DNA of 64,000 nt, from NCBI GenBank assembly GCA_949841355.1, contig CATKZP010000003.1, positions 62,001 through 126,000 on the forward strand, written 5' to 3'. The position numbers and the translations under genes were made by a program. This stretch comes from an uncultured Oscillospiraceae bacterium (GTDB taxonomy: Bacteria; Bacillota; Clostridia; Oscillospirales; Oscillospiraceae). Shown here in pieces: positions 1-64,000 of the stretch (positions are counted from its first letter, which is position 1; the number at the start of each line of letters is the position of its first letter). Below the pieces are notes generated by a model. It worked only from the letters and a program-made list of their open reading frames with translations. It made no database searches and was not told the DNA's origin.

Positions 1-1373
1 ACGTCGTGGAACGCGCCGCAGCCCATGGCGTAATCCAGCACCGCCTGGCGCTTTTCCTCCGGATCGCTGAGGGCGCAAATGGATTCGATGTCATCGAAGA
101 AGGTGGGCTCCTCGTCCATGATGAGGGCGCACAGCGCTTTGGCTCCGGCGCCTACCATTTGGGAGTGAACATAGGTCTCGGGCGCAAAGCGCAGCAAAAT
201 GCGCTGAAGAAACGTGCTGTAGGGGGTTTGGCTGTCGGTGCCCACATAGGTGTGGGAGAGCTGGCGCAGGTATAGGAAAAGACTGCTGCTGCTGAAAGGA
301 TTGGGAAAGGCCTCCACATAGTCCAGCGTCCGCCGGTAAAGTCCCTCCACATACTCCTTGCGCCTGGGAAGCTGGTCGGGATACTGCTGGAGATACTGGC
401 TGTAGAAGGCGGGCAGGGAGATCATGGCGTACATACCGTCGGTGGAATAGTCGGCGGGATCGGCGGCGTTCATCAGGCTTTCGACCTTGGACAGCAGGGT
501 GTCCAGGCTATAGAGGCCGCAGTAGTATTCGATGGCAAAATAAGCGAAAGCGGATTTGGTGGGAGGCTGCCTGCCCTGCATTTCCGCCTCCTCAAACCGC
601 CGCTGATAGACGATATAGGCGGACTCCATGATGTCGGCCATGTCCTGGGGGGACATCACCTTTTCCCGGCTGTAGGAGATGCTGGAGGCCATGTTCTGAT
701 GGGTCAGAAAGATGAACCGGTCCCAGGGGAGGCCCGGCGCTTTTTCCTGGTACTCCTTGTCCTGTAGGATCTGAAGGGTCCCTTTGACCAGGCGGATCTT
801 TTCCCCGGGGGAATTGAATTGGCCCAGGGATATGTTGGCCCGGGAGCGCAGGATGTAGCCCCGGGTGTCGGTGTCCTCAATCTGATCGTAGTACTTGAGG
901 TAGGCCGCCGCCTCGGTGAAGCACAGCCGCATCCGGGTCATATATTTGGCGATGTTCTCGAAGGGGATGCCCACCAATTTGCCGCACAGGCTGTTGCGGC
1001 CCATGCCCAGCCAGTACAGGTGGCGGATCATGGCGGCGCGGTCCTTTTTCTGGCGGGCCAGGGTGAGCAGCGCCTGACGGATCTGGCAGAACAGACCCAC
1101 ATCCAGCTCTGCCTGGCCGTTGTAGAGCTGGGAGGAGAACTCCTCCAGCTCCCCCACTGTGGCGGCGTCAGCCTGGAACAGCTCGTCCAGCACAGGGAAC
1201 AGGTGGCCGCGCAGCAGCTCCATGCTGCGCTTGGCAATCTGCTCCACCAGGGCCCCGGTTTCGTGCAGCTGGGCGCAGTACGCCTCAAAAGAGGCCTGCC
1301 CCGGCGTTCCCCGCTGGGTGAGAGCGGCGATCTGCCGCAGGTTGGCGATGTATTCTTCTTGATAGGGCTGCAT
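1..1373 (-). CDS. Putative signalling protein, C-terminal HD-type motif (partial, runs off window)
   Basis: The frame is open from ATG 1373 to the window edge, about 457 codons without a stop. The start has a good ribosome binding site (GGGAGGG about 7 nt upstream). The visible part looks helical and soluble, with no signal peptide or membrane segment. The last residues before the edge, GCGAFHDV, resemble the beginning of the HDxGK motif of HD/HD-GYP phosphohydrolases, so the catalytic domain probably lies outside the window. It begins 39 nt after the broken histidine kinase gene on the same strand, suggesting one signalling operon. The HD assignment rests on a few residues; the long N-terminal part is unrecognised. 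Confidence 0.6.
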   Translation of the reverse strand, partial: MQPYQEEYIANLRQIAALTQRGTPGQASFEAYCAQLHETGALVEQIAKRSMELLRGHLFPVLDELFQADAATVGELEEFSSQLYNGQAELDVGLFCQIRQALLTLARQKKDRAAMIRHLYWLGMGRNSLCGKLVGIPFENIAKYMTRMRLCFTEAAAYLKYYDQIEDTDTRGYILRSRANISLGQFNSPGEKIRLVKGTLQILQDKEYQEKAPGLPWDRFIFLTHQNMASSISYSREKVMSPQDMADIMESAYIVYQRRFEEAEMQGRQPPTKSAFAYFAIEYYCGLYSLDTLLSKVESLMNAADPADYSTDGMYAMISLPAFYSQYLQQYPDQLPRRKEYVEGLYRRTLDYVEAFPNPFSSSSLFLYLRQLSHTYVGTDSQTPYSTFLQRILLRFAPETYVHSQMVGAGAKALCALIMDEEPTFFDDIESICALSDPEEKRQAVLDYAMGCGAFHD

Positions 1374-1412
1374 GGCTTATCCCTCCCAACTATCCTGCGA
1401 GCCGGAGGCGGT

Positions 1413-3117
1413 TCAGCGATTGGCTGCGCCGGGCTTCAGCTGACGGCGCAGGATGTCCAGGAGGCGGTCTACGTCCACCGGCTTGGAGAGATGCTCGTTC
1501 ATACCCGCGTCCCGGGATTGGCGGATGTCCTCCACGAAGGCGTTGGCGGTCATGGCCACGATCCACACATCCCGGGCGTCCTGCCTGGGCAGGGCGCGGA
1601 TGCGCCGGGCAGCCTCAAAGCCGTCCATCACCGGCATCTGGATGTCCATGAAAATAAGGTCGTACCAGCCCTCCGGAGAGTGCTGGAACAGCTCCAGGGC
1701 CTGTGCGCCGTCCCCGGCCGCGTCTACCTGAACGCCGGTCATGCCCAGCAGCTCCATGGCGATCTCCTGGTTGAGCTCGTTGTCCTCTACCAGCAGGACG
1801 CGGCTGCCGCTGTAATCGTCGTCCCGGCTGCCGCCGGCCTCCGCGCCGGCTGCGGCGCCGCTGGTGAGGGAGGACAGCGTTTCCAGCAGCCTGCTGGGGA
1901 AGAGGGGACAGGGCACGAACGCGCTGACTCCGGCCCGGACCGCCCGGTATTCGATCTGCGCCCAGTCCTCGTCAGACACCAGCAGGATGGGGAAGTCCGG
2001 CCCCGCCAGCTGGCGCACGTGGGCGGCCATGTCCAGCGCGGGCATATCCGCCAGCTCCTGACCCAGCAGCAGGGCGCAGGGCATCCGCCCCTCGTACTGC
2101 GCTTCGGTGAGCCGGGTGACCGCCGCCAGCCCGGTCTCCAGCCGGACCGGCGTCAGCCCGGCGGAGAGAAGGCAAGCCGCAATCTGCCCGGCCAGATCCG
2201 GCCGGCCCTCCGCCACCAGCACTTTGCTCCCCGCGGGTAGGGCCGGGGCTTTGCGACCCTGGCCAATGAGCAGGGGCAGCTCAATGCGAAACAGGCTACC
2301 CTTGCCCTCTTCACTTTCCACCGTGATGACGCCGCCCATGGAGTCCACCAGCTTTTTGACGATGGACATGCCGAGGCCGGTTCCCTCAATTTTGTTGACG
2401 GCGGCGCTGCTCACCCGCTCAAAGGGCAGGAAAATGCGCTGTAGGAACTCCTGGCTCATGCCGATGCCGTCATCCTGGCAGGAAAAGACAAGCCGCACCG
2501 CTGGGCGGTTCTGCTGGTCCGGCTGGGCGCACTGAGAAAAGGTGACCTGAATATGACCGCCGGCCTGGGTGTATTTCACCGCGTTGCCGATGATATTCAC
2601 CAGAATCTGGCGCAGGCGCAGAGAATCCCCCACCAAGTTTTCCTCCAGGATTTCCCCAATGCCGATGTGGAGGGACTGGTTTTTCTGCGTGGCCTGGGGC
2701 CGGACGATGACAGCCACATCGTGAACCAGATCGGCCAGGGAGAAGGGCTCCTCGCTCAACGTCATGCGCCCGCTGTCGATGCGGGACATGTCCAGAACAT
2801 CGTTGACCAGGCTCATCAGATGAGCGGAGGCAGTCGTTTACGCGGGCCTTCTCGTCGATGTGGGCTAGGCCGATGGCGGTCATGCCCACGATGGCGTTCA
2901 TAGGCGTGCGGATGTCATGGGACATGTTGGACAAAAAGCGGCTTTTGGCCTGATTGGCCGCCTCCGCGTCCGCCAGGGCCCGCTCCAGGGCGGAATTCTC
3001 TTGAGTCAGCCGTTCCAGCTCCCGCGACAGGTCCGCGTTCGTCTGTCTCAGCTGTTCCAGCTCGCTGGTGTGTGTTGAATTGAGGCAGGCAGGGGCCAAG
3101 TCCAGTTGTTCAGTCAT
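1413..3117 (-). pseudogene. Hybrid sensor histidine kinase, disrupted by a frameshift near 2823
   Basis: From ATG 3117 the protein has a coiled-coil stretch (residues about 14-58) and a HisKA motif ([19 protein letters not shown]). The frame is lost after VNDCLR. The next frame resumes at 2822 with [18 protein letters not shown], then a HATPase domain, a degenerate receiver and a good receiver (LLVEDNELN, FMDIQMPVMDG, SKPVD), ending at 1413. Relatives normally have about seven residues (KIxxSSx) between CLR and HL. They are missing here, so a deletion of 17 or 20 nt (3n+2) is the likely cause. No membrane segment is seen, so it would be a cytosolic sensor. Without recoding, the two halves cannot make a full kinase. 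Confidence 0.8.
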
Positions 3118-3160
3118 GAAAAGTTCCACTCCGCTCCAGAAAATGAAATACGTGTTTTTT

Positions 3161-3189
3161 ATCATACCACAAAACATTAAATTTTTCCA
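3161..3189 (-). promoter_or_regulatory. Candidate SigA promoter for the histidine kinase gene
   Basis: On the minus strand TGGAAA (3184-3189) and TATGAT (3161-3166) are separated by 17 nt, about 45 nt upstream of ATG 3117. The -35 box is weak (4 of 6). Confidence 0.4.
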
Positions 3190-3256
3190 GAGTTCTTTTT
3201 ACAAAAGTATGTTGTGTTCCCATTCCGCTGACAGCTGAAAGAAATGGAAACCGGGC

Positions 3257-3285
3257 TTGACGGGCGGGGGCGGTTTGGGTAGAAT
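3257..3285 (+). promoter_or_regulatory. SigA promoter for the tfoX-C remnant and tgt
   Basis: TTGACG (3257-3262), 17 nt, TAGAAT (3280-3285), about 37 nt before ATG 3323. It is divergent from the histidine kinase promoter. Confidence 0.65.
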
Positions 3286-3322
3286 ATTGAGAAGAACGGC
3301 GCGAAGGGGAGGAAGGCCAACA

Positions 3323-3563
3323 ATGAACCAGTGGAAAGACATCCCTAACATCGGCCCGGTGCTGGCAGGAAACCTGGAGAAAGCCGGCGCGGCTGCGGGA
3401 GCTGGGGGCGGAGGCGGCGTTTCTGCGCATACGCGCCCAGGTAGATCCCACCGCGTGCCTGCACCAGCTGGAGGCTTTGGCAGGGGCGGTGGAGGGTGTC
3501 AAAAAAAGCCTGCTTTCCCCGGAGCGCAAGACGGAGCTGAAGGCGTGGTACCGAAAATTGTGA
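3323..3563 (+). pseudogene. TfoX C-terminal-domain protein, frameshifted
   Basis: ATG 3323 opens MNQWKDIPNIGPVLAGNLEKAG, the helix-hairpin-helix start of the TfoX_C family (found in competence regulators and stand-alone small proteins). The expected continuation, RLRELGAEAAFLRIRAQVDP up to LKAWYRKL and a TGA at 3561-3563, lies in another frame starting at 3390. The usual linker of about five residues (I-x-TPE) is absent, consistent with a deletion of about 14 nt (3n+2). The intact gene would encode about 85 residues. It sits 10 nt before tgt and probably shares its promoter, so tgt expression need not be affected. Function of the family in this lineage is unknown. Confidence 0.75.
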
Positions 3564-3573
3564 GGAGAATGGT

Positions 3574-4707
3574 ATGTTTCGAGTGATTAGGACGGAGGGT
3601 GCGGCCCGTCGGGGGGAATTCATCTGTCCCCATGGCGTGGTGCAGACGCCGGTATTTATGAACGTGGGCACCCAGGGGGCCATCAAAGGGGCGGTGTCCG
3701 CCTTAGATCTGAAGGAACTGGGCTGTCAGATTGAGCTGTCCAATACCTACCATCTCCATCTGCGCCCGGGGGACGATGTGGTGCGGCAGATGGGGGGACT
3801 GCACAAATTCATGGGGTGGGACGGACCCATGCTCACCGACTCAGGGGGATTTCAGGTGTTCTCCCTGGCGGGGCTGAGGAAAATCACCGAGGAGGGTGTG
3901 ACCTTCTCCTCACACATTGACGGCAGGCGCATTTTCATGGGGCCCGAGGAGTCCATGCGCATCCAGTCCAACCTGGGCAGCGACGTGGCCATGGCCTTCG
4001 ACGAGTGCGTAGAGAACCCGGCCCCTTATGACTATGCCAAGGCATCCTGTGAGCGCACCCTGCGGTGGCTTATGCGTTGCAAGGCAGAACATGACAAGCT
4101 GAATTCCTTGTCAGAGTGTGTCAATCCCGGGCAGGTGCTTTTCGGCATCAACCAGGGGGCCACCTATGAGGACCTGCGGGTATGGCATATGAAGGAGACG
4201 GCGAAGATCGACTGCGGCGGCTACGCCATCGGCGGGCTGGCGGTGGGGGAGCCTACCGAGGTGATGTACGCCATCATCGAGGCGGTGGAGCCCCACATGC
4301 CGGCGGACAAGCCCCGGTATCTCATGGGGGTGGGCACGCCATCCAACATCATTGAGGCGGTGGCCCGGGGGGTGGACTTCTTCGACTGCGTTATGCCCGC
4401 CCGCAATGCCCGCCACGGCAAGCTGTTCACCTGGGACGGAGCGCTGAACATCAAAAACGAGCGGTTTAAGCTGGACCAGCGGCCCATTTCACCCGGGTGC
4501 GGCTGTCCGGTGTGCCGGAATTTTTCCCGGGCCTATCTTCGCCACCTGTTTGCGGCGGGGGAGATGCTGGCCATGCGCCTGGCGGTGATGCACAACCTGT
4601 ACTTCTACAACGAGCTGGTCCGGCGCATCCGGGACGCGCTGGACGCGGGAGAGTTTGAAGCGTTCCGCAAAGAGTACTCTCTGCGGCTGGCCGGACGGGC
4701 GGAATGA
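3574..4707 (+). CDS. tgt: Queuine/preQ1 tRNA-guanine transglycosylase
   Basis: 377 residues, the normal family length. The enzyme exchanges guanine 34 of GUN-anticodon tRNAs for the queuosine precursor preQ1. Visible signatures are SNTYHLHLRPG, the catalytic-Asp segment LTDSGGFQVFSL (Asp89), the second active-site segment DCVMPARNARHGKLFT, and the zinc site CGCPVCRNFSRAYLRHL near the C terminus. ATG 3574 follows a GAGGAG ribosome binding site. It is followed by yajC, the usual tgt-yajC neighbourhood, although yajC has its own promoter here. Confidence 0.97.
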   Translation: MFRVIRTEGAARRGEFICPHGVVQTPVFMNVGTQGAIKGAVSALDLKELGCQIELSNTYHLHLRPGDDVVRQMGGLHKFMGWDGPMLTDSGGFQVFSLAGLRKITEEGVTFSSHIDGRRIFMGPEESMRIQSNLGSDVAMAFDECVENPAPYDYAKASCERTLRWLMRCKAEHDKLNSLSECVNPGQVLFGINQGATYEDLRVWHMKETAKIDCGGYAIGGLAVGEPTEVMYAIIEAVEPHMPADKPRYLMGVGTPSNIIEAVARGVDFFDCVMPARNARHGKLFTWDGALNIKNERFKLDQRPISPGCGCPVCRNFSRAYLRHLFAAGEMLAMRLAVMHNLYFYNELVRRIRDALDAGEFEAFRKEYSLRLAGRAE

Positions 4708-4726
4708 ATTTTATTTTGAAAAGGGC

Positions 4727-4755
4727 TTGTCTTTGTCAGATCTTTCCGCTATAAT
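4727..4755 (+). promoter_or_regulatory. SigA promoter for yajC
   Basis: TTGTCT (4727-4732), 17 nt, consensus TATAAT (4750-4755). It lies between the tgt stop and yajC, about 55 nt before ATG 4810. Confidence 0.75.
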
Positions 4756-4809
4756 GTACCGTAATGCAGTAAGCAAGCCAACATCTTGACATTAGGAGGA
4801 ACCGTTATT

Positions 4810-5166
4810 ATGTATATTCTGTCTGCGGCTGCGGCCGCCGATGCCGGTGGCGTGTCTCTGTTTTCGCCGCTGATCCTTTGTGTGGTCATGCTGGTCGTCA
4901 TGTATTTTCTGATGATCCGCCCGGAGAACAAGAAAAAGAAAGCCGCCGCCGAGATGCGCAACAGCCTGAAGGTGGGGGACGTGATTACCACCATCGGCGG
5001 CATTGTGGGTACCATCTGCGCGGTGAAGGAGCAGACCATTGTGATGGAGACCGGCGCCGACCGTGTGCGCGTGGAGTTTACCAAGTGGGCCATCTCCAGC
5101 AAGGGCACCCAGAGCACCGAGGAGGCTCCCGTCCCCGAAAAGACGGAGAAAAAGGCTGATAAGTGA
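4810..5166 (+). CDS. yajC: Sec translocase accessory subunit YajC
   Basis: 118 residues. A short N-terminal segment is followed by one membrane helix (about residues 19-37), the family hallmark IRPENKKKK, and a small cytosolic domain (GDVITTIGGIVGTI). YajC associates with SecDF and SecYEG in protein export. ATG 4810 is chosen over an upstream TTG because AGGAGGA (4794-4800) is correctly spaced to it. The lysine- and glutamate-rich tail is typical. secD/secF are not next to it; the following gene is the TIGR04086 membrane protein usually found beside yajC in Clostridia. Confidence 0.93.
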   Translation: MYILSAAAAADAGGVSLFSPLILCVVMLVVMYFLMIRPENKKKKAAAEMRNSLKVGDVITTIGGIVGTICAVKEQTIVMETGADRVRVEFTKWAISSKGTQSTEEAPVPEKTEKKADK

Positions 5167-5188
5167 TCCTCTCAGGCTGAGGAATGAC

Positions 5189-5240
5189 AAGCACCTCTTT
5201 TGCATATGGTATAGAAACCATGTGAAAAGGGGTGCTTTTT
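5189..5240 (+). terminator. Terminator-like hairpin overlapping the ribosome binding site of the next gene
   Basis: An imperfect stem of about 20 bp pairs AAGCACC...ATGGT (5189-5210) with ACCAT...GGTGCTT (5217-5237), followed by a T-run that ends at 5240. ATG 5241 is the next base. The Shine-Dalgarno AAGGGG (5227-5232) is inside the right arm. It can act as the yajC terminator and also hide the next gene's ribosome binding site. An extended -10-like TGGTATAGA (5207-5215) lies in the left arm and loop. Confidence 0.65.
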
Positions 5241-5663
5241 ATGGGAAAGGCCGAGGCGCAGGGAATGAACGCCGTACAAATGGCCACCGGTGTGGCGCTG
5301 GGCGGCCTGCTGGCCCTGGGGATGGAGTTGGTGATACTGCTGCTGGGGGCGGTGGCGGTGTCCAACGGTATATTAAAGGAGGACGCCGCGCCTCAGCTGA
5401 CAGCGGCGGCCTGCGTGCTGGGCTGCTTTGGGGGCGGGCTGCTGGCCTGCGCCAGGTGGAAGTCCCGGCGGCTGTTGGGCGGGCTGGCTGCCGGCGTGGT
5501 TTGCTACCTGCTTATTTTAGCGGTGGGGCTGCTGATGAGCGACGCGCTGGCGCTGGGCGGTCAGGCTCTGGTGGAGCTGGCGGGCTGTCTGTGCGGCGGG
5601 GCGCTGGCCGGTTTGGTGAGCGGAGGCCGGAAGAAAAAGCATCCGTCCGCCCGGAGAAAATGA
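5241..5663 (+). CDS. TIGR04086 family membrane protein
   Basis: 140 residues from ATG 5241 with four hydrophobic helices (about residues 17-41, 55-72, 77-97, 103-122) and a basic C terminus (GGRKKKHPSARRK). Glycine/alanine-rich helices following yajC are the mark of the TIGR04086 membrane family of Firmicutes, whose function is unknown. The start codon directly abuts the T-run of a hairpin that contains the ribosome binding site, so its translation is probably blocked on transcripts coming from yajC. The family call rests on context and hydropathy, not on a strong motif. Confidence 0.75.
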   Translation: MGKAEAQGMNAVQMATGVALGGLLALGMELVILLLGAVAVSNGILKEDAAPQLTAAACVLGCFGGGLLACARWKSRRLLGGLAAGVVCYLLILAVGLLMSDALALGGQALVELAGCLCGGALAGLVSGGRKKKHPSARRK

Positions 5664-5714
5664 CCGTCCGGGCCGAGTATTTCGGCGGGAAGTGGGGAGC
5701 TTGCGCGCAACCCC

Positions 5715-5743
5715 TTGACAAAATTGAATAAAATATCTATAAT
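5715..5743 (+). promoter_or_regulatory. Perfect consensus SigA promoter for greA-lysS
   Basis: TTGACA (5715-5720), 17 nt, TATAAT (5738-5743): both boxes match consensus with optimal spacing. It gives a leader of about 75 nt before greA. Confidence 0.9.
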
Positions 5744-5823
5744 TCCATAAAACCGCTGTGGCGAGGCGGCCCGTCCGCCCGCAGCACCCGCCGGAACAGG
5801 TGGGAAGAAAGGATGAGGCAGAG

Positions 5824-6297
5824 ATGGCCAAGGAATATAAGCTGAGTGCGGAGCGTCTGGAGGAACTGAAAAAAGAACTGGTGTATCTCAAGACCGTGCG
5901 GGAAAAAGAGGTGGCTGACCTCATCAAAGAGGCCCGGTCCTTTGGTGACCTGTCGGAAAACAGCGAGTACGACGAGGCGAAAAACGAGCAGGGCAAGCTG
6001 TACTCCCGCATCGCTGAGCTGGAGAACATTCTGGCCAACTATGTGGTCATTGAGGAGTCCGCCGAGAGCACCAACACCGTGCGCATGGGCAGCCGGATCA
6101 CAGTGAAGGACGTGGTCACCGGCGAAGAGGAGAGCTACCAGGTGGTGGGCTCTCAGGAGGCGGACCCCATGAACGGGCGCATTTCGGAGGAATCCCCCTT
6201 TGGCAAGGCCCTGCTGGGCAAGGCTGTGGGCGAGCTGGCAGTGGTGGAGGCCCCCGCCGGGAATATTGAGTACGAGGTGGTCGCCATCCAGCGATAA
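5824..6297 (+). CDS. greA: Transcription elongation factor GreA
   Basis: 157 residues. GreA rescues backtracked RNA polymerase by stimulating transcript cleavage in the secondary channel. The N-terminal coiled coil (about residues 1-75) carries the conserved tip SFGDLSENSEYDEAK, whose acidic residues act at the polymerase active site. The C-terminal FKBP-like domain contains RISEESPFGKALLGKAVGE. ATG 5824 was chosen over upstream in-frame codons because it gives the canonical GreA N terminus (MAKEYKLSAE). It is transcribed from a perfect consensus promoter and followed by lysS, a common pairing in Firmicutes. Confidence 0.96.
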   Translation: MAKEYKLSAERLEELKKELVYLKTVREKEVADLIKEARSFGDLSENSEYDEAKNEQGKLYSRIAELENILANYVVIEESAESTNTVRMGSRITVKDVVTGEEESYQVVGSQEADPMNGRISEESPFGKALLGKAVGELAVVEAPAGNIEYEVVAIQR

Positions 6298-6330
6298 GGG
6301 TGGCGGAATCATACAAAGGAGAGAAATTCA

Positions 6331-7854
6331 ATGGCAGATCAGAACAACAGCCAGCCGGATGTCCGGCAGGACGCCGCCCAGGAGGAACCCTCCCTGTCCG
6401 AGCTGCTTCAGATCCGGCGGGACAAGCTGGCCGACCTGCGGGAGAAGGGCCAGGACCCATTTGTCATCACCAAGTTCGACGTCACCCATCACAGCGATGA
6501 GGTCAAGGACCACTTTGAGGAGATGGAGGGGCAGGAAGTCCGCCTGGCCGGCCGCCTGATGAGCAAGCGCGGCATGGGCAAAGCGGTGTTCTCCGACCTG
6601 CAGGACGGTGCTGGCCGCATCCAGCTCTATGTGCGCATCGACGACGTGGGGGAGGAGGCGCTGGCCGCCTTCAAAAAGTACGATATCGGTGACATCGTGG
6701 GGGTCGAGGGCGAGGTGTTCCGCACCAAGCGCGGGGAGATTTCGATTAAAGCCAAGACCATTACTCTGCTGTCCAAGTCTCTGCTGCCCCTGCCGGAGAA
6801 GTTCCACGGCCTCACCGACGTGGAGACCCGCTGCCGCCAGCGGTATGTGGACTTGATCGTCAACCCAGATGTGAAGCGGAATTTCATCATCCGCTCCCAG
6901 TTCATCAAGCACGTGCGGGACTTCATGGATGAGCGGGGCTTCATGGAGGTGGAGACGCCGGTGCTCAACACCATCTCCGGCGGCGCCACCGCCCGGCCCT
7001 TTATCACCCACCACAATACCTTGGACATCGACATGTATATGCGCATCGCCACCGAGCTGCCCCTGAAGCGGCTCATCGTGGGCGGCTTGGAGCGGGTGTA
7101 TGAAATGGGCCGCATCTTCCGCAACGAGGGCATGGACAACCGGCACAACCCGGAGTTCACCACCATTGAGCTCTATCAGGCCTACGCAGATTTTAACGAT
7201 ATGATGGACCTGTTCGAGGACCTGCTGACCTCGGCGGCCCAGAAGATTTTGGGTACCTATCAGCTCCAGTGGCAGGGGCAGGATATCGACCTCACTCCGG
7301 GCTGGCCCCGCCTGCCCATGTACGAGGCCGTCAAGCAGTATACCGGCCTGGACTTCATGGCCATCGGCTCCGACGAGGAAGCTGTGGCCGCCGCCAAGTC
7401 CATCGGCGTGGAGCTGCCCGATACTGCCGACAAGACCTGGGGCAATGCCCTCTATGAGGTGTTCGACCAGCGGGTGGAGGAAAAGCTCATTCAGCCCACC
7501 TTCATCACCATGCACCCGGTGGACGTGTCCCCCCTGGCCAAGCGTTCGCCTAAGGACCCCCGGCTCACCGAGCGGTTCGAGCTGTTCATCTGCCGCAGCG
7601 AGATGGGCAATGCCTTCTCCGAGCTCAACGACCCCATCGACCAGCGCCAGCGCTTCCAGAAGCAGGTGGAGATGCGGGCCCGCGGGGACGACGAGGCGGG
7701 CATGATGGACGAGGACTATATCACCGCCCTGGAATACGGCCTGCCGCCCACCGGCGGCATGGGTATCGGCATCGACCGCTGCGTCATGCTGCTCACCAAC
7801 AACGACTCCATCCGCGAGGTGCTGCTCTTCCCCACGATGAAGCCGCTGGATTAA
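6331..7854 (+). CDS. lysS: Lysyl-tRNA synthetase, class II
   Basis: 507 residues, family length. It charges tRNA-Lys in the cytosol. An N-terminal OB-fold anticodon-binding domain (RLMSKRGMGKAVFSDLQD) precedes the class II catalytic core. Motif 1 lies around FMEVETPVLNTISGGATARPF, motif 2 is FRNEGMDNRHNPEFTTIE, and motif 3 is GMGIGIDRCVMLL near the C terminus. It starts 33 nt after greA with a GGAGAG ribosome binding site and shares the greA promoter. A strong hairpin follows the stop. Confidence 0.97.
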   Translation: MADQNNSQPDVRQDAAQEEPSLSELLQIRRDKLADLREKGQDPFVITKFDVTHHSDEVKDHFEEMEGQEVRLAGRLMSKRGMGKAVFSDLQDGAGRIQLYVRIDDVGEEALAAFKKYDIGDIVGVEGEVFRTKRGEISIKAKTITLLSKSLLPLPEKFHGLTDVETRCRQRYVDLIVNPDVKRNFIIRSQFIKHVRDFMDERGFMEVETPVLNTISGGATARPFITHHNTLDIDMYMRIATELPLKRLIVGGLERVYEMGRIFRNEGMDNRHNPEFTTIELYQAYADFNDMMDLFEDLLTSAAQKILGTYQLQWQGQDIDLTPGWPRLPMYEAVKQYTGLDFMAIGSDEEAVAAAKSIGVELPDTADKTWGNALYEVFDQRVEEKLIQPTFITMHPVDVSPLAKRSPKDPRLTERFELFICRSEMGNAFSELNDPIDQRQRFQKQVEMRARGDDEAGMMDEDYITALEYGLPPTGGMGIGIDRCVMLLTNNDSIREVLLFPTMKPLD

Positions 7855-7864
7855 GAAACTGCCC

Positions 7865-7900
7865 CAAAAGCATACCGGCACAGCCGCCGGTATGCTTTTG
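7865..7900 (+). terminator. Hairpin terminator after lysS
   Basis: A 15-bp perfect stem (CAAAAGCATACCGGC at 7865-7879, complement at 7886-7900) with a 6-nt loop; the right arm ends in TTTTG. The next start codon (7925) is only 24 nt away, leaving no room for a promoter. Confidence 0.7.
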
Positions 7901-7924
7901 CGCGTTGGAAAGAGAGGCTGCGCC

Positions 7925-8692
7925 ATGGAGCGGGATAGCATTACAAGCCGGGCGAATCCTCTGCTGGCGCGGGTGCGGAAGCTCAACAGCAGCCGCGCCT
8001 TCCGCCGGGAGGAGGGCGCTTTTGCCGCCGAGGGGCCCAAGCTGCTGGCCGAGGCTCTGCGCTGGGGCGGAGAGCTGGAGGCGGTGATCTGCGCCCCGGG
8101 CGTGGGGCTGCCCGAGCTGCCCGAGGGAACGCGGGTGGCGGAGGTGAGCGACAGCCTGCTGGCCTCCGTCGCGGACACCCAGAGCCCCCAGGGTATCGTT
8201 TTTATCTGCAAGGGGAAAGCTCTGAGCGTGCCCGGCCGGCTGACGGGAGGGCGCTATCTGCTGCTGGACGGGGTGCAGGACCCGGGCAATGTGGGCACCA
8301 TCTGGCGCACCGCTGACGCCTTTGGGACGGACGGGCTGCTGCTGTGTGAAGGCTGTGCCGACCCCTGGAACCCCAAGACGGTGCGGGCCACCATGGGCGC
8401 GGTGTTTCGTCTGCCCGTGTACGAGTGCGCGTTGGAGACGGCGGCGGAACGGCTGGCCGCCGCAGGTCTGCCGCTGTATGCCGCCGCCCTGCGGGACGAC
8501 ACCGCAGACGTGCGGGAGTTGGATTTAGGCCGCTGCGCGGTGGCCATCGGCAGCGAGGGCCGGGGGGTGTCCCAGCGGACGCTGGAGCTGTGCGAGAGGA
8601 CCGTGAAGATCCCCATGTCGCCCAGATGCGAGTCGCTCAACGCGGCGGTGGCGGCGGCGGTGGTGCTGTGGGAGATGGCCCGGGGCGGCTGA
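7925..8692 (+). CDS. SpoU/TrmH-family RNA 2'-O-methyltransferase
   Basis: 255 residues. This family methylates ribose 2'-OH groups of rRNA or tRNA with S-adenosylmethionine. An N-terminal substrate-binding domain (SSRAFRREEGAFAAEGPKLL) precedes the SPOUT knot motifs: motif 1 LLLDGVQDPGNVGTIWRTAD, motif 2 AIGSEGRGVS, motif 3 IPMSPRCESLNAAVAAAVVL. It resembles the RlmB/TsnR-like stand-alone enzymes, but the exact target cannot be read from sequence. ATG 7925 gives the expected N terminus. It lies directly behind the lysS terminator, so expression depends on readthrough or an unseen promoter. Confidence 0.9.
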   Translation: MERDSITSRANPLLARVRKLNSSRAFRREEGAFAAEGPKLLAEALRWGGELEAVICAPGVGLPELPEGTRVAEVSDSLLASVADTQSPQGIVFICKGKALSVPGRLTGGRYLLLDGVQDPGNVGTIWRTADAFGTDGLLLCEGCADPWNPKTVRATMGAVFRLPVYECALETAAERLAAAGLPLYAAALRDDTADVRELDLGRCAVAIGSEGRGVSQRTLELCERTVKIPMSPRCESLNAAVAAAVVLWEMARGG

Positions 8693-8723
8693 ACGAGGAG
8701 AGAGCGGAGAGGAGGGCCTGTAG

Positions 8724-9968
8724 ATGTCCAACCTGAAGCACTGGATCTGGCTGAGCCTGCGCAAGGGCCTGGCGGGACAGAACGCCGTGCGGGTGCTGGA
8801 GCGCTTCGGCACGCCGGAGCTGGTCCACGCCGCCGACGAGGAGGCGTATCGGATGGTGGACGGCCTGCCTGACGCGGCCATCCGCTCCCTGATGAACAAA
8901 TCGCTGGACCTGGCCGACGTGGTGCTGGGGGACTGCGAGCGGTACGGCATCCAGCTGCTCACCCTCCAGGACTCCGCTTACCCCGAACGGCTCAAGGCCA
9001 TTGCCCAGCCGCCCATGGTGCTGTACTGGAAGGGGCGGCAGTTCGCCTTTGACAACGAGGCGGCCATCGGCATGGTGGGCGCCCGGCAGGCCACCCCTTA
9101 CGGGGTGCAGGCCGCCGTAAAGCTGTCCGCCGACCTGACCCGGAAGGGCGCCTTGGTGATTACCGGCATGGCCCAGGGTATCGACGCCTCCGCCGTGCGG
9201 GGCGCGCTGAAGGTGGGCGGGCCGGTGGTGTCCGTGCTGGCGGGCGGCATCGACCGGGTATACCCCTATTATCACAAGGATCTCTATGAGGACGTGGCGG
9301 CGGTGGGGGCGCTGATTTCCGAGTACCCGCCGGGGACCGACCACGCAGGCAGTCATTTCCCTGTGCGCAACCGCATCATCAGCGGTCTGTCCGTGGGGGT
9401 TATCGCCGTGGAGAGCGCCCGGTCCAGCGGTACGCTGCTCACCATCAACCACGCCCTGGACCAGAACCGGGAGGTGTTCGCCGTCCCCGGACCCATCGAC
9501 GCGCCCCAGAGCGAGGGCACCAACCGCCTCATCCAGGAGGGCTGCGCCAAGCTCATCATGGAGGCGGACGACGTTTTGTGCGAGTTTGTGGACAAGTTCC
9601 CGGGCAAGCTGCGGCTGGGCCGCGGGGCGTCCCTGCCGCCGGAGGCGGAGGAGCAGCGCCTGGAGGGGGCCGCTGTGGTTCCGGAATCCCGGGAACCCCG
9701 AAAGACAAAGGAAAAACCGCCTCAAAAGGGCGGAGAAGATGTGGTATATATCCGCTGGGCGGATTGTAAGGATAAACTGACGGACGACCAGCGCGAGGTG
9801 CTGCTGGCGCTGGACGGGGGCGTGGTTCAGGCAGACGACCTGGTGGAGCGCGCCCAGCTCCCCGCCCGGCGGGTGCTGTCCGCCCTCACCGTTCTGCAAA
9901 TCCAGGGCTATGTGGCCGAGGAGAGCGGAAAGCGGTTCCGGGCGGCCGTCAAATTGAAAATGGAGTAG
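8724..9968 (+). CDS. dprA: DNA-processing protein DprA (Smf)
   Basis: 414 residues. DprA binds incoming single-stranded DNA and loads RecA during natural transformation, and is widely retained in bacteria not known to be competent. An N-terminal SAM-like helical region is followed by the Rossmann core: AIGMVGARQATPYG (residues 114-127), ITGMAQGIDASA (146-157), PVVSVLAGGIDRVYP, FPVRNRIISGLS and SGTLLTINHALDQNREVFAVPG. A C-terminal winged-helix DprA_WH domain (about residues 350-414) follows a variable linker. ATG 8724 starts 31 nt after the methylase, and topA follows 9 nt later, the usual dprA-topA order. Confidence 0.96.
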   Translation: MSNLKHWIWLSLRKGLAGQNAVRVLERFGTPELVHAADEEAYRMVDGLPDAAIRSLMNKSLDLADVVLGDCERYGIQLLTLQDSAYPERLKAIAQPPMVLYWKGRQFAFDNEAAIGMVGARQATPYGVQAAVKLSADLTRKGALVITGMAQGIDASAVRGALKVGGPVVSVLAGGIDRVYPYYHKDLYEDVAAVGALISEYPPGTDHAGSHFPVRNRIISGLSVGVIAVESARSSGTLLTINHALDQNREVFAVPGPIDAPQSEGTNRLIQEGCAKLIMEADDVLCEFVDKFPGKLRLGRGASLPPEAEEQRLEGAAVVPESREPRKTKEKPPQKGGEDVVYIRWADCKDKLTDDQREVLLALDGGVVQADDLVERAQLPARRVLSALTVLQIQGYVAEESGKRFRAAVKLKME

Positions 9969-9977
9969 TTGAGGAAC

Positions 9978-12302
9978 ATGGCAAATCAGAATTTGGTGAT
10001 CGTGGAGTCGCCCGCCAAGGCGAAAACCATTGGAAAGTATCTGGGTCCTGGCTTTGAGGTGAAGGCGTCCATGGGCCATATCCGGGACCTGCCCAAGAGC
10101 AAGCTGGGGGTGGATGTATCCACCTTTGAACCTGATTACGAGAATATCAAGGACAAGGCGGACGTGATAAAGGACCTGCGCAAATCCGCCAAGGCCAGCG
10201 ACCGGATCTATCTGGCCACCGACCCTGACCGGGAGGGGGAGGCCATCTCCTGGCACCTGCAAAGCGTGCTGGGGGTGCCAAAGGAAAAGACCTGCCGGGT
10301 GACCTTCAACGAGATCACCCAGAAGGTGGTCCGGGAGTCCATTGCCAGTCCCAGAAGCATAGACCAGGACCTGGTGGACGCCCAGCAGGCCCGGCGGGTG
10401 CTGGACCGCATTGTGGGCTACCAGCTCTCGCCCCTGCTGTGGAAGAAGATCAAGCGGGGCCTGTCCGCCGGGCGGGTGCAGTCGGTGGCCACCCGGCTGG
10501 CGGTGGAGCGGGAGGAGGAGATCCGCGCCTTCACCCCCCAGGAGTACTGGTCCATCACCGCCGACCTGTCCCGCGTGGCGCCCAACCTGGGGGGCTTCCG
10601 GGCGGAGTTCTACGGCCGGGAGAAGCGGATGGAGCTTACCAGTGAGGCACAGGTGCAGGAGATTGTAAGCACTGTAAAGGACTCAACCTTCGCAGTATCC
10701 AGCGTGAAGCGGCAGGATAAGCACCGCTCTCCCGCGCCTCCCTTCACCACCTCCACCCTTCAGCAGGAGGCATCCCGCAAGCTGAACATGATCCCCAAGC
10801 GCACCATGTCCATCGCCCAGCAGCTCTACGAGGGCATCGACATCCAGGACGTGGGCACCGTGGGCCTGATCACCTATATGCGTACCGACTCCCTGCGCCT
10901 GTCGGAGGAGGCGCTCTCCGCGGCCAAGACCTTCATTCAAAGCCGCTATGGCAAGCAGTATTATCCAGAGACCACCCGACGCTTCAAAACGAAGGGCAGC
11001 GCTCAGGACGCCCACGAGGCCATCCGGCCCTCCGATGTGAACCTCACCCCGGAGGACCTGAAAAAGAGCCTCACCGCTGACCAGTACCGCCTGTATAAGC
11101 TGATCTGGAGCCGTTTCCTGGCCTGCCAGATGGCGGGGGCGGTGTACGACAGCGTTACCATTGAGGCGGAGGCGGCGGGCTACCGTTTCCGCGCCAGTCA
11201 CTCATCTGTAAAGTTCAATGGCTTTACGGCAGTGTACGAGGAAAGCCGGGACGAGGACGAGGAGGCTCCCCAGTCGCCCCTGCCCGATCTGAAGGAGGGG
11301 GAGGCGCTGAAGCTCAACGGCCTCACCCCCGGCCAGCACTTCACTCAGCCCCCGGCCCGGTTCACCGAGGCCACCCTCATCAAAGCGCTGGAGGAGAAGG
11401 GCGTGGGCCGTCCGTCCACCTACGCCCCCACCATTTCCACCATCACCGACCGGCAGTATGTGGTGAAAGAGGGCAAATATCTGCGCCCCACCCCTCTGGG
11501 AGAGGTGGTCACGGGGCTGATGAAGGAGAAATTCCCCGACATCGTGGACACCGACTTCACCGCCCAGATGGAGAGCCGCCTGGACAAGGTGGAGGCCGGG
11601 GAGGCGGCGTGGAAGCAGGTGCTGGGCGAGTTCTACACAGGCTTCGACGCGGAGCTGAAAAAGGCGGAGAGCGAGCTGGACGGGGAGCGCATCAAGGTGC
11701 CCGACGAGGAGTCGGACGAGGTGTGCGATTTGTGCGGCCGGAAAATGGTGGTGAAAATGGGCCGGTTTGGGCGGTTTTTGGCCTGTCCCGGCTGGCCGGA
11801 GTGCACATTCACAAAGCCGCTGGTGGTGGAGATGCCGGGGAAGTGCCCCAAGTGCGGCGGCCGCCTGGTGAAGCGCACCGGCGTGAGCAAAAAGAACAAC
11901 AAGCAGTACACGTACTACTGCTGCGAGCACCTGAACAGCAAGGTGGAGGCCAAGCGCTGCGACTTCATGACCTGGGACGTGCCGGTGAAGGACAACTGCC
12001 CGCTATGCGGCTGGACCATGTTCAAGCTGTCCGGCCGGGGGTTCAAGCGCCCCTTCTGCATCAACGAGGCGTGCGCCAACTTCCTGCCCGAGGACAAGCG
12101 GGGCGGGTTCAAAAAAAAGACGGAGGACGCGTCGGAGGGCGGCAGCGCTCCGGCGGTGGAGGAAAAACCCGCCGCGAAAAAGAGCGCGGCCAAGAAAACC
12201 CCGGCGAAGAAAACCGCGTCCAAGGCCAAGACTGCGCCCAAGAAAACCACCGCGAAAAAGACCGCCGCATCCAAAAAGACAACGAAAAAGGCAACGGAAT
12301 GA
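9978..12302 (+). CDS. topA: DNA topoisomerase I with lysine-rich C-terminal tail
   Basis: 774 residues. It relaxes negatively supercoiled DNA. The N-terminal TOPRIM domain shows IVESPAKAKTIGKYLG and the acidic motif ATDPDREGEAISWH. The active-site tyrosine is Tyr300 in GLITYMRTDS. Three C-terminal zinc-ribbon units follow: CDLCGRKM...CPGWPEC, CPKCGGRL...C and CPLCGWTM...CINEAC. The last ~50 residues are an AAKK/PAKKT/SKKT-rich tail resembling histone H1, probably a non-specific DNA-binding extension. ATG 9978 is preferred over TTG 9969. In related bacteria topA is usually followed directly by trmFO; here a small regulator module intervenes. Confidence 0.96.
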   Translation: MANQNLVIVESPAKAKTIGKYLGPGFEVKASMGHIRDLPKSKLGVDVSTFEPDYENIKDKADVIKDLRKSAKASDRIYLATDPDREGEAISWHLQSVLGVPKEKTCRVTFNEITQKVVRESIASPRSIDQDLVDAQQARRVLDRIVGYQLSPLLWKKIKRGLSAGRVQSVATRLAVEREEEIRAFTPQEYWSITADLSRVAPNLGGFRAEFYGREKRMELTSEAQVQEIVSTVKDSTFAVSSVKRQDKHRSPAPPFTTSTLQQEASRKLNMIPKRTMSIAQQLYEGIDIQDVGTVGLITYMRTDSLRLSEEALSAAKTFIQSRYGKQYYPETTRRFKTKGSAQDAHEAIRPSDVNLTPEDLKKSLTADQYRLYKLIWSRFLACQMAGAVYDSVTIEAEAAGYRFRASHSSVKFNGFTAVYEESRDEDEEAPQSPLPDLKEGEALKLNGLTPGQHFTQPPARFTEATLIKALEEKGVGRPSTYAPTISTITDRQYVVKEGKYLRPTPLGEVVTGLMKEKFPDIVDTDFTAQMESRLDKVEAGEAAWKQVLGEFYTGFDAELKKAESELDGERIKVPDEESDEVCDLCGRKMVVKMGRFGRFLACPGWPECTFTKPLVVEMPGKCPKCGGRLVKRTGVSKKNNKQYTYYCCEHLNSKVEAKRCDFMTWDVPVKDNCPLCGWTMFKLSGRGFKRPFCINEACANFLPEDKRGGFKKKTEDASEGGSAPAVEEKPAAKKSAAKKTPAKKTASKAKTAPKKTTAKKTAASKKTTKKATE

Positions 12303-12303
12303 G

Positions 12304-12558
12304 TCATCGGGATAATTTCATGGCAATTTGAAACCCGGCGCGGAAGGCGGCCCGTTCGTTGAGCAGATCGAGCAGGGCGTCCTCGGCCAGAAATTTGTCA
12401 AAGCGCTCCTCTGCCGCCTGATCCAGTAGCGCGCGTAAGGAATTGTCCTGCCGCTCAAGGTAGGAAACCACGTTGTGGAACTCCGGTTCGGTGTCCAGGA
12501 GGGAGCGGATCAGGTGTTCCTAGGCGTAAAGGAATAATACTTGCATCACATCGGTCAT
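12304..12558 (-). pseudogene. Small DUF6809-like protein gene interrupted by an amber codon
   Basis: From ATG 12558 the frame reads MTDVMQVLFLYA, then TAG at 12520-12522, then continues openly for 71 more codons (EHLIRSLLDTEPEFHNVVSY ... FRAGFQIAMKLSR) to TGA at 12304. The intact product would be 84 residues, helical and acidic, without membrane segments. The ending (E-RAAFRAGFQIAMKL) recalls small Clostridial proteins of the DUF6809 type; that match is weak. A consensus promoter reads into it and GGGG lies about 9 nt before the ATG. Its stop is 2 nt from the convergent topA stop. It looks like a recently inactivated gene. Confidence 0.6.
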
Positions 12559-12572
12559 AAGTATCAACCCCA

Positions 12573-12601
12573 TAGACGTAATTTTCTAACGTGTTTATTA
12601 T
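12573..12601 (+). promoter_or_regulatory. Candidate promoter for the XRE gene
   Basis: TAGACG (12573-12578), 17 nt, TATTAT (12596-12601) at the centre of the palindrome, about 38 nt before ATG 12640. Confidence 0.5.
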
Positions 12602-12620
12602 ACACGTTAGAAAATTACGT
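12576..12620. promoter_or_regulatory. 19-bp perfect inverted repeat, probable XRE operator
   Basis: ACGTAATTTTCTAACGTGT (12576-12594) and its exact complement (12602-12620) flank a 7-nt centre, TTATTAT. The repeat covers the promoters of both divergent genes. A symmetric site of this size next to an XRE gene is the expected operator of that regulator; this is inferred from position and symmetry. Confidence 0.7.
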
Positions 12621-12625
12621 GTCAA
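12597..12625 (-). promoter_or_regulatory. Perfect consensus SigA promoter on the minus strand
   Basis: On the minus strand TTGACA (12620-12625), 17 nt, TATAAT (12597-12602). The spacer is filled by one arm of the 19-bp inverted repeat. It drives the amber-interrupted small gene. Confidence 0.85.
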
Positions 12626-12639
12626 GAGGGAGAATAAAA

Positions 12640-12855
12640 ATGTACGGCGAACGGATGAAACTGCTGAGAAAATCGCGGAAGGTTCCGCAAAAAGAGCTTG
12701 CGGAGTTGATGGGCGTAAAAATCCGTGGATATCAGTTTTACGAAAGTGAAACCACAGAACCGACAATTAGTGCGCTGATTGCCCTGGCCGATTTTTACGG
12801 CGTGTCCATCGACTACCTGGTGGGCCGCATTGACGACCCCAAAAGTTTGAACTGA
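12640..12855 (+). CDS. Small XRE-family transcriptional regulator
   Basis: 71 residues, nearly all one helix-turn-helix domain: YGERMKLLRKSRKVPQKELA, then the recognition region (KIRGYQFYESETTEPTISAL) and a tail common in Clostridial XRE proteins (ADFYGVSIDYLVGRID). It has no sensor domain, so it probably acts as a simple autorepressor at the adjacent palindrome. ATG 12640 follows GAGGGAG. The gene is more AT-rich than topA and trmFO around it and breaks their usual adjacency, suggesting acquisition. Its stop codon is followed directly by the parS site. Confidence 0.85.
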   Translation: MYGERMKLLRKSRKVPQKELAELMGVKIRGYQFYESETTEPTISALIALADFYGVSIDYLVGRIDDPKSLN

Positions 12856-12871
12856 TGTTTCACGTGAAACA
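12856..12871. promoter_or_regulatory. parS centromere site (ParB binding)
   Basis: TGTTTCACGTGAAACA is a perfect 16-bp palindrome and matches the known parS consensus bound by ParB/Spo0J. It lies in the 36-bp gap between the XRE stop (12855) and the trmFO start (12892). It is the only perfect copy seen in the window. parS sites cluster around oriC, so this region is probably origin-proximal. Confidence 0.93.
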
Positions 12872-12891
12872 ATTTGAGAAGGACGATGCCC

Positions 12892-14193
12892 ATGAATGTC
12901 ACCGTCATCGGCGCGGGGCTGGCGGGGTGCGAGTGCGCCTGGCAGCTGGCCCAGCGAGGGATTTCCGTCACCCTCTGCGAGATGAAGCCTGAAAAAATGA
13001 CCCCCGCCCACCACAGCGCCGGCTTTGCCGAGCTGGTGTGCTCCAACTCCCTGCGCTCGGACCAGCTGGAAAACGCCGTGGGCTTGCTCAAGGAGGAGCT
13101 GCGCCGGTGCTCTTCGCTGATCCTGCGCTGCGCGGACGAGACGAGAGTGGAGGCCGGGGGCGCCCTGGCCGTGGACCGGGAGGGCTTTTCCGCTGCGGTC
13201 ACCGCCGCCGTTCGAGGCCACCCCGGCATCACGGTGGAGGAGCGGGAGGCGGCGGCCATCCCCGGTGGGGAGGTGGTGGTGGCCTCCGGCCCGCTGACCT
13301 CCGACGCGCTGTCCCAGGCCATTGCGGGGCTGTTTCCAGGCCACGGCTATCTGAACTTTTTCGACGCGGCGGCCCCCATCGTCGCCTTTGACAGCATCGA
13401 CATGGACCACGCCTGGTTCGCCTCCCGGTACGACAAGGGGACGGCGGACTACATCAACTGCGCCCTGTCCGAGGAGGAGTATCTGGCCTTTTGGAAGGAG
13501 CTGTGCGCCGCGCAGGAGGCGGAGGTCCACGGCTTTGAGGACAAAAATGTGTTCGAGGGCTGTATGCCGGTGGAGGTGATGGCCCGGCGCGGGGTGCAGA
13601 CCCTGTGCTTTGGCCCCCTGAAGCCCCGCGGCCTGCCCGATCCGAAAACCGGGCGGGAGCCCTATGCCGTGGTCCAGCTGCGGCGGGACAACGCCCAGGG
13701 GACGCTCTACAATCTGGTGGGCTTTCAGACCCACCTGAAGTGGGGGGAGCAGAAACGGGTGTTCTCCATGATCCCGGCGCTGAAACACGCGGAATACGTG
13801 CGCTACGGGGTGATGCACCGCAATACCTATCTGGACTCGCCCCGGCTGCTGGACCGCTATTACCGGGTGCGGGGGAACGAGCGCGTGACCTTCGCCGGAC
13901 AGATCACCGGAGTGGAGGGCTACGTGGAGTCCACGGCCTCTGGCTTTCTGGCGGGGGTGGAGCTGGCCCGCCGGCTGCTGGGGCAGGAGCCGGCAGACTT
14001 CCCCCGGGAGACGGCCATCGGGGCGCTGGCCCAGTACGTCAGTAACGAGAGCGTCACCGATTTTCAGCCCATGAACATCAATTTTGGCATCATGCCGCCC
14101 CTGGACCGCAAGGTGAAGGGAAAGCGCAATAAGAACGCCGAGCTGTCCCGGCGTTCGCTGGACATCGTGGACAGGCTGAAAGAGAGATTATAA
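12892..14193 (+). CDS. trmFO: Folate-dependent tRNA (uracil-5-)-methyltransferase TrmFO
   Basis: 433 residues, family length. TrmFO makes 5-methyluridine at position 54 of tRNA using methylenetetrahydrofolate and FADH2. The N-terminal FAD-binding motif is VTVIGAGLAGCECAWQLA. Other conserved segments are CSNSLRSDQLENAVGLLKEE, NCALSEEEY, FEGCMPVEVMARRGVQTL, FGPLKPRGL, and near the end FAGQITGVEGYVESTASGFL and NINFGIMPP. ATG 12892 is chosen over ATG 12886 because AAGGA is better spaced to it. The parS site sits just before its ribosome binding site, so ParB could influence its transcription. Confidence 0.96.
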   Translation: MNVTVIGAGLAGCECAWQLAQRGISVTLCEMKPEKMTPAHHSAGFAELVCSNSLRSDQLENAVGLLKEELRRCSSLILRCADETRVEAGGALAVDREGFSAAVTAAVRGHPGITVEEREAAAIPGGEVVVASGPLTSDALSQAIAGLFPGHGYLNFFDAAAPIVAFDSIDMDHAWFASRYDKGTADYINCALSEEEYLAFWKELCAAQEAEVHGFEDKNVFEGCMPVEVMARRGVQTLCFGPLKPRGLPDPKTGREPYAVVQLRRDNAQGTLYNLVGFQTHLKWGEQKRVFSMIPALKHAEYVRYGVMHRNTYLDSPRLLDRYYRVRGNERVTFAGQITGVEGYVESTASGFLAGVELARRLLGQEPADFPRETAIGALAQYVSNESVTDFQPMNINFGIMPPLDRKVKGKRNKNAELSRRSLDIVDRLKERL

Positions 14194-14213
14194 AAGAGAG
14201 GGAGGCCGACGAA

Positions 14214-15263
14214 ATGCGCATCATCGTGGACGCAATGGGCGGAGACAACGCCCCCCAAGCGCCGGTACAGGGCGCTTTGCAGGCGATCAAGGAGTACGGG
14301 GTGGAGGTGGCCCTGGTGGGCCGGGGGGAGGATATCCTGGAGGCCCTCCAGCAGGAGGGGGTGGCGGAGCTGCCCCCGGGGCTGTCCATCACCCACGCCG
14401 ACCAGGTGGTGGAGATGTGCGACAACCCCGCCACCGCCTTCAAGGAGAAAAAGGACTCCTCCCTCACCGTGGGGCTGAACCTGCTGAAAAATGGGGAGGG
14501 GGACGCTTTTGTGTCCGCCGGGTCCACGGGGGCGCTGCTGTCGGGGGCCACGCTGGTGGTCAAGCGGGTGAAGGGCATCCGCCGGGCGGCCATGGCCCCG
14601 GTGGTGCCCACCGGCGGCGGCGGGGCCGTGCTGGTGGACTGCGGAGCCACCGCCGAGGGCACGCCGGAATTCCTGCTTCAATTCGCCTTTATGGGCAGCT
14701 ACTACGCGGAGCGGGTGCTGGGGCGTCCGGAGCCCAAGGTGGGGCTGCTGAACATCGGCACAGAGCCCTCCAAGGGCACCGATTTGCAGCGGGAGGCGTA
14801 CCAGCTGCTTGAGAAGGCCAAGGAGGAGGGCCGGATCAATTTCGTGGGCAATGTGGAGGCCCGGGAGGCGGTGGAGGGAGCTGTGGACGTCATTGTGGCC
14901 GACGGCTACTCGGGCAACATCTTCCTCAAGGCGGTGGAGGGCGCGGGGCTGTTCCTCAGCCGGGAGATGAAGAAGATGTTCCTGAAGAGCTTCAAGACCA
15001 AAATCGCCGCCCTGCTGATGAAGGACGGGCTGCGGGACTTCAAAAAGCTGCTGGACGCCAACGAGGTGGGGGGCACGGCGCTGCTGGGCATCTCCAAGCC
15101 GGTGATTAAGGCCCATGGGTCGTCCAACGGTTACGCCATGAAGAACGCCATCCGTCAGGCGGTGGAATTCAGCCGCTCCGGCATCGTGGAGGATATCATG
15201 GAAAACGTGGAGTATATGCGCCTTCCGGTCCGTTCTGCCGCCGCTGACGGAAGCGCGGAATAA
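14214..15263 (+). CDS. plsX: Phosphate acyltransferase PlsX
   Basis: 349 residues. PlsX converts acyl-ACP to acyl-phosphate, the first step of phosphatidic acid synthesis with PlsY and PlsC. Signatures are the start MRIIVDAMGGDNAP, FVSAGSTGALLSGATL, LLNIGTEPSKGTDL and GFSGNIFLKAVEG-like VADGYSGNIFLKAVEG. It is 20 nt after trmFO with a GAGGGAGG ribosome binding site. acpP follows from its own promoter, keeping the acyl-carrier pathway together; plsC is at 23922. FapR and the fab genes usually found nearby in Bacillus are not in the window. Confidence 0.96.
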   Translation: MRIIVDAMGGDNAPQAPVQGALQAIKEYGVEVALVGRGEDILEALQQEGVAELPPGLSITHADQVVEMCDNPATAFKEKKDSSLTVGLNLLKNGEGDAFVSAGSTGALLSGATLVVKRVKGIRRAAMAPVVPTGGGGAVLVDCGATAEGTPEFLLQFAFMGSYYAERVLGRPEPKVGLLNIGTEPSKGTDLQREAYQLLEKAKEEGRINFVGNVEAREAVEGAVDVIVADGYSGNIFLKAVEGAGLFLSREMKKMFLKSFKTKIAALLMKDGLRDFKKLLDANEVGGTALLGISKPVIKAHGSSNGYAMKNAIRQAVEFSRSGIVEDIMENVEYMRLPVRSAAADGSAE

Positions 15264-15291
15264 CACGACAAAAAAATTGTCAAAAATACTA

Positions 15292-15320
15292 TTGACAGCC
15301 AGCCCTAAAGCCCCTATTAT
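15292..15320 (+). promoter_or_regulatory. SigA promoter for acpP
   Basis: TTGACA (15292-15297), 17 nt, TATTAT (15315-15320), about 37 nt before ATG 15357, in an AT-rich gap after plsX. Confidence 0.8.
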
Positions 15321-15356
15321 GATGTTGATTAAAGCAACATAAAGGAGCTGCTCAAT

Positions 15357-15590
15357 ATGTTCGAAAAACTGTGTAAGCTGATCGCTGAGCAATTCGGCGT
15401 AAACCCCGAGAGCGTCACCGCCGATTCCGCCTTTGTGGACGACCTGGGCGCGGACTCCGTGGACCTGATGGACCTGTCCATGGCGCTGGAGGAGGAGTTC
15501 GGCATGGAGGAGATGGACAGCGAGGACATCGAATCCATCGTCACTGTGGGTGACCTGTATAAGTACATGCAGGAGCACCTGGATATCTGA
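15357..15590 (+). CDS. acpP: Acyl carrier protein
   Basis: 77 residues, acidic and helical. It carries growing fatty acyl chains on a 4'-phosphopantetheine arm. The attachment serine is Ser34 in DDLGADSVDLMDLSMALEEE; the usual motif is DSLD, here DSVD, a common variant. The end (VTVGDLYKYMQEHL) is typical. AAGGAG precedes the ATG. A separate promoter and a strong terminator make it an independent, probably highly expressed unit. Confidence 0.95.
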   Translation: MFEKLCKLIAEQFGVNPESVTADSAFVDDLGADSVDLMDLSMALEEEFGMEEMDSEDIESIVTVGDLYKYMQEHLDI

Positions 15591-15608
15591 GAGGCTTACA
15601 ATCTTGAG

Positions 15609-15640
15609 AGAAAAAGTCCCGCCAAGGCGGGGCTTTTTCT
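15609..15640 (+). terminator. Intrinsic terminator after acpP
   Basis: Stem AGAAAAAGTCCCGCC (15609-15623) with GGCGGGGCTTTTTCT (15626-15640), 2-nt loop, and a T-run in the right arm. The rnc start (15657) is 16 nt further on. Confidence 0.85.
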
Positions 15641-15656
15641 GTGGTGAGGGATGCTT

Positions 15657-16328
15657 ATGAACGAGCTGGAAGAAAAACTAGGGTACCGCTTCAAGGACCG
15701 GAGGCTGCTGGAACACGCCATGACCCATAGCTCCTATGCCAACGAGCATCGGAGCCAGGGATTGACCAGCAATGAGCGAATGGAGTTTTTGGGCGACTCG
15801 GTGCTGGGAGTGGTGGTGGCCGACTACCTGTTCCACGAGCACCCGGACATGCCCGAGGGGGAGCTGACCCGCACCCGGGCGGCGCTGGTGTGTGAGGGAA
15901 GCCTTCACGAGGCGGCTAAAGGGCTGGAGCTGGGCCGCTACCTGCGCCTGGGCAAGGGTGAGGACGCGGGAGGAGGCCGGAAGCGGCCGTCCATCCTGGC
16001 GGACGCCACCGAGGCCATGCTGGCCGCCGTCTACATGGACGGGGGGATGGAGGCGGTGCGGCCCATCATCCGAGCGCTGATCCTGGACAAGGAGGAGGAA
16101 AAGGCCGCCGACCGGGACTACAAGACCGCCCTCCAGGAGCTGGTGCAGCGCACGCCGGGGGCGGCGGTGAGCTATGCGCTGGTGCGGGAGAGCGGCCCCG
16201 ACCACTGCCGCAGCTTTGAGATGGAGGCGTCGGTGGACGGGAAGGTCATCGGCACGGGGGCGGGCCGGACGAAGAAGGAGGCCGAGCAGATGGCGGCTAA
16301 GGCGGCGTTGGAGAGGCTGAACGGATGA
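15657..16328 (+). CDS. rnc: Ribonuclease III
   Basis: 223 residues. It cleaves double-stranded RNA, including rRNA precursors. The catalytic signature NERMEFLGDSVLGVVV is at residues 39-54, with the metal-binding acidic residues also in ADATEAMLAAVYMDGG. The C-terminal double-stranded-RNA-binding domain covers about residues 152-222 (DYKTALQELVQ ... AGRTKKEAEQMAAKAALERL). ATG 15657 is preferred to ATG 15651 because GTGAGGG is too close to the latter. There is no space for a promoter after the acpP terminator, so rnc depends on readthrough. Confidence 0.95.
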   Translation: MNELEEKLGYRFKDRRLLEHAMTHSSYANEHRSQGLTSNERMEFLGDSVLGVVVADYLFHEHPDMPEGELTRTRAALVCEGSLHEAAKGLELGRYLRLGKGEDAGGGRKRPSILADATEAMLAAVYMDGGMEAVRPIIRALILDKEEEKAADRDYKTALQELVQRTPGAAVSYALVRESGPDHCRSFEMEASVDGKVIGTGAGRTKKEAEQMAAKAALERLNG

Positions 16329-16546
16329 AGGGCGGGCTGCTGTGGAAGGTACTCCTGATTGTGGGCCTCATCCCCTTTGCGGCACCGTTTGTCATTTTTT
16401 GTATTTTGTCGACAAGAAACCCCGGCCTGTCAGGAGAATTTGTAGAATACGTTATGATTTACAGCATCTTTTGCTGGCCGACCTATGCCGTTGGAATTGT
16501 TTTGATCGTTCTATCCATGATCGTAAAGAGCAAACATGGTAGTTGA
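16325..16546 (+). CDS. Small two-helix membrane protein, unknown
   Basis: 73 residues with two strongly hydrophobic segments (about residues 6-29 and 44-67) joined by a short polar loop (STRNPGLSGEFVE) and a basic end (KSKHGS). It overlaps the rnc stop by 4 nt (ATGA), indicating translational coupling. The second half is clearly more AT-rich than its neighbours. No family is recognised; the overlap, hydropathy and lack of a competing frame make it a plausible real gene. Confidence 0.55.
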   Translation: MKGGLLWKVLLIVGLIPFAAPFVIFCILSTRNPGLSGEFVEYVMIYSIFCWPTYAVGIVLIVLSMIVKSKHGS

Positions 16547-16582
16547 CGGCTGCTTTGTCAAGCAGAAACAAGCGGTTTGACC

Positions 16583-16611
16583 TTGTTTTTCTCTGAAAAA
16601 TTTGCTATAAT
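16583..16611 (+). promoter_or_regulatory. SigA promoter (extended -10) for scpA
   Basis: TTGTTT (16583-16588), 17 nt, consensus TATAAT (16606-16611) preceded by TGC, giving an extended -10. It lies about 28 nt before ATG 16639. Confidence 0.75.
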
Positions 16612-16638
16612 ATCCCTATTATAGAAGGGAGGGGCGCC

Positions 16639-17439
16639 ATGGAAGCCCCCATCTACCACCTGGACAAGGTGGTGAAGGCCAAGCAGGAGGATATGGAGGA
16701 CTTCGACGGCCCCCTGGACCTGATCCTCCACCTGCTGAGCAAAAACAAAATCGAGATCCGGGATATCAGTATATCCGAGCTGCTGGACCAGTATTTGGCC
16801 TGGATGGCCCAGCGGGAGGAGCTGAATCTTGAAGTCGCCAGCGAGTTTGTCACTATGGCCGCCCACCTGGTGTTCATCAAGACCCGGATGCTGCTCTCCA
16901 TTGACGACGAGGTGGCCATGAGCGAGATGGAAGAGCTGATGGCAGCCCTAGAGGAGCACAAATCCCAGGAGACCTATGTGAAGATCAAGGACGTGACGGA
17001 GGAGCTGGGCGGACGCTATGAGTTTGGGCGGGACTACCTGCCCAAGCGGCCCGAACCGGTGAAGGCGGAAAACGCCTACCAATACGTGCATGACAAGGCG
17101 GATATCTTGACAGCAATCCGCTCGGTGCTGGCCCGGACAGACAACAAGCTGCCCCTGCCCGTGGCCGCTTTTGAGGGCATTGTGGGCCGGGAGCCCTACC
17201 CGGTGGCGGACAAGGCCCGGTCTATTTTGGACAGGCTCATCCAGTTCGGCGTGGCCCGGTTCCGGGCGCTGTTTAAAACAAGCCGCAGCCGGTCGGAGGT
17301 GGTGGCCACCTTCCTGGCTATTTTGGAGCTCTGTAAGGCCAACCGCATCCACCTGGCGGGGACGGCGGAGGACTGCACCGTCACCAGCACGGTGGACGAC
17401 CTGCCGGAGGAAGTGGACGTGACCGTTGAAAGCTACTGA
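16639..17439 (+). CDS. scpA: Segregation and condensation protein A (kleisin)
   Basis: 266 residues. ScpA is the kleisin subunit bridging the two heads of the SMC condensin complex. The hallmark near the N terminus is DFDGPLDLILHLLSKNKIEIRDISISELLDQY-type sequence (seen as DFDGPLDLILHLL and KIEIRDISISELLDQYL), followed by AAHLVFIKTRMLL. The C-terminal winged-helix region contains VVATFLAILELCKANRIHL. It has a GGGAGGGG ribosome binding site and its own promoter, and is followed by scpB in the standard order. With parS at 12856 it gives two parts of the SMC loading system in one region. Confidence 0.95.
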   Translation: MEAPIYHLDKVVKAKQEDMEDFDGPLDLILHLLSKNKIEIRDISISELLDQYLAWMAQREELNLEVASEFVTMAAHLVFIKTRMLLSIDDEVAMSEMEELMAALEEHKSQETYVKIKDVTEELGGRYEFGRDYLPKRPEPVKAENAYQYVHDKADILTAIRSVLARTDNKLPLPVAAFEGIVGREPYPVADKARSILDRLIQFGVARFRALFKTSRSRSEVVATFLAILELCKANRIHLAGTAEDCTVTSTVDDLPEEVDVTVESY

Positions 17440-17459
17440 TAGAAAGGGCGGTGCCTGAA

Positions 17460-18077
17460 ATGGAGTTAAAGGAGCTGGAGAGCGCCATCGAGGGCATCCT
17501 CTTCGCCGCGGGCGACCCCATGAGCGTGGAACGGCTGTGCCTCACCCTGGGGCAGGACCGGGACACGGTGGACAGCGTGTGCCAGCGTATGGCGGACGCC
17601 TACAGCTATGAGCGCCGGGGCATCCGGCTGGTGCGGATGGAAAACAGCTGGCAGATGTGCTCCGCGCCGGAGCAGGCGGGGCATATCCGCAAGGCGCTGG
17701 AAAACCGCAAGCCCGCCAAGCTGTCCCAGCCCGCGCTGGAGGTGCTGGCCATCATCGCCTATTTCCAGCCGGTGACCAGGGCTTACATCGAGCAGATTCG
17801 CGGGGTGGACAGCTCTTACACCGTGGGGCTGCTGCTGGAGCGGGGGCTCATCCGGGAGGCGGGGCGGCTGGCGGTGCCGGGGCGGCCCATGCAGTTTCGC
17901 ACCACCAAGGACTTTTTGCGCTCCTTTGGGATGGCTTCGCTGGACGACCTGCCCGATTTGGCTGCCGCCAGCCAGGAGGATATTCAGCTCACCATGGAGA
18001 TGGAGTCCGCGCTGCGCCGCCTCCGGGAGGCGGAGGACGGGGGAGCGCCGGAAGGCGGCGGGGAGGCGGAGGCATGA
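17460..18077 (+). CDS. scpB: Segregation and condensation protein B
   Basis: 205 residues. ScpB is the dimeric winged-helix partner that binds ScpA in the SMC complex. The conserved opening is MELKELESAIEGILFAAGDP, followed by the core ALEVLAIIAYFQPVTRAYIEQIRG and the second winged helix (LLERGLIREAGRLAVPGRP, QFRTTKDFLRSFGMASLDDLP). ATG 17460 fits the family and is well spaced to GGGCGG; the upstream GTG 17451 is not. The C terminus is an acidic, glycine-rich tail. It overlaps the next gene by 4 nt. Confidence 0.95.
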   Translation: MELKELESAIEGILFAAGDPMSVERLCLTLGQDRDTVDSVCQRMADAYSYERRGIRLVRMENSWQMCSAPEQAGHIRKALENRKPAKLSQPALEVLAIIAYFQPVTRAYIEQIRGVDSSYTVGLLLERGLIREAGRLAVPGRPMQFRTTKDFLRSFGMASLDDLPDLAAASQEDIQLTMEMESALRRLREAEDGGAPEGGGEAEA

Positions 18078-18718
18078 CCTTTTTAAAGGTGCTGTTGGCC
18101 GTCCTCGCTGCTTTGTGGCTCATCTCCCTGATCCGCATTGGGGGAAGGGTGCGCTACGGGCAGGCGGGACTGGCCGCTTTCCTGCTGATGGGGCCGGTAA
18201 AGCTCCAGCTGTTCCCTCCGGTGAGAGAGGTGGACGGAAAGTGGAAGCCGAAGGCGAAAAAACCAAAAAAGAAAAAACCGCCTGTGGCGGAAAAGCACAA
18301 AAAGGAGCCCAAGGAGGGTCAGCCCGGCACTCTGTCCCGGGTGATGAAGCTGCTGCCGGTGGTGGGACAGGCCTGCGGGGCGCTGAAGCGCAAAATCCGC
18401 ATCGACGATTTGGAGCTGGGGCTGATCTGGGGCGGCACGGACGCCGCCGCTATCGCTTTAGGCTATGGGCAGGCCAACGCCGCGCTGGGTATGCTTTGGC
18501 CCATTTTGGACAATAATTTTAAGGTGAAGCGCCACTCTTTTGCAATCAGCATGGATTATAACCGGACAGAGCCTGTGGTGGAGCTCCAGGCGGCGCTCAC
18601 CCTGACGGTGGGTCAGATATTCGCCCTGGGGGTGCACTACGGTGTGAAAGCCCTGGCGGTTTGGATCAAAAGCGGAAGGACCCCTAGAAAAAAACAGGAG
18701 GCATTGAGTCATGAGTGA
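18074..18718 (+). CDS. DUF2953 domain protein (YtfI-like)
   Basis: 214 residues. One N-terminal membrane helix (about residues 3-22) is followed by a lysine-rich linker (WKPKAKKPKKKKPPVAEKHK) and a soluble domain with LGLIWGGTDAAAIALGYGQA and a C-terminal hydrophobic stretch, matching DUF2953. In Bacillus the homologue (ytfI) sits directly before ytfJ, as here. Starts within the scpB stop (ATGA) and overlaps ytfJ by 8 nt, so the three genes are translationally linked. Role probably in sporulation, inferred from context. Confidence 0.8.
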   Translation: MTFLKVLLAVLAALWLISLIRIGGRVRYGQAGLAAFLLMGPVKLQLFPPVREVDGKWKPKAKKPKKKKPPVAEKHKKEPKEGQPGTLSRVMKLLPVVGQACGALKRKIRIDDLELGLIWGGTDAAAIALGYGQANAALGMLWPILDNNFKVKRHSFAISMDYNRTEPVVELQAALTLTVGQIFALGVHYGVKALAVWIKSGRTPRKKQEALSHE

Positions 18719-19118
18719 AAACAACCATCCCATCAACGAAGTGCTCCACACCACCATGGACAAGATCCGGGAGATGGTGGACGCCAACACTGTAGTAGGC
18801 CAGCCCATCGTTACCCAGGACGAGGTGACGCTGATCCCGGTGTCCCGGCTGTCCTTTGGCTTTGCCACCGGCGGCTCCGACTTCGGTAAGACACAGAACG
18901 TGCCTAAGAACTTCGGCGGCGGCGCGGGGGCCGGCGTGAGCGTGTTTCCTGTGGCCTTCCTGGTGGTGAAGGACGGTTCCGTCCGGCTGCTGCCTGTAGC
19001 GCCTCCTCCGGGAGACACCGTCAGCCGGGTGGTGGACCTGGTGCCTGAGATGTTTGAGAAAGTCACCGGCTATATCGACAAAAAGACCGCATCAGGGAGT
19101 GGGGAAGAGGTCCTGTGA
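18711..19118 (+). CDS. ytfJ: Sporulation protein YtfJ (GerW family)
   Basis: 135 residues. The family is forespore-expressed and needed for normal spore germination in Bacillus. Visible features are the N terminus MSENNHPINEVLHTTMDKIR, VVGQPIVTQDEVTLIPVSRL, the glycine-rich FGFATGGSDFG and FGGGAGAGVSVFPVAFLVV, and LLPVAPP. AACAGGAGG precedes ATG 18711. It is followed by dacF, another spore-wall gene. The family is essentially restricted to endospore formers and supports a sporulating host. Confidence 0.92.
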   Translation: MSENNHPINEVLHTTMDKIREMVDANTVVGQPIVTQDEVTLIPVSRLSFGFATGGSDFGKTQNVPKNFGGGAGAGVSVFPVAFLVVKDGSVRLLPVAPPPGDTVSRVVDLVPEMFEKVTGYIDKKTASGSGEEVL

Positions 19119-19128
19119 TCCCGCGCCC

Positions 19129-19158
19129 GGATAAGGCCGGACGGTAAAGGCCATACTA
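19129..19158 (+). promoter_or_regulatory. SigF/SigG-type forespore promoter for dacF
   Basis: GGATA (19129-19133) fits the SigG -35 consensus GnATR. CATACTA (19152-19158) fits CAnnmTA with an 18-nt spacer. Read as SigF, GGCCATACTA (19149-19158) follows after 15 nt and matches 9 of 10 positions. Bacillus dacF is a forespore gene, which supports this. Transcription would begin near 19165, inside the left arm of the following hairpin. Confidence 0.7.
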
Positions 19159-19194
19159 CTCCCATCTGACCATTCAGATGGGAGTGACCTTTTT
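19158..19194 (+). terminator. Terminator hairpin that sequesters the dacF ribosome binding site
   Basis: A perfect 12-bp stem (ACTCCCATCTGA at 19158-19169, complement at 19174-19185) with a CCAT loop and a five-T run at 19190-19194. ATG 19195 follows immediately. The Shine-Dalgarno GGGAG (19180-19184) is in the right arm. It serves as the ytfJ terminator and should block dacF translation on readthrough RNA. Confidence 0.8.
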
Positions 19195-20286
19195 ATGAGA
19201 AAACTGACCGCGGCACTGGCCGCTTTGACGGTTCTCGCGCTGATCTGCCCGCCGGTCCGGGCGGTGGGCACCGGGGCCGCCAGCGCCATTCTCATGGACG
19301 CGGAGAGCGGCCGGGTGCTGTACGAGCACGACATACACAAGCCCCGGCTCATCGCCAGCACCACCAAGCTGCTTACCGCGCTGGTGGCGGTGGAGCAGGC
19401 GGACGACCTGGACCAGGTGGTGACCATCAAGGGGGAGTGGCTGGGCAGCGAGGGTTCGTCCATCTACCTGAAGGCGGGGGAGGAGATCACCCTGCGGGGG
19501 CTGCTGTACGGTCTGCTGCTTCAGTCAGGCAATGACGCGGCCATGGCCATCGCCTGCCACACGGCGGGGAGCGAGGCGCAGTTTGTTGAGCTGATGAACC
19601 AAAAGGCGGCCCGGCTTGGGATGAAAAACAGCTGCTTTGCCAACCCCAGCGGCCTCAATGACGAGGCGCATTTCTCCACCGCCTACGACATGGCGCTGCT
19701 GGCCCAGGCGTGCTTGAAAAACGAGACGGTGGCGGAGATCTGCGCCACTCGGTCTATTACGCTGGGCACACGCACCTTCGTCAACCACAACAAGCTGCTC
19801 TGGCGCTGTGAGGGCTGCGTTGGGATGAAAACCGGGTTCACCGAGAAGGCGGGGCGCACTCTGGTATCCGCTGCCAGCCGGGATGGACAGACTTTGATCT
19901 GTGTGACCCTCAACGATGGAAACGACTGGAACGACCACTGCAAGCTGCTGGACTATGGGTTCGAGACCTTCCCACGCCAGGCGCTTTGCGAAGAGGGTGA
20001 GGTGCTGGGCTCGGTGGCGGTGGAGGGCAGCCTCATTCCCGCCGTGGCGGCGGTGACGGCGGACAAGGTGGGCTATCCCCTGGGTGCGGGGGAGAAGCTG
20101 AGCATGGAAGTGGAGCTGGACTGCTCCATTCGGGCCCCCTTCGAGGCGGGGGCGCAGGTGGGCGAGGCGGTATGGGAAAAGGGCGGCGAGGTGGTGGCCC
20201 GGGTTCCGCTGGTGGTTCAGAGCGGGGCGGGGCTGGATACGCGGGAGCCGCTGAGCTTTTGGCAGAGACTGTGGGGCGCGGCATGA
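19195..20286 (+). CDS. dacF: D-alanyl-D-alanine carboxypeptidase (DacF type)
   Basis: 363 residues. It is a penicillin-binding carboxypeptidase that trims peptidoglycan stem peptides; DacF-type enzymes act on the spore cortex. A signal peptide covers about residues 1-23 (basic start, LAALTVLALICPPVRA). Catalytic motifs are STTK (Ser55-Lys58), SGN (111-113) and KTG (212-214). The C-terminal domain (about 265-345) is PBP5_C-like, but the end lacks an obvious amphipathic anchor. The start overlaps a hairpin and forespore-type promoter. It overlaps rluB by 4 nt. Confidence 0.93.
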   Translation: MRKLTAALAALTVLALICPPVRAVGTGAASAILMDAESGRVLYEHDIHKPRLIASTTKLLTALVAVEQADDLDQVVTIKGEWLGSEGSSIYLKAGEEITLRGLLYGLLLQSGNDAAMAIACHTAGSEAQFVELMNQKAARLGMKNSCFANPSGLNDEAHFSTAYDMALLAQACLKNETVAEICATRSITLGTRTFVNHNKLLWRCEGCVGMKTGFTEKAGRTLVSAASRDGQTLICVTLNDGNDWNDHCKLLDYGFETFPRQALCEEGEVLGSVAVEGSLIPAVAAVTADKVGYPLGAGEKLSMEVELDCSIRAPFEAGAQVGEAVWEKGGEVVARVPLVVQSGAGLDTREPLSFWQRLWGAA

Positions 20287-21002
20287 CGGACGGAAATGAG
20301 GTGGCGGCGTTGGAAGAACGGCTGCAAAAGCTGCTGTCGGCGGCGGGGGTTTGCTCCCGCCGTCAGGCGGAGGGGTACATAGAGGCGGGCAGGGTGACGG
20401 TCAACGGCCGGACCGCCCGCCTGGGAGACAAGGCGGACCCCGCCCGGGACCGGGTAGAGGTGGACGGAGCGCCGCTGCGCGCTCCTGCGGGCCACACGTA
20501 TCTCATGCTGAACAAGCCCAGGGGCTATGTCACCACCCTGTTGGACGAGAAGGGGCGCAGGACGGTGGCCCAGCTGGCGGCCGGCTGCCCCGCACGGGTG
20601 TGGCCGGTGGGGCGGCTGGATATGGATTCGGAGGGGCTGCTGCTGCTCACCGACGACGGGGAGCTCACCCACCGGCTCACCCACCCCTCCCATGAGGTGG
20701 AAAAGGAGTACCGGGTGTGGGTGCGGGGGGATGTGGAACGGGCCCTGTCCATCCTGTCCGCCCCAGTGGAGGACGGCGGGGAGGTTTTGTGCGCCGACCG
20801 GGTGGAGCGGACGGAGGAAAAGGTCCTCACCGTGGTCATTCACCAGGGGAAGAACCGGCAGGTGCGCCGTATGTGCGCCGCGGCTGGGCTGAAGGTGGAG
20901 CGCCTGCGGCGGGTGCGGGAGGGAAATTTGCTGCTGGGGGAGCTCAAGACAGGCAGCTGGCGGCCCCTCACGCAGGCGGAGTTGCGGGATTTGCAGGAAT
21001 GA
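20283..21002 (+). CDS. rluB: Ribosomal large-subunit pseudouridine synthase (RluB/RsuA family)
   Basis: 239 residues. It converts specific rRNA uridines to pseudouridine. An N-terminal S4 RNA-binding domain (RLQKLLSAAGVCSRRQAEGY) is followed by the catalytic domain with YLMLNKPRGYVTTLLDEKGR and the active-site Asp in PVGRLDMDSEGLLLLTDDGE, and QGKNRQVRRMCAAAG. Whether the substrate is 23S (RluB) or 16S (RsuA) rRNA cannot be decided; RluB is usual at this locus after scpAB in Firmicutes. The ATG overlaps the dacF stop (ATGA), but a start a few codons later is possible. Confidence 0.9.
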   Translation: MTDGNEVAALEERLQKLLSAAGVCSRRQAEGYIEAGRVTVNGRTARLGDKADPARDRVEVDGAPLRAPAGHTYLMLNKPRGYVTTLLDEKGRRTVAQLAAGCPARVWPVGRLDMDSEGLLLLTDDGELTHRLTHPSHEVEKEYRVWVRGDVERALSILSAPVEDGGEVLCADRVERTEEKVLTVVIHQGKNRQVRRMCAAAGLKVERLRRVREGNLLLGELKTGSWRPLTQAELRDLQE

Positions 21003-21017
21003 TGGGAAATAAAACCC

Positions 21018-21046
21018 TTGCAATTTTCGGGGCAAAACGGTATGAT
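21018..21046 (+). promoter_or_regulatory. SigA promoter for the RpiR-family gene
   Basis: TTGCAA (21018-21023), 17 nt, TATGAT (21041-21046), just after the rluB stop. Confidence 0.7.
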
Positions 21047-21058
21047 ACACCTATTGGA

Positions 21059-21076
21059 CGCGGGGAGCTCCCCGCG
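21059..21076. promoter_or_regulatory. 18-bp perfect palindrome at the start of the rpiR-type transcript
   Basis: CGCGGGGAGCTCCCCGCG is self-complementary with no loop and sits about 12 nt after the -10 box, covering the likely +5 to +22 region. This is a typical position for a repressor operator; autoregulation by the downstream RpiR protein is an inference. Confidence 0.5.
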
Positions 21077-21107
21077 CAGGACAGAAAGAGAGTAGGGTTG
21101 TGTCAAT

Positions 21108-21980
21108 ATGGGCCGTGACATTTTGAGCACGATTCAGAGCAGAATGAGCACCTTTTCCAAGAGTCAGAAGCTGATTGGACGCTATATTCTGGACAATTAT
21201 GACAAGGCCGCATTTATGACTGCGGCGAGGATGGGGCAGGCCGTCCACATCAGTGAGTCCACTGTGGTTCGCTTTGCCGCAGAACTGGGCTATGACGGCT
21301 ACCCCGCCATGCAGAAGGCCATGCAGGAGATGATCCGGGGCAAGCTCACCACCGTGCAGCGCATCGAGGTGTCCTATGACCGGCTGGGCTCCCAGGATGT
21401 GCTGGACAAGGTGGTGCAGTCAGATGTGGAAAAGCTGCGCATGACCCTGAGCGAGCTGAATCGGGAGGACTTTGCCGCCGCGGTGAACGCCATTGTAGGG
21501 GCGCGGCGCATCTATATTTTGGGGGTGCGCTCGTCGGCGGCTCTGTCGGACTTTTTGACGTTTTACTTCAAGCTGATCTTTGATGATGTGCGCCAGGTGC
21601 AGACCAGCCTGGCCAGCGAGATGTTTGAACAGATGCTCCGGGTGGGGGAGGAGGATGTGGTCATCGGTATCAGCTTCCCGCGCTACTCCACCCGCTCCGT
21701 CCGGGCCATGGAATTTGCCCGAGACCAGGGGGCCACGGTGATCGCCATTACCGACAGCGAGATGTCCCCCCTCTACGATACGGCAAACTTCCGCCTGCTG
21801 GCCAAGAGCGACATGGCCTCCTTCGTGGATTCGCTGGTGGCGCCGCTGTCCATCATCAACGCGCTTATTGTGGCGGTTGGGCGCAAGAAAACGGACGAGG
21901 TCACCGCTACCTTCAACCGGCTGGAGAGTATCTGGGATGAGTACCAGGTATACGAAAAGGTGGAATATGAGGACAAATGA
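21108..21980 (+). CDS. MurR/RpiR-family transcriptional regulator
   Basis: 290 residues. The N-terminal HTH_6 domain (about residues 1-77: STFSKSQKLIGRYILDNYDK ... HISESTVVRFAAELGYDGYP) binds DNA. The C-terminal SIS domain (about 125-260, with RRIYILGVRSSAALSDFLTF) binds a phosphosugar or related ligand. It has its own promoter and an 18-bp palindrome in the leader. No sugar-catabolic gene is adjacent; the next gene, a flavoprotein, overlaps it by 14 nt and starts at ATG 21967. The ligand cannot be inferred. Confidence 0.9.
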   Translation: MGRDILSTIQSRMSTFSKSQKLIGRYILDNYDKAAFMTAARMGQAVHISESTVVRFAAELGYDGYPAMQKAMQEMIRGKLTTVQRIEVSYDRLGSQDVLDKVVQSDVEKLRMTLSELNREDFAAAVNAIVGARRIYILGVRSSAALSDFLTFYFKLIFDDVRQVQTSLASEMFEQMLRVGEEDVVIGISFPRYSTRSVRAMEFARDQGATVIAITDSEMSPLYDTANFRLLAKSDMASFVDSLVAPLSIINALIVAVGRKKTDEVTATFNRLESIWDEYQVYEKVEYEDK

Positions 21981-23217
21981 GGTAATCGTGGCCGGCGGCG
22001 GCGCGGCGGGCATGATGGCCGCCATCACCGCCGCCCACGCGGGTGCGTCGGTGGTTCTGCTGGAGCCCAACGAGAAGGTGGGACGAAAGCTGTACATCAC
22101 CGGGAAAGGCCGGTGTAATCTGACCAACAACTGCGGGCGGGATGCGCTGATGGCCTCCATTCCTCGCAATGGGAAATTCCTTTACAGTGCTTTTGACCGC
22201 TTTGGTCCGGCGGATGTAATGGCTTTTTTTGAGGAGCTAGGGGTCAAGCTGAAAACGGAGCGGGGGAATCGGGTGTTCCCGGTCTCCGACAAGTCCGCCG
22301 ATATTGTGGACGCGCTGTTTTTTGAATTACGACGCCAAGGGGTTGAGGTCCGTCAGGACCGGGCGGTTGGCCTGGAGGTGCAGGACGGGCGGCTCGCCGC
22401 TGTGCGTACGGAAAAGGGGAAGGACTTCAAAGACTGTAAGGTGCTTGTCCTTGCCACTGGCGGAGCGTCTTACCCCCGCACCGGCTCCACCGGGGAGGGC
22501 TACGCGCTGGCTCGGGAGGCAGGGCATACCGTCATTCCCATCCGAGGCTCTCTGGTGCCGCTGGAGTCGGCCGACCCTTGCTGCGGGAGGCTCCAGGGGC
22601 TCTCTATGCGCAACGTGGAGCTGCGGGTGAAGGATGACCGGGGCAAGGTCGTGTTCCGGGAGCAGGGGGAGCTGCTGTTTACGCATTTTGGGCTGTCTGG
22701 GCCGCTGGTGCTGTCCGCCTCCGCCCACATGGATTTTCGAAAATCGCAGTATACCGCGCACATTGACTTAAAGCCCGCCTTGGATGAACAGAGGCTGGAC
22801 GCCCGGCTGCTGCGGGATTTTGAGGAGCGGGCTAACCAGGACTATGCCAACGCCCTGGGCGGACTGGTCCCCCGGTCCATGGTGCCGGTGCTGGTGGCGC
22901 GTACCGGCGTTCCGGCGGACACCAAGGTCCATGATATCCGAAAAGAGCAGCGCCGCAGACTGCTGGACACGCTGAAGGATTTTACCATCTCCCTGTCCGG
23001 GCCGCGCCCGGTGGAGGAGGCGGTGGTCACCTCCGGCGGCGTGGCGGTGGGAGAGGTGGACCCCAGGACTATGGAGTCTAAAAAAGCCAGGGGGCTGTTC
23101 CTCGCGGGGGAGCTGCTGGACGTAGACGGCTACACGGGGGGGTTCAACCTCCAGATTGCCTGGTCTACCGGCTATGCCGCCGGGCTGGCCGCATCGGAGC
23201 GGGCTGCTAACAGATAA
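21967..23217 (+). CDS. FAD-dependent oxidoreductase, BaiN/HI0933 family
   Basis: 416 residues. The N-terminal dinucleotide-binding motif is IVAGGGAAGMMAAITAAHAG, followed by the family segment VGRKLYITGKGRCNLTNN. Further conserved parts are LATGGASYPRTGSTGEGYAL, GELLFTHFGLSGP and the C-terminal LFLAGELLDVDGYTGGFNLQ. Members are widespread flavoproteins of mostly unknown substrate; one (BaiN) has been linked to bile-acid dehydroxylation, which should not be assumed here. ATG 21967 with AAGGTGG is used; the gene overlaps the RpiR gene by 14 nt, so the two are coupled. Confidence 0.9.
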   Translation: MRTNEVIVAGGGAAGMMAAITAAHAGASVVLLEPNEKVGRKLYITGKGRCNLTNNCGRDALMASIPRNGKFLYSAFDRFGPADVMAFFEELGVKLKTERGNRVFPVSDKSADIVDALFFELRRQGVEVRQDRAVGLEVQDGRLAAVRTEKGKDFKDCKVLVLATGGASYPRTGSTGEGYALAREAGHTVIPIRGSLVPLESADPCCGRLQGLSMRNVELRVKDDRGKVVFREQGELLFTHFGLSGPLVLSASAHMDFRKSQYTAHIDLKPALDEQRLDARLLRDFEERANQDYANALGGLVPRSMVPVLVARTGVPADTKVHDIRKEQRRRLLDTLKDFTISLSGPRPVEEAVVTSGGVAVGEVDPRTMESKKARGLFLAGELLDVDGYTGGFNLQIAWSTGYAAGLAASERAANR

Positions 23218-23232
23218 GGAGGGGGCATTCCC

Positions 23233-23925
23233 ATGAAATATCGCAGCATTGCCATTGACGGGCCGTCGGGCGCGGGCAAATCCACCCTGGCCAAGCGTTT
23301 GGCCCAGGAGCTGGGCTTTTTGTATGTGGACACCGGGGCGATCTACCGCACGGTGGGGCTGGCCGCCCGCCGCCGGGGGATTGATCCCGCCGCCGGGGAG
23401 ATTGTGGCGGCTATGCTGCCTGAACTGGACATCGCCATGGGCTATGGCCCGGACGGCCTCCAGCACATGTTTCTCAACGGTGAGGATGTGACGGCGGCCA
23501 TCCGGGAGAACGACGTCTCCGCCTGCGCGTCCAAGGTGGCCGCTATTTCGGAGGTGCGGGATTTCTTGATGGAGATGCAGCGCCGGACCGCCCGGGAGCA
23601 TGACGTGATCATGGACGGGCGGGACATCGGCACGGTGGTGCTGCCCGGTGCCGATCTGAAGATTTTCCTCACCGCCGCTCCCGAGGCGCGGGCGGAACGC
23701 CGGTACAAGGAGCTTTTGGAGAGAGGCCAGCAGGCGGAGTTCGATCAAGTTCTGCGGGAAGTCATAGAGCGGGACCGGAGGGACGGGTCCCGGAAAACCG
23801 CGCCGCTGCGTCAGGCGGAGGACGCGGAGCTGGTGGATACCACCGGGCTGGATCTGGAGGAGAGCTTTTGGCGGCTGCTGGGGCTCATTCGGGACCGGCT
23901 GGGCGTCAAGGAGGAAAATGCGTGA
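23233..23925 (+). CDS. cmk: Cytidylate kinase
   Basis: 230 residues. It phosphorylates CMP and dCMP with ATP. The P-loop is AIDGPSGAGKSTLAKRLAQE at the N terminus, followed by FLYVDTGAIYRTVGLAA, the NMP-binding region, and MDGRDIGTVVLPGADLKIFL and RDRRDGSRKTAPL. It lies 15 nt after the flavoprotein with an AGGAGG ribosome binding site, and its stop overlaps the plsC GTG start. The cmk-plsC-ispH-S1 order is a well-known Clostridial cluster. Confidence 0.96.
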   Translation: MKYRSIAIDGPSGAGKSTLAKRLAQELGFLYVDTGAIYRTVGLAARRRGIDPAAGEIVAAMLPELDIAMGYGPDGLQHMFLNGEDVTAAIRENDVSACASKVAAISEVRDFLMEMQRRTAREHDVIMDGRDIGTVVLPGADLKIFLTAAPEARAERRYKELLERGQQAEFDQVLREVIERDRRDGSRKTAPLRQAEDAELVDTTGLDLEESFWRLLGLIRDRLGVKEENA

Positions 23926-24518
23926 GAAATAAGGTCTATTCCATAATCTACCCCATTATCTGGATTTTCATGAGGATCTTCCACCCCTGGCGGGCGGTGG
24001 GAGTGGAGAATATCCCCGAGGGGGCGGCGGTGATCTGCGGCAACCACACCACCCTGGGGGACCCGCTGTACGTGGTGTGCGCCATGGGAGGCAAACGGCA
24101 GACCCACGTGATGGCAAAGGCGGAGGTTATGCGGTGGCCGGTGATTGGGCTGCTGCTGAAAAAGGCGGGGATCATCGGCGTTAATCGGGGCAAGTCCGAC
24201 ATGGCTGCGGTAAAGGAATGCCTGAAGGTGCTGCGGGGCGGGGAAAAGCTGCTCATGTTCCCCGAGGGCACCCGCGTCAAGGAGGGAGAGACCTCCGAGG
24301 CGCAGACCGGGGCCGCCATGTTTGCCACCCGGACGGGCGTGCCGCTGCTTCCAGTTTACATCCAGCCCAAGAAACGGCGGTTTTGCAAGACTGCCGTGGT
24401 GTTCGGCCAGCCCTACTATCCGCAGTTCGAGGGGCGTAAGCCCTCCGCCGACGATTACCAGCGTATTGCCGACGATCTGCTGGCCCGGGTCAAGGCGTTG
24501 GGAGAGCAGGCAGGATGA
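23922..24518 (+). CDS. plsC: 1-acyl-sn-glycerol-3-phosphate acyltransferase
   Basis: 198 residues starting at GTG 23922 (overlap GTGA with cmk). It adds the second acyl chain to make phosphatidic acid at the membrane. The catalytic NHX4D motif reads NHTTLGDP, the substrate motif is FPEGTRVKEG, and a further block is KAGIIGVNRGKSD. An N-terminal hydrophobic segment (IIYPIIWIFMRIF) provides membrane association. It complements plsX in the same window; plsY is not seen. It overlaps the next gene by 4 nt. Confidence 0.95.
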   Translation: MRNKVYSIIYPIIWIFMRIFHPWRAVGVENIPEGAAVICGNHTTLGDPLYVVCAMGGKRQTHVMAKAEVMRWPVIGLLLKKAGIIGVNRGKSDMAAVKECLKVLRGGEKLLMFPEGTRVKEGETSEAQTGAAMFATRTGVPLLPVYIQPKKRRFCKTAVVFGQPYYPQFEGRKPSADDYQRIADDLLARVKALGEQAG

Positions 24519-26470
24519 ACGTCAAGGTGGCCAGAAGCGCCGGATTCTGCTACGGCGTGCGCCGGGCGGTGGACATGGCGGAACAGGCCGCGGCCCAGGG
24601 GCCGGTGTTTCTGCTGGGCCATATCACACACAACGACCACGTCATCCGGAGGCTGGAGGAGATGGGGGCGGTGACCATCTCCGCGCCGGAAGAGGCGCCG
24701 CAGGGCGCTGCGGTGCTCATACGGGCCCATGGAGAGCCGGACGGCGTATATAAGGCGCTGGAAGCCCGGGGCTGCCGGGTGCTGGATGCTACCTGCCCCA
24801 ATGTGGTCCGCATTCACGATATTGTCCGGGATGCGGAGGCGCGGGGGCGCGTACCTGTCATTGCAGGAGAGGCGGATCACCCGGAAATTTTGGGAATTTT
24901 AGGGTGCACCCGCCGGGGCAGAGTGGTGGCGGACTGGGATGAGTTGGAACAAATCATAAAAAAAGAGACGGATTTTCTCGGTTTACCCCTGACTTTTGTG
25001 TCCCAAACCACTGCCATTCTAACCAATTGGGAAAAAATCGTGGAAAACGCAAAAAAAGTGTGTACAAACGCGGAATTTTTTGATACAATATGTAATGCTA
25101 CGTCCAAGCGGCAATCAGAGGCCTTGGAATTGGCCGGTCAATGCGACGCCATGATCGTCATAGGCGATCAGAAGAGCTCCAACACCAGGAAGCTCACCCT
25201 GCTGTGTGCCAGCCGCTGCCCTGTGGTGGTGCAGGCGGAGCGGGGAAGCGGCATTGACCGGGCGCAGTTCGGCCGGATCGCCACGCTTGGAATCACTGCC
25301 GGCGCATCCACGCCGGAGTGGATAATAAAGGAGGTCAGCAACAAAATGAGCGATGAAATCATGGAGATTGAACAGTCCTTCGCGGAGATGCTGGAGGAGT
25401 CGTTCAAAATTTTGAATACGGGGGATCGGGTCACTGGAACAGTCGCGGCCATCACGCCCACTGAGGTGCAGGTGGAGCTGGGCGTCAAGTATCCCGGCAC
25501 CATTCCCCTGTCCGAACTGAGCGACGATCCCGACGTGAAGGTGGAGGACCTGGCCAAGGTGGGCGAGGAGATCGAGGCCATTGTCATGCTGGTCAGCGAC
25601 CGGGACTGCGTGGTCAAGCTGTCTAAGAAGCGCCTTGACGCGGACAAGAACTGGGAGACCGTAGAAAACGCGGTGGAGAACAAGGATGTGCTGGAGGGTA
25701 TCATCACCGAGGAAAACAAGGGCGGTTTGGTGGCCAGCGTCAAGGGCATCCGAGTGTTTATTCCCGCTTCTCAGTCCGGCAAGCCCCGGGGGGCCGACCT
25801 GTCTGAGATGGTCAAGACCCGTGTACAGCTGCGCATCACTGAGGTGAACCGCGCCCGCCGCCGCGTGGTGGGCTCCATCCGCGCCGTGGCCGCCGAGGTT
25901 CGTGCCGCCGCCGCTGCCGCCATCTGGGACAATATTGAGGTGGGCAAGCGCTACAGCGGCACCGTCAAGAGCCTCACCTCTTACGGCGCTTTCGTGGACA
26001 TCGGCGGTGTGGACGGCATGGTCCACATCTCCGAGCTATCCTGGTCCCGCATCAAGACCCCCTCCGAGGTGGTGTCGGTGGGCGACCCCATTGAGGTGTA
26101 TGTCATTTCCTTCGACCCGGAGAAGAAGAAGATCTCCCTGGGTGTGAAGGACCACAGCCAGGAGCCTTGGACTGTGTTCACCGAGAAGTACGCTGTGGGC
26201 GACGTGGCCTCTGTGCGCATCGTCAAGCTGATGACCTTCGGCGCCTTTGCCGAGATCGTCCCCGGTGTGGATGGTCTAATCCATATCTCCCAGCTGGCGG
26301 ACCATCGGGTGGAGAAGCCCGAGGATGTGGTGCGCGAGGGCGATACCGTGGACGCCAAGATCACCGCCATTGATGAGGAGCACAAGAAGGTGTCCCTGTC
26401 TATCCGTGCGCTGCTGGAGTCCGCTCCTGCTGACGAGGATGAGGCCGACGAGGCCCCGGTGGAGGAGTAA
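24515..26470 (+). CDS. ispH-rpsA: Fusion of HMB-PP reductase (IspH) and ribosomal protein S1
   Basis: 651 residues. Residues 1 to about 275 are IspH, the Fe-S enzyme of the last MEP-pathway step giving IPP and DMAPP; cluster cysteines lie in GFCYGV (Cys12), DATCPNV and ICNATSKRQ. Residues 278-651 hold four S1 RNA-binding repeats (GDRVTGTVAAITP, DVLEGIITEENKG, GKRYSGTVKSLTSYGAFVDI, GDVASVRIVKLMTFGAFAEI) and an acidic tail. The fusion is known in Clostridia. AAGGAGG (25328-25334) followed 11 nt later by in-frame ATG 25346 marks a possible internal start for S1 alone. An AT-rich patch at 24950-25100 carries a promoter-like TGTACA-17-TACAAT. Confidence 0.95.
   Translation: MNVKVARSAGFCYGVRRAVDMAEQAAAQGPVFLLGHITHNDHVIRRLEEMGAVTISAPEEAPQGAAVLIRAHGEPDGVYKALEARGCRVLDATCPNVVRIHDIVRDAEARGRVPVIAGEADHPEILGILGCTRRGRVVADWDELEQIIKKETDFLGLPLTFVSQTTAILTNWEKIVENAKKVCTNAEFFDTICNATSKRQSEALELAGQCDAMIVIGDQKSSNTRKLTLLCASRCPVVVQAERGSGIDRAQFGRIATLGITAGASTPEWIIKEVSNKMSDEIMEIEQSFAEMLEESFKILNTGDRVTGTVAAITPTEVQVELGVKYPGTIPLSELSDDPDVKVEDLAKVGEEIEAIVMLVSDRDCVVKLSKKRLDADKNWETVENAVENKDVLEGIITEENKGGLVASVKGIRVFIPASQSGKPRGADLSEMVKTRVQLRITEVNRARRRVVGSIRAVAAEVRAAAAAAIWDNIEVGKRYSGTVKSLTSYGAFVDIGGVDGMVHISELSWSRIKTPSEVVSVGDPIEVYVISFDPEKKKISLGVKDHSQEPWTVFTEKYAVGDVASVRIVKLMTFGAFAEIVPGVDGLIHISQLADHRVEKPEDVVREGDTVDAKITAIDEEHKKVSLSIRALLESAPADEDEADEAPVEE
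25061..25089 (+). promoter_or_regulatory. Possible internal promoter within ispH
   Basis: TGTACA (25061-25066), 17 nt, TACAAT (25084-25089), inside an unusually AT-rich coding stretch about 260 nt before the internal ATG 25346. The -35 match is only 4 of 6. Confidence 0.35.
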
Positions 26471-26489
26471 ATTCCACATTTGATTCCTG

Positions 26490-26519
26490 AAAAGGCTGCC
26501 GCACTGCGGCAGCCTTTTT
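26490..26519 (+). terminator. Intrinsic terminator after ispH-rpsA
   Basis: Stem AAAAGGCTGCCGC (26490-26502) with GCGGCAGCCTTTT (26506-26518), 3-nt loop, T-run. The next start codon (GTG 26538) is 19 nt away, with no promoter between. Confidence 0.88.
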
Positions 26520-26537
26520 CGATAGAGGTGAAAACTT

Positions 26538-27689
26538 GTGAAACCTGACGTTATAATCGTTCCCTGCGCCGACTACTCGGAGAAAGAGACCCGGCCGGCA
26601 CTGGAACGGGTTCTGGCTCCCCTGGGCGGGCTGGATTGGGTGAGACCGGGAATGAGGATTGCGGTGAAGGTCAATCTGGTGACCTTTGCCAAACCGGAAA
26701 AGGCGGCGACCACCCATCCTGGGCTGCTGTGCGCCCTGGTAAAGCTGCTGGCGGAGCGGGGTGCGGAGGTGGTGGTGGGGGACAGCCCCGGCGGGCTCTA
26801 CAACGCCGCCTATGTGAACCGCGTGTACGCCGCTACTGGAATGAGGGCGGCGGAGCAGGCAGGGGCGCGGCTCAACCAGGACTTTGGGGAACAGGAGGCC
26901 CGTTTCCCAGAAGGGAAGGTGTGCCGCCAGTTCAAATATACCGCCTACTTGGATAGAGTGGACGCGATCATTGACCTGTGTAAGCTGAAAACCCACGGCA
27001 TGATGGCCATGACCTGTGGGGCGAAGAACATGTTTGGCACCATCCCCGGCACCATGAAGCCGGAGTTCCATTTCCGCTACCCCGATCCCCGGGACTTCGC
27101 CAGGATGATCGTGGATCTGAATGAGTTCTTCAAGCCCCGCCTCACCATTGTGGACGCGGTGGACTGTATGGAGGGCAATGGCCCTACTGGCGGCACGCCT
27201 CGGCACATGGGGGCGCTGCTGGCCTCAGACAGCCCCCACAAGGTGGACCTGGTATGCGCGTCCCTCATCGGCCTGAAGCGGGAGGAGGTGCCTACCCTGG
27301 AGGCAGCGCTGGAACGAGGGCTTATCCCCGCCACAGCGGAAGAACTGACGGTGGAGGGCGATACCGCCGCTTTTGCCATCCCGGACTTCCAGCGGATTAC
27401 CACCGGCAACAGCCATCTGTTCCAGGGGGATGGGAAGAGCCTGTTCGGAAAGGTGAAGGGGACGGTGATGAACTGGGCGCTGTCCCAGCGGCCCGTGGTG
27501 AAGAAGGCGGAGTGCGTGGGGTGCGGCGAGTGCCGGGACGTGTGCCCTGCCAGGGCCATCACCATGGTGGACAAAAAGCCTCGCATCGACCGCAAGGCCT
27601 GCATCCGCTGCTTCTGCTGCCAGGAATTCTGTCCCAAGAGCGCCATGAAGGTGCGCCGCACCGCCATCGCCAAGCTGCTGGATCACTGA
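26538..27689 (+). CDS. DUF362 protein with two 4Fe-4S ferredoxin clusters
   Basis: 383 residues from GTG 26538 (AGAGGTG 8 nt upstream). The N-terminal 290 residues are a DUF362 domain (VKVNLVTFAKPEKAATTHPG, VVVGDSPGG, DLCKLKTHGMMAMTCGAKN, VDAVDCMEGNGPTGGTP). The C-terminal bacterial ferredoxin domain has two cluster motifs, CVGCGECRDVCP and CIRCFCCQEFCP. Family members are electron-transfer proteins of unsettled function. It lies directly behind the S1 terminator and converges on the ABC transporter, sharing a bidirectional terminator. Confidence 0.9.
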   Translation: MKPDVIIVPCADYSEKETRPALERVLAPLGGLDWVRPGMRIAVKVNLVTFAKPEKAATTHPGLLCALVKLLAERGAEVVVGDSPGGLYNAAYVNRVYAATGMRAAEQAGARLNQDFGEQEARFPEGKVCRQFKYTAYLDRVDAIIDLCKLKTHGMMAMTCGAKNMFGTIPGTMKPEFHFRYPDPRDFARMIVDLNEFFKPRLTIVDAVDCMEGNGPTGGTPRHMGALLASDSPHKVDLVCASLIGLKREEVPTLEAALERGLIPATAEELTVEGDTAAFAIPDFQRITTGNSHLFQGDGKSLFGKVKGTVMNWALSQRPVVKKAECVGCGECRDVCPARAITMVDKKPRIDRKACIRCFCCQEFCPKSAMKVRRTAIAKLLDH

Positions 27690-27726
27690 AAAAAGACCGG
27701 ACGGCAAAAGCCGCCCGGTCCTTTTT
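27690..27726. terminator. Bidirectional terminator between convergent genes
   Basis: Stem GACCGGACGGC (27695-27705) with GCCGCCCGGTC (27710-27720), one A-C mismatch, AAAA loop, an A-run on the left and a T-run on the right. It serves the DUF362 gene and the opposing ABC transporter gene, whose TAA overlaps the T-run. Confidence 0.8.
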
Positions 27727-29449
27727 ATGACGCCAATGTGAAGAGGGAGTAGAAGAATTCCTTTTGCTCCATGAGCTGGCTGAAGGAGCCCCGCTCCTGG
27801 ATTTGTCCGTTGCGCATGACGATAATCTCATCGTACTGGGCCATGAGGGCCTCATCCAGCCGGTGGGTGACCACCACTCGGGTGAGGCCGTCCAGGCGGA
27901 GGATGGCGTCAGTGACGGCAAAAGCGGTCTGGTTGTCCAGGGAGGCGGTGGCCTCGTCCAGCAGCAGCACCGGCGCGCCGCGGAGCAGGCACCGGGCGAT
28001 GGACACCCGCTGGCGCTCGCCGCCGGACAGGCCAACGCCATTTTCACCGCAGCGGTAGTCCTCCCCGCGCTGAGAGAGCAGCTCTGACAGGCCGGAGCGT
28101 TTTACAGCGCTGTCCACCTGGCCGTCCGGGAATTCCCGGAACATGGTGATGTTGCGGCGGATGGTGTCGTCAAAGAGGAACACGGACTGGCCGATGAGGC
28201 TCATAAGGTCGTATAGGCTGTCGGTGTCCACTTCCCGCAGCTCTTTGCCGTCGATGGAGATGGAGCCGCCGTAGCTGTCGTAAGCGCCCATGAGCAGATT
28301 GAGCAGGGTGGACTTGCCCGACCCGGAGCCGCCCACAACGGCGTACTTTTTGCCTGCCTCCAGCCGGAGGGACACATCCTGGAGCACCAGCTTGTCCGGC
28401 TCGTAGCCGAAGGTCACGTGGTCCAGGGAGATGGCGTCGCTGAGCACCGGCGGGATGGCTTCACCGGTGCGCCCGGCGTTCTCCTCGGTGACCTGGGCCA
28501 GCTTTTCAATGAGGGCCTGAGCGGCCTTGCGGCTGGCCCAGTACTGGGGGACAATGTTGATGGGCTGGATTACGAAGTTACACAGGTTGACGAAGATGAG
28601 CACCGTGCCCGCGGTGATGTCCCCCCGGATGGCCAGGAACGCCCCCAGGAAAAAGATGCCGAACTGAAGCATGTCGGCGCACAGGATTTGGCACACCGCC
28701 GTGAGCAGGCACTCCCACCAGTAGCGGCGGCGCTTGCTCTCCTCCACGTCGCGGTTGGCGGTGTCGAACATGTGATGGGCCTCCGACTCCGCCTTGAAGC
28801 TCTTGATGACGGAGAAGCCGGACAGCAGGTCCTTGAGCTGGGCTACAAAGCTCTCGTTCTTGTCGCTCACCACCTTTTCCCGCGCCGCCAGCTCTTTGCC
28901 CATGAGCAGGGAGCCGGCCAGGGGAAAGAAGGAGAGTACGATAGTGGCGATGGCCAGGACCGGGCTGTACCAGAACATCATGCCCAGGGTTCCAAAAAAC
29001 AGCAGGATGTAATAGACCAGCAAAAAGGTGCGCTTGAGGTAGTTTTCCTCCACCGAGTTCACGTCGTTGGTGAGCACCGAGATGTACCGGCCGGTGTTTT
29101 CCCGGGAAAAGGCGCTGATGCTCTTTTTCGACAGGTTGTGGAAGGCCAGGGACTTGTACTGGGCCAGGGCCCGGTACACAAAGCTGGATTTGGTCCGGTA
29201 CATGCCTATGGAGAGCAGAAGCATCACGACAAGAAAGATTACGGTGAAAATCAGCGTCCGCAGCAGCCAGTCCAGATCCCCGGCGGCCACCACGTCGATG
29301 ATCTCACCCAGCAGCCAGGAGCCGATGAGATTGCCGGGGCAGGACAGGACGGTCAGAAGCATGGCCAGGACGAAGCGCAGGCGGTTATTTTGGTAAAAGG
29401 ACTGGTAATACTGCCGGGCAGCGGAATTCTTTGGCGTTTTTTGGCTCAT
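27725..29449 (-). CDS. ABC transporter, fused membrane and ATPase domains (exporter type)
   Basis: 574 residues. An N-terminal six-helix ABC_membrane domain (about residues 20-310) is followed by an ATPase domain with Walker A VVGGSGSGKSTLLNLL, the Q-loop at GQSVFLFDD, signature LSGGERQRVSIARC, Walker B VLLLDEATASLD and H-loop VTHR. One half-transporter gene is present, so it would work as a homodimer; it resembles multidrug/lipid exporters and its substrate is unknown. It starts 4 nt inside the preceding XRE gene (ATGA), so the regulator and transporter form a coupled two-gene operon. Confidence 0.93.
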   Translation of the reverse strand: MSQKTPKNSAARQYYQSFYQNNRLRFVLAMLLTVLSCPGNLIGSWLLGEIIDVVAAGDLDWLLRTLIFTVIFLVVMLLLSIGMYRTKSSFVYRALAQYKSLAFHNLSKKSISAFSRENTGRYISVLTNDVNSVEENYLKRTFLLVYYILLFFGTLGMMFWYSPVLAIATIVLSFFPLAGSLLMGKELAAREKVVSDKNESFVAQLKDLLSGFSVIKSFKAESEAHHMFDTANRDVEESKRRRYWWECLLTAVCQILCADMLQFGIFFLGAFLAIRGDITAGTVLIFVNLCNFVIQPINIVPQYWASRKAAQALIEKLAQVTEENAGRTGEAIPPVLSDAISLDHVTFGYEPDKLVLQDVSLRLEAGKKYAVVGGSGSGKSTLLNLLMGAYDSYGGSISIDGKELREVDTDSLYDLMSLIGQSVFLFDDTIRRNITMFREFPDGQVDSAVKRSGLSELLSQRGEDYRCGENGVGLSGGERQRVSIARCLLRGAPVLLLDEATASLDNQTAFAVTDAILRLDGLTRVVVTHRLDEALMAQYDEIIVMRNGQIQERGSFSQLMEQKEFFYSLFTLAS

Positions 29450-30426
29450 TTCGGTTCTCCTTTGCAGCGGTGTGTATGTGGTGGGGCTGGGGCCGTGGTG
29501 GAATCGGTGGACGGTGGAGGCAGTACGTGGGACAGCCGTCCGAATGCGGTGGGACTGGGGCCGCGGGATGGGTCCAGCTCGTCGTCGTGGTCGTCCCAGA
29601 GCAGGTAAAAAGCATCATGCTTTTCCAGCAGGCATCGAGTAAAGAGAAGAAATGGGGTAAAGGCCCAGTTTTCATGGACGATATAGGCGTTGACAGAGCC
29701 CGTTTCCATCTCCAATTCCAATTTCTTCACCAGCGTCAGCTGCTCCATGCTGGCCAGCAGCTCCACCGTCTGCTCCGGGGGCTGGTTCAGCTGCTTGGCC
29801 AGCACCTCTGGTACATAGTAGCGGACGGTCAGGTCGTTGTGGAGCCGCTCCATCAGCTCCAGGCAGCCGGGCCGGGCCAGAAGGGTGAACAGGCGGCGGC
29901 AGAGATCGCGGTCCGCAAAATAGGCGGCGTAGCCCGCCTCCGGCCTGGGCCAGACGGACGTGAAGGACAGCTCGTCCGACCCCACGCCGAAGAGAAGCCC
30001 CTCTTTGATGTCCACGGCCACGCGCAGCAAAACATCTTCGCCGCCCACCCGGACGGTGCAGCCCTTGGAGTACTTGAGATCCGGCATGCTGACGGCATCC
30101 ATGCGGTCTTGCATGGCAGACCGGGAGGCCGACCAAACCAGACGGCACAGCTCGCTGATTCGCTTTTCCTTGGGAAGGGATGAGAGCCAGTGGTCCAAGA
30201 TGCTGTCCATATCCGTCACGGAGCCCCCCTCCCGGCCGAAGAGGGCGTCAACGGTTACCCCCAGCCGGTCGGCCAGGGCGGGGAGGAGCTCCACGTCGGG
30301 CGCGCCGCCCTTTTCCCACTTGCTTACCGCCTGGGCGGACACGCCTAACGGCTGGCCCAGCTGCTCCTGTGTGAGGCCCCGCTCCCGGCGCAGCTCCGCA
30401 ATGCGTTCGCTCAAAATATTGGCCAT
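29446..30426 (-). CDS. XRE-family regulator with large C-terminal domain
   Basis: 326 residues. The N-terminal helix-turn-helix (residues about 5-62: RIAELRRERGLTQEQLGQPL, VSAQAVSKWEKGGAPDVELL, LADRLGVTVDALFG) is of the common Firmicute type. The remaining 250 residues, containing a second winged-helix-like region around VPEVLAKQLNQPPEQTVELL, are not a family I recognise. The C terminus is proline/threonine-rich (LPPPSTDSTTAPAPP). It overlaps the ABC exporter gene by 4 nt and probably controls that operon in response to a ligand bound by the C-terminal part. Confidence 0.85.
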   Translation of the reverse strand: MANILSERIAELRRERGLTQEQLGQPLGVSAQAVSKWEKGGAPDVELLPALADRLGVTVDALFGREGGSVTDMDSILDHWLSSLPKEKRISELCRLVWSASRSAMQDRMDAVSMPDLKYSKGCTVRVGGEDVLLRVAVDIKEGLLFGVGSDELSFTSVWPRPEAGYAAYFADRDLCRRLFTLLARPGCLELMERLHNDLTVRYYVPEVLAKQLNQPPEQTVELLASMEQLTLVKKLELEMETGSVNAYIVHENWAFTPFLLFTRCLLEKHDAFYLLWDDHDDELDPSRGPSPTAFGRLSHVLPPPSTDSTTAPAPPHTHRCKGEPK

Positions 30427-30455
30427 AAGACCACCTCAATTCGCTTGATGGTTGT

Positions 30456-30484
30456 ATCATAACAAAAACAATGGTTGAATTCAA
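30456..30484 (-). promoter_or_regulatory. SigA promoter for the XRE-ABC exporter operon
   Basis: On the minus strand TTGAAT (30479-30484), 17 nt, TATGAT (30456-30461). Direct repeats ATGGTTG at 30448-30454 and 30471-30477 (23 nt apart, + strand) flank the -10 box, with a related ATGATTG at 30513-30519; they are candidate operator half-sites. Confidence 0.65.
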
Positions 30485-30529
30485 TGGCGGTTATTTTGCT
30501 TAAAATCAACTAATGATTGAAAATAAGCG

Positions 30530-30568
30530 AAAAAACGCCGGCGGGCTGTGAAAACAACCCGCCGGTGC
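30530..30568 (-). terminator. Intrinsic terminator of the XRE/glycine-repeat gene
   Basis: A GC-rich stem (CCGGCGGG paired with CCCGCCGG, extended to 12 bp with one mismatch) read on the minus strand and followed by a six-T run (complement of 30530-30535), just after the stop at 30572. Confidence 0.85.
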
Positions 30569-30571
30569 GCT

Positions 30572-31408
30572 TCAAGTCAACTCAGCAAATGCAAAAAATT
30601 TGAGAATTCGGGTCACGAAAAAAGGCGCGTCCGGACAGGCTTCGGTGATGGCCTTATGGGCTTCCATCAGCGCCTGATCGCTGAGGCCCTCCAGAGGGAC
30701 GAGGATGGTTTTAACCCCATCCGCCGCAATGCCGATGGCCAGAGGCGCGGATACCACGCCGCCCACCCCTACCTGGGAGGCAGCAACGACGCCCCCGGCG
30801 GCGTACACGCCGACGGCGCAGCCACCCACCGCCAGCCAGCCCAGAGCGATGCCGCCCCAGGCCAGCAGGCCCAGGGCCACTCCGCCGATGGATACGCCGC
30901 CCAGGGTCACCGCTCCCAGCGCCAGCAGCAGCCCGAAGCTCACCGCGCCAAGGGAGAGCAGGCCCGCCGCTACGCCCCCCAAAGCCACGAATCCGGTGGC
31001 GATGTTGCCGATGGCGACGATCCCCCGGGCCCAGCAATTTCTGCGGCCGATGTTGATGTGGACCAGGGGCAGACCAAAGAGAGTGCGCCGGCTTTTGTAC
31101 TCGTAGTGCCAGGCATCGTGGTAGTGGTGGTGGATGACGGTGGTGACGGTCTGGGGCGTGACGGTGTGCTCATACTCCGGCAGAGGAGGCGGGGTAGGGG
31201 TACCGGCAGCCTCCCGGCCCGTCACCAGATAATCCAGTGAAACGTGAAAATAGTTGGCCAAGGCGGTGAGGTTGTCCATATCCGGGCGGGATGTGCCCGC
31301 CTCCCATTTCTGAACCGCCTGCCGGGTGAGTCCCAGGAGATTGGCAAGTTCCTCCTGGGACAGCCCGGCCTGGCGGCGCAGTTCAAATAAACGGTCGCGA
31401 AAATCCAT
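30572..31408 (-). CDS. XRE-family protein with tandem glycine pentapeptide repeats
   Basis: 278 residues from ATG 31408 (GGAGG ribosome binding site). Residues 4-63 are an XRE helix-turn-helix ([40 protein letters not shown]). A proline-rich linker and a His/Tyr-rich stretch ([12 protein letters not shown]) follow. Residues 129 to about 204 are roughly 15 tandem units of pattern G-x-hydrophobic-x-hydrophobic ([25 protein letters not shown]), suggesting a small beta-solenoid or membrane-inserted domain. The last 50 residues are globular. No sensor family is recognised. It is monocistronic and divergent from deoC. Confidence 0.8.
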
Positions 31409-31454
31409 AGTGTTACCTCCGTAAGAAACTGTCCGGCGCCTTTTGGACAGCTTT

Positions 31455-31483
31455 ATCTTAACAAAAAGCGGCAGTTTCTGCAA
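31455..31483 (-). promoter_or_regulatory. SigA promoter for the XRE/glycine-repeat gene
   Basis: On the minus strand TTGCAG (31478-31483), 17 nt, TAAGAT (31455-31460), about 47 nt before ATG 31408. Confidence 0.65.
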
Positions 31484-31555
31484 CCAAAAACAGTGTCCAA
31501 TGTGACAACTGTCAGTTGCGGGGACGAAATTGGAGCGAAAAACAGAGGGATCTCC

Positions 31556-31584
31556 TTGATTTTCCCGTCCAGCCATAGTACAAT
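31556..31584 (+). promoter_or_regulatory. SigA promoter for deoC
   Basis: TTGATT (31556-31561), 17 nt, TACAAT (31579-31584), about 32 nt before ATG 31616. A second TATAAT at 31594-31599 lacks a matching -35. Confidence 0.6.
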
Positions 31585-31615
31585 AAATTATATTATAATG
31601 TATGAGGTGATTCCA

Positions 31616-32281
31616 ATGGATAACAAAGCCATCTTGGCCGCTGTGGACCACACCCTGCTCACCCAGACCGCTACCTGGGAGGAGATCCGGCAGATCTGCG
31701 ACGACGGAGCCGCCTATGGCTGCGCCAGCGTGTGCATTCCGGCCAGCTATGTGAAGCAGGCGGCGGATTACCTGGGGGACAAACTCCCGGTGTGTACCGT
31801 CATTGGCTTCCCCAACGGCTACGCCACTACGGCCGCCAAAGTGTTCGAGGCCAAGGACGCCATCGCCAACGGAGCCAAAGAGATCGACATGGTTATCAAC
31901 ATTGGCTGGGCCAAGGATGGCCGGTGGGACGACCTGCTAGCCGAGATCAAAGCGGTCAAGGAAGCCTGCGGCGCTTTGGTGCTCAAGGTCATCGTTGAGA
32001 CCTGCCTGCTCACCCAGGAGGAGAAGGTTCGCTTGTGCCGCATCGTCTCGGACAGCGGGGCGGACTTCATCAAGACCTCCACCGGCTTCTCCACCGCCGG
32101 GGCCACCCGGGAGGACGTGGCTCTGTTCAAGGCCAACGTGTCGGCCCATGTGAAGATCAAGGCCGCCGGCGGCATATCCAGCCTTCAGGACGCGGCGGAT
32201 TTATTGGATCTGGGGGCGGACCGGCTGGGCACCAGCCGTATCGTCAAGCTGGTGAAAGGACAGCAGGCACAGGGCTATTGA
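31616..32281 (+). CDS. deoC: Deoxyribose-phosphate aldolase
   Basis: 221 residues. It splits 2-deoxyribose-5-phosphate into glyceraldehyde-3-phosphate and acetaldehyde, the last step of deoxynucleoside breakdown. The N terminus ([17 protein letters not shown]) is typical. The Schiff-base lysine is Lys153 in FIKTSTGFS, with [10 protein letters not shown] and IKAAGGI as further active-site blocks. ATG 31616 is used with GAGGTG; the longer upstream reading adds unrelated residues. The next genes encode a nucleoside-type importer, giving a salvage context. Confidence 0.96.
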
Positions 32282-32334
32282 GTGGTGCAATTTGTCGGGT
32301 TTTGTGAAAAATTTGTATACAATGCAAATAATCC

Positions 32335-32363
32335 TTGTCTTTTACCGGCAAACGCGATATAAT
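32335..32363 (+). promoter_or_regulatory. SigA promoter for the BMP lipoprotein gene
   Basis: TTGTCT (32335-32340), 17 nt, consensus TATAAT (32358-32363), giving a leader of about 100 nt. Confidence 0.75.
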
Positions 32364-32382
32364 GGGTTCGTCCTTTGGAGCA

Positions 32383-32440
32383 GGACACAGATGCTGTGTC
32401 CGTCCCTTGGGACATGGAGTGCGAACGGCACTGCCGTTCG
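32383..32440 (+). promoter_or_regulatory. Structured leader with three hairpins upstream of the BMP gene
   Basis: Perfect hairpins follow one another: GGACACAG/CTGTGTCC (32383-32401), GTCCC/GGGAC (32402-32413) and CGAACGGC/GCCGTTCG (32422-32440). No known riboswitch consensus was recognised, including the purine type. Confidence 0.5.
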
Positions 32441-32471
32441 GAATAGATGAAAAGAAAGGATGAATTTCGCG

Positions 32472-33695
32472 ATGAAAAAGCTCTTTGCAATGCTGTTGGC
32501 TGTGGCCATGGTGTTCAGCCTGGCCGCCTGCGGCGGCAATCCCAGCGGAGAGAACAGCCAGCCTCCGGTTAATGGCGGCAATGAGGAGAGTGCCGAGCCT
32601 TCCCAGGCTCCCTCTGAGGCCCCCAGTGAGGCGCTCCCCGCTCCCGGGTCCAACCCTGCCGACGACATCCCCGACACCATGACTTCCGCCGACAGCAAGT
32701 ATCAGGTAGCCTTCATCACCGATGTAGGCCAGTTGAAGGACAAGTCCTTCAACCAAGGCACTTTTGACGGCGTGAAGCTGTACGCCGCCGCCAACGGCAA
32801 GAGCTACAAGTACTACCAGCCCGCCAATGGCGACGCCGCCACTGACGACGACCGCTACGACGCCATGAAGGCCGCTGTTGAGGGCGGCGCCGAGGTAGTG
32901 GTGTGCGCCGGCTTTATGCAGGAGGCCGCGCTGAAGAAGGCTGCCGCTGAGTTCCCCGACGTGCCCTTCGTCTTTATCGACGGTTATCCCATCGGCTTGG
33001 ACAACGTGGCCGGCATCTCCTTCCAGGAGGAGCAGAGCGGCTATCTGGCCGGCTACGCCGTGGTGAAGGAAGGCTATGAGAAGCTGGGCTTCACCGGTGG
33101 CGGCGGTGGCCAGAACCCCGCTTGCTGCCGCTTTGGCTACGGCTTCGTGCAGGGTGCCAATGACGCCGCCAAGGAGCTGGGCAAGACCGTGGATATGAAC
33201 TACTCCTGGCAGTACGGCGCCAACTTCCAGGCTTCCCCCGAGCTGCAGACCATGATGAATGGCTGGTATTCCAACGGCACTGAGATCGTGTTTGCCTGCG
33301 GCGGTTCTATGTTCAACTCCGTGGTCGCCGCCGCCGCCGCCAACGACGGCCTGGTGGTGGGCGTGGATGTGGACCAGTCCGCCCAGTCCGACACCGTGGT
33401 GACCTCCGCCATGAAGGGCCTGGCCGCCTCCGTGCAGTGGGCCGTGGCCAAGGTGTATGACGGCACCTTCTCCGAGATCGGCGGCAAGGGCACCTCCCTG
33501 GGCGCCAAGGACGACGCCGTGGGCCTGCCTACCGCGACCTGGAGCCTGGAGAACTACACCATTGAGGAGTATGAGGCTCAGCTGGCCGACATGGCTTCCG
33601 ACAAGCTGGTGGTGGACAGCATGGTCGCTGAGGAGGACTTTGCCAAGCTGGCTGCGACTGAGTGGAGCAATGTGGCTCTGAACATTATTGAGTGA
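32472..33695 (+). CDS. BMP-family substrate-binding lipoprotein (nucleoside-type ABC importer)
   Basis: 407 residues. A lipoprotein signal (MKKLFAMLLAVAMVFSLAAC) ends in the lipobox LAAC, so the protein is membrane-anchored outside the cell. A Ser/Pro/Glu linker follows, then a BMP/PnrA-type domain (YQVAFITDVGQLKDKSFNQG, VVVCAGFMQEAALKKAA, VPFVFIDGYPI, GYLAGYAVVKEGY, IVFACGGSMFNSVV, GVDVDQS). The family binds purine and other nucleosides in Firmicutes and spirochaetes. ATG 32472 is favoured over ATG 32460, which lies on top of AAAGGA. A perfect terminator follows, so it can be made in excess over the ATPase and permeases. Confidence 0.92.
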   Translation: MKKLFAMLLAVAMVFSLAACGGNPSGENSQPPVNGGNEESAEPSQAPSEAPSEALPAPGSNPADDIPDTMTSADSKYQVAFITDVGQLKDKSFNQGTFDGVKLYAAANGKSYKYYQPANGDAATDDDRYDAMKAAVEGGAEVVVCAGFMQEAALKKAAAEFPDVPFVFIDGYPIGLDNVAGISFQEEQSGYLAGYAVVKEGYEKLGFTGGGGGQNPACCRFGYGFVQGANDAAKELGKTVDMNYSWQYGANFQASPELQTMMNGWYSNGTEIVFACGGSMFNSVVAAAAANDGLVVGVDVDQSAQSDTVVTSAMKGLAASVQWAVAKVYDGTFSEIGGKGTSLGAKDDAVGLPTATWSLENYTIEEYEAQLADMASDKLVVDSMVAEEDFAKLAATEWSNVALNIIE

Positions 33696-33715
33696 TTTGA
33701 GTTTATGAACTCTCA

Positions 33716-33749
33716 GCAGGCGGGACGCTGTGCGTCCCGCCTGCTTTTT
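33716..33749 (+). terminator. Intrinsic terminator after the BMP gene
   Basis: Perfect 13-bp stem GCAGGCGGGACGC (33716-33728) with its complement (33732-33744), TGT loop and TTTTT. Confidence 0.93.
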
Positions 33750-33771
33750 GTAGTATTGTGGAAGAAATCCC

Positions 33772-33800
33772 TTGTGTTTTTGTCAGAGATCAGGTATAAT
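33772..33800 (+). promoter_or_regulatory. SigA promoter for the ABC ATPase-permease operon
   Basis: TTGTGT (33772-33777), 17 nt, consensus TATAAT (33795-33800), about 57 nt before the ATPase start. Confidence 0.75.
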
Positions 33801-33856
33801 TGACATAATAGGGCTTTTCATGGAGCCCGGCATTGACATTTTAGACAGGAAGCGGG

Positions 33857-35416
33857 ATGAGGACGATGGAATCTGAGAACATCATTGAGATGCTCCACAT
33901 CACCAAGGAGTTTCCCGGTATCATTGCCAACGATGATATCACCCTCCAGCTCCGGCGGGGAGAGATCCACGCCCTCCTAGGGGAGAACGGGGCGGGGAAG
34001 TCCACGCTGATGAGCGTCCTTTTCGGCCTTTACCAGCCGGAAAAGGGAGTCATCAAGAAGAACGGCAAAGAGGTAAAAATCAACGATCCCAACGACGCCA
34101 CCGCCTTGGGCATCGGCATGGTTCACCAGCACTTCAAGCTCATTGAGGTGTTTACTGTGCTGGACAATATCATCCTGGGTGCGGAGACTACAAAAATGGG
34201 CTTTCTTCAGAAAAAGGAGGCCCGGGCCAAGGTGGAGGCTCTGTCGGAGCGCTATGGTCTAAAGGTGGACCTGAATGCCAGGGTGGAGGATATCACCGTG
34301 GGGATGCAGCAGCGGGTGGAGATTTTGAAAATGCTCTACCGGGACAATGAGATCCTCATTTTTGACGAGCCCACCGCCGTGCTCACCCCCCAGGAGATTG
34401 ATGAGCTGATGACGACCATGAAGGAGTTCGCCCGGGAGGGTAAGTCCATTCTGTTCATCTCCCACAAGCTCAACGAGATCATGGCGGTGTCCGACCGGGT
34501 GACGGTGCTGCGCAAGGGCAAGTACATCGGCACGGTGGACGCCAAGGATACGGATAAACAGTCCCTGTCCAATATGATGGTGGGCCGCCCGGTACAGCTG
34601 GAGGTGACCAAGGCCCCGGCTCAGCCAGGGGCGCCGGTGCTGGACGTGCGGGACCTGTGCGTTCCGTCCAAAAGCCACAAGAAGAACGCGGTAAATCACG
34701 TATCGTTCCAGGCCAGAGCGGGGGAGATCCTGTGCATTGCCGGCATCGACGGCAATGGCCAGACCGAGCTGATCCACGGCCTGACGGGGCTGGAGAAAAG
34801 CTCCGGCGGAGCCGTGACCCTGTGCGGGGAGGACATCTCCCACGCCTCCATCAAGCACCGGGGGCAGAAGATGAGCCACATCCCCGAGGACCGGCACAAG
34901 CATGGCCTGGTGCTGGACTTCTCGCTGGAGCAGAATCTGGTGCTCCAGCGATTCAATGAGAAGCGGTTCCAGACCCACGGTTTTATCAACCGCGCGGCGG
35001 TGCGGGAGTACGCCGGGCAGCTCATTGAGCAGTACGACGTGCGCTCCGGCCAGGGACCGGTGACCATGGCCCGCTCCATGTCCGGCGGCAACCAGCAGAA
35101 GGCTATCATTGCCCGGGAAGTGGACCGGGAGAAGCCGCTGATCGTAGCCGTGCAGCCCACCCGCGGCCTGGACGTGGGCGCCATTGAGTACATCCACGGC
35201 CAGTTGGTGGCGGAGCGGGACAAGGGCCGCGCCGTGCTGCTGGTGAGCCTGGAGCTGGATGAGGTGATGAGCCTATCCGACCGCATCCTGGTGATGTACG
35301 AGGGCGAGATTGTGGGCGAGCTGGACCCCAAGCAGACCACGGTGCAGGAGCTGGGCCTTTACATGGCCGGAGCCAAGCGGATGGATTTGACCCGGAAGGA
35401 GGGTGAGGGCGCGTGA
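33857..35416 (+). CDS. Nucleoside-type ABC importer, duplicated ATP-binding subunit
   Basis: 519 residues with two ATPase halves, as in the NupO/RbsA type. The first has Walker [22 protein letters not shown]-loop [14 protein letters not shown], signature [12 protein letters not shown] and Walker [13 protein letters not shown]. The second has a degenerate Walker [12 protein letters not shown], without the lysine, but keeps [14 protein letters not shown] and a Walker B-like [15 protein letters not shown]; this asymmetry is normal for the family. ATG 33857 with AGGA is used; ATG 33866 is an alternative. It overlaps the first permease start (GTGA). Confidence 0.94.
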
Positions 35417-36696
35417 AAGCTCAAGGCAGGACTTTGCTGCAAAAAGACGGGACTAAGACGGTTCTGGCGTCCCTGCTCTCTATCGCTGTCGGTTTGGCTG
35501 TGGGCAGCTTGCTGGTGCTGCTGGTGGGCCTGTTCAGCGACAACCTGGGCTTGGCAAGCGCCTGGGAGGGCATCCGGCTGATTTTCTTCGGAATTCTCAA
35601 CACCGGTCGGAACGCGACAGGCAGCTTGACCTGGGGCTTCAACTCCCAGAGCATCGGCAATATGCTCTTCCGGGCCACACCGCTGATTCTCACCGGCCTG
35701 TCGGTGTCGGTGGCCTTTAAGACGGGCCTGTTCAATATCGGCGCGCCGGGCCAGTACCTAATGGGGACGATGGCCACCCTGGCCATTGCCCTGGGCATTC
35801 CCTCCACCGCGATGCCCGGCCCGGTGATTTGGCTGCTGGCCTTCTTGGGGGGAGCCTTGGCGGGGGCCCTGTGGGGCTGCATCCCGGGGCTGGTGAAGGC
35901 GTTGCTCAACATCAACGAGGTGCTGGCCTGTATTATGACCAACTGGATCGCCGCCAACCTGGTGACCTGGTTCTTTGACGCCACCAAAGTGTTTCAAAAC
36001 ACGGTGGAGAATACCAAGAGCAGCTATGTCTACAAGACCGCCTACGGCAAAACCCTGGTGGACGGCGCGTGGACCTATGTAGACGGAAACGGCGTACAGA
36101 CTGCCAAGTTGGGGCTGGATAAAATTTTCTCCGGCTCCCAGGTTAATGCGGGCATACTCGTCGCCATACTCATCGCCATTGGCGTGTATATCCTCATGAC
36201 CAAGACCACCTTGGGCTATCAGCTCAAAGCCTGCGGTGCCAACCGCCATGCCGCCCGGTACGCGGGCATCAACGATAAGCGGAACATTGTGCTGTCCATG
36301 GCCATTGCCGGGGCTCTGTCCGGCGCGGCGGCGGCGCTGTACTACCTGTCCGGCAATACGGAATTCTACTGGCACACCTATCAAGCCTTGCCCGCCACCG
36401 GTTTTAACGGCATTCCTGTGGCTCTGCTGGCGGCCAACAATCCCATCGGCGTGATTTTCACGGGCTGCTTTATGTCCATGCTGAACATTGTGGGTTTGCA
36501 GCTGACCAACCTGACGGCCTATAACGAGTTTATCACCGACGTTATTATCTCCGTCATCGTCTACCTCAGCGCGTTCTCTCTGCTCATTAAAATGATGCTC
36601 AGCGCCCGCAGAAAGGACAAGCCGGCAGCGGACAAACGGGAGCAGGACAAGCCCGCAGAGGAAGTTTCTGTTGAGAAGGGAGGGGAGCAGGCATGA
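35413..36696 (+). CDS. Nucleoside-type ABC importer permease, first subunit
   Basis: 427 residues from GTG 35413. It is an integral membrane protein of the BPD_transp_2 family with about ten hydrophobic helices. Recognisable blocks are the membrane core FKTGLFNIGAPGQYLMGTMA, LLNINEVLACIMTNWIAANL, TTLGYQLKACGANRHAARYA and AINDKRN-like AGINDKRNIVLSMAIAGALS. An extended soluble loop (about residues 195-240) is unusual but known in this family. The charged C terminus (AARRKDKPAADKREQDKPAE-like) is cytosolic. It is translationally coupled to both neighbours. Confidence 0.93.
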   Translation: MKAQGRTLLQKDGTKTVLASLLSIAVGLAVGSLLVLLVGLFSDNLGLASAWEGIRLIFFGILNTGRNATGSLTWGFNSQSIGNMLFRATPLILTGLSVSVAFKTGLFNIGAPGQYLMGTMATLAIALGIPSTAMPGPVIWLLAFLGGALAGALWGCIPGLVKALLNINEVLACIMTNWIAANLVTWFFDATKVFQNTVENTKSSYVYKTAYGKTLVDGAWTYVDGNGVQTAKLGLDKIFSGSQVNAGILVAILIAIGVYILMTKTTLGYQLKACGANRHAARYAGINDKRNIVLSMAIAGALSGAAAALYYLSGNTEFYWHTYQALPATGFNGIPVALLAANNPIGVIFTGCFMSMLNIVGLQLTNLTAYNEFITDVIISVIVYLSAFSLLIKMMLSARRKDKPAADKREQDKPAEEVSVEKGGEQA

Positions 36697-37724
36697 CGTT
36701 TCTGATCCAACAGACGCTGATCTACGCGATTCCGCTGATGATCGTGGCGCTGGCGGGTGTATTCGCTGAACGTAGCGGCATCATCAACCTGGCGCTGGAG
36801 GGCATCATGATTTTCGGCGCTTTTGTGGGCGTTCTATTTGTGAACATTTTGCAGGGTGTTCCGTTTTTCCACGATGCCTTTGCGTCAAAAAGCTGGCTCA
36901 CGCTCCAAGGGCTGGAATTGCTGGCCATGTTGGCGGCGGCGGTGCTAGGGGCGGTGTTTTCCCTGCTGCTGTCCTTCGCCTCGGTGAACCTGAGGGCCGA
37001 CCAGACCATCGGCGGCACGGCGCTGAACCTGATGGCTCCGGCGCTGGTCCTCTTCCTCATCCGAATCATCGCCAACCAGAACACTTTGGGCATGGCTGAG
37101 GGGGACGCCGCCAGTTGGTTTATGATTAAAAAGAGTACCTTCGGCATCGACCGGAAAACCGACCTGGGTTTCTTGGGGGAGACCTTTGTGAATAAGGTGT
37201 ACCTAGCGACCTATGTGTGTATCCTTCTGTTTGTGGTGTTGTCCATTCTGCTCTACAAGACCAAATTTGGCCTGCGGCTGCGCTCCTGCGGCGAAAATCC
37301 CCAGGCGGCCGATTCCCTGGGCATCAACGTCTATAAGATGCGCTATGCCGGCACCACCATCTCCGGTGCGCTGGCGGGCATGGGCGGCTTTGTGTACGCC
37401 CTGACCACCGCTAACTGTGCGTCCACTGGTGATGTGGCGGGCTTTGGATTCCTGGCCTTGGCCGTGATGATTTTCGGCAACTGGAAGCCGCTGAACATTG
37501 CCGGGTCGGCGCTGCTGTTCGGCCTGTTTAAATGCATTGCCGCCTCCTATGACTCCATCGACATCAACGGGGACGGTATCTGTATGCTGGCCAAAGCGCC
37601 GATCAGCAGTCACGTTTACCGGATGCTGCCCTATCTCATCACCCTGGTAGTGCTGGCATTCACCTCCAAGAAGTCCCGCGCCCCCAAGGCGGAGGGTATT
37701 CCCTACGACAAGGGCCAGCGTTGA
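36693..37724 (+). CDS. Nucleoside-type ABC importer permease, second subunit
   Basis: 343 residues, multi-helix BPD_transp_2 protein, the partner of the first permease. Conserved segments are PLMIVALAGVFAERSGIINL (the IINLALEG motif continues it), SFASVNLRADQTIGGTALNL and the coupling-loop type TKFGLRLRSCGENPQAADSL. It overlaps the previous permease by 4 nt (ATGA) and closes the operon, followed by a strong terminator. With the BMP protein and ATPase this makes a complete importer; adjacent deoC suggests a deoxynucleoside or nucleoside substrate. Confidence 0.93.
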   Translation: MTFLIQQTLIYAIPLMIVALAGVFAERSGIINLALEGIMIFGAFVGVLFVNILQGVPFFHDAFASKSWLTLQGLELLAMLAAAVLGAVFSLLLSFASVNLRADQTIGGTALNLMAPALVLFLIRIIANQNTLGMAEGDAASWFMIKKSTFGIDRKTDLGFLGETFVNKVYLATYVCILLFVVLSILLYKTKFGLRLRSCGENPQAADSLGINVYKMRYAGTTISGALAGMGGFVYALTTANCASTGDVAGFGFLALAVMIFGNWKPLNIAGSALLFGLFKCIAASYDSIDINGDGICMLAKAPISSHVYRMLPYLITLVVLAFTSKKSRAPKAEGIPYDKGQR

Positions 37725-37745
37725 GCGGGCCCCGCCATCAAAACG

Positions 37746-37782
37746 AAAGCAGCCCGCCGGATGTGTTCCGGCGGGCTGCTTT
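37746..37782. terminator. Bidirectional terminator between convergent operons
   Basis: 16-bp perfect stem AAAGCAGCCCGCCGGA (37746-37761) with its complement (37767-37782), 5-nt loop; T-run on the right, A-run on the left. It serves the importer operon and the opposing CmpB gene. Confidence 0.93.
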
Positions 37783-37796
37783 TTAGGGAGACGAAT

Positions 37797-38618
37797 TCAG
37801 CGCTTAGCGCGGGATTTCAGCGCGTTTTTGTACCGGACCAGCTCCTCCTTGGCCAGCGCGGCGGCGGCAAGGATGTCCTCATGGCTGACAGAGTACTTCT
37901 GGCTGACCTTCAGCGAACCGTAGATGTGGCGGAAACGGCGGCTGTATTTTTCCAGCTGAGCCACCTGGTCGCTGTACCGCTGGCGCAGGGCGGCGGCGCT
38001 GTCCTCCAGTTTGTTGCCCAGTTCCGCTTTGCCCAGGGCCACCTGGAGCTGGAGCTCCTGCCCCAGCTGGGTAACGCCTACCACCAGCTTGGATACCAGG
38101 GCCAGGTTCTGGATGGTGAGGACCGCGTCTACTGACAGCAGGGCCAGAAACGCGCCGCACAGCATGAATTCCAGCCACACGGGCAAGTTTTCCACCAGCT
38201 CCTGGATGGGTGGATGGATGAAAAAGATCACGATGTAGGACAGTACGCCCCAGGTGAGGGCCACCCACAGACACACCCGCCCCTTGAGATTGAGCCGAAA
38301 ATTAGAGTAATCCCAGTATTTCACGTGGGTGGTGACCTCCAGAACCCAGGCCACGAAATATTCCCAGGAGGTCATGACGACCACAGCCACCACATAAAAG
38401 AGGACCAGGTTTTGTTTTAAGGGGGTGAAGAACAGGATCATCAGCGTCACGCCGCCGCCGTAGATGGGGCAGATGGGCCCATAAAGGAATCCGCGGGCCA
38501 CCAGGCGGCGCTCAACGATGGAGCAGTAGCAGGTCTCCATCACCCAGCCCAAAAAAGAGTACAGAATAAAGTAGAGAAATAGATTGGAAAGCGGAAAGCC
38601 CATGAAGTTCACTGGCAT
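37797..38618 (-). CDS. CmpB-type putative ABC transporter permease (PF06541-like membrane protein)
   Basis: 273 residues. The N-terminal 170 residues hold about five membrane helices with the family blocks YFILYSFLGWVMETCYCSI and RGFLYGPICPIYGGGV, and YWDYSNFRLNLKGRVCL. The last 100 residues are a soluble, coiled-coil-like helical region (LGQELQLQVALGKAELGNKL). Despite the family name, no ATPase partner is adjacent and a transport role is unproven. The start is given as ATG 38618; GTG 38612 or ATG 38603 are possible. It overlaps the DUF4364 gene by 10 nt. Confidence 0.85.
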   Translation of the reverse strand: MPVNFMGFPLSNLFLYFILYSFLGWVMETCYCSIVERRLVARGFLYGPICPIYGGGVTLMILFFTPLKQNLVLFYVVAVVVMTSWEYFVAWVLEVTTHVKYWDYSNFRLNLKGRVCLWVALTWGVLSYIVIFFIHPPIQELVENLPVWLEFMLCGAFLALLSVDAVLTIQNLALVSKLVVGVTQLGQELQLQVALGKAELGNKLEDSAAALRQRYSDQVAQLEKYSRRFRHIYGSLKVSQKYSVSHEDILAAAALAKEELVRYKNALKSRAKR

Positions 38619-39148
38619 TCCCTCCCCTCGCCGTCTGTCAGCAGTACGCCCAGCAATCCGTTATACACCCGGTCCGGATGGGCCAAGAAGCCGTCGGCAA
38701 TGCGCTGGGCGTCCTCTCGGGTGGGGGAGAGCAGGGTGAGGGAGAACAGGCTTCCCTGATCGTCGTCCATGGACAGGCACACGTCAAAGCCCTGAGACTG
38801 CTCCGCCACCTGGGCCCGCACCTGGGCTTTGCGCTTCAAAGCCTGGTTGAGGGGAGCCAGCCGGCGGTCACACCGCTGGCGGATGACAGGGGAGAGGCTG
38901 CTCTCACCTGCGGCGCAGGCCCGGCGGCCCTTGTCCGTGACAGCGTATAGCTCGCCGTTCTGCTCCAGGTGGCCGCTGTCCGTCAGCTCGGCGGCGGCCT
39001 CTGCAAACTGAAAATAGTCCACGCCATTGTCACACATGGACAGGTCGGTGAGCGTGTCAAAATCAATGGGCGCGGCCACGCGGTCCATAATGTAGAGGAT
39101 CAAAAGTTTGATGTCCAGCTTGTCGTGGATGAACCCAAATCTGGCCAT
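38609..39148 (-). CDS. DUF4364 family protein (winged-helix-like)
   Basis: 179 residues from ATG 39148 with AAAGGAGGG upstream. The sequence MARFGFIHDKLDIKLLILYI, then a winged-helix-like region (DFDTLTDLSMCDNGVDYFQF, GHLEQNGELYAVTDKGR), matches DUF4364, a conserved Clostridial protein of unknown role that resembles a DNA-binding regulator. A second half (CLSMDDDQGSLFSLTLLSPT) is probably an effector or dimer domain. It shares a promoter and a 10-nt overlap with the CmpB-type gene. Confidence 0.85.
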   Translation of the reverse strand: MARFGFIHDKLDIKLLILYIMDRVAAPIDFDTLTDLSMCDNGVDYFQFAEAAAELTDSGHLEQNGELYAVTDKGRRACAAGESSLSPVIRQRCDRRLAPLNQALKRKAQVRAQVAEQSQGFDVCLSMDDDQGSLFSLTLLSPTREDAQRIADGFLAHPDRVYNGLLGVLLTDGEGRECQ

Positions 39149-39183
39149 AGCGGTCCCTCCTTTTTCCATCCGGCGTACCTGAC

Positions 39184-39212
39184 ATTATAGCGGATTGCGG
39201 GGTGGATGGCAA
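39184..39212 (-). promoter_or_regulatory. SigA promoter for DUF4364 and the CmpB-type gene
   Basis: On the minus strand TTGCCA (39207-39212), 17 nt, consensus TATAAT (39184-39189), about 36 nt before ATG 39148. Confidence 0.78.
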
Positions 39213-39227
39213 GGGGAGATTTGACGC

Positions 39228-39779
39228 TCAGCTCCGAGTGACCAGGGCCTGGTAGAGCTGGACCATATAGGCCCAGGTGGAGCGATTCAGGGTGCCGGTA
39301 ACGGGCAGGCCGGCCAGGCGCTGAACCTCCTGAAGATTCTTATAGGTCTCGCCGTCATTGCAGCAGTTAATCTGGCAGGGGCTGAAATTGCTCATCACCT
39401 TGGTGAGGGAGCCGAACATGGCCTGAACGATGCGCAGCACCTCGCACTCCTGGCCCTCCACGGCAGTGTAGGTGCCGTTGGGCAGTACGTTGAGGGCAGG
39501 CGGGAAGCCGTACATCAGCTCCGTGTGAACATAGGCGTCCCGGATGGCGTTCCAGGTGGTCAAATCCACCACACCGGTGACGGGCAAGCCCTTTTCCCGC
39601 TGGAACACCATGACGGCCTCCAGAGTGCGCTCGCCAAAGATGCCGTCCACCGCCAGACGGGTGAGGACGTCGTTGTGAATGGCCAGCTGATTGAGCATGT
39701 ATTGGAGAGAGCGGATGGGCTGACTGTTGCGCTCCTCTCCGAAGGGTGGGACAATATTCGCGGGTGCGTTGGTATTCAT
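39228..39779 (-). CDS. Protein with two peptidoglycan-binding domains
   Basis: 183 residues. Two PG_binding_1 domains are seen: residues about 21-85 (QPIRSLQYMLNQLAIHNDVL, LAVDGIFGERTLEAVMVFQR, GLPVTGVVDLTTWNAI) and about 112-175 (EVLRIVQAMFGSL, LPVTGTLNRSTWAYMV). There is no signal peptide (MNTNAPANIVPPFGEERN). It is the last gene of a three-gene minus-strand operon with a SpoIID-like protein, 17 nt downstream of it. Lack of an export signal suggests action inside the mother cell or spore rather than in the vegetative wall. Confidence 0.85.
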   Translation of the reverse strand: MNTNAPANIVPPFGEERNSQPIRSLQYMLNQLAIHNDVLTRLAVDGIFGERTLEAVMVFQREKGLPVTGVVDLTTWNAIRDAYVHTELMYGFPPALNVLPNGTYTAVEGQECEVLRIVQAMFGSLTKVMSNFSPCQINCCNDGETYKNLQEVQRLAGLPVTGTLNRSTWAYMVQLYQALVTRS

Positions 39780-39796
39780 AGCAGTTTCCCTTCCTT

Positions 39797-40981
39797 TCAG
39801 GTGTCCGTACTTCCAAGGCTGAGGTTGTAGCCGGGGAACTGGCCCGACATGACCCGCTGCTCAATCTGCTTCGGGGTGGTGGGCAGTCCGGCTCCGGCCA
39901 GGGCGGTGCGGGCGATACCCAGATACTCGTCGTAAATGCCCTGCCAGGTGGCCTGGTCCACCACGCCGGTGACAGGCAGGCCCAGGCGGCTCTGAACGGC
40001 GTTGACGGCGGCGGTGGTCCGGGGGCCGAAGATGCCGTCGATGGTTAGCACGGGCACAGCAGGAGAGAACTGTCCAATGATCGAGATGAAATACTGCAAG
40101 GCGGATACTGCCACGCCGGTGCTGCCCTCCCGGAGGGTGACGCCGGGAGCGGGGCCCTGTACTTGGGTAAAGGGCTGGCCCTCGCTGACCAGTTCGGCCA
40201 GATTGGTGACCGCTACGTAGAGGGATACCAGCTTATACCAGGTGCCCTGGCCCACAAGGCCGTCGGGGGTCAGGTTAAAGATGCGCTGGAACTGCTTCAC
40301 CGACTCCTCAGTCTGGGCGCCAAACACGCCGTCCACCGGGCTGACTCGGGGGATGGCGGGATAATTGCGGGAGATACGATTGAGCATCACCTGGAGCACG
40401 GTGACGTAATTGCCGGAGGAGCCGGTCTGAAGCGGGTAGCCGGGGTAGGAATAAGCGATGTTTCGAATGGGAGCGTTGGATACCAACTCAATGTCATTGC
40501 CATAGTAGCGGCGCAGGATATCCATGGTGCCGAGGCCCTGGCGGGCCAGCGCCTCGCTGCCCCACTGGGAGAGCCCGTCGCAGGTGACGGTGGTGCCGTT
40601 GCAGAATTTGGCGGACAGGGGTTCCACGGAGCCCTTGCGCCGGATGTAGGTGGTGAACAGCTCATCCACCAAATTGTCCACATTTTCAAAAGTGCTCCTG
40701 CCCTTGATGAATTTCTGGTCGTTCATGGTGGAGCCGGTGATGTCAAAGTCATAGCCCCGGCTGGGATAGAATTCGGTGTAAATTCGGTTGAGGGCGAAGG
40801 AAATCTGCGCCAGGATGTTGGCCCGCAGAGCGGCCTCTGGCCAGGTGGGGTAGATTTCGCTGGAGGCCACGTTTTTGATGTAGTCGGAGAAAGGGACCGT
40901 CACGTTTTCCGCCCATTGGTTGGCGGGCCCGGTATGGACGGTGATGGTCTGGGGTATGTAGGGCGTAACTGTAATAGGCAT
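39797..40981 (-). CDS. SpoIID/LytB-domain protein with two peptidoglycan-binding domains
   Basis: 394 residues. The N-terminal ~190 residues fit a SpoIID domain: YIKNVASSEIYPTWPEAALR contains the catalytic-type Glu, and CDGLSQWGSEALARQGLGTM is the typical C-terminal block. Two PG_binding_1 domains follow (about 195-255, VSPVDGVFGAQTEESVKQFQ; about 285-345, LTIDGIFGPRTTAAVNAVQS). SpoIID is a lytic transglycosylase that removes peptidoglycan during engulfment. Unlike SpoIID, no signal peptide or membrane anchor is seen (MPITVTPYIPQTITVHTG). AAGGAGG precedes the ATG. Confidence 0.82.
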   Translation of the reverse strand: MPITVTPYIPQTITVHTGPANQWAENVTVPFSDYIKNVASSEIYPTWPEAALRANILAQISFALNRIYTEFYPSRGYDFDITGSTMNDQKFIKGRSTFENVDNLVDELFTTYIRRKGSVEPLSAKFCNGTTVTCDGLSQWGSEALARQGLGTMDILRRYYGNDIELVSNAPIRNIAYSYPGYPLQTGSSGNYVTVLQVMLNRISRNYPAIPRVSPVDGVFGAQTEESVKQFQRIFNLTPDGLVGQGTWYKLVSLYVAVTNLAELVSEGQPFTQVQGPAPGVTLREGSTGVAVSALQYFISIIGQFSPAVPVLTIDGIFGPRTTAAVNAVQSRLGLPVTGVVDQATWQGIYDEYLGIARTALAGAGLPTTPKQIEQRVMSGQFPGYNLSLGSTDT

Positions 40982-41011
40982 AGGGACCTCCTTATTGGCG
41001 GCTGGGCTGGG

Positions 41012-41401
41012 TCACAGGGGTTGGGGAGTGACAACCACCGGCTCGGCGGTGATGTCGTCTCCGGAGGGCTGAGGCAGGGGGACGAGGGGGACGTTCTGCA
41101 CTGTCTCCACCCCGGGGAACACCTGGAGCTTCTCAAACGTGGCCAGATAGTATTCCGGATGCTCCACCACCAGGGAATAGTCATAGAAGGGGGCCGCGCC
41201 GCCAGGGGATTCGCTGAGGGACTGGTCGGGGGCGTCCAGCTGGAAGGGCTGGGTACCCCCGCTTTCGTCGGTGGTTTGGATGGAAAACACCTTGCGGCGG
41301 CCGTCCTCATCGGGGGCAGAGATGATAACGGTGGCGCCGGAGACGGGCAGCTGGGCCTTTGAAGTGAAAACGCGCACAACTAGGGAGCCGGTTTGGGGCA
41401 T
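41012..41401 (-). CDS. Carboxypeptidase-regulatory-like (Ig-fold) small protein
   Basis: 129 residues from ATG 41401 with AAGGAGGAG 6 nt upstream. SLVVRVFTSKAQLPVSGATV and YDYSLVVEHPEYYLATFEKL resemble a Cna-B/carboxypeptidase-regulatory beta-sandwich, which usually acts as a scaffold. There is no signal peptide. The C terminus is proline-rich (PLVPLPQPSGDD). It is the first gene of the operon with the SpoIID-like and PG-binding proteins; a structural role in the same process is an inference. Confidence 0.75.
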   Translation of the reverse strand: MPQTGSLVVRVFTSKAQLPVSGATVIISAPDEDGRRKVFSIQTTDESGGTQPFQLDAPDQSLSESPGGAAPFYDYSLVVEHPEYYLATFEKLQVFPGVETVQNVPLVPLPQPSGDDITAEPVVVTPQPL

Positions 41402-41431
41402 GGACAACTCCTCCTTATCAGAATTTAATCC

Positions 41432-41459
41432 AGTATATGCGCCGGGCGAAAAATTGTGA
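41432..41459 (-). promoter_or_regulatory. Possible SigE-like promoter of the SpoIID-like operon
   Basis: On the minus strand CATATACT (41432-41439) matches the mother-cell SigE -10 pattern at 7 of 8 positions, with TCACAAT (41453-41459) 13 nt upstream as a weak -35. Located 31 nt before ATG 41401. No SigA promoter was seen in this gap on this strand. Confidence 0.35.
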
Positions 41460-41476
41460 ATCTGCCGCTCAGCGGT

Positions 41477-41505
41477 TTGACAAGAGGATGGATTTGAGGT
41501 AGAAT
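41477..41505 (+). promoter_or_regulatory. SigA promoter for rex
   Basis: TTGACA (41477-41482), 17 nt, TAGAAT (41500-41505), about 33 nt before ATG 41538. Confidence 0.8.
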
Positions 41506-41537
41506 AGGAAAAAGTTTTGAGCAAGGAACGGTTGCGC

Positions 41538-42176
41538 ATGAAAAAGGATAAAATATCTTCCGCGGTGATCCGCCGGCTGCCGCGGTATTACCGGCATTTA
41601 GATGATTTGTACCGCTGCGGAACGGTGCGGATTTCCTCCAGCTCTCTGGCAAAGTCCATGGGATTGACGGCCTCTCAGATCCGCCAGGATCTGTCCTGCT
41701 TTGGCGGATTCGGCCAGCAGGGGTACGGCTATAATGTGGAGCGGCTGCGCTTTGAGGTGGCGGACATTTTGGGCATGAACCGAAACCACACGGTAGCCAT
41801 CCTCGGGGCGGGCAATCTGGGAAGGGCCTTGATGGAGAACTTTCCCTTTGCCGACAACGGCTTTCGTTTAGCGGCCGCCTTCGACGTGGACCCGGAGCTG
41901 GTGGGAAAGCAGCTCAGCGGAACCCAGGTGTACCATGTGGACGCGATGGAGGACTACTTGAAGGAAAACCCGGTGAGCGTATGCGTGCTTACCGTCCCGG
42001 CGGGAGTGGCGGAGGAGATGGCCCGGCGGGTGGCTGCCTGCGGCGTGACGGGGATCTGGAACTTCACCAACGTGGAGTTGCCCCAGCAGGACATGACCGG
42101 CGTGCGGGTGGAGGACGTCCACTTTGCCGACAGCCTGCTCACCTTAAGCTACATGATCTCTGAGGAGGCGCTATGA
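41538..42176 (+). CDS. rex: Redox-sensing transcriptional repressor Rex
   Basis: 212 residues. Rex senses the NADH/NAD+ ratio and represses fermentation and respiration genes. The N-terminal winged helix (KISSAVIRRLPRYYRHLDDL, SSSLAKSMGLTASQIRQDLS, CFGGFGQQGYGYNVERL) is highly typical. The Rossmann domain has AILGAGNLGRALMEN and the C-terminal domain-swapped helix ends DVHFADSLLTLSYMI. ATG 41538 with AAGGAA is used. It overlaps the next gene, an SLH protein, by 4 nt, an unusual partner. No clear Rex operator was found at its own promoter. Confidence 0.95.
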   Translation: MKKDKISSAVIRRLPRYYRHLDDLYRCGTVRISSSSLAKSMGLTASQIRQDLSCFGGFGQQGYGYNVERLRFEVADILGMNRNHTVAILGAGNLGRALMENFPFADNGFRLAAAFDVDPELVGKQLSGTQVYHVDAMEDYLKENPVSVCVLTVPAGVAEEMARRVAACGVTGIWNFTNVELPQQDMTGVRVEDVHFADSLLTLSYMISEEAL

Positions 42177-43216
42177 GGAAAAAGTTTTTGGCTGGAGCTC
42201 TGGCGCTGGTCATTTTGGCGGGGACAATAATGGCGGCGGGAGCCACCAGTCAGGCCCAGGCGCTGGTCTCCCAGAGCTATCTCTCCGGGATATTCTGGAA
42301 CGACTTGAAGGCCATTGTAAAGCAGGAGGTGGACCGGGATACCTCCGCGATGTATAGCGAGGCCGAGCGGCAGGCGGGTCAGACCGCCGGCGGGGGAGGC
42401 TTTACCCAGCGGGTCGGGGTAAACGGGAACGTGGTGGCCGGGAGCACCGGCTGCGGGCTGATCTGGACAGAGGGAAGTGCCCTGGTGCGCAGCGGGACAT
42501 TGGTGGACGCCACCGTGGGTGCGGAGCTGACTACAGGCGGCTGGCTGACGGTAGGTCACCGCTATTTGGCGGGGACGGATGTGTCTTTGACGGTGGCGTC
42601 GCCCTCCGCCCGGTGGATGACGGAGGGGACGTGGAGTGTGACGGCGGGGGAGCCCCTCCCGGCGGCGCTGCCCTTTACCGATGTGGCCCGGGAAGCATGG
42701 TACTATGAAAATGTCGCCTACGTGTATCAGAACGGGCTGTTCAACGGGAACAGTCCCACCCAGTTTGCGCCTGAGGATAAAATGCAGCGCTGCATGATGA
42801 CCACCGTTCTCCACCGGCTGGCGGGGAGTCCCCCGGTGGGGTACAGCCCCGTGTTCCTGGACATCCCGGATGGGGAGTGGTATACTACGGGCACCGTCTG
42901 GGCGGGCAGCGTTGGGGTGGTGTCCGGCGTGGGGGATGGGTTGTTCGATCCGTTTTCCAACGTGACCCGGCAGGAGATTGTGGTGATCCTCTATAATTAC
43001 GCGGGCAAGATGGGGTATGACGTGAGCGCGTCCGCAGAGCTGTCCAGATTTTTGGATGCGGCGGCGGTAGCGCCTTGGGGCCGCAATGCCATTTCCTGGG
43101 CCGTAGGGGTGGGAATCCTCAACGGAAGCGATGGCGCGCTGATCCCAGATGGAGACGCAAGCCGGGCCGAGGTTGCCGCCATGCTCCACCGCTTTTCAAC
43201 ATGGGTTCAAAAATAA
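42173..43216 (+). CDS. Exported protein with S-layer homology (SLH) domains
   Basis: 347 residues. A signal peptide (MRKKFLAGALALVILAGTIM, cleavage near AAGATSQA) precedes an ~130-residue domain of unknown function with beta-rich segments (GSTGCGLIWTEGSALVRSGT). Three SLH repeats follow (about residues 163-225, FTDVAREAWYYENVAYVYQN; 226-285, FLDIPDGEWYTTGTVWAGSV; 290-347, AAVAPWGRNAISWAVGVGIL). SLH domains bind secondary wall polymers, so the protein is probably attached to the cell wall. It starts inside the rex stop (ATGA), implying co-translation with a redox regulator. Confidence 0.9.
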   Translation: MRKKFLAGALALVILAGTIMAAGATSQAQALVSQSYLSGIFWNDLKAIVKQEVDRDTSAMYSEAERQAGQTAGGGGFTQRVGVNGNVVAGSTGCGLIWTEGSALVRSGTLVDATVGAELTTGGWLTVGHRYLAGTDVSLTVASPSARWMTEGTWSVTAGEPLPAALPFTDVAREAWYYENVAYVYQNGLFNGNSPTQFAPEDKMQRCMMTTVLHRLAGSPPVGYSPVFLDIPDGEWYTTGTVWAGSVGVVSGVGDGLFDPFSNVTRQEIVVILYNYAGKMGYDVSASAELSRFLDAAAVAPWGRNAISWAVGVGILNGSDGALIPDGDASRAEVAAMLHRFSTWVQK

Positions 43217-43219
43217 AGG

Positions 43220-43256
43220 AAAATGGGGCTGAATAATGGCAGTTCAGCCCCATTTT
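43220..43256 (+). terminator. Intrinsic terminator after the rex-SLH operon
   Basis: 14-bp stem AAAATGGGGCTGAA (43220-43233) with its complement (43243-43256), 9-nt loop, T-run. Confidence 0.9.
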
Positions 43257-43296
43257 TGCCCCTAAAAAATTTTTTCGGAAAAATTGAAAAAATAGC

Positions 43297-43325
43297 TTGC
43301 ATTTTCCAGAGCAATGTGTTATTAT
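43297..43325 (+). promoter_or_regulatory. SigA promoter for tRNA-Arg
   Basis: TTGCAT (43297-43302), 17 nt, TATTAT (43320-43325), 22 nt before the tRNA. Confidence 0.75.
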
Positions 43326-43347
43326 GACTAAGCTGTAAAGAACAGAT

Positions 43348-43424
43348 GCGGCTGTAGCTCAGCTGGATAGAGTGTTTGGCTACGAACCAAAAGGTCGGGG
43401 GTTCGAGTCCCTCCAGCCGTACCA
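43348..43424 (+). tRNA. tRNA-Arg (anticodon ACG)
   Basis: A 77-nt cloverleaf: acceptor GCGGCTG with CAGCCGT, D arm GCTCAGCTGGATAGAGT, anticodon stem TTTGG/CCAAA with loop CTACGAA, five-base variable region, T arm GGGGG-TTCGAGT-CCCTC, and an encoded CCA end. The anticodon ACG (read as ICG) decodes CGU/CGC/CGA arginine codons. The first pair of the acceptor stem is G1-U72 rather than G-C. It is a single tRNA with its own promoter and terminator. Confidence 0.96.
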
Positions 43425-43461
43425 AAAGTGGAAGGCACCTAAACGGGTGCCTTCCACTTTT
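43424..43461 (+). terminator. Intrinsic terminator after tRNA-Arg
   Basis: 16-bp stem AAAAGTGGAAGGCACC (43424-43439) with its complement (43446-43461), 6-nt loop, T-run. The left arm begins at the last base of the tRNA CCA end. Confidence 0.93.
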
Positions 43462-43611
43462 TTGCTTGCCCTGACTGAATTTCTGGTGCGGGAAGGTATG
43501 GGTTGAACGCCGGTCATTTGGAAGAACCTGCCGTTTTTTGTCTCTCGTACCTGGAAAATTGCGTTAGGGCAGTGATTTTCCGTAGAATTTGAAAATTTTT
43601 GAGAAAAAAGG

Positions 43612-43640
43612 TTGCGCGGACAGAGAGAAAAGGGTATAAT
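43612..43640 (+). promoter_or_regulatory. SigA promoter for the CarD-family gene
   Basis: TTGCGC (43612-43617), 17 nt, consensus TATAAT (43635-43640), about 38 nt before TTG 43678. The preceding 43462-43611 stretch is AT-rich and holds nothing recognisable. Confidence 0.7.
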
Positions 43641-43677
43641 ATTTTTGGAAAAGTATACGTATTTTGGGGGTGAGACA

Positions 43678-44157
43678 TTGTACCAGATCGGAGACAAAGT
43701 AGTTCATCCTATGCATGGGGCGGGGGTCATCGACTCCGTTGTGCAGCGCAAGGTATCTGGGCAGGTCCAGGAATTCTATCTGCTCAAGCTGTCTGTGGGG
43801 AATATGGTGGTAATGGTGCCCACGGATAATACGGGGGAGATCGGGATGCGCCCCGTGGTGTCCGGCGCGAAGGCGGAGGAGTTAATGTCTGAGATGGAGG
43901 ACATCGAGGTGGACATGACCCAGAACTGGAACCGCCGGTACCGAGAGAACATGGTTCGGCTCAAAAGCGGCGATCTGCTGGAGGTGGCCCGGGTGGTGAA
44001 GGGGCTGCTGCGGCGGGACAGCCAGCGCGGATTGTCCAACGGAGAGCGGAAAATGCTCCACACGGCCAAGCAGATTCTAATTTCTGAGCTGGTACTGGCT
44101 CAGAGTCTGCCCTATGAAACAGTGGAAAGCAGCATCAATAGCCTGTTGAGCCATTAG
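43678..44157 (+). CDS. CarD/CdnL-family RNA polymerase-binding regulator
   Basis: 159 residues from TTG 43678, chosen because GGGGGTGAG is well placed and the product then begins YQIGDKVVHPMHGAGVIDSV, the canonical CarD N terminus. The N-terminal Tudor-like RNA-polymerase-interacting domain (about residues 1-60) binds the beta subunit. The helical C-terminal domain (RYRENMVRLKSGDLLEVARV, SNGERKMLHTAKQILISELV) contacts promoter DNA. Members stabilise open complexes, often at rRNA promoters. In Firmicutes carD commonly lies before ispD-ispF, as here. Confidence 0.92.
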   Translation: MYQIGDKVVHPMHGAGVIDSVVQRKVSGQVQEFYLLKLSVGNMVVMVPTDNTGEIGMRPVVSGAKAEELMSEMEDIEVDMTQNWNRRYRENMVRLKSGDLLEVARVVKGLLRRDSQRGLSNGERKMLHTAKQILISELVLAQSLPYETVESSINSLLSH

Positions 44158-44160
44158 CAG

Positions 44161-44209
44161 GAGGGGCCGGAAGGCTCCTTTTTGCGCAGCGTATGCCCGC
44201 CGCAGGCGG
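44161..44209 (+). terminator. Two short hairpins after the CarD gene
   Basis: An imperfect hairpin (AGGAGGGGCC/GGCTCCT, 44160-44181) with a T-run, then a perfect 7-bp hairpin GCCCGCC/GGCGGGC (44193-44209). Probably a weak terminator before ispD. Confidence 0.45.
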
Positions 44210-44239
44210 GCGCAGAGGAATGGAGTTTGTGAGGACGAC

Positions 44240-44959
44240 ATGGGACTGTTTCGCAGAAGAAAAAAGGATGCCGGGCCCGTCTGCTCGGCGGTGGTGGTGG
44301 CCGCGGGCGGCTCGACCCGGATGGGCTTTGATAAGGTGCTGGCGGAGGTGGGCGGCCGGCCTGTGATTGTGCGCTCCCTTCAGAGCTTTCAGCAGGCCCC
44401 CAGCGTGACGGAAGTGGTGGTGGTCACTCGGGAGGACTTGGTTCCGGCAATCGCCCGGCTGTGTCAGGACTTCGGGCTGACCAAGGTGACGAAAGTGATC
44501 CGGGGCGGGGAGAGCCGCACACACTCCGCCCGGCTGGGCACGCTGGAATGCAGCCGCAACGCCCCCCTCATCGCCATCCATGACGGAGCGCGGCCCTTTG
44601 TCAGCATTCAGGTGATTGAGGATGCCATTGCTCAGGCGGCGGTGAACGGTGCGGCGGCCCCCGCCGTGCCGGTGAAGGACACCGTTAAGACGGCCCGGGA
44701 CGGTCTGGTGGAGCGCACTTTGGACCGTTCGGAGCTGTATGCTGTCCAGACTCCCCAGGTATTTGACGGAGATCTGATCCGGGCGGCGCTGCAAAAGGCG
44801 CTGGACGACGGAGTGCCGCTCACCGACGACTGCGCCGCCGTGGAGCGGCTGGGGATGAAGGTGGTGCTCATTCCTGGGGATGAGCGGAACATCAAGCTCA
44901 CCACCCCCACCGATCTGCTCATTGGTGAGGTGCTGTCCGAGGAGGTGCCGGCGCTGTGA
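44240..44959 (+). CDS. ispD: 2-C-methyl-D-erythritol 4-phosphate cytidylyltransferase
   Basis: 239 residues. It makes CDP-methylerythritol, step three of the MEP isoprenoid pathway. The CTP-binding start [20 protein letters not shown] is preceded by an unusual basic leader ([13 protein letters not shown]). Other blocks are [33 protein letters not shown] and [12 protein letters not shown]. The ispF GTG start overlaps its stop by 4 nt. With ispH at 24515, three MEP genes are in the window. Confidence 0.96.
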
Positions 44960-45429
44960 GGATCGGGCATGGCTACGACGTCCACCGTCTGGTGGAGGGG
45001 CGAAAGCTCATCTTGGGCGGGGTGGATATCCCCTTTGAAAAGGGGCTGTTGGGCCACTCCGACGCCGATGTGCTCACACACGCCGTCATGGACGCGCTGC
45101 TGGGGGCGGCGGCGCTGGGGGACATCGGCAAGCTGTTCCCGGACAGCGACCCCGCCTACGAGGGGGCGGACAGCCTTGCTTTGCTGGGGCGGGTGGTCCA
45201 GGCGCTGGATGAAAACGGCTACAGGACCGGCAACGTAGACGCCACGGTACTGGCCCAGCGGCCCAAGCTGGCCCCTCACATTCCCCTGATGCGGCAGCGG
45301 CTGGCCGCCGCCATGGGGGTGGACCCCGACCGGGTGAGCGTCAAAGCCACCACAGAGGAAGGGCTGGGCTTTACCGGCAGCGGGGAGGGCATCGCCGCCC
45401 ATGCGGTGGCGCTCATTGAGGAAAAGTGA
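44956..45429 (+). CDS. ispF: 2-C-methyl-D-erythritol 2,4-cyclodiphosphate synthase
   Basis: 157 residues from GTG 44956. It cyclises CDP-ME 2-phosphate to MEcPP in the MEP pathway. The zinc-binding start [20 protein letters not shown] (Asp and His ligands), [20 protein letters not shown] and the C-terminal [20 protein letters not shown] are all family signatures. Family length. It is translationally coupled to ispD. Confidence 0.97.
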
Positions 45430-45526
45430 ATGCAGTCACACGCGCTCCTTTCAAGGAATATGATGGCCTTGAGAGGGGCGCTTTTTCGCGCCTCTCCACC
45501 AAACAGGGGAAAGGAATGGTGGGCCA

Positions 45527-45781
45527 ATGGTCTATTATCTCATCATCTGCCGCTCGCTCACCTATGCCCAGCGGACGGCCCAGGTGCTGGAGCGAGTGGG
45601 GATTCCCGGCTGGGTCCAGCGCTCGCCCAAGCTCATCTCCAAAGAGGGGTGCGGCTATTGCGTGCGCATCCCGGAGCGGCGGCTCACCGACGCGCTGACG
45701 GTGCTGCGCCGGGAGGGCATGTCCCCCAAGCAGGTGTTCCTCCAGACGGCGGAAGGGGAGTACAGCGAGGTGAAGTCATGA
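45527..45781 (+). CDS. DUF3343 small protein (putative Se/S carrier-like)
   Basis: 84 residues. YYLIICRSLTYAQRTAQVLE, then a CGYC pair (Cys42, Cys45) in ISKEGCGYCVRIPERRLTDA, matches DUF3343, annotated as a putative selenium or sulfur carrier of Clostridia. It overlaps the following cysteine desulfurase by 4 nt, the usual pairing, so it may accept persulfide sulfur or selenium from it. The 97-nt gap upstream contains only a hairpin (GAGAGGGGCGC/GCGCCTCTC with a five-T loop) and no clear promoter. Confidence 0.85.
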   Translation: MVYYLIICRSLTYAQRTAQVLERVGIPGWVQRSPKLISKEGCGYCVRIPERRLTDALTVLRREGMSPKQVFLQTAEGEYSEVKS

Positions 45782-46908
45782 TCTATCTGGACAGCGCGGC
45801 CACCACGCTGGAAAAGCCCGGGGCGGTGCCCCGGGCGTCCGCCTGGGCCATGACCCATCTGGCCAGCCCGGGCCGGGGGGGCCATGCCCCGGGCATGGGG
45901 GCGGCGAAGCTGATGTACGACATGCGGGAGCGGGCCGCCCGGCTGTTCCATGTGGGCGACCCGGAGCGGGTGGTGCTCACGCAAAACGCCACCCATGGGC
46001 TGAACATCGCCATCCGGTCCCTGGTGGGACCGGGGGGGACGGCGGTGATCTCCGGCTATGAGCACAACGCCGTCACCCGGCCGCTTTATGCCATACCCGA
46101 TGTGAAGGTGAGGGTGGCCGCGGGGCCGCTGTTCGACCCGGACGGGGTATATGCCGCCTTTGAGCGGGAGGTCGCGGCCGGTGTGGATGCGGTGATCTGC
46201 AACCACGTATCCAATGTGTTCGGCTTCATTCAGCCGGTGGAGCGTATTGCCCAGCTGTGCCGGGAGCGGGGGGTGCCCCTCATTGTGGACGCGTCTCAGT
46301 CCGCCGGGGTGCTCAGCGTGGACCTGGAGGGCTGGGGGGCGGCATTTATCGCCATGCCGGGCCACAAGGGGCTGTATGGGCCCCAGGGCACCGGGCTGCT
46401 GCTATGCGGCGGGGACGCCCAGCCTCTGCTCTACGGCGGAACGGGCAGCCTGTCACAGCGGCAGGAGATGCCCGATTTTCTTCCCGACCGGCTGGAAGCG
46501 GGCACCCACAACGTATGCGGCGCGGCGGGCCTGCTGGAGGGGATGAAATTTGTCAGCCGGACGGGCGCCGGGCGCATTCACCGCCATGAGCAGACACTGG
46601 CCAAGCGAATGATGGACATTCTAGGGCGCTGCCCCGGAGTCACTGTGTTCCGGGGCGGCCCGGGCTGTCAAAGCGGCCTGTGCTCCATCATTGTGGACGG
46701 CATGGACTGCGAGGAGGCGGGAGAGGCGCTGGCGCGCCAGGGCATCGCGGTGCGCGCCGGCCTGCACTGCGCCCCGCTGGCCCACAGTACGGCGGGCACG
46801 CTGGACATGGGCACCATCCGGCTCAGCTTTTCCGCCTTCAACCGCTCAGATCAGGCGGATCGGGCGGCGGCGGTCATTAAAGAGCTGGCCGGAAGGACCG
46901 GAAAGTAG
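45778..46908 (+). CDS. Cysteine desulfurase-type class V aminotransferase
   Basis: 376 residues. A PLP enzyme that removes sulfur from cysteine as a protein persulfide. The start is MIYLDSAATTLEKPGAVPRA. The PLP-binding lysine is Lys197 in MPGHKGLYGPQGTG and the persulfide cysteine is Cys331 in RAGLHCAPLAHSTAG, placed as in the SufS/CsdA-like group associated with DUF3343. No iscU or suf scaffold is adjacent, so its sulfur or selenium probably goes to the DUF3343 protein or to another pathway. ATGA overlap with DUF3343; strong terminator after the stop. Confidence 0.93.
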   Translation: MIYLDSAATTLEKPGAVPRASAWAMTHLASPGRGGHAPGMGAAKLMYDMRERAARLFHVGDPERVVLTQNATHGLNIAIRSLVGPGGTAVISGYEHNAVTRPLYAIPDVKVRVAAGPLFDPDGVYAAFEREVAAGVDAVICNHVSNVFGFIQPVERIAQLCRERGVPLIVDASQSAGVLSVDLEGWGAAFIAMPGHKGLYGPQGTGLLLCGGDAQPLLYGGTGSLSQRQEMPDFLPDRLEAGTHNVCGAAGLLEGMKFVSRTGAGRIHRHEQTLAKRMMDILGRCPGVTVFRGGPGCQSGLCSIIVDGMDCEEAGEALARQGIAVRAGLHCAPLAHSTAGTLDMGTIRLSFSAFNRSDQADRAAAVIKELAGRTGK

Positions 46909-46911
46909 GGG

Positions 46912-46941
46912 AAAGGGACGCGGCGCGGACCGCGTCCCTTT
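46912..46941 (+). terminator. Intrinsic terminator after the cysteine desulfurase
   Basis: 12-bp stem AAAGGGACGCGG (46912-46923) with its complement (46930-46941), 6-nt loop, T-run. Confidence 0.9.
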
Positions 46942-46993
46942 TTGCGCGCTGGTGGCCGGGGCGTGAATTTTCTCTGAATTCTCTTTGAATTAC

Positions 46994-47022
46994 TTGCCAA
47001 CGCCGGAGAGATAAGCTATAAT
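46994..47022 (+). promoter_or_regulatory. SigA promoter for the cdaA operon
   Basis: TTGCCA (46994-46999), 17 nt, consensus TATAAT (47017-47022), about 65 nt before ATG 47088. Confidence 0.8.
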
Positions 47023-47087
47023 ATTCAAAATGCCGCAGTGCGGCAATCCGCCGTATACGGTTTCGGGGAGGAAAGGAGTGGGCGCTT

Positions 47088-47984
47088 ATGGAAACCATTT
47101 TGCAGACGCTGCAGATGGTGCCGGAGTATCTCAGGCTCATCGGCCTCACCGACTTGCTGGACATGGCCATCATTGCGTTCGGCATCTATCATCTGTTCCG
47201 CTTTGTGCGGCGCAGCCGGTCCGGACAGGTGGTCAAGGCCATCATATTCATCGTGGCGGCCATGGCGCTGGCCAACGAGTACGTGCTGAATCTGCGTGTC
47301 ACCCGTACGGTGCTGAACAATGTGGTGGAGCTGGGCGTCATCGCTCTGATCATCCTCTTCCAGCCTGAGCTGCGCCGGTTTCTGGAGCAGATGGGCAGCG
47401 GCAAGCTCAAGGAGCTGTTTGTGGCGGAGAGCTACAGCAACGATCTGGAGACCGCCATCAAGGAGACGGTGGAGGCCTATGCGGCTCTGTCCAAGGACCG
47501 GGTTGGGGCGCTGATGGTGTTTGAGCGGCGCACCCTGCTGGACGATGTGCTGAAAACAGGTACGGGCCTGGATTGCCAGGTGTCCGCTGAGCTTTTGAAA
47601 AACCTGTTCTGGAACAAAGCGCCTCTGCATGACGGGGCGGTTATCGTCCGGGGCGGGCGTATCGTGGGGGCGGGATGTATGCTCCCCCTGTCGGGCAATG
47701 TGAATTTAAGCCGGGATCTGGGAATGCGCCACCGGGCCGGGATTGGCGTGAGTGAAAACTCGGACGCGGTGGTGGCCATCGTGTCCGAAGAGACGGGTTC
47801 CATTTCGGTGGCCATCAACGGGATGCTCAAGCGGCACCTGTCGCCGGAGACATTGGAGCGGCTGCTGCGTCTGGAGCTGATGCCGGCGGCCCAGGAGGAA
47901 GGCAAGGCCACCGCCGCCGCCCGGATCTCCAGCGTATTCAAGGGCATCAAGGGAGATAATTCCAATGGGAAAGAAGATTCTTGA
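47088..47984 (+). CDS. cdaA: Diadenylate cyclase CdaA
   Basis: 298 residues. It makes the second messenger c-di-AMP, which controls potassium and osmolyte transport. Three N-terminal membrane helices (about residues 15-85) precede the DisA_N catalytic domain with the DGA motif (Asp182-Ala184, APLHDGAVIVRGGRIVGAG) and RHR (214-216, LGMRHRAGIGVSENSDAVVA). It heads a long operon and overlaps cdaR by 20 nt. The usual third gene glmM is not next to cdaR here. Confidence 0.96.
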   Translation: METILQTLQMVPEYLRLIGLTDLLDMAIIAFGIYHLFRFVRRSRSGQVVKAIIFIVAAMALANEYVLNLRVTRTVLNNVVELGVIALIILFQPELRRFLEQMGSGKLKELFVAESYSNDLETAIKETVEAYAALSKDRVGALMVFERRTLLDDVLKTGTGLDCQVSAELLKNLFWNKAPLHDGAVIVRGGRIVGAGCMLPLSGNVNLSRDLGMRHRAGIGVSENSDAVVAIVSEETGSISVAINGMLKRHLSPETLERLLRLELMPAAQEEGKATAAARISSVFKGIKGDNSNGKEDS

Positions 47985-49272
47985 CAGCAAGTTATTATAT
48001 ATGGTGCTGTCCATCCTGCTGGCTTTCGCGGCCTGGCTGTTTGTGACCTCCAAGGATGGGACTAAGGACAGTGCGAACTTCACCAACCTCCCCGTGGAGT
48101 TTGTGGGGGAGGATATTTTGGAGGAGCAGGGCCTGATGATCGCAAACCGGGATGTCAGGGCCAATATCACCGTCCGGGCGGAGCCCATGGTGCTGGCCAT
48201 CCTGAAGAGCGACCAGCCCAGGCTGGTGGCCACTGTGAGCAGCATCAAGTCGGAGGGCACCCATGGCGTGAACTACAAGGTGCAGCTGCCCGCTGACGTC
48301 AGGGAGTCGGATGTGGAGATCATCTACAGCGGACGCGGCGGCTTGGGCGGCAGCGTGGTGAACGTGGATGTGGCCCGGTTCCTCAGCCGCGTGGTGGAGA
48401 TCCGAGGCGAGTGGAGGGGCACGGTGGCCGAGGGCTATCTGGCCGGGGATACGGAGGACTTCCGATTCAGCCCGGGGGAGCTGACTGTCAGCGGCCGTGC
48501 GGATCAGGTCAATCAGGTGGCCTACGCCAAGGTCATCGTCACCGGGGAGAATCAGGCCGAGAGCGTGGGCGATGATTTCCCCTTCCAGCTCATCGGAGCC
48601 AGCGGTGATCCGCTGGAGGGGCTGGACGTGAGCTGTGACGTGGATACGATTTACACGGTGTTTCCCATCCGGGCTACGGCGGAGATTCCCTTAAAGGTGA
48701 ACGTGATCCCGGGCGGCGGGCTGAGCGAAAACGATGTACGCCTCAAGCTCAGCGACAAAACTATCACAGTGGCGGGCAGCAGGGAGGCCGTGGATGCCCT
48801 GGTGGGCGAAGGCGATCTGATTCTGGGCACTGTGGATCTGGCTGAGCTGGAGGATAACGTGGCCCAGAACGGAGGAGAATTGCCACCGTTCCCCATCCCC
48901 CTGGCCGACGAATTGGAGAACCTCAGCGGCATTACCGAGGTGACCGCTACTCTCAGCGTGCATAAGCAGGTGGAGACCCGTACGTTCCAAGTGACCAGCC
49001 GCATCAGCACCATCAACGCTCCCGAGGGCTGGACGCCCACCATCATCACCCAGGTCCTTCCGGTGCGGGTGCGGGGACCGGTGAATATGCTGGACGAGCT
49101 CAGCGAGGAGAACATCCGGGTGGTAGCGGACCTGAAAGACATCAACCAGGCCTCCGGGCGGTATACCGTGTCCGCCACCATTTATCTGGACAGCGCTGGC
49201 ACTGTGAGCGATATTGGTGTGGTGGCGCCAAAGACATATACCATCGCGGTCTCGCTGGCCCAGGACGACTGA
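47965..49272 (+). CDS. cdaR: CdaA regulatory protein CdaR (YbbR domains)
   Basis: 435 residues. One N-terminal membrane helix (about 10-27, LYMVLSILLAFAAWLFVTS) anchors an extracellular chain of four YbbR repeats (units near residues 45-125, 140-215, 230-310 and 330-420). CdaR binds CdaA and modulates c-di-AMP synthesis, possibly sensing the cell wall. Overlap with cdaA indicates coupling; its stop shares a base with the next start (TGATG). Confidence 0.93.
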   Translation: MGKKILDSKLLYMVLSILLAFAAWLFVTSKDGTKDSANFTNLPVEFVGEDILEEQGLMIANRDVRANITVRAEPMVLAILKSDQPRLVATVSSIKSEGTHGVNYKVQLPADVRESDVEIIYSGRGGLGGSVVNVDVARFLSRVVEIRGEWRGTVAEGYLAGDTEDFRFSPGELTVSGRADQVNQVAYAKVIVTGENQAESVGDDFPFQLIGASGDPLEGLDVSCDVDTIYTVFPIRATAEIPLKVNVIPGGGLSENDVRLKLSDKTITVAGSREAVDALVGEGDLILGTVDLAELEDNVAQNGGELPPFPIPLADELENLSGITEVTATLSVHKQVETRTFQVTSRISTINAPEGWTPTIITQVLPVRVRGPVNMLDELSEENIRVVADLKDINQASGRYTVSATIYLDSAGTVSDIGVVAPKTYTIAVSLAQDD

Positions 49273-50147
49273 TGTTCGGTTATATCCGTCCCGCCCTGGA
49301 CCGGCTGGACCAGGAGCAGAAGGACGCCTACCAAAGCGCTTATTGTGGACTGTGCCATGCCTTGGGAAGGCGGCACGGCTGGCTGGCGCGGATGACGCTG
49401 CAATACGACTTTACCTTTCTGGCCATTGTGCTGACGGCAGGTGGGAGCGAGGGGGAGGAGCGGCTGTGCCGCCGCTGCCCGGTACACCCCTTTCGCAAAC
49501 CGCGGGCCTGTCTGACCGGCGAGCGGATGGACGCCGCCGCAGATCAGAGCATGATCCTCACCTGGCACAAGCTGTCCGACGATGTGAAGGACCACGGTTT
49601 TTTTGCGGGACTGCCCTTTCGGGCGGTGCGGCGGCTGTTTGGCCGGGCGTACCGCCGGGCGGCGGCGGCCCAGCCGGATTTTGACGCCGAAACCCGGCTG
49701 GGGCTGGCCCTCTTGGAGGAGCTGGAACGAGTGCGCTCGCCCCAGCTGGACCGGGCGGCGGACGCTTTCGCCAAAATCCTGGCCTGTGCCGCCCAGGCCG
49801 TTTCCGGAGAGGGGGCCAGGCGGGCGCTGGGGCAGCTGCTCTACCACCTGGGCCGGTGGATTTATCTGATGGACGCCTGGGACGATTTGGACGATGACAG
49901 GCGCAAGGGGCGTTATAACCCGCTGGACGCCCGCTTTCAGGGTCAAGCCCGGGAAAACCGGGACTATTTGGACACCACTTCCACCCACTCTCTGCGTTTG
50001 GCGGGGGCCGCGGCGGAGCTGCTGGAGCTGGGCGAGTGGACTCCCATCGTGGAAAATATCCTGTATACCGCTCTGCCCGCTGTGCAGAGCGCCGTGCTGG
50101 ACGGCAGATGGAAAGAAATGAGAGATAATAAGGAGAAAACCAAATGA
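49272..50147 (+). CDS. DUF5685 family protein
   Basis: 291 residues. The start [20 protein letters not shown] leads into a YCGLCHALG cysteine pair (Cys25, Cys28), and two more cysteines lie in [11 protein letters not shown], so a metal site is possible. The rest is helical with an Arg/Ala-rich middle and [19 protein letters not shown]. This pattern fits DUF5685, a Clostridial family of unknown function commonly followed by a J-domain protein, as here. Located in the cytosol by prediction (no signal). It overlaps its neighbours by 1 and 4 nt. Confidence 0.85.
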
Positions 50148-50755
50148 GAGATCCCTACGAGGTGCTGGGCGTGAGCCCAGACGCCGGCGACAACGAGATC
50201 AAAAAGGCGTACCGTGAGCTGGCCCGGAAGTACCACCCGGATAACTACCAGAACAATCCTCTGGCCGACTTGGCCGAGGAGAAGATGAAGGAGATTAACG
50301 AGGCCTACGACGCCATCACCCGCGTCCGGTCCGGCGGCGGCTCCGGCTATAGTGGCGGGAGCGCCTCTCAAGGCCAGAGCGGGGGGTATGGCTACGGCGG
50401 CTCCGCCTACCAGCAGCGGACGGGGAGCGGTGTGTTTGCCCAGGCCCGTCAGGCTGTCACCCGGGGCGATTTGGAGGGCGCGGAGCGGCTTTTGCAGGGG
50501 GCGTCCCGCAACGGCGAGTGGTATTTCCTCATGGGGTCCATCGCCTACCGCAGGGGCTGGCTGGACGAGGCGCGGCAGAACTACCAGATCGCCGTCCAGA
50601 TGGAGCCCAACAACATGGAATACCGGCAGGCGTTCAGCATGATGCAGCAGGGTGGATACGGCTACCAGCCGGATATGGTAGGCGGCCAGTGCGACGGATT
50701 GGACTGCTGCACGACGCTGATGTGCATGAACTGCCTGTGCGGAGGCTGCCGCTGA
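50144..50755 (+). CDS. J-domain (DnaJ-like) co-chaperone with cysteine-rich tail
   Basis: 203 residues. The J domain is residues 1-60 with HPD at 31-33 ([20 protein letters not shown]), so it should stimulate a DnaK ATPase. A Gly/Ser/Tyr-rich linker ([20 protein letters not shown]) precedes a TPR-like segment ([13 protein letters not shown] ... [20 protein letters not shown]). The end holds seven cysteines in about 20 residues, possibly a metal-binding or lipid-modified tail. It is translationally coupled to DUF5685, its likely partner. Confidence 0.88.
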
Positions 50756-50756
50756 C

Positions 50757-51278
50757 ATGAGACGGAAAAACGCGGCGGTGCGGGTGGCCTATCCGGCGAT
50801 TCTGGGGGCGCTGGCGGTGATTGTCGTGTATCTGGCGTCCCTCGCCCCCACGGGGAAGTGGGGAATTGTGGCGGTGGCGGGTCTGCTGCCCACAGCGGCG
50901 GTGATCTCGGCGGGGATGAAAGCGGGATTGCTGTGCTGGGCGGGGGCGTCCATCCTGGCGTTTCTGCTGGTGCCGGAGAAATTCTGTGCGCTGCTGTTCA
51001 CTACTCTGTTCGGGCTGTATCCCATGATAAAGTCGGCGGCGGAAAAGCCGCGGAAGCGTCTTTTGGAGTATGCGGTGAAGCTGGCGTTTTTCAACGGGGT
51101 TTTCACCGTATTGTACGTCACGATGATGGGGACGGTGCTGGACACTCTGCCCGCGCTGCTGGGAGAGTCCCGGTGGGGGCTGTATCTGGCGGCCAATATT
51201 GTGTTTGTGCTGTATGACTATGGATTCAGCCGGTTGATCGCGGTATACCTGAACCGCGTGCAGCGGACGGTCCACTGA
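50757..51278 (+). CDS. Small integral membrane protein, unknown
   Basis: 173 residues with about five hydrophobic helices (near residues 10-28, 34-52, 54-72, 74-92, 108-128, 140-160). RRKNAAVRVAYPAILGALAV at the start and VFVLYDYGFSRLIAVYL near the end give the look of a small ECF S-component-like or MreD-like membrane protein, but no family is firmly recognised. It starts 1 nt after the dnaJ-like stop and lies within the cdaA-rpoZ run. Confidence 0.75.
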   Translation: MRRKNAAVRVAYPAILGALAVIVVYLASLAPTGKWGIVAVAGLLPTAAVISAGMKAGLLCWAGASILAFLLVPEKFCALLFTTLFGLYPMIKSAAEKPRKRLLEYAVKLAFFNGVFTVLYVTMMGTVLDTLPALLGESRWGLYLAANIVFVLYDYGFSRLIAVYLNRVQRTVH

Positions 51279-51288
51279 AAGGCTGGGA

Positions 51289-52182
51289 ATGGACTTGGTA
51301 AAAAGCATGACCGGATACGGCCGGGGAGAGCGGTGCTTTGAGGACGGCGTTCAGCTCACCGTGGAGCTTCGCTCGGTGAACAACCGCTACCTGGACTGCA
51401 CGGTGAAGATGCCCCGCGCCTATATCTTCGCGGAGGACGCCATGAAGGCCAGGGTACAGAGCGGCGTGGCCCGGGGGAAGGTGGATGTGTTCGTCACCAT
51501 CACCCGCACCGGCGGGGACGACGTGATGGTCACGGTGAACGAGGCGCTGGCGAAGAGCTATGTGGAGGCAATCCAGAAGCTCCATGAGCTGGGCTTAGGC
51601 AGGGCGAGAAGAGAGTACTATCCCACTGATCTGGCCCGGTTTCCCGATGTGCTCACGGTGGAAAAGCGGACGGAGGACCTGGACGAGATGAAGGAGCGGC
51701 TGCTGGCCGTGCTGGGCGAGGCGCTGGCCGACTTCAACGCCATGCGCGCCAAAGAGGGGGAGCGGCTGGCTGAGGACATCCTGGGCCGGGCGGATACCAT
51801 CGAACGGCTGCTGGGCGAGGTGGAGACGCGTTCCCCCCAGACGGTGAACGATTACCGGGCCCGGCTGGAGGCCAAAATGCGGGAGGTGCTCCAAAACACC
51901 CAGATCGACGAGGGGCGGCTGCTCACCGAGGCGGCCATATTCGCGGACAAGGTGGCGGTGGACGAGGAGACGGTGCGCCTGCACAGCCACTTGGGCCAGC
52001 TGCGGGATCTGCTCTCGGAGGGCGGCGCGGTGGGGCGCAAGCTGGACTTTCTCATCCAGGAGTTCAACAGGGAGGTTAACACCATTGGCTCCAAGTGCAA
52101 TGACCTGGAGATCACCCGCCGCGTGGTGGACATCAAGGCGGAGATCGAAAAAATCCGGGAACAGGTCCAGAATTTGGAGTGA
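51289..52182 (+). CDS. yicC: YicC-family endoribonuclease
   Basis: 297 residues. The N terminus ([37 protein letters not shown]) and the C-terminal DUF1732 region ([56 protein letters not shown]) are diagnostic. YicC proteins are RNases acting on structured small RNAs in enterics; the role in Firmicutes is less clear. ATG 51289 has AAAGG 7 nt upstream. Followed by remA and gmk in the order conserved across Firmicutes. Confidence 0.95.
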
Positions 52183-52187
52183 ATGGA

Positions 52188-52448
52188 ATGAAGCTGGTCA
52201 ATATCGGATTTGGCAATATGGTGTCCGCCCAGCGGGTGGTGGCGATTGTCAGCCCGGATTCCGCACCGGTGAAGCGGCTGGGGCAGGAAGCCAGGGAGCG
52301 GGGCGTGCTCATTGACGCCAGCTTTGGGCGAAAGACAAGGTCGGTGCTGGTGACGGACAGCGGCCACGTGATTTGGTCGTCGCTGCCGCCGGAGCAGGTG
52401 GCCGACCGGTTCCAGGAGACCTCAGAGACAGAGGAGGAGACGCCATGA
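52188..52448 (+). CDS. remA: Extracellular matrix regulator RemA (DUF370)
   Basis: 86 residues. RemA is a small DNA-binding protein activating biofilm matrix and osmoprotection genes in Bacillus. The sequence [40 protein letters not shown] and [20 protein letters not shown] is unmistakable. ATG 52188 with GGAGTGA is used; an upstream GTG is too close to the ribosome binding site. It overlaps gmk by 4 nt. Its targets in this organism are unknown. Confidence 0.94.
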
Positions 52449-53077
52449 GCGTACCACAGAAGAAAATGCGGGGGGAGCTCATTGTACTGTCCGGCCCCTC
52501 CGGGGTGGGGAAGAGCACTGTGATCGCTGAGCTGCTGAGCTCCCGGCGAGATATTCACTTTTCTGTGTCCTTCACTACGAGGCAGCCCCGCACCGGGGAG
52601 GAGGACGGAGTGAACTACAGCTTCGTCTCCCGGGAGGAGTTCGAGCGGATGATTGCGGCCGACGAGTTGCTGGAATACGCCGAGTACGTGGGAAATTATT
52701 ATGGAACATCCCTGAAGGTGATCCGGGAACAGCTGGACCGGGGGGTGGACGTGCTGCTGGACATCGAGGTTCAGGGTGCGGCCAAGGTGAGGGAGCGCTG
52801 CCCGGAGGCGGTGTTCATTTTCCTTATCCCACCCTCTATTGAGGAGCTGTCGCGCCGGCTCCACCGGCGCAATACCGATGAGGAACCGACGATCCAGCGC
52901 CGGCTGGAAAAGGCCCGGCAGGAGTGCCGGGAATGCGTGCGGTACGACTACCTGGTGGTGAACGATACGGTGATGAACGCCGCGCAGGAAATTCAATCCA
53001 TTCTCCAGGCGGAGCAGTGCCGGACGCAGAAACGGCTGTCTCTGGCCGAGAGTATCATAGGCCTCCAGGCGGAGTGA
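52445..53077 (+). CDS. gmk: Guanylate kinase
   Basis: 210 residues. It converts GMP to GDP. The P-loop is [20 protein letters not shown], followed by the GMP-binding block [40 protein letters not shown] and [20 protein letters not shown], and the lid region [24 protein letters not shown] overlap with remA. Together with rpoZ it forms the classical gmk-rpoZ-priA order. Confidence 0.97.
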
Positions 53078-53103
53078 CTGAAAATTGGAAAGGAATGATA
53101 GAT

Positions 53104-53358
53104 ATGCTGCTCTATCCCCCTATTAAAGAACTGCTGAGTCAGGTACCCAGCCGCTATATGCTGGTCAATCTGGTGGCCAGCCGTGCCCGCAAGCTGTCCA
53201 GCGAAGCCGAGGTATCCGGGGAGCCGCTGGAGGAAAAGGCGGTGTCCCTGGCCATCCGCGAGGTGGCCGCTGGCACCCTCACAGTGGAGGGTGCGCAGGG
53301 GTCTGAGGAAGAGGCCGCAGAGGAATTCGCAGCGGAAATTGCGCAGGATAGCGAGTGA
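53104..53358 (+). CDS. rpoZ: RNA polymerase omega subunit
   Basis: 84 residues. Omega helps assemble RNA polymerase by clamping beta prime. LLYPPIKELLSQVPSRYMLV, NLVASRARKLSSEAEVSGEP and KAVSLAIREVAAGTL match the family. The end is a short acidic tail. ATG 53104 is preferred to ATG 53095 because AAAGGA is too close to the latter. A hairpin region follows before priA. Confidence 0.93.
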   Translation: MLLYPPIKELLSQVPSRYMLVNLVASRARKLSSEAEVSGEPLEEKAVSLAIREVAAGTLTVEGAQGSEEEAAEEFAAEIAQDSE

Positions 53359-53399
53359 GAACCGGCGCGTACAGCAAAAAACGTAAGGCGGCATGGCGG

Positions 53400-53491
53400 G
53401 AAGGGACCCAGCCAGACGGGCCTTTTTTAGGCTGTGAATACAGGTTCTGAAAGACCCCAAAGGGCAAGCGGGCACACTGCTTGCCCTTTGG
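53400..53491 (+). terminator. Terminator region between rpoZ and priA
   Basis: A weak stem (AAGG...CCTT, 53401-53424) with a six-T run ending at 53428, then a perfect 13-bp hairpin CCAAAGGGCAAGC/GCTTGCCCTTTGG (53457-53469, 53479-53491) that lacks a following T-run. Together they probably end the cdaA-rpoZ transcript; no convincing priA promoter was found. Confidence 0.55.
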
Positions 53492-53536
53492 ACGTTGAGA
53501 ATAGAGAAATTCATTTCGCATTGAGAAAGAGGTGGT

Positions 53537-56005
53537 TTGGTGGTCCGTACCGCGAAAATTGCCGTATCCGCGTCCACCTATGCCATCGACCGGCCCTATG
53601 ACTACCTGATCCCCGGCCAGCTGGCGGGGACGGTCCGCCCTGGTATGCGGGCGGCGGTGCCCTTTGGCCGAGGGAACCGGGTGAGCGACGGCATTGTGCT
53701 GGCCCTGGGGGAGCGAGAGGATGGGGAGAAGCTGAAATCCATCCTAGCCCTGCTGGACGAGGAACCCTTGTTGGACGAGGGGGCGATTCAGCTGGCCCTT
53801 TGGATGCGGGAGCAGTATTTCTGCACCGTGTATGACGCCATGCGTGCCATGATTCCGGCGGGGCTGTGGTTTTCCCTCAAAAACTGCTGGCGCATCGCGC
53901 CCGGAGTGGACCGCGAGGCAGCCTTTGAGGCGGCGGGGGAGTCCAAACGGGCGCAGCAGCTGGTGGAGCTGCTGTTTGCCAATGGCGGCTGGGCGGAGGA
54001 GGGCAAGATCCGCACCGCGTTCGGTGTGTCCGACCCTGGCCCGGCCATCCGCGCGCTGGAGCAGGGTGGGATCATTGTCCAGGAGGCCAGCGCGGCCCGG
54101 GGCGTAAATGACAAGACAGAGCAGATCGCCGCCTTGGCCATGGACCCGGGCAGTGCCATGGCGCTGCTGGCGGTCAAACGGCGGCGGGCTCCCCTTCAGT
54201 ACGCCGCGGGGGAGACCATCTGCGCCGTTGGGGAGACCTCGGCCAAGGAGCTGTGCTACTTCACCGGCGCGTCCATGGCCACACTGCGCGCTCTGGAGCG
54301 GATGGGAGTGCTCACCCTATCCCGGCGGGAGGTATACCGCCGCCCGCAGCTGCCCGTGCAGGAGGAGGCCGCCCCGGTGGAGCTCAGCGAGGAGCAAAAC
54401 GCGGCCTATAAGGAGCTGCTGGCCCTGCTGGACCAGGGGAGCGCCGCCGCATTGCTGTACGGCGTCACCGGCAGCGGCAAGACACAGGTGTATTTGAAGC
54501 TCATCCACACCCTGCTGGAGCGGGGCAAAACGGCGCTGGTGATGGTGCCGGAGATCGCCCTCACCCCCCAGCTCATGCGGATTTTCACCTCCCAGTTCGG
54601 CCGCAGAGTGGCCATCCTCCACAGCTCGCTGTCCGCCGGGGAGCGGTGTGACGAGTGGAAACGGGCCCGGGCGGGGGTGGCTCGAGTGGTGGTGGGCACC
54701 CGCTCTGCCGTATTTGCCCCGCTGCCCGATTTGGGGGCCATCATCCTGGATGAGGAGCAGGAACCCTCCTACAAATCGGAGCAAAACCCCCGCTACCATG
54801 CCCGGGAAGTGGCCCGCTACCGCTGCTATAGGGCGGGGGCGCTGCTGCTGCTGGGCTCCGCCACTCCGTCGGTGGAATCCATGTACCGCGCCAAACGGGG
54901 AGAGTACCGCCTGTTGGAGCTGAGCCAGCGCTTTAACCAGCGTGTGCTTCCCCAGGTGACGGTGGTGGATATGAAAGACGAGCTGCGCCGGGGAAACGGC
55001 GGCACCATCAGCGCTCCACTGGCAGAGATGCTGGAGGAGACCATCGACCGGGGGGAGCAGGCCATTTTGTTCCTCAACCGCCGGGGGGCCAATCGGATGG
55101 TCACCTGCGGCGAGTGCGGAGAGACACCGGCGTGCCCGCGATGCTCCGTCCATCTGACCTATCACTCCGCCAACCGACGGCTGATGTGCCACTACTGCGG
55201 CTGGTCCCAGCCCCTGCCGGACCAGTGCCCGGCCTGTGGAGGAATGCTGGATTTTGTGGGCGCGGGCACCCAAAAGGTGGAGGAGGAACTTCGCGTTCTC
55301 TTCCCTGGAATGCCTGTGCTGCGCATGGATGCGGATACGGTTTCCGCCGTCCACAGTCACGAGAGTATTCTGGAAAAGTTCCGAAAGGAGCGCATTCCCA
55401 TTTTATTGGGCACGCAAATGGTGGCAAAGGGGCTGGATTTTGAAAATGTCACCCTGGTGGGCGCCGTGTCGGCGGACCAGCTGCTTTACACCGGCGATAT
55501 CCACGCGGCGGAGCGGGCGTTTTCTCTGCTCACCCAGGTGGTGGGAAGAGCGGGCCGCGGGGAGAAAACAGGCCGCGCAGTCATCCAGACCTTTACGCCG
55601 GACAACGACGTGGTCCGCTTTGCCGCCTGCCAGGATTACGACAGCTTTTATGAACAGGAGATTGGGCTGCGGGAGGCTAGAGGGCTGCCGCCGTTCTGCG
55701 ACCTGTTCGTGGTAGGCGCCTCCGGTCCGGAGGAGACTGCAGTGCTGCGCGCCCTTCTGCGGCTGCGGGAGGCGCTGGACGGCGGGCTGCGGCGAAGCCC
55801 CTATAACAAAATCCCATACCGGCTGCTGGGTCCGGCGCCGGCTCCGGTGGCCAAGCTGAATGATCGCTACCGCTTCCGGCTGGTGCTGAGCGCCCGGAAC
55901 TGCAAGGCTGTGCGCCAGCTCACGGCGCATTTGCTCCGGCAGGCTCAGGCGGACAGGCAGAACCGAGGCGTGGCCCTGTTTGCCGATCTGAACCCGCTGG
56001 ATTAA
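53537..56005 (+). CDS. priA: Primosomal protein N' (replication restart helicase PriA)
   Basis: 822 residues. PriA recognises stalled forks and reloads the replisome. The N-terminal DNA-binding domain (residues 1-100, with YAIDRPYDYLIPGQLAGTVR) is followed by the helicase core: Walker A GVTGSGKT (309-316) and motif II DEEQ (405-408), where most PriA proteins have DEEH. Zinc-binding cysteines lie in CGECGETPACPRCS and CHYCGWSQPLPDQCPACGG, then ILLGTQMVAKGLDFENVTLV and VVGRAGRGEK. The start is TTG 53537 or GTG 53540; both share GAGGTGG. Followed 16 nt later by def. Confidence 0.96.
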   Translation: MVVRTAKIAVSASTYAIDRPYDYLIPGQLAGTVRPGMRAAVPFGRGNRVSDGIVLALGEREDGEKLKSILALLDEEPLLDEGAIQLALWMREQYFCTVYDAMRAMIPAGLWFSLKNCWRIAPGVDREAAFEAAGESKRAQQLVELLFANGGWAEEGKIRTAFGVSDPGPAIRALEQGGIIVQEASAARGVNDKTEQIAALAMDPGSAMALLAVKRRRAPLQYAAGETICAVGETSAKELCYFTGASMATLRALERMGVLTLSRREVYRRPQLPVQEEAAPVELSEEQNAAYKELLALLDQGSAAALLYGVTGSGKTQVYLKLIHTLLERGKTALVMVPEIALTPQLMRIFTSQFGRRVAILHSSLSAGERCDEWKRARAGVARVVVGTRSAVFAPLPDLGAIILDEEQEPSYKSEQNPRYHAREVARYRCYRAGALLLLGSATPSVESMYRAKRGEYRLLELSQRFNQRVLPQVTVVDMKDELRRGNGGTISAPLAEMLEETIDRGEQAILFLNRRGANRMVTCGECGETPACPRCSVHLTYHSANRRLMCHYCGWSQPLPDQCPACGGMLDFVGAGTQKVEEELRVLFPGMPVLRMDADTVSAVHSHESILEKFRKERIPILLGTQMVAKGLDFENVTLVGAVSADQLLYTGDIHAAERAFSLLTQVVGRAGRGEKTGRAVIQTFTPDNDVVRFAACQDYDSFYEQEIGLREARGLPPFCDLFVVGASGPEETAVLRALLRLREALDGGLRRSPYNKIPYRLLGPAPAPVAKLNDRYRFRLVLSARNCKAVRQLTAHLLRQAQADRQNRGVALFADLNPLD

Positions 56006-56021
56006 ACAAGGAGGAAGAATT

Positions 56022-56516
56022 ATGGCACTGAGAGAGATTTTGACCCGGGGCGATCCCGCCCTCACCAAGACCTGCCGCCCGGTGGAAAAATTTGACCGTA
56101 GGCTTCACGACCTGCTGGACGATTTGAAGGAGACGCTGGAGGATTCCGGCGGTGTGGGGCTGGCCGCCCCCCAAATCGGCATTCTGCGCCGCGTGGTGGT
56201 GGTGGAGGATGCGGATGACCACATCCTGGAACTGGTGAATCCGGTGATCGTCAGCCAGGAGGGGGAGCAGGACGGCTGGGAGGGCTGCCTCAGCGTCCCT
56301 GGGAAGTACGGAATGGTCCAGCGGCCCAACCTGGTCACCGTGCGCGCCCAGGACCGGAACGGGAATTTTTTTGAGGCGTCCGGCGAGGGGCTGGTGGCTC
56401 GGTGCTTCTGCCACGAGACGGAGCACTTGGACGGCCGCCTTTTCGTGGAGCACACAGACCGGCTGTATACGGTGGAAGAGCTGGACGCCATGGAGCAGAC
56501 GGAGGAAGGGCAATGA
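56022..56516 (+). CDS. def: Peptide deformylase
   Basis: 164 residues. It removes the formyl group from nascent N-terminal methionine. The three metal-site motifs are GVGLAAPQIG, EGCLSVPG (Cys ligand) and CHETEHLDG (HExxH). Type 1 enzyme by length. AGGAGG precedes the ATG. It overlaps fmt by 4 nt, coupling removal and addition of the formyl group in the usual def-fmt pair. Confidence 0.97.
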   Translation: MALREILTRGDPALTKTCRPVEKFDRRLHDLLDDLKETLEDSGGVGLAAPQIGILRRVVVVEDADDHILELVNPVIVSQEGEQDGWEGCLSVPGKYGMVQRPNLVTVRAQDRNGNFFEASGEGLVARCFCHETEHLDGRLFVEHTDRLYTVEELDAMEQTEEGQ

Positions 56517-57454
56517 GAATCGTTTTTATGGGGACGCCGGACTTTGCCGTGCCCTCCCTGAAAGCGTTGGTGGAGGCGGGGCACCAGGTACAGGGCGTGT
56601 TCACCCAGCCTGATAAGCCGAAAAACCGCGGAATGAGGCTTCAACCGCCGCCAGTGAAGGAATATGCCTTGTCGGTTGGGCTGCCCGTATACCAGCCCGC
56701 TAAAATGCGGAATGGGGAGGCGCTGGGCATTCTCCGGGAGCTGAACCCCGATCTCATCGCTGTGGCGGCCTACGGGAAAATCCTGCCCGTGGACATTTTG
56801 GAGCTGCCCAGGCTGGGGTGCGTTAACGTCCACTCGTCCCTGTTGCCCAAATACCGGGGAGCGGCTCCCATCAACTGGGCCATTTTGAACGGCGAGGACG
56901 AGACGGGCATCACCATCATGTATATGGCGGAGGGCATGGATACCGGAGATATCCTGGCCCAGGCAAAGACGCCCATCGGCATTGAGGAGGACGCACCTCA
57001 GCTCTTTAGCCGCCTGGCGGAGATGGGGGCGGAACTGCTGGTGGAGACGGTGGCGGCGCTGGAAGCGGGGGCGGTGAAGCCCGTGCCCCAGGACGAGAGC
57101 CGCACCACCCGCGCCCCCATGCTGTCCCGGGAGCTGTCCCCTATGGACTGGACCCGAACCGCCCGGCAGCTTCACGACCAGGTGCGGGGGCTGTGCCCTT
57201 GGCCGGCGGCCACCGCAGTGCTGGACGGTATCCGCTGTAAAATCCTGCGCACCGCCATCTCCGGCGAGACCACCGCAAAGGCGGCGGGAACCGTCCTTCA
57301 GGCGGACAAAAAGGGGCTGAGGGCGGCCTGCGGAGACGGGGGAGTGCTGGAAATTTTGGAGCTCCAGCCAGACGGGAAAAAGGCCATGGCTGCACCGGCG
57401 TTTTTGCTGGGCCATCCCATTCCCGTGGGGACGATATTGACAAAACAGGAGTGA
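56513..57454 (+). CDS. fmt: Methionyl-tRNA formyltransferase
   Basis: 313 residues. It formylates initiator Met-tRNA using 10-formyltetrahydrofolate. RIVFMGTPDFAVPSLKALVE opens the N-terminal domain; VNVHSSLLPKYRGAAPINWA and EGMDTGDIL carry the catalytic Asn/His/Asp set. The C-terminal OB-like domain follows (HDQVRGLCPWPAATAVLDG). The usual GRGKK segment after PDKP reads PKNRGMRLQPPPVK here, a mild variant. It ends 4 nt before rsmB. Confidence 0.96.
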   Translation: MRIVFMGTPDFAVPSLKALVEAGHQVQGVFTQPDKPKNRGMRLQPPPVKEYALSVGLPVYQPAKMRNGEALGILRELNPDLIAVAAYGKILPVDILELPRLGCVNVHSSLLPKYRGAAPINWAILNGEDETGITIMYMAEGMDTGDILAQAKTPIGIEEDAPQLFSRLAEMGAELLVETVAALEAGAVKPVPQDESRTTRAPMLSRELSPMDWTRTARQLHDQVRGLCPWPAATAVLDGIRCKILRTAISGETTAKAAGTVLQADKKGLRAACGDGGVLEILELQPDGKKAMAAPAFLLGHPIPVGTILTKQE

Positions 57455-57458
57455 TTCC

Positions 57459-58781
57459 ATGGGTTCGGCCAGAGAGACGGCGGTGCTCACCCTGGCCGCC
57501 TGCGAAAGGCAGGGGGCTTGGTCGGATGTCCACTTGAAACGCAGCATCCGGGAGCAGGGGCTGGACCGCAGGGACGCGGCGCTGTGTGCCCGGCTGTGCT
57601 ACGGCGTGTTGCAAAATAAGCTGCTGCTGGACTGGCGGCTGGCCCAGGTGTGCTCCATGAAGCTGGAAAAACTGGAGGTCAAGGTGCTGTGTAATCTGCG
57701 GGTAGCGGCCTACCAGTTGCTGTTTTTGGACCGGATTCCACCCAGCGCGGCCGTGAACGAGGCGGTGGAGCTGGCGAAGCGCCACAGCCGCAGCCCTCGG
57801 GCGGCAGGTATGGTGAACGGGATGCTCCGCGCCCTGTTGAGACAGGGGAAAACCGCTGAAATAGAAGAGGCTGACAAGGTAAAATACCTGTCGGTTCGGC
57901 ACAGCCATCCCCGGTGGCTGGTGGAGGAATTTATCGCTCTGCTGGGATGGGAGGGCGCTCAGGCCCTTCTGGAGGCGGACAACTGCCAGCCTCCCACCAC
58001 GGCCCAGGTGAATCCCCTGAGAACCTTCCGGGAAAAGCTGGCGGAAGAGCTGCGCTCCATGGGGGCGCAGGCGGAACCCCATCCCTGGCTGGAGGATTGC
58101 CTGCTGCTCACGGGCACCGGCGATTTGGAGCGGCTGGATTCTTTCCGGCGGGGGGAGTTCTACATCCAGGACGCGGCCTCCTGGCTGGCGGTGCTGGCGG
58201 CGGGCCTGATGCCCGGACAGCGGGTGCTGGACTGCTGTGCCGCCCCCGGGGGCAAGTCCTTCGCCGCCGCCATTGGGATGGAGAACCGGGGGGAGCTGAT
58301 CTCCTGCGACATTCACCCGCACAAGGTCAAATTGCTGGAGGCGGGCCGGGACCGGCTGGGGCTTTCTATGATAACACCCACCCTCCAGAACGCTGCCCAG
58401 CGCCGGGAGGACTGGGTGGAGGGGTTTGACGCGGTGCTCACCGACGTGCCGTGCTCAGGGCTGGGCATCATCCGCAAAAAGCCGGATATCCGCTACAAAG
58501 ATCCCCGTCCGCTGGGGGAGCTGCCCCGGGTGCAGCGGGGGATTTTGGATAACTGCGCCCAATATGTCCGCCCCGGCGGGGTGCTGCTTTACTCCACCTG
58601 CACGGTGCTGCCCCAGGAAAACGGCGATGTGGTAGACGGCTTTCTGGCGGACCACCCGGAGTTTGTCCCGGAACCCTTCCAGCTGCCCCATCTGGGGGAG
58701 CAGCCAGGCCGGATCACCTTTTGGCCCCATATCCACGGAACAGACGGCTTTTTCGCCGCAAAACTGCGCAAAAGAGGGTGA
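57459..58781 (+). CDS. rsmB: 16S rRNA m5C967 methyltransferase RsmB
   Basis: 440 residues. An N-terminal NusB-like domain (ARETAVLTLAACERQGAWSD ... GVLQNKLLLDWRL) is fused to the NOL1/NOP2/Sun methyltransferase core. SAM motif is VLDCCAAPGGKSFAAA; the release and catalytic cysteines are in TDVPCSGLGIIRKKPDIRY (Cys332) and LLYSTCTVLPQENGDVV. Its stop is 5 nt before rlmN. The priA-def-fmt-rsmB-rlmN-prpC-pknB-rsgA order matches Bacillus. Confidence 0.96.
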   Translation: MGSARETAVLTLAACERQGAWSDVHLKRSIREQGLDRRDAALCARLCYGVLQNKLLLDWRLAQVCSMKLEKLEVKVLCNLRVAAYQLLFLDRIPPSAAVNEAVELAKRHSRSPRAAGMVNGMLRALLRQGKTAEIEEADKVKYLSVRHSHPRWLVEEFIALLGWEGAQALLEADNCQPPTTAQVNPLRTFREKLAEELRSMGAQAEPHPWLEDCLLLTGTGDLERLDSFRRGEFYIQDAASWLAVLAAGLMPGQRVLDCCAAPGGKSFAAAIGMENRGELISCDIHPHKVKLLEAGRDRLGLSMITPTLQNAAQRREDWVEGFDAVLTDVPCSGLGIIRKKPDIRYKDPRPLGELPRVQRGILDNCAQYVRPGGVLLYSTCTVLPQENGDVVDGFLADHPEFVPEPFQLPHLGEQPGRITFWPHIHGTDGFFAAKLRKRG

Positions 58782-58786
58782 AACCC

Positions 58787-59839
58787 ATGATTGACCTGAA
58801 ATCCATGACGCCAGAGGAGCTGGAGGCTTATTTCAAGCAGCTGGGCCAGCCCAAATTCCGGGCCATGCAGGTGTTCCGCTGGCTCCACGGGGGAGCGGTG
58901 TCCTTTGACGGGATGACCAACCTGCCCAAGGAGCTGCGGGAGCGGTTGAAGGCCGAATGCCTGCTCACCGTTCCCCAGGTGGAGCGCAAGCAGGTGTCTA
59001 AGCTGGACGGCACCATGAAATATCTGTGGCGTCTGGGCGACGGAAATTGTGTGGAAACGGTTTTGATGCGCTACAAGCATGGGAATACTGTATGCGTATC
59101 CAGCCAGGTGGGGTGTAATATGGGGTGTGTATTCTGCGCCTCCACCCTGGGCGGGAAGGTGCGGGACCTGACTCCGGCAGAAATTTTGGACCAGGTAATA
59201 TTTACCGAAAAAGACAGCGGAGAACCCATTTCCAACATCGTAATGATGGGAATTGGCGAGCCGCTGGACAATTTCGACCACGTTTTGCGCTTTTTGGCGC
59301 TGGTAAACCACCCGGACGGGGTGAATATCGGGATGCGCCACATCTCTGTGTCCACCTGCGGGCTGGTAAAGAAAATTGACAAACTGGCCCAGCTTGGGTT
59401 ACAATTAACACTGAGCGTTTCTCTCCACGCGCCCGACGATGAGACCCGCACAGGGCTGATGCCGGTGAACCGGGCGGTGGGCGTGGAGTTGCTCATGGAA
59501 ACCTGCCGCCGGTATTTCGAGACCACCGGGCGGCGTATCTCCTACGAGTACGCCCTGGTGGATGGAGTGAACGACTCCGACGCGCAGGCTGACCGGCTGG
59601 CGCAGCTGCTGCGGGGCCAGCCGGGGCACGTGAACCTCATCCCCCTCAACGAGGTGGCGGAGTCGCCCCTGAAGCCCAGCCGCCGGGTGCGGCAGTTCCA
59701 GCAGCGGCTGGAGGGCTGCGGGATCACCGCCACCGTGCGCCGGAAGCTGGGAGGCGATATCGACGCCTCCTGCGGCCAGCTGCGGCGCAAACGCATCTTG
59801 GAAGGGGAGGGCCATACCCCAGAGGAGGGATTAACTTGA
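58787..59839 (+). CDS. rlmN: 23S rRNA/tRNA adenine-C2 methyltransferase RlmN (radical SAM)
   Basis: 350 residues from ATG 58787 (AGAGGGTGA upstream). It methylates C2 of adenosine 2503 in 23S rRNA and of adenosine 37 in some tRNAs. The radical-SAM motif CNMGCVFC uses Cys110, Cys114 and Cys117. SSQVGCNMGCVFCASTLGGK, SNIVMMGIGEPLDNFDHVLR and ISVSTCGLVKKIDKLA are diagnostic, and the methyl-carrying cysteine is in DIDASCGQLRRK near the end. The stop overlaps the TTG start of prpC. Confidence 0.97.
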   Translation: MIDLKSMTPEELEAYFKQLGQPKFRAMQVFRWLHGGAVSFDGMTNLPKELRERLKAECLLTVPQVERKQVSKLDGTMKYLWRLGDGNCVETVLMRYKHGNTVCVSSQVGCNMGCVFCASTLGGKVRDLTPAEILDQVIFTEKDSGEPISNIVMMGIGEPLDNFDHVLRFLALVNHPDGVNIGMRHISVSTCGLVKKIDKLAQLGLQLTLSVSLHAPDDETRTGLMPVNRAVGVELLMETCRRYFETTGRRISYEYALVDGVNDSDAQADRLAQLLRGQPGHVNLIPLNEVAESPLKPSRRVRQFQQRLEGCGITATVRRKLGGDIDASCGQLRRKRILEGEGHTPEEGLT

Positions 59840-60573
59840 GAGTTTGTGGTGTGACAGACATAGGCTGTCATCGAAAGGACAACCAGGACAGCTACGCCAT
59901 CCGGCAATTGGATGAGGGAACTGTTCTGCTGGTGGTATGCGACGGCATGGGCGGCGCTCAGGCGGGCAGCGTGGCGAGCTCGGTGGCGGTGGAGGTGTTC
60001 ACCGCCGCGGTGGCGGAGCAGCTGGCTCAGGGCGTCCCGGACGACCCGGACCAGCGCAAACAGGTGCTGGGCGGCGCGTGTGTCCAGGCCAATGAGCGGG
60101 TGTTCCAGATGAGCAGGGAAAACCCGGCGTATGATGGTATGGGCACCACGCTGGTGGCCGCCCTGGTTCTGCCCGGAGGGGTCTACGTGGTCAACGTGGG
60201 GGACAGCCGGGGCTATCTGCTGGAGGGGGGTGCCATCCGCCAGGTGACGGTGGACCACTCGCTGGTGCAGCTGCTGGTGGACCGGGGGGAGATCACGCCG
60301 GCCCAGGCTCGTATCCATCCTCAAAAGAACCTGATTACTCGGGCTCTGGGGGTGGAGAGGCGCGTGGAGTATGACTTGAGCCGGCTGTCACCGCAGCCGG
60401 GCAGCCGCCTGCTGCTGTGCAGCGACGGGCTGAGCAATCTATTGGATGATGATATGCTGCTGCGTCTCAGCGGCCAGGAGGAGGACCCGGAGCGGTTCTG
60501 CCATGTGCTGCTGGAGTGGGCATTGGAGCGGGGCGCGCCGGACAACGTGACCGTTGTGCTGGCGCAGCTGTGA
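59836..60573 (+). CDS. prpC: PP2C-type Ser/Thr protein phosphatase PrpC
   Basis: 245 residues from TTG 59836, with GAGGAGGGA 5 nt upstream; a weak start codon inside the rlmN stop. It dephosphorylates targets of the PASTA kinase. Metal-binding motifs are DIGCHRKDNQDSYAI, VVCDGMGGAQAGSVAS, VNVGDSRGYLLEGG, LLLCSDGLSNLLDDD and PDNVTVVLAQL. Paired with pknB 18 nt downstream, as in most Firmicutes. Confidence 0.96.
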   Translation: MRVCGVTDIGCHRKDNQDSYAIRQLDEGTVLLVVCDGMGGAQAGSVASSVAVEVFTAAVAEQLAQGVPDDPDQRKQVLGGACVQANERVFQMSRENPAYDGMGTTLVAALVLPGGVYVVNVGDSRGYLLEGGAIRQVTVDHSLVQLLVDRGEITPAQARIHPQKNLITRALGVERRVEYDLSRLSPQPGSRLLLCSDGLSNLLDDDMLLRLSGQEEDPERFCHVLLEWALERGAPDNVTVVLAQL

Positions 60574-60591
60574 CGAGGAGGAACTTTTACC

Positions 60592-62676
60592 ATGGATCAA
60601 TACATAGGTAAAATGCTCGACAACCGATATGAGATCTTGGAGTGTATCGGTACCGGGGGCATGGCGGTGGTGTATAAGGCCCGGGACCACCGGCTCAACC
60701 GGCTGGTGGCCATCAAGATCTTAAAGCCGGAGCTGGCCAATGACGCGGATTTCCGCCGCCGCTTCCATGACGAGTCCCAGGCGGTGGCCATGCTGTCCCA
60801 CGCCAATATCGTATCCGTATATGATGTGAGCAATTCCGACGGCCTGAACTATATCGTGATGGAGCTCATCGACGGGCTTACCCTGAAGCAGTATATGAAG
60901 CGCCGGGGCACCCCCCTGAACTGGCGGGAGGCCCAGCACTTCATCACCCAGATCATGCGGGCGCTGAGCCACGCCCACGGCCGAGGGATCATTCACCGGG
61001 ACATCAAGCCCCACAACATCATGGTTTTGCGTGACGGCAGCGTGAAGGTCACCGATTTCGGGATCGCCCAGCTGGCCAGCGCCGCCCAGAACACCATGAC
61101 CCAGGAGGCCATCGGTTCGGTCCACTATATCTCGCCGGAGCAGGCCAAGGGCAGCCATGTGGACTGCCGCACGGACATCTATTCCGCCGGCGTGGTGCTG
61201 TACGAGATGCTCACCGGCCGCCTTCCCTTCGAGGGGGACACCCCGGTGGCGGTGGCCATCCAGCACATCAAGTCCATTCCCGTCCCTCCCTGCGACCTGA
61301 ACCCGGACGTGCCCCGGGCGCTGGAGGCCATCACCATGAAGGCCATGGCCCCTGAGCTGCCCCAGCGGTACGCCTCCGCCGAGGAGATGCTGGACGACCT
61401 GAAGGAGTTCCGCAAGAACCCGGACTTCCAGGTGGCCACGGCCCCGGAGGCGGACGCCTCCGACGAGCCAACCATGGTGGTGCCCGCCAAGGTAATCACC
61501 GCCTCGGTGCGGGTGCCGGTGGAGCGCCGGGAGCCGGAGCGCTCCGCCCAGCCCGAGCGGAAGGAGCGCCGCCGCCGGGAGGAGGACGACTACGATTACG
61601 ACGACGAGCCGCCCCGCCGGGGCAGTGCCATTCCCGCAGTGGCGGCGGTGCTGGTCATCCTGTTTTTCATCGTGGGCATGGGCTATTTCCTCATCAATTT
61701 CTTCCTCAAGGACCTGTTTGCCGAGGCGCCTGAGTATGAAGTGCCCAACCTGCTGGGCTATACCCTGAACCAGCTGGAGCAGAACAAGAGCATTCTGGGC
61801 GACTTCGAGCTGGAGGTGCGGGGCACGGTCTACAGCACGGAGTACCCCGAGGGACAGATCTGCGAGCAGAGCCCCGAGGGCAAGACCCGGGTGCGGGAGG
61901 GCGACAAGACCATCACCGTCAGCGTCAGCGGCGGCGAGGACAATATGTATATGCCCGATGTGGAGGGCTGGGACGCGCGCAAGGCGCTGGCCATGCTCCA
62001 GGATGAGATGGGGCTGCGGGTAGCCCAGGAATTCACCTCGTCCGACACCATCGCGGAGGGCTATGTGATTTCCTATACCCCCATGGCAAAGACCCGGGTG
62101 GGGGAGGGCTACCAGATGGATGTGACCATCCTCATCAGCACCGGCCCGGATACGCCGCAGGCCACAGTGACCCGGTTCCTGAACGTCCCCATTGAGGACG
62201 CCAAGGCTCAGATCACCCAGCTGGGGCTGACGGTGGGCAAGGTGGACGAGTATTACAGCGACGAGTACGCCGAGGGCCGGGTGATGTGGCAGAGCGTGAA
62301 CCCCGGGGAACAGGTGGACAAGGGGAGAGCCATTGACCTATGGGTCAGCAAGGGGGCGGAAGCGCCGCCGGAGCCCACTCCCTCGGAGGCGCCGGAGGTG
62401 AGCGAATCGCCGGAGCCGAGCGACATGCCGGCAGAGCCCACCGTGGACGTGGGCATCCCCACCAGCACCCAGACCATTACGGTAAATCTGGACGCCTATA
62501 GCGGGAGCGTCCTTGTGACCATCATCGTGGGGCAGAACACCATTTTTGATAATACGGTGGACGCCAATTTGAACAATGTGGTCAGCCGGACGGTGTCTGC
62601 CTCCGGGCTGCAGCACGTGTACGTCTATATCGACCGGACGCTGGTTGAAAGCTATCCTCTGGATTTCAGGCAATGA
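60592..62676 (+). CDS. pknB: Ser/Thr protein kinase with PASTA domains (PknB/PrkC)
   Basis: 694 residues. The cytosolic kinase domain (1-270) has the P-loop IGTGGMAVVYKARD, Lys42, catalytic HRDIKPHN (His135-Asp137) and VTDFGIAQL. A juxtamembrane stretch rich in Arg, Glu and Asp (RRRREEDDYDYDDEPPRRGS-like) leads to one membrane helix (about 345-370). Three extracellular PASTA repeats (about 383-450, 452-522, 525-590) bind muropeptides. A Pro/Glu/Ser linker and an extra C-terminal beta-rich domain (about 620-694) follow. It overlaps rsgA by 4 nt. Confidence 0.96.
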   Translation: MDQYIGKMLDNRYEILECIGTGGMAVVYKARDHRLNRLVAIKILKPELANDADFRRRFHDESQAVAMLSHANIVSVYDVSNSDGLNYIVMELIDGLTLKQYMKRRGTPLNWREAQHFITQIMRALSHAHGRGIIHRDIKPHNIMVLRDGSVKVTDFGIAQLASAAQNTMTQEAIGSVHYISPEQAKGSHVDCRTDIYSAGVVLYEMLTGRLPFEGDTPVAVAIQHIKSIPVPPCDLNPDVPRALEAITMKAMAPELPQRYASAEEMLDDLKEFRKNPDFQVATAPEADASDEPTMVVPAKVITASVRVPVERREPERSAQPERKERRRREEDDYDYDDEPPRRGSAIPAVAAVLVILFFIVGMGYFLINFFLKDLFAEAPEYEVPNLLGYTLNQLEQNKSILGDFELEVRGTVYSTEYPEGQICEQSPEGKTRVREGDKTITVSVSGGEDNMYMPDVEGWDARKALAMLQDEMGLRVAQEFTSSDTIAEGYVISYTPMAKTRVGEGYQMDVTILISTGPDTPQATVTRFLNVPIEDAKAQITQLGLTVGKVDEYYSDEYAEGRVMWQSVNPGEQVDKGRAIDLWVSKGAEAPPEPTPSEAPEVSESPEPSDMPAEPTVDVGIPTSTQTITVNLDAYSGSVLVTIIVGQNTIFDNTVDANLNNVVSRTVSASGLQHVYVYIDRTLVESYPLDFRQ

Positions 62677-63560
62677 CGGGCCAAATTGTCAAAGCCCTGA
62701 GCGGATTTTACTATGTGGACACGGGGGATGGGGCGCCCATCCCCTGCCGGGGCCGGGGCCGGCTGCGCCACCAGCGGGTTACGCCATTGGTGGGCGACCG
62801 GGTGGACATCACAGTCACCAGCGAGGGAACGGGGATGGTGGACACCATTCTGCCCCGGAAAAACCAGTTCCAGCGCCCCGCCGTGGCCAACATCGACCAA
62901 ATGGTGATTGTGTGCTCCGGGGCTGTCCCGGTCACCGATCCCTTCCTCATCGACCGCATGGCAGCTATGGCGGAGTGGAAGGGCTGTCAGCCCCTCATCG
63001 TATTCAATAAGTGCGACCTGGAGCGGGCGGACGGCCTGGCGCAGCTGTACCGCAGCGCCGGCTTTCCCACCCTCCAGGTGAGCGCGGAGACGGGGGAAGG
63101 GGTGGACAGCCTCGCCGCCGCAATAGCAGAAAAGGTATCTGCCTTTACAGGAAATTCCGGGGTGGGAAAGTCCAGCATCCTCAACGCCCTGCACCCGGGC
63201 TTCGCCCTGGAGGTGGGCGAGGTGAGCGAAAAGCTGGGCCGCGGCCGGCACACCACCCGCCATGTGGAGCTGTTCCCGGTAGCCGGAGGCTTGGTGGCGG
63301 ACACGCCGGGGTTCTCCTCCTTTGACGTGGATCAGATGGAGGCCATCCCAAAGACGGAGCTGGCCGCCGCGTTTCGGGAATTCGCCCCCTATCTGGACCG
63401 CTGCCGTTTTCAGGGCTGCGCCCATGTGAAGGAGCGGGGCTGCGCCGTCCGGGAGGCGCTGGAGGCGGGAGAAATCGCGCCCAGCCGCCACGCCAGCTAC
63501 GTCCGGCTGTACGAGCAGGCCAAAGAGGTCCCGGACTGGAAGCTGGCGAAAGAGAAGTGA
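62673..63560 (+). CDS. rsgA: Ribosome small-subunit GTPase RsgA
   Basis: 295 residues. A circularly permuted GTPase that assists 30S maturation. The N-terminal OB fold is followed by G4 IVFNKCDLERAD, G5 VSAETGEGVD, then G1 FTGNSGVGKSSILNAL and G3 DTPGFSSFDVDQM. The zinc-binding C-terminal region holds CRFQGCAHVKERGCAVREAL. ATGA overlap with pknB. A 17-bp terminator hairpin follows; rpe and thiN, often next in Bacillus, are absent. Confidence 0.96.
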   Translation: MTGQIVKALSGFYYVDTGDGAPIPCRGRGRLRHQRVTPLVGDRVDITVTSEGTGMVDTILPRKNQFQRPAVANIDQMVIVCSGAVPVTDPFLIDRMAAMAEWKGCQPLIVFNKCDLERADGLAQLYRSAGFPTLQVSAETGEGVDSLAAAIAEKVSAFTGNSGVGKSSILNALHPGFALEVGEVSEKLGRGRHTTRHVELFPVAGGLVADTPGFSSFDVDQMEAIPKTELAAAFREFAPYLDRCRFQGCAHVKERGCAVREALEAGEIAPSRHASYVRLYEQAKEVPDWKLAKEK

Positions 63561-63597
63561 AAAACGCCCCTTCGAGCACAGCTCGAAGGGGCGTTTT
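63561..63597 (+). terminator. Intrinsic terminator of the priA-rsgA operon
   Basis: 17-bp perfect stem AAAACGCCCCTTCGAGC (63561-63577) with its complement (63581-63597), ACA loop, ending in TTTT; directly after the rsgA stop. Confidence 0.95.
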
Positions 63598-63668
63598 CTA
63601 TTCTATTGTGTCAAAAGGGCGTTAAGTCCGCCTTTTGCATGTATTCAATTGTGAGGCCCAATGACCCG

Positions 63669-63776
63669 TCAGCCGTTCAGGTAGGGGTAGTAGGCCACAT
63701 AGCAAAAGACGTCCATTTCGCGGCTGTCCGCGCCGTTGCGCTCCCGCAGCTCCATGAGCTCGCAGCTGTCAAACAT
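63669..63776 (-). CDS. 35-residue small protein, unknown
   Basis: From ATG 63776 to TGA 63669 on the minus strand, 35 codons. A perfect AAAGGAGGTG Shine-Dalgarno sits about 8 nt before the ATG and a promoter-like element lies further upstream. The product begins MFDSCELMELRERNGADSRE and ends VAYYPYLNG, with two cysteines (positions 5 and 25) and an amphipathic first half. It resembles no family I know; a small regulatory or modified peptide is possible. The only longer frame in this stretch, on the + strand, has no ribosome binding site. Confidence 0.6.
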   Translation of the reverse strand: MFDSCELMELRERNGADSREMDVFCYVAYYPYLNG

Positions 63777-63803
63777 CTGGACACACCTCCTTTCTATGGA
63801 CTG

Positions 63804-63832
63804 AGTATACTACCTTTCGGAGAAAAATGGAA
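63804..63832 (-). promoter_or_regulatory. Possible promoter for the 35-residue gene
   Basis: On the minus strand TTCCAT (63827-63832), 17 nt, TATACT (63804-63809), about 28 nt before ATG 63776. The -35 is weak. From 63833 to the window end the sequence is AT-rich and no gene is seen. Confidence 0.4.
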
Positions 63833-64000
63833 GAGCCAGACTATATGATATCACCAAAAAATCATCTGAATTTTTGTGCAATAAGCAGACAAAAAGAAAA
63901 GTAGAAACGTATTTCCTTCAAAAATAAGGCTTGACCGCATGTGATTGAGCAAAAAATGAATGAACAGGACAGCCTTCTTTCACATATGCTGATATATCAT

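Follow-up and report, generated by a model that had tools for sequence, protein, structure and literature searches.

The DNA analysed here, referred to throughout as the window, is a stretch of 64,000 nucleotides from a 2.76-Mb draft genome made up of 44 contigs. Within it, scpA, scpB, a DUF2953-like gene, ytfJ, a dacF-like gene and an RluB/RsuA-type pseudouridine synthase gene follow one another in this order on the same strand:

16639-17439, + strand: scpA (Pfam SMC_ScpA, above cut-off).
17451-18077, + strand: scpB (Pfam SMC_ScpB and TIGR00281, both above cut-off).
18077-18718, + strand: DUF2953-like gene (DUF2953 at 21.3 bits, slightly below the cut-off of 22).
18711-19118, + strand: ytfJ, encoding a GerW family sporulation protein (TIGR02874 at 132.8 bits, cut-off 116.3; PF09579).
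19195-20286, + strand: dacF-like gene, encoding a secreted D-Ala-D-Ala carboxypeptidase of Peptidase S11 (PF00768 at 216.7 bits; PBP5_C at 35.2 bits).
20283-21002, + strand: RluB/RsuA-type pseudouridine synthase gene (TIGR00093 at 147.2 bits, cut-off 109.3).

The stop codon of ytfJ occupies 19116-19118, 76 nt separate the end of this gene from the start of dacF, and the start of the pseudouridine synthase gene overlaps the dacF stop. The name dacF for 19195-20286 was adopted from a preliminary description of this DNA; the product matches seven carboxypeptidase models of NCBIfam, none of them (0/7) above the model's own cut-off. Transcription of scpA, scpB and the DUF2953-like gene (16639-18718) is the likely source of RNA reading through toward dacF.

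The ytfJ-dacF junction contains the following elements, of which both promoter boxes can be read directly in the sequence:

19129-19133, + strand: GGATA, -35 box of a SigF/SigG-type promoter.
19152-19158, + strand: CATACTA, -10 box, with GG ahead of it at 19149-19150.
19158-19169, + strand: ACTCCCATCTGA, left arm of a hairpin, in which CTCCC (19159-19163) is the partner of the Shine-Dalgarno.
19164-19166, + strand: predicted transcription start region, 6-8 nt past the -10 box.
19170-19173, + strand: CCAT, hairpin loop (from sequence and folding).
19174-19185, + strand: TCAGATGGGAGT, right arm of the hairpin (from sequence and folding).
19180-19184, + strand: GGGAG, Shine-Dalgarno within the right arm (duplex with the 16S rRNA end, -6.8 kcal/mol).
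19190-19194, + strand: five Ts ahead of the dacF start codon, a weak terminator tail at best.

The preliminary description had pointed to GGATA and CATACTA boxes 18 nt apart, the latter ending on the first base of a perfect 12-bp hairpin that holds the Shine-Dalgarno in its 3' arm, and this architecture was recovered in full: the spacer measures 18 nt, the -10 box ends at 19158, where the left arm begins, and the stem consists of 12 Watson-Crick pairs, to which folding adds an outer U-G pair (19157-19186). The Shine-Dalgarno lies 10 nt from the ATG at 19195. The placement of the Ts held only in part, as the five Ts do adjoin the ATG but the stem does not run directly into them, GACC (19186-19189) intervening.

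We take GGATA-N18-CATACTA to be a SigF/SigG-type promoter on the basis of the consensus for these sigma factors. That consensus is close to the one given in the available part of a study of C. difficile (PMC3789822). The pattern GGATA-N17/18-CATAMTA has a single match in the 2.76-Mb draft genome, at dacF, and the reversed control pattern has none (0). No promoter-like site was returned on the + strand by a sigma-70 scan of 18000-20500, and the Rfam 15 covariance models gave no match up to an E value of 1 against 18900-19400. A variant pattern, GCATA-N17/18-CATAMTA, also has one match in the genome, on another contig (L202 1501-1530; G000:C15:25554-25583). It precedes an open reading frame of about 60 amino acids (MSNLSTKELSALEDQ...), possibly a forespore or coat gene, which is followed by a second small open reading frame; by eye, no ribosome-site hairpin is evident at this site.

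The RNA of 19120-19230 folds at -42.1 kcal/mol versus a shuffle mean of -28.6 (z -4.3; 0/200 shuffles as good). The predicted cost of opening the ribosome site depends sharply on where the RNA begins. It amounts to 16.1-19.2 kcal/mol when the 5' end lies between 19050 and 19158, drops to 13.4 at 19160 and 9.0 at 19162, is lowest for 5' ends at 19164, 19165 and 19166 (4.7, 4.9 and 5.5 kcal/mol, respectively), and stands at 7.2-7.3 kcal/mol for 19167-19172. A 6-bp remnant hairpin can still form, according to folding, in RNA beginning at 19164. When long RNA was compared with RNA starting 30 nt upstream, the opening difference at dacF was 13.5 kcal/mol, the first in rank among 57 gene starts of the window (mean 0.97 kcal/mol, sd 3.1, dacF counted in).

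Within the genus, 37 of 42 genomes have exactly one match to the hairpin pattern, and none (0) of the 42 has a match to the reversed control. Every one of the good genomes carries it (24/24), and the five genomes in which it was not found have completeness values of 64, 78, 74, 76 and 89%. At all 37 loci a -35 box GNATA, matching in four of four letters, lies 17 or 18 nt ahead of a -10 box that reads CATACTA in 28 cases, GATACTA in seven, AATACTA in one and CATAATA in one, and both G residues ahead of the -10 box are present in 36/37. Left-arm CTCCCATCT and right-arm GATGGGAGTGA are invariant in the 37 loci, loop letters, loop length and the innermost pairs differ among them, and the hairpin folds with 12 to 14 pairs in each. 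The opening cost of the long RNA exceeds that of the predicted own RNA by 8.0-21.0 kcal/mol (median 13.4) in 37/37 loci, the predicted own RNA still costing 2.6 to 11.6 kcal/mol to open. The named records nearest to the window belong to the Oscillospiraceae, and many are metagenome-assembled; among them, Candidatus Enterenecus stercoripullorum and merdae (L220, L222) have the same element. A search for co-conservation of promoter and Shine-Dalgarno-hiding hairpin, suggested in the preliminary description, thus found the two together in all 37 genus loci and in many other genera; loss of stem pairing in close relatives, named beforehand as the outcome that would speak against the proposal, was not seen, and the pairing is conserved.

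On the strength of the promoter boxes, the arm pairing, the conservation of the two together and the energy difference, we consider it probable that the ytfJ-dacF junction is a read-through lock, in which the long RNA is predicted to be masked and the RNA from the gene's own forespore promoter to be open. In growing cells, RNA arriving from the scpA-scpB-ytfJ side would contain both hairpin arms, and the hairpin would hide the Shine-Dalgarno of dacF, so that the gene would remain untranslated from such RNA. In the forespore, RNA polymerase with SigF and/or SigG would start inside the left arm, at about 19164-19166; the resulting RNA would lack CTCCC, the partner of the Shine-Dalgarno, and the site would therefore be open and DacF made, presumably in this compartment only. 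The folding prediction and the conserved pairing both place the ribosome site under cover in upstream RNA, as expected of a masking hairpin, and the predicted start gives the gene's own promoter an RNA devoid of the masking arm.

The comparison was extended to the family, in which ytfJ was located in 141 of 150 genomes. Eleven of 180 loci without a dacF match were omitted, as were L137, L138, L144 and L154, for which no usable start was available, and duplicate junctions were counted once, leaving 164 rows. Complementarity to the 16S rRNA end was the criterion for picking dacF starts, and those of L113, L163, L165 and L291 look wrong. The family counts of promoters, of the upstream shuffle, of paired bases and of masked starts refer to one genome per genus, and 88 genera had a usable dacF start. 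A promoter was recognised in 64 of these and, by the rule used, not in the other 24. The full promoter was present in 39/84 genera (shuffles: mean 0.1, maximum 1), this count being restricted to 84 because 110 bases upstream of the start were required.

Since the pairs were located by folding, a table of pair types is by itself no independent evidence of covariation, and we relied for this purpose on an upstream-only shuffle and an arm swap. In the former, in which the sequence from the predicted start onward was held fixed, the real DNA hid the ribosome site better than its shuffles at the 5% level in 49/64 genera, the other 15 failing, and at the 1% level in 36/64. The latter was applied to 51 loci with a -10 box 22-60 nt ahead of the start: own arms paired at a mean of -12.5 kcal/mol, compared with -6.8 for arms swapped between dissimilar genera, and 29/51 own pairings fell within the best 5%. 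With left arms grouped into 20 clusters, the own partner was the best in 10, among the top three in 14 and outside the top three in six. Of the 853 bases that pair with the ribosome region across the 64 genera, 637 precede the predicted start.

The median difference in opening cost between long and own RNA was 8.1 kcal/mol for the dacF genes of the family and 0.1 for the ytfJ starts of 31 genomes. A mask test blind to the promoter scored 55 of the 88 family dacF starts as masked and 33 as unmasked; in the controls, 2/56 other genes of the window and 1/31 ytfJ starts were masked. Among named records, 8/10 passed, whereas Flintibacter muris (L243) and Flavonifractor sp. An100 (L271) failed; the junction of the cultured relative [Clostridium] viride DSM 6836 (L248) scores as masked. 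Besides dacF itself, the test is passed in the window by the start of 34232-35416, which sits in apparent coding sequence, and by 29446-30219 on the - strand (22.5 vs 16.9 kcal/mol, 4% of shuffles as high).

Individual junctions illustrate how the letters have changed. In L039, CATACTA is followed by GCAGCATC...GATGCTGC and then TTG, and in L048 CACATACTGTCTGTA...TACAGGCGGTGTGTG is followed by ATG, in both cases the same layout in other letters; L041, L049, L050 and others have AATAATA and then AGCACTGCC...GGTGGTGCTT ahead of the start. By eye, L133, L139 and L167 carry the -10 box in the loop, with the left arm ahead of it. A different arrangement was noticed by eye in L101, a locus that fails the mask test: AAGTATGGGG, which lies a short way into the dacF coding sequence, is the complement of its -10 region, CCCCATACT, and the partner arm may therefore have shifted into the gene.

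An alternative is that the main role of the hairpin and the T-run is to terminate transcription of ytfJ, and that the hairpin overlaps the Shine-Dalgarno as a by-product of tight packing. A consensus scan does rate the window hairpin as terminator-like, one of four such sites in 2.5 kb on both strands with 2.3 expected, and a separate terminator-like hairpin is present at the junction in L046, L110, L128, L309 and L322 (scored) and in L313 (by eye). However, the window stem is parted from its Ts by GACC, at least five Ts within the 8 bases past the stem occur in only two of 64 genera, the window being one of the two, and the 8 bases past GGGAGT contain four Ts in 36 of the 37 genus loci and three in the remaining one, never more. 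A separate terminator was scored in 3/88 family loci, as against masking in 55/88. The window hairpin thus does not combine the features of an intrinsic terminator, namely a GC-rich stem, a T-run directly behind it and conservation of both. The proposal of the preliminary description that read-through RNA would terminate here did not survive this comparison, and termination appears to contribute little or nothing. We rejected a terminator as the main function on account of the GACC gap, the unconserved T-run and the rarity of separate terminators, and regard this explanation as unlikely.

It is very unlikely that the palindrome is instead a DNA operator, binding a regulator across the start point, with the RNA pairing incidental. 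In its favour, the arms are near-identical in the 37 genus loci, even in ATCT, which belongs neither to a promoter box nor to the Shine-Dalgarno; yet the distance between the arms differs within the genus, and the palindrome at this position is a different one in other genera, several of which (by eye) have the -10 box in the loop, and this variation in spacing and letters makes an operator less likely. Since the arm letters at these 37 loci are more uniform than pairing alone demands, an additional role that depends on the sequence itself is conceivable. It is likewise highly improbable that transcription starts upstream of the hairpin and that the hairpin damps dacF translation or protects the 5' end in the gene's own RNA, for although the leader of B. 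subtilis sigG has a 5-bp hairpin of its own that cuts translation 2-4-fold (available part of PMC5942855) and a 6-bp remnant is possible in the dacF RNA of the window, transcription from the genome's sole GGATA/CATAMTA promoter would begin within the left arm, and in 60/64 genera half or more of the pairing bases precede the predicted start.

The read-through lock, as we favour it at dacF, may reach beyond the family. In other families of the order 13/22 loci were scored as masked, and elsewhere in the class 7/14, the class sample comprising 39 loci of which 14 had dacF directly downstream; by eye, the masks of L046, L187 and L192 (order) and L284 (class) are doubtful. Stems from this wider set include TCACCTGCTCATAT...ATGGGCAGGTGA in L295 and, by eye, CCCATTCATATACA...TGTATATGAATGGG in L291, a locus with a masking hairpin that was wrongly scored as unmasked because its start codon was chosen too far downstream. 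A plain terminator occupies the junction in a few genomes (L046, L309 and L322, scored; L313, by eye). The notion that unmasked genomes have a terminator in place of the mask is only weakly borne out, separate terminators being scored among unmasked loci in 2/33 cases in the family, 0/9 in the order and 3/7 in the class, with the mis-scored L291 among the three of the class. Another terminator rule scored 1/88 in the family, 0/3 in the order and 1/14 in the class; the order count covers three of the 22 loci, the dacF stretch of the rest being too short for a match, and all 22 were later rescored. L128 possibly shows a lock turned into a terminator: behind its stem, which is of the common AGCACTGTCC type, come a T-run and, further down, a new Shine-Dalgarno.

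We give even chances to the broader reading that a read-through lock on this forespore cell-wall gene is ancestral in the class Clostridia, having been kept for its function while its letters were repeatedly replaced and having been swapped for a terminator in some lineages. It would exist in two layouts, one with the left arm just past the -10 box and the other with the -10 box in the loop and the left arm upstream.

Genes for both forespore sigma factors are apparently present in the genome: a SigG-like gene matches its model from residue 2 to residue 253 of 254 (417 bits), and a SigF-like gene (C28:19545-20225) scores 252 bits, both below the curated cut-offs, as are all SigG and SigF matches in the 42 genus genomes. 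The dacF gene thus combines the two features looked for in a forespore gene, a consensus promoter and the sigma factor genes in the same genome. In the genus relatives G015 and G016 the sigG match is split, one contig carrying residues 2-96 or 2-95 and a different contig residues 91-253 or 90-253, which could reflect an assembly break or an interrupted gene. The two G residues ahead of the -10 box, present in nearly all genus loci, resemble the C. difficile SigF form, and C. difficile dacF itself stands in the SigG list, as far as the available part of that study goes (PMC3789822).

Arrangements of this kind have been described or proposed for other systems. In B. subtilis, according to the accessible part of PMC5942855, a hairpin of >20 bp was proposed to block translation of sigG (spoIIIG) from PspoIIG read-through RNA and is said not to arise in transcripts that begin at the SigF/SigG promoter of sigG itself. 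As is predicted for dacF, a forespore gene there lies behind another transcription unit and the read-through hairpin would be absent from its own RNA; the B. subtilis hairpin is larger, however, and sigG encodes a regulator whereas dacF encodes an enzyme. In phage T4, transcripts that begin at early and middle promoters further upstream form a hairpin covering the ribosome site of the homing endonuclease gene I-TevI and of soc, e and other late genes, and the late promoter sits so that late RNA lacks part of the hairpin (PMC2988022, in the part available). The T4 late genes thus share with the arrangement predicted for dacF a ribosome-site hairpin in upstream RNA that is opened by an internal promoter, although their control is temporal and operates in a phage, whereas that of dacF would be cell-type specific and operate in a bacterium; no shared descent is suggested. 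A further comparison is C. difficile dacF (CD1291), likewise a D-Ala-D-Ala carboxypeptidase gene with a SigG promoter, for which the available part of PMC3789822 mentions no hairpin. The literature searched, which covers few subscription journals, yielded no description of such a hairpin ahead of dacF. The principle is therefore known, as described for T4 and proposed for B. subtilis sigG; its place, the breadth of its conservation and the turnover of its letters look new against the literature searched.

Our results suggest that sporulating gut bacteria confine gene expression to one cell type by more than promoters, adding a translational lock that keeps stray RNA from upstream genes silent. 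They further suggest that a bacterial family, and probably a wider group, has retained a design of the T4 and sigG type as its letters changed. Further locks could be sought by the joint signature of a forespore promoter and a ribosome-site hairpin whose letters change.
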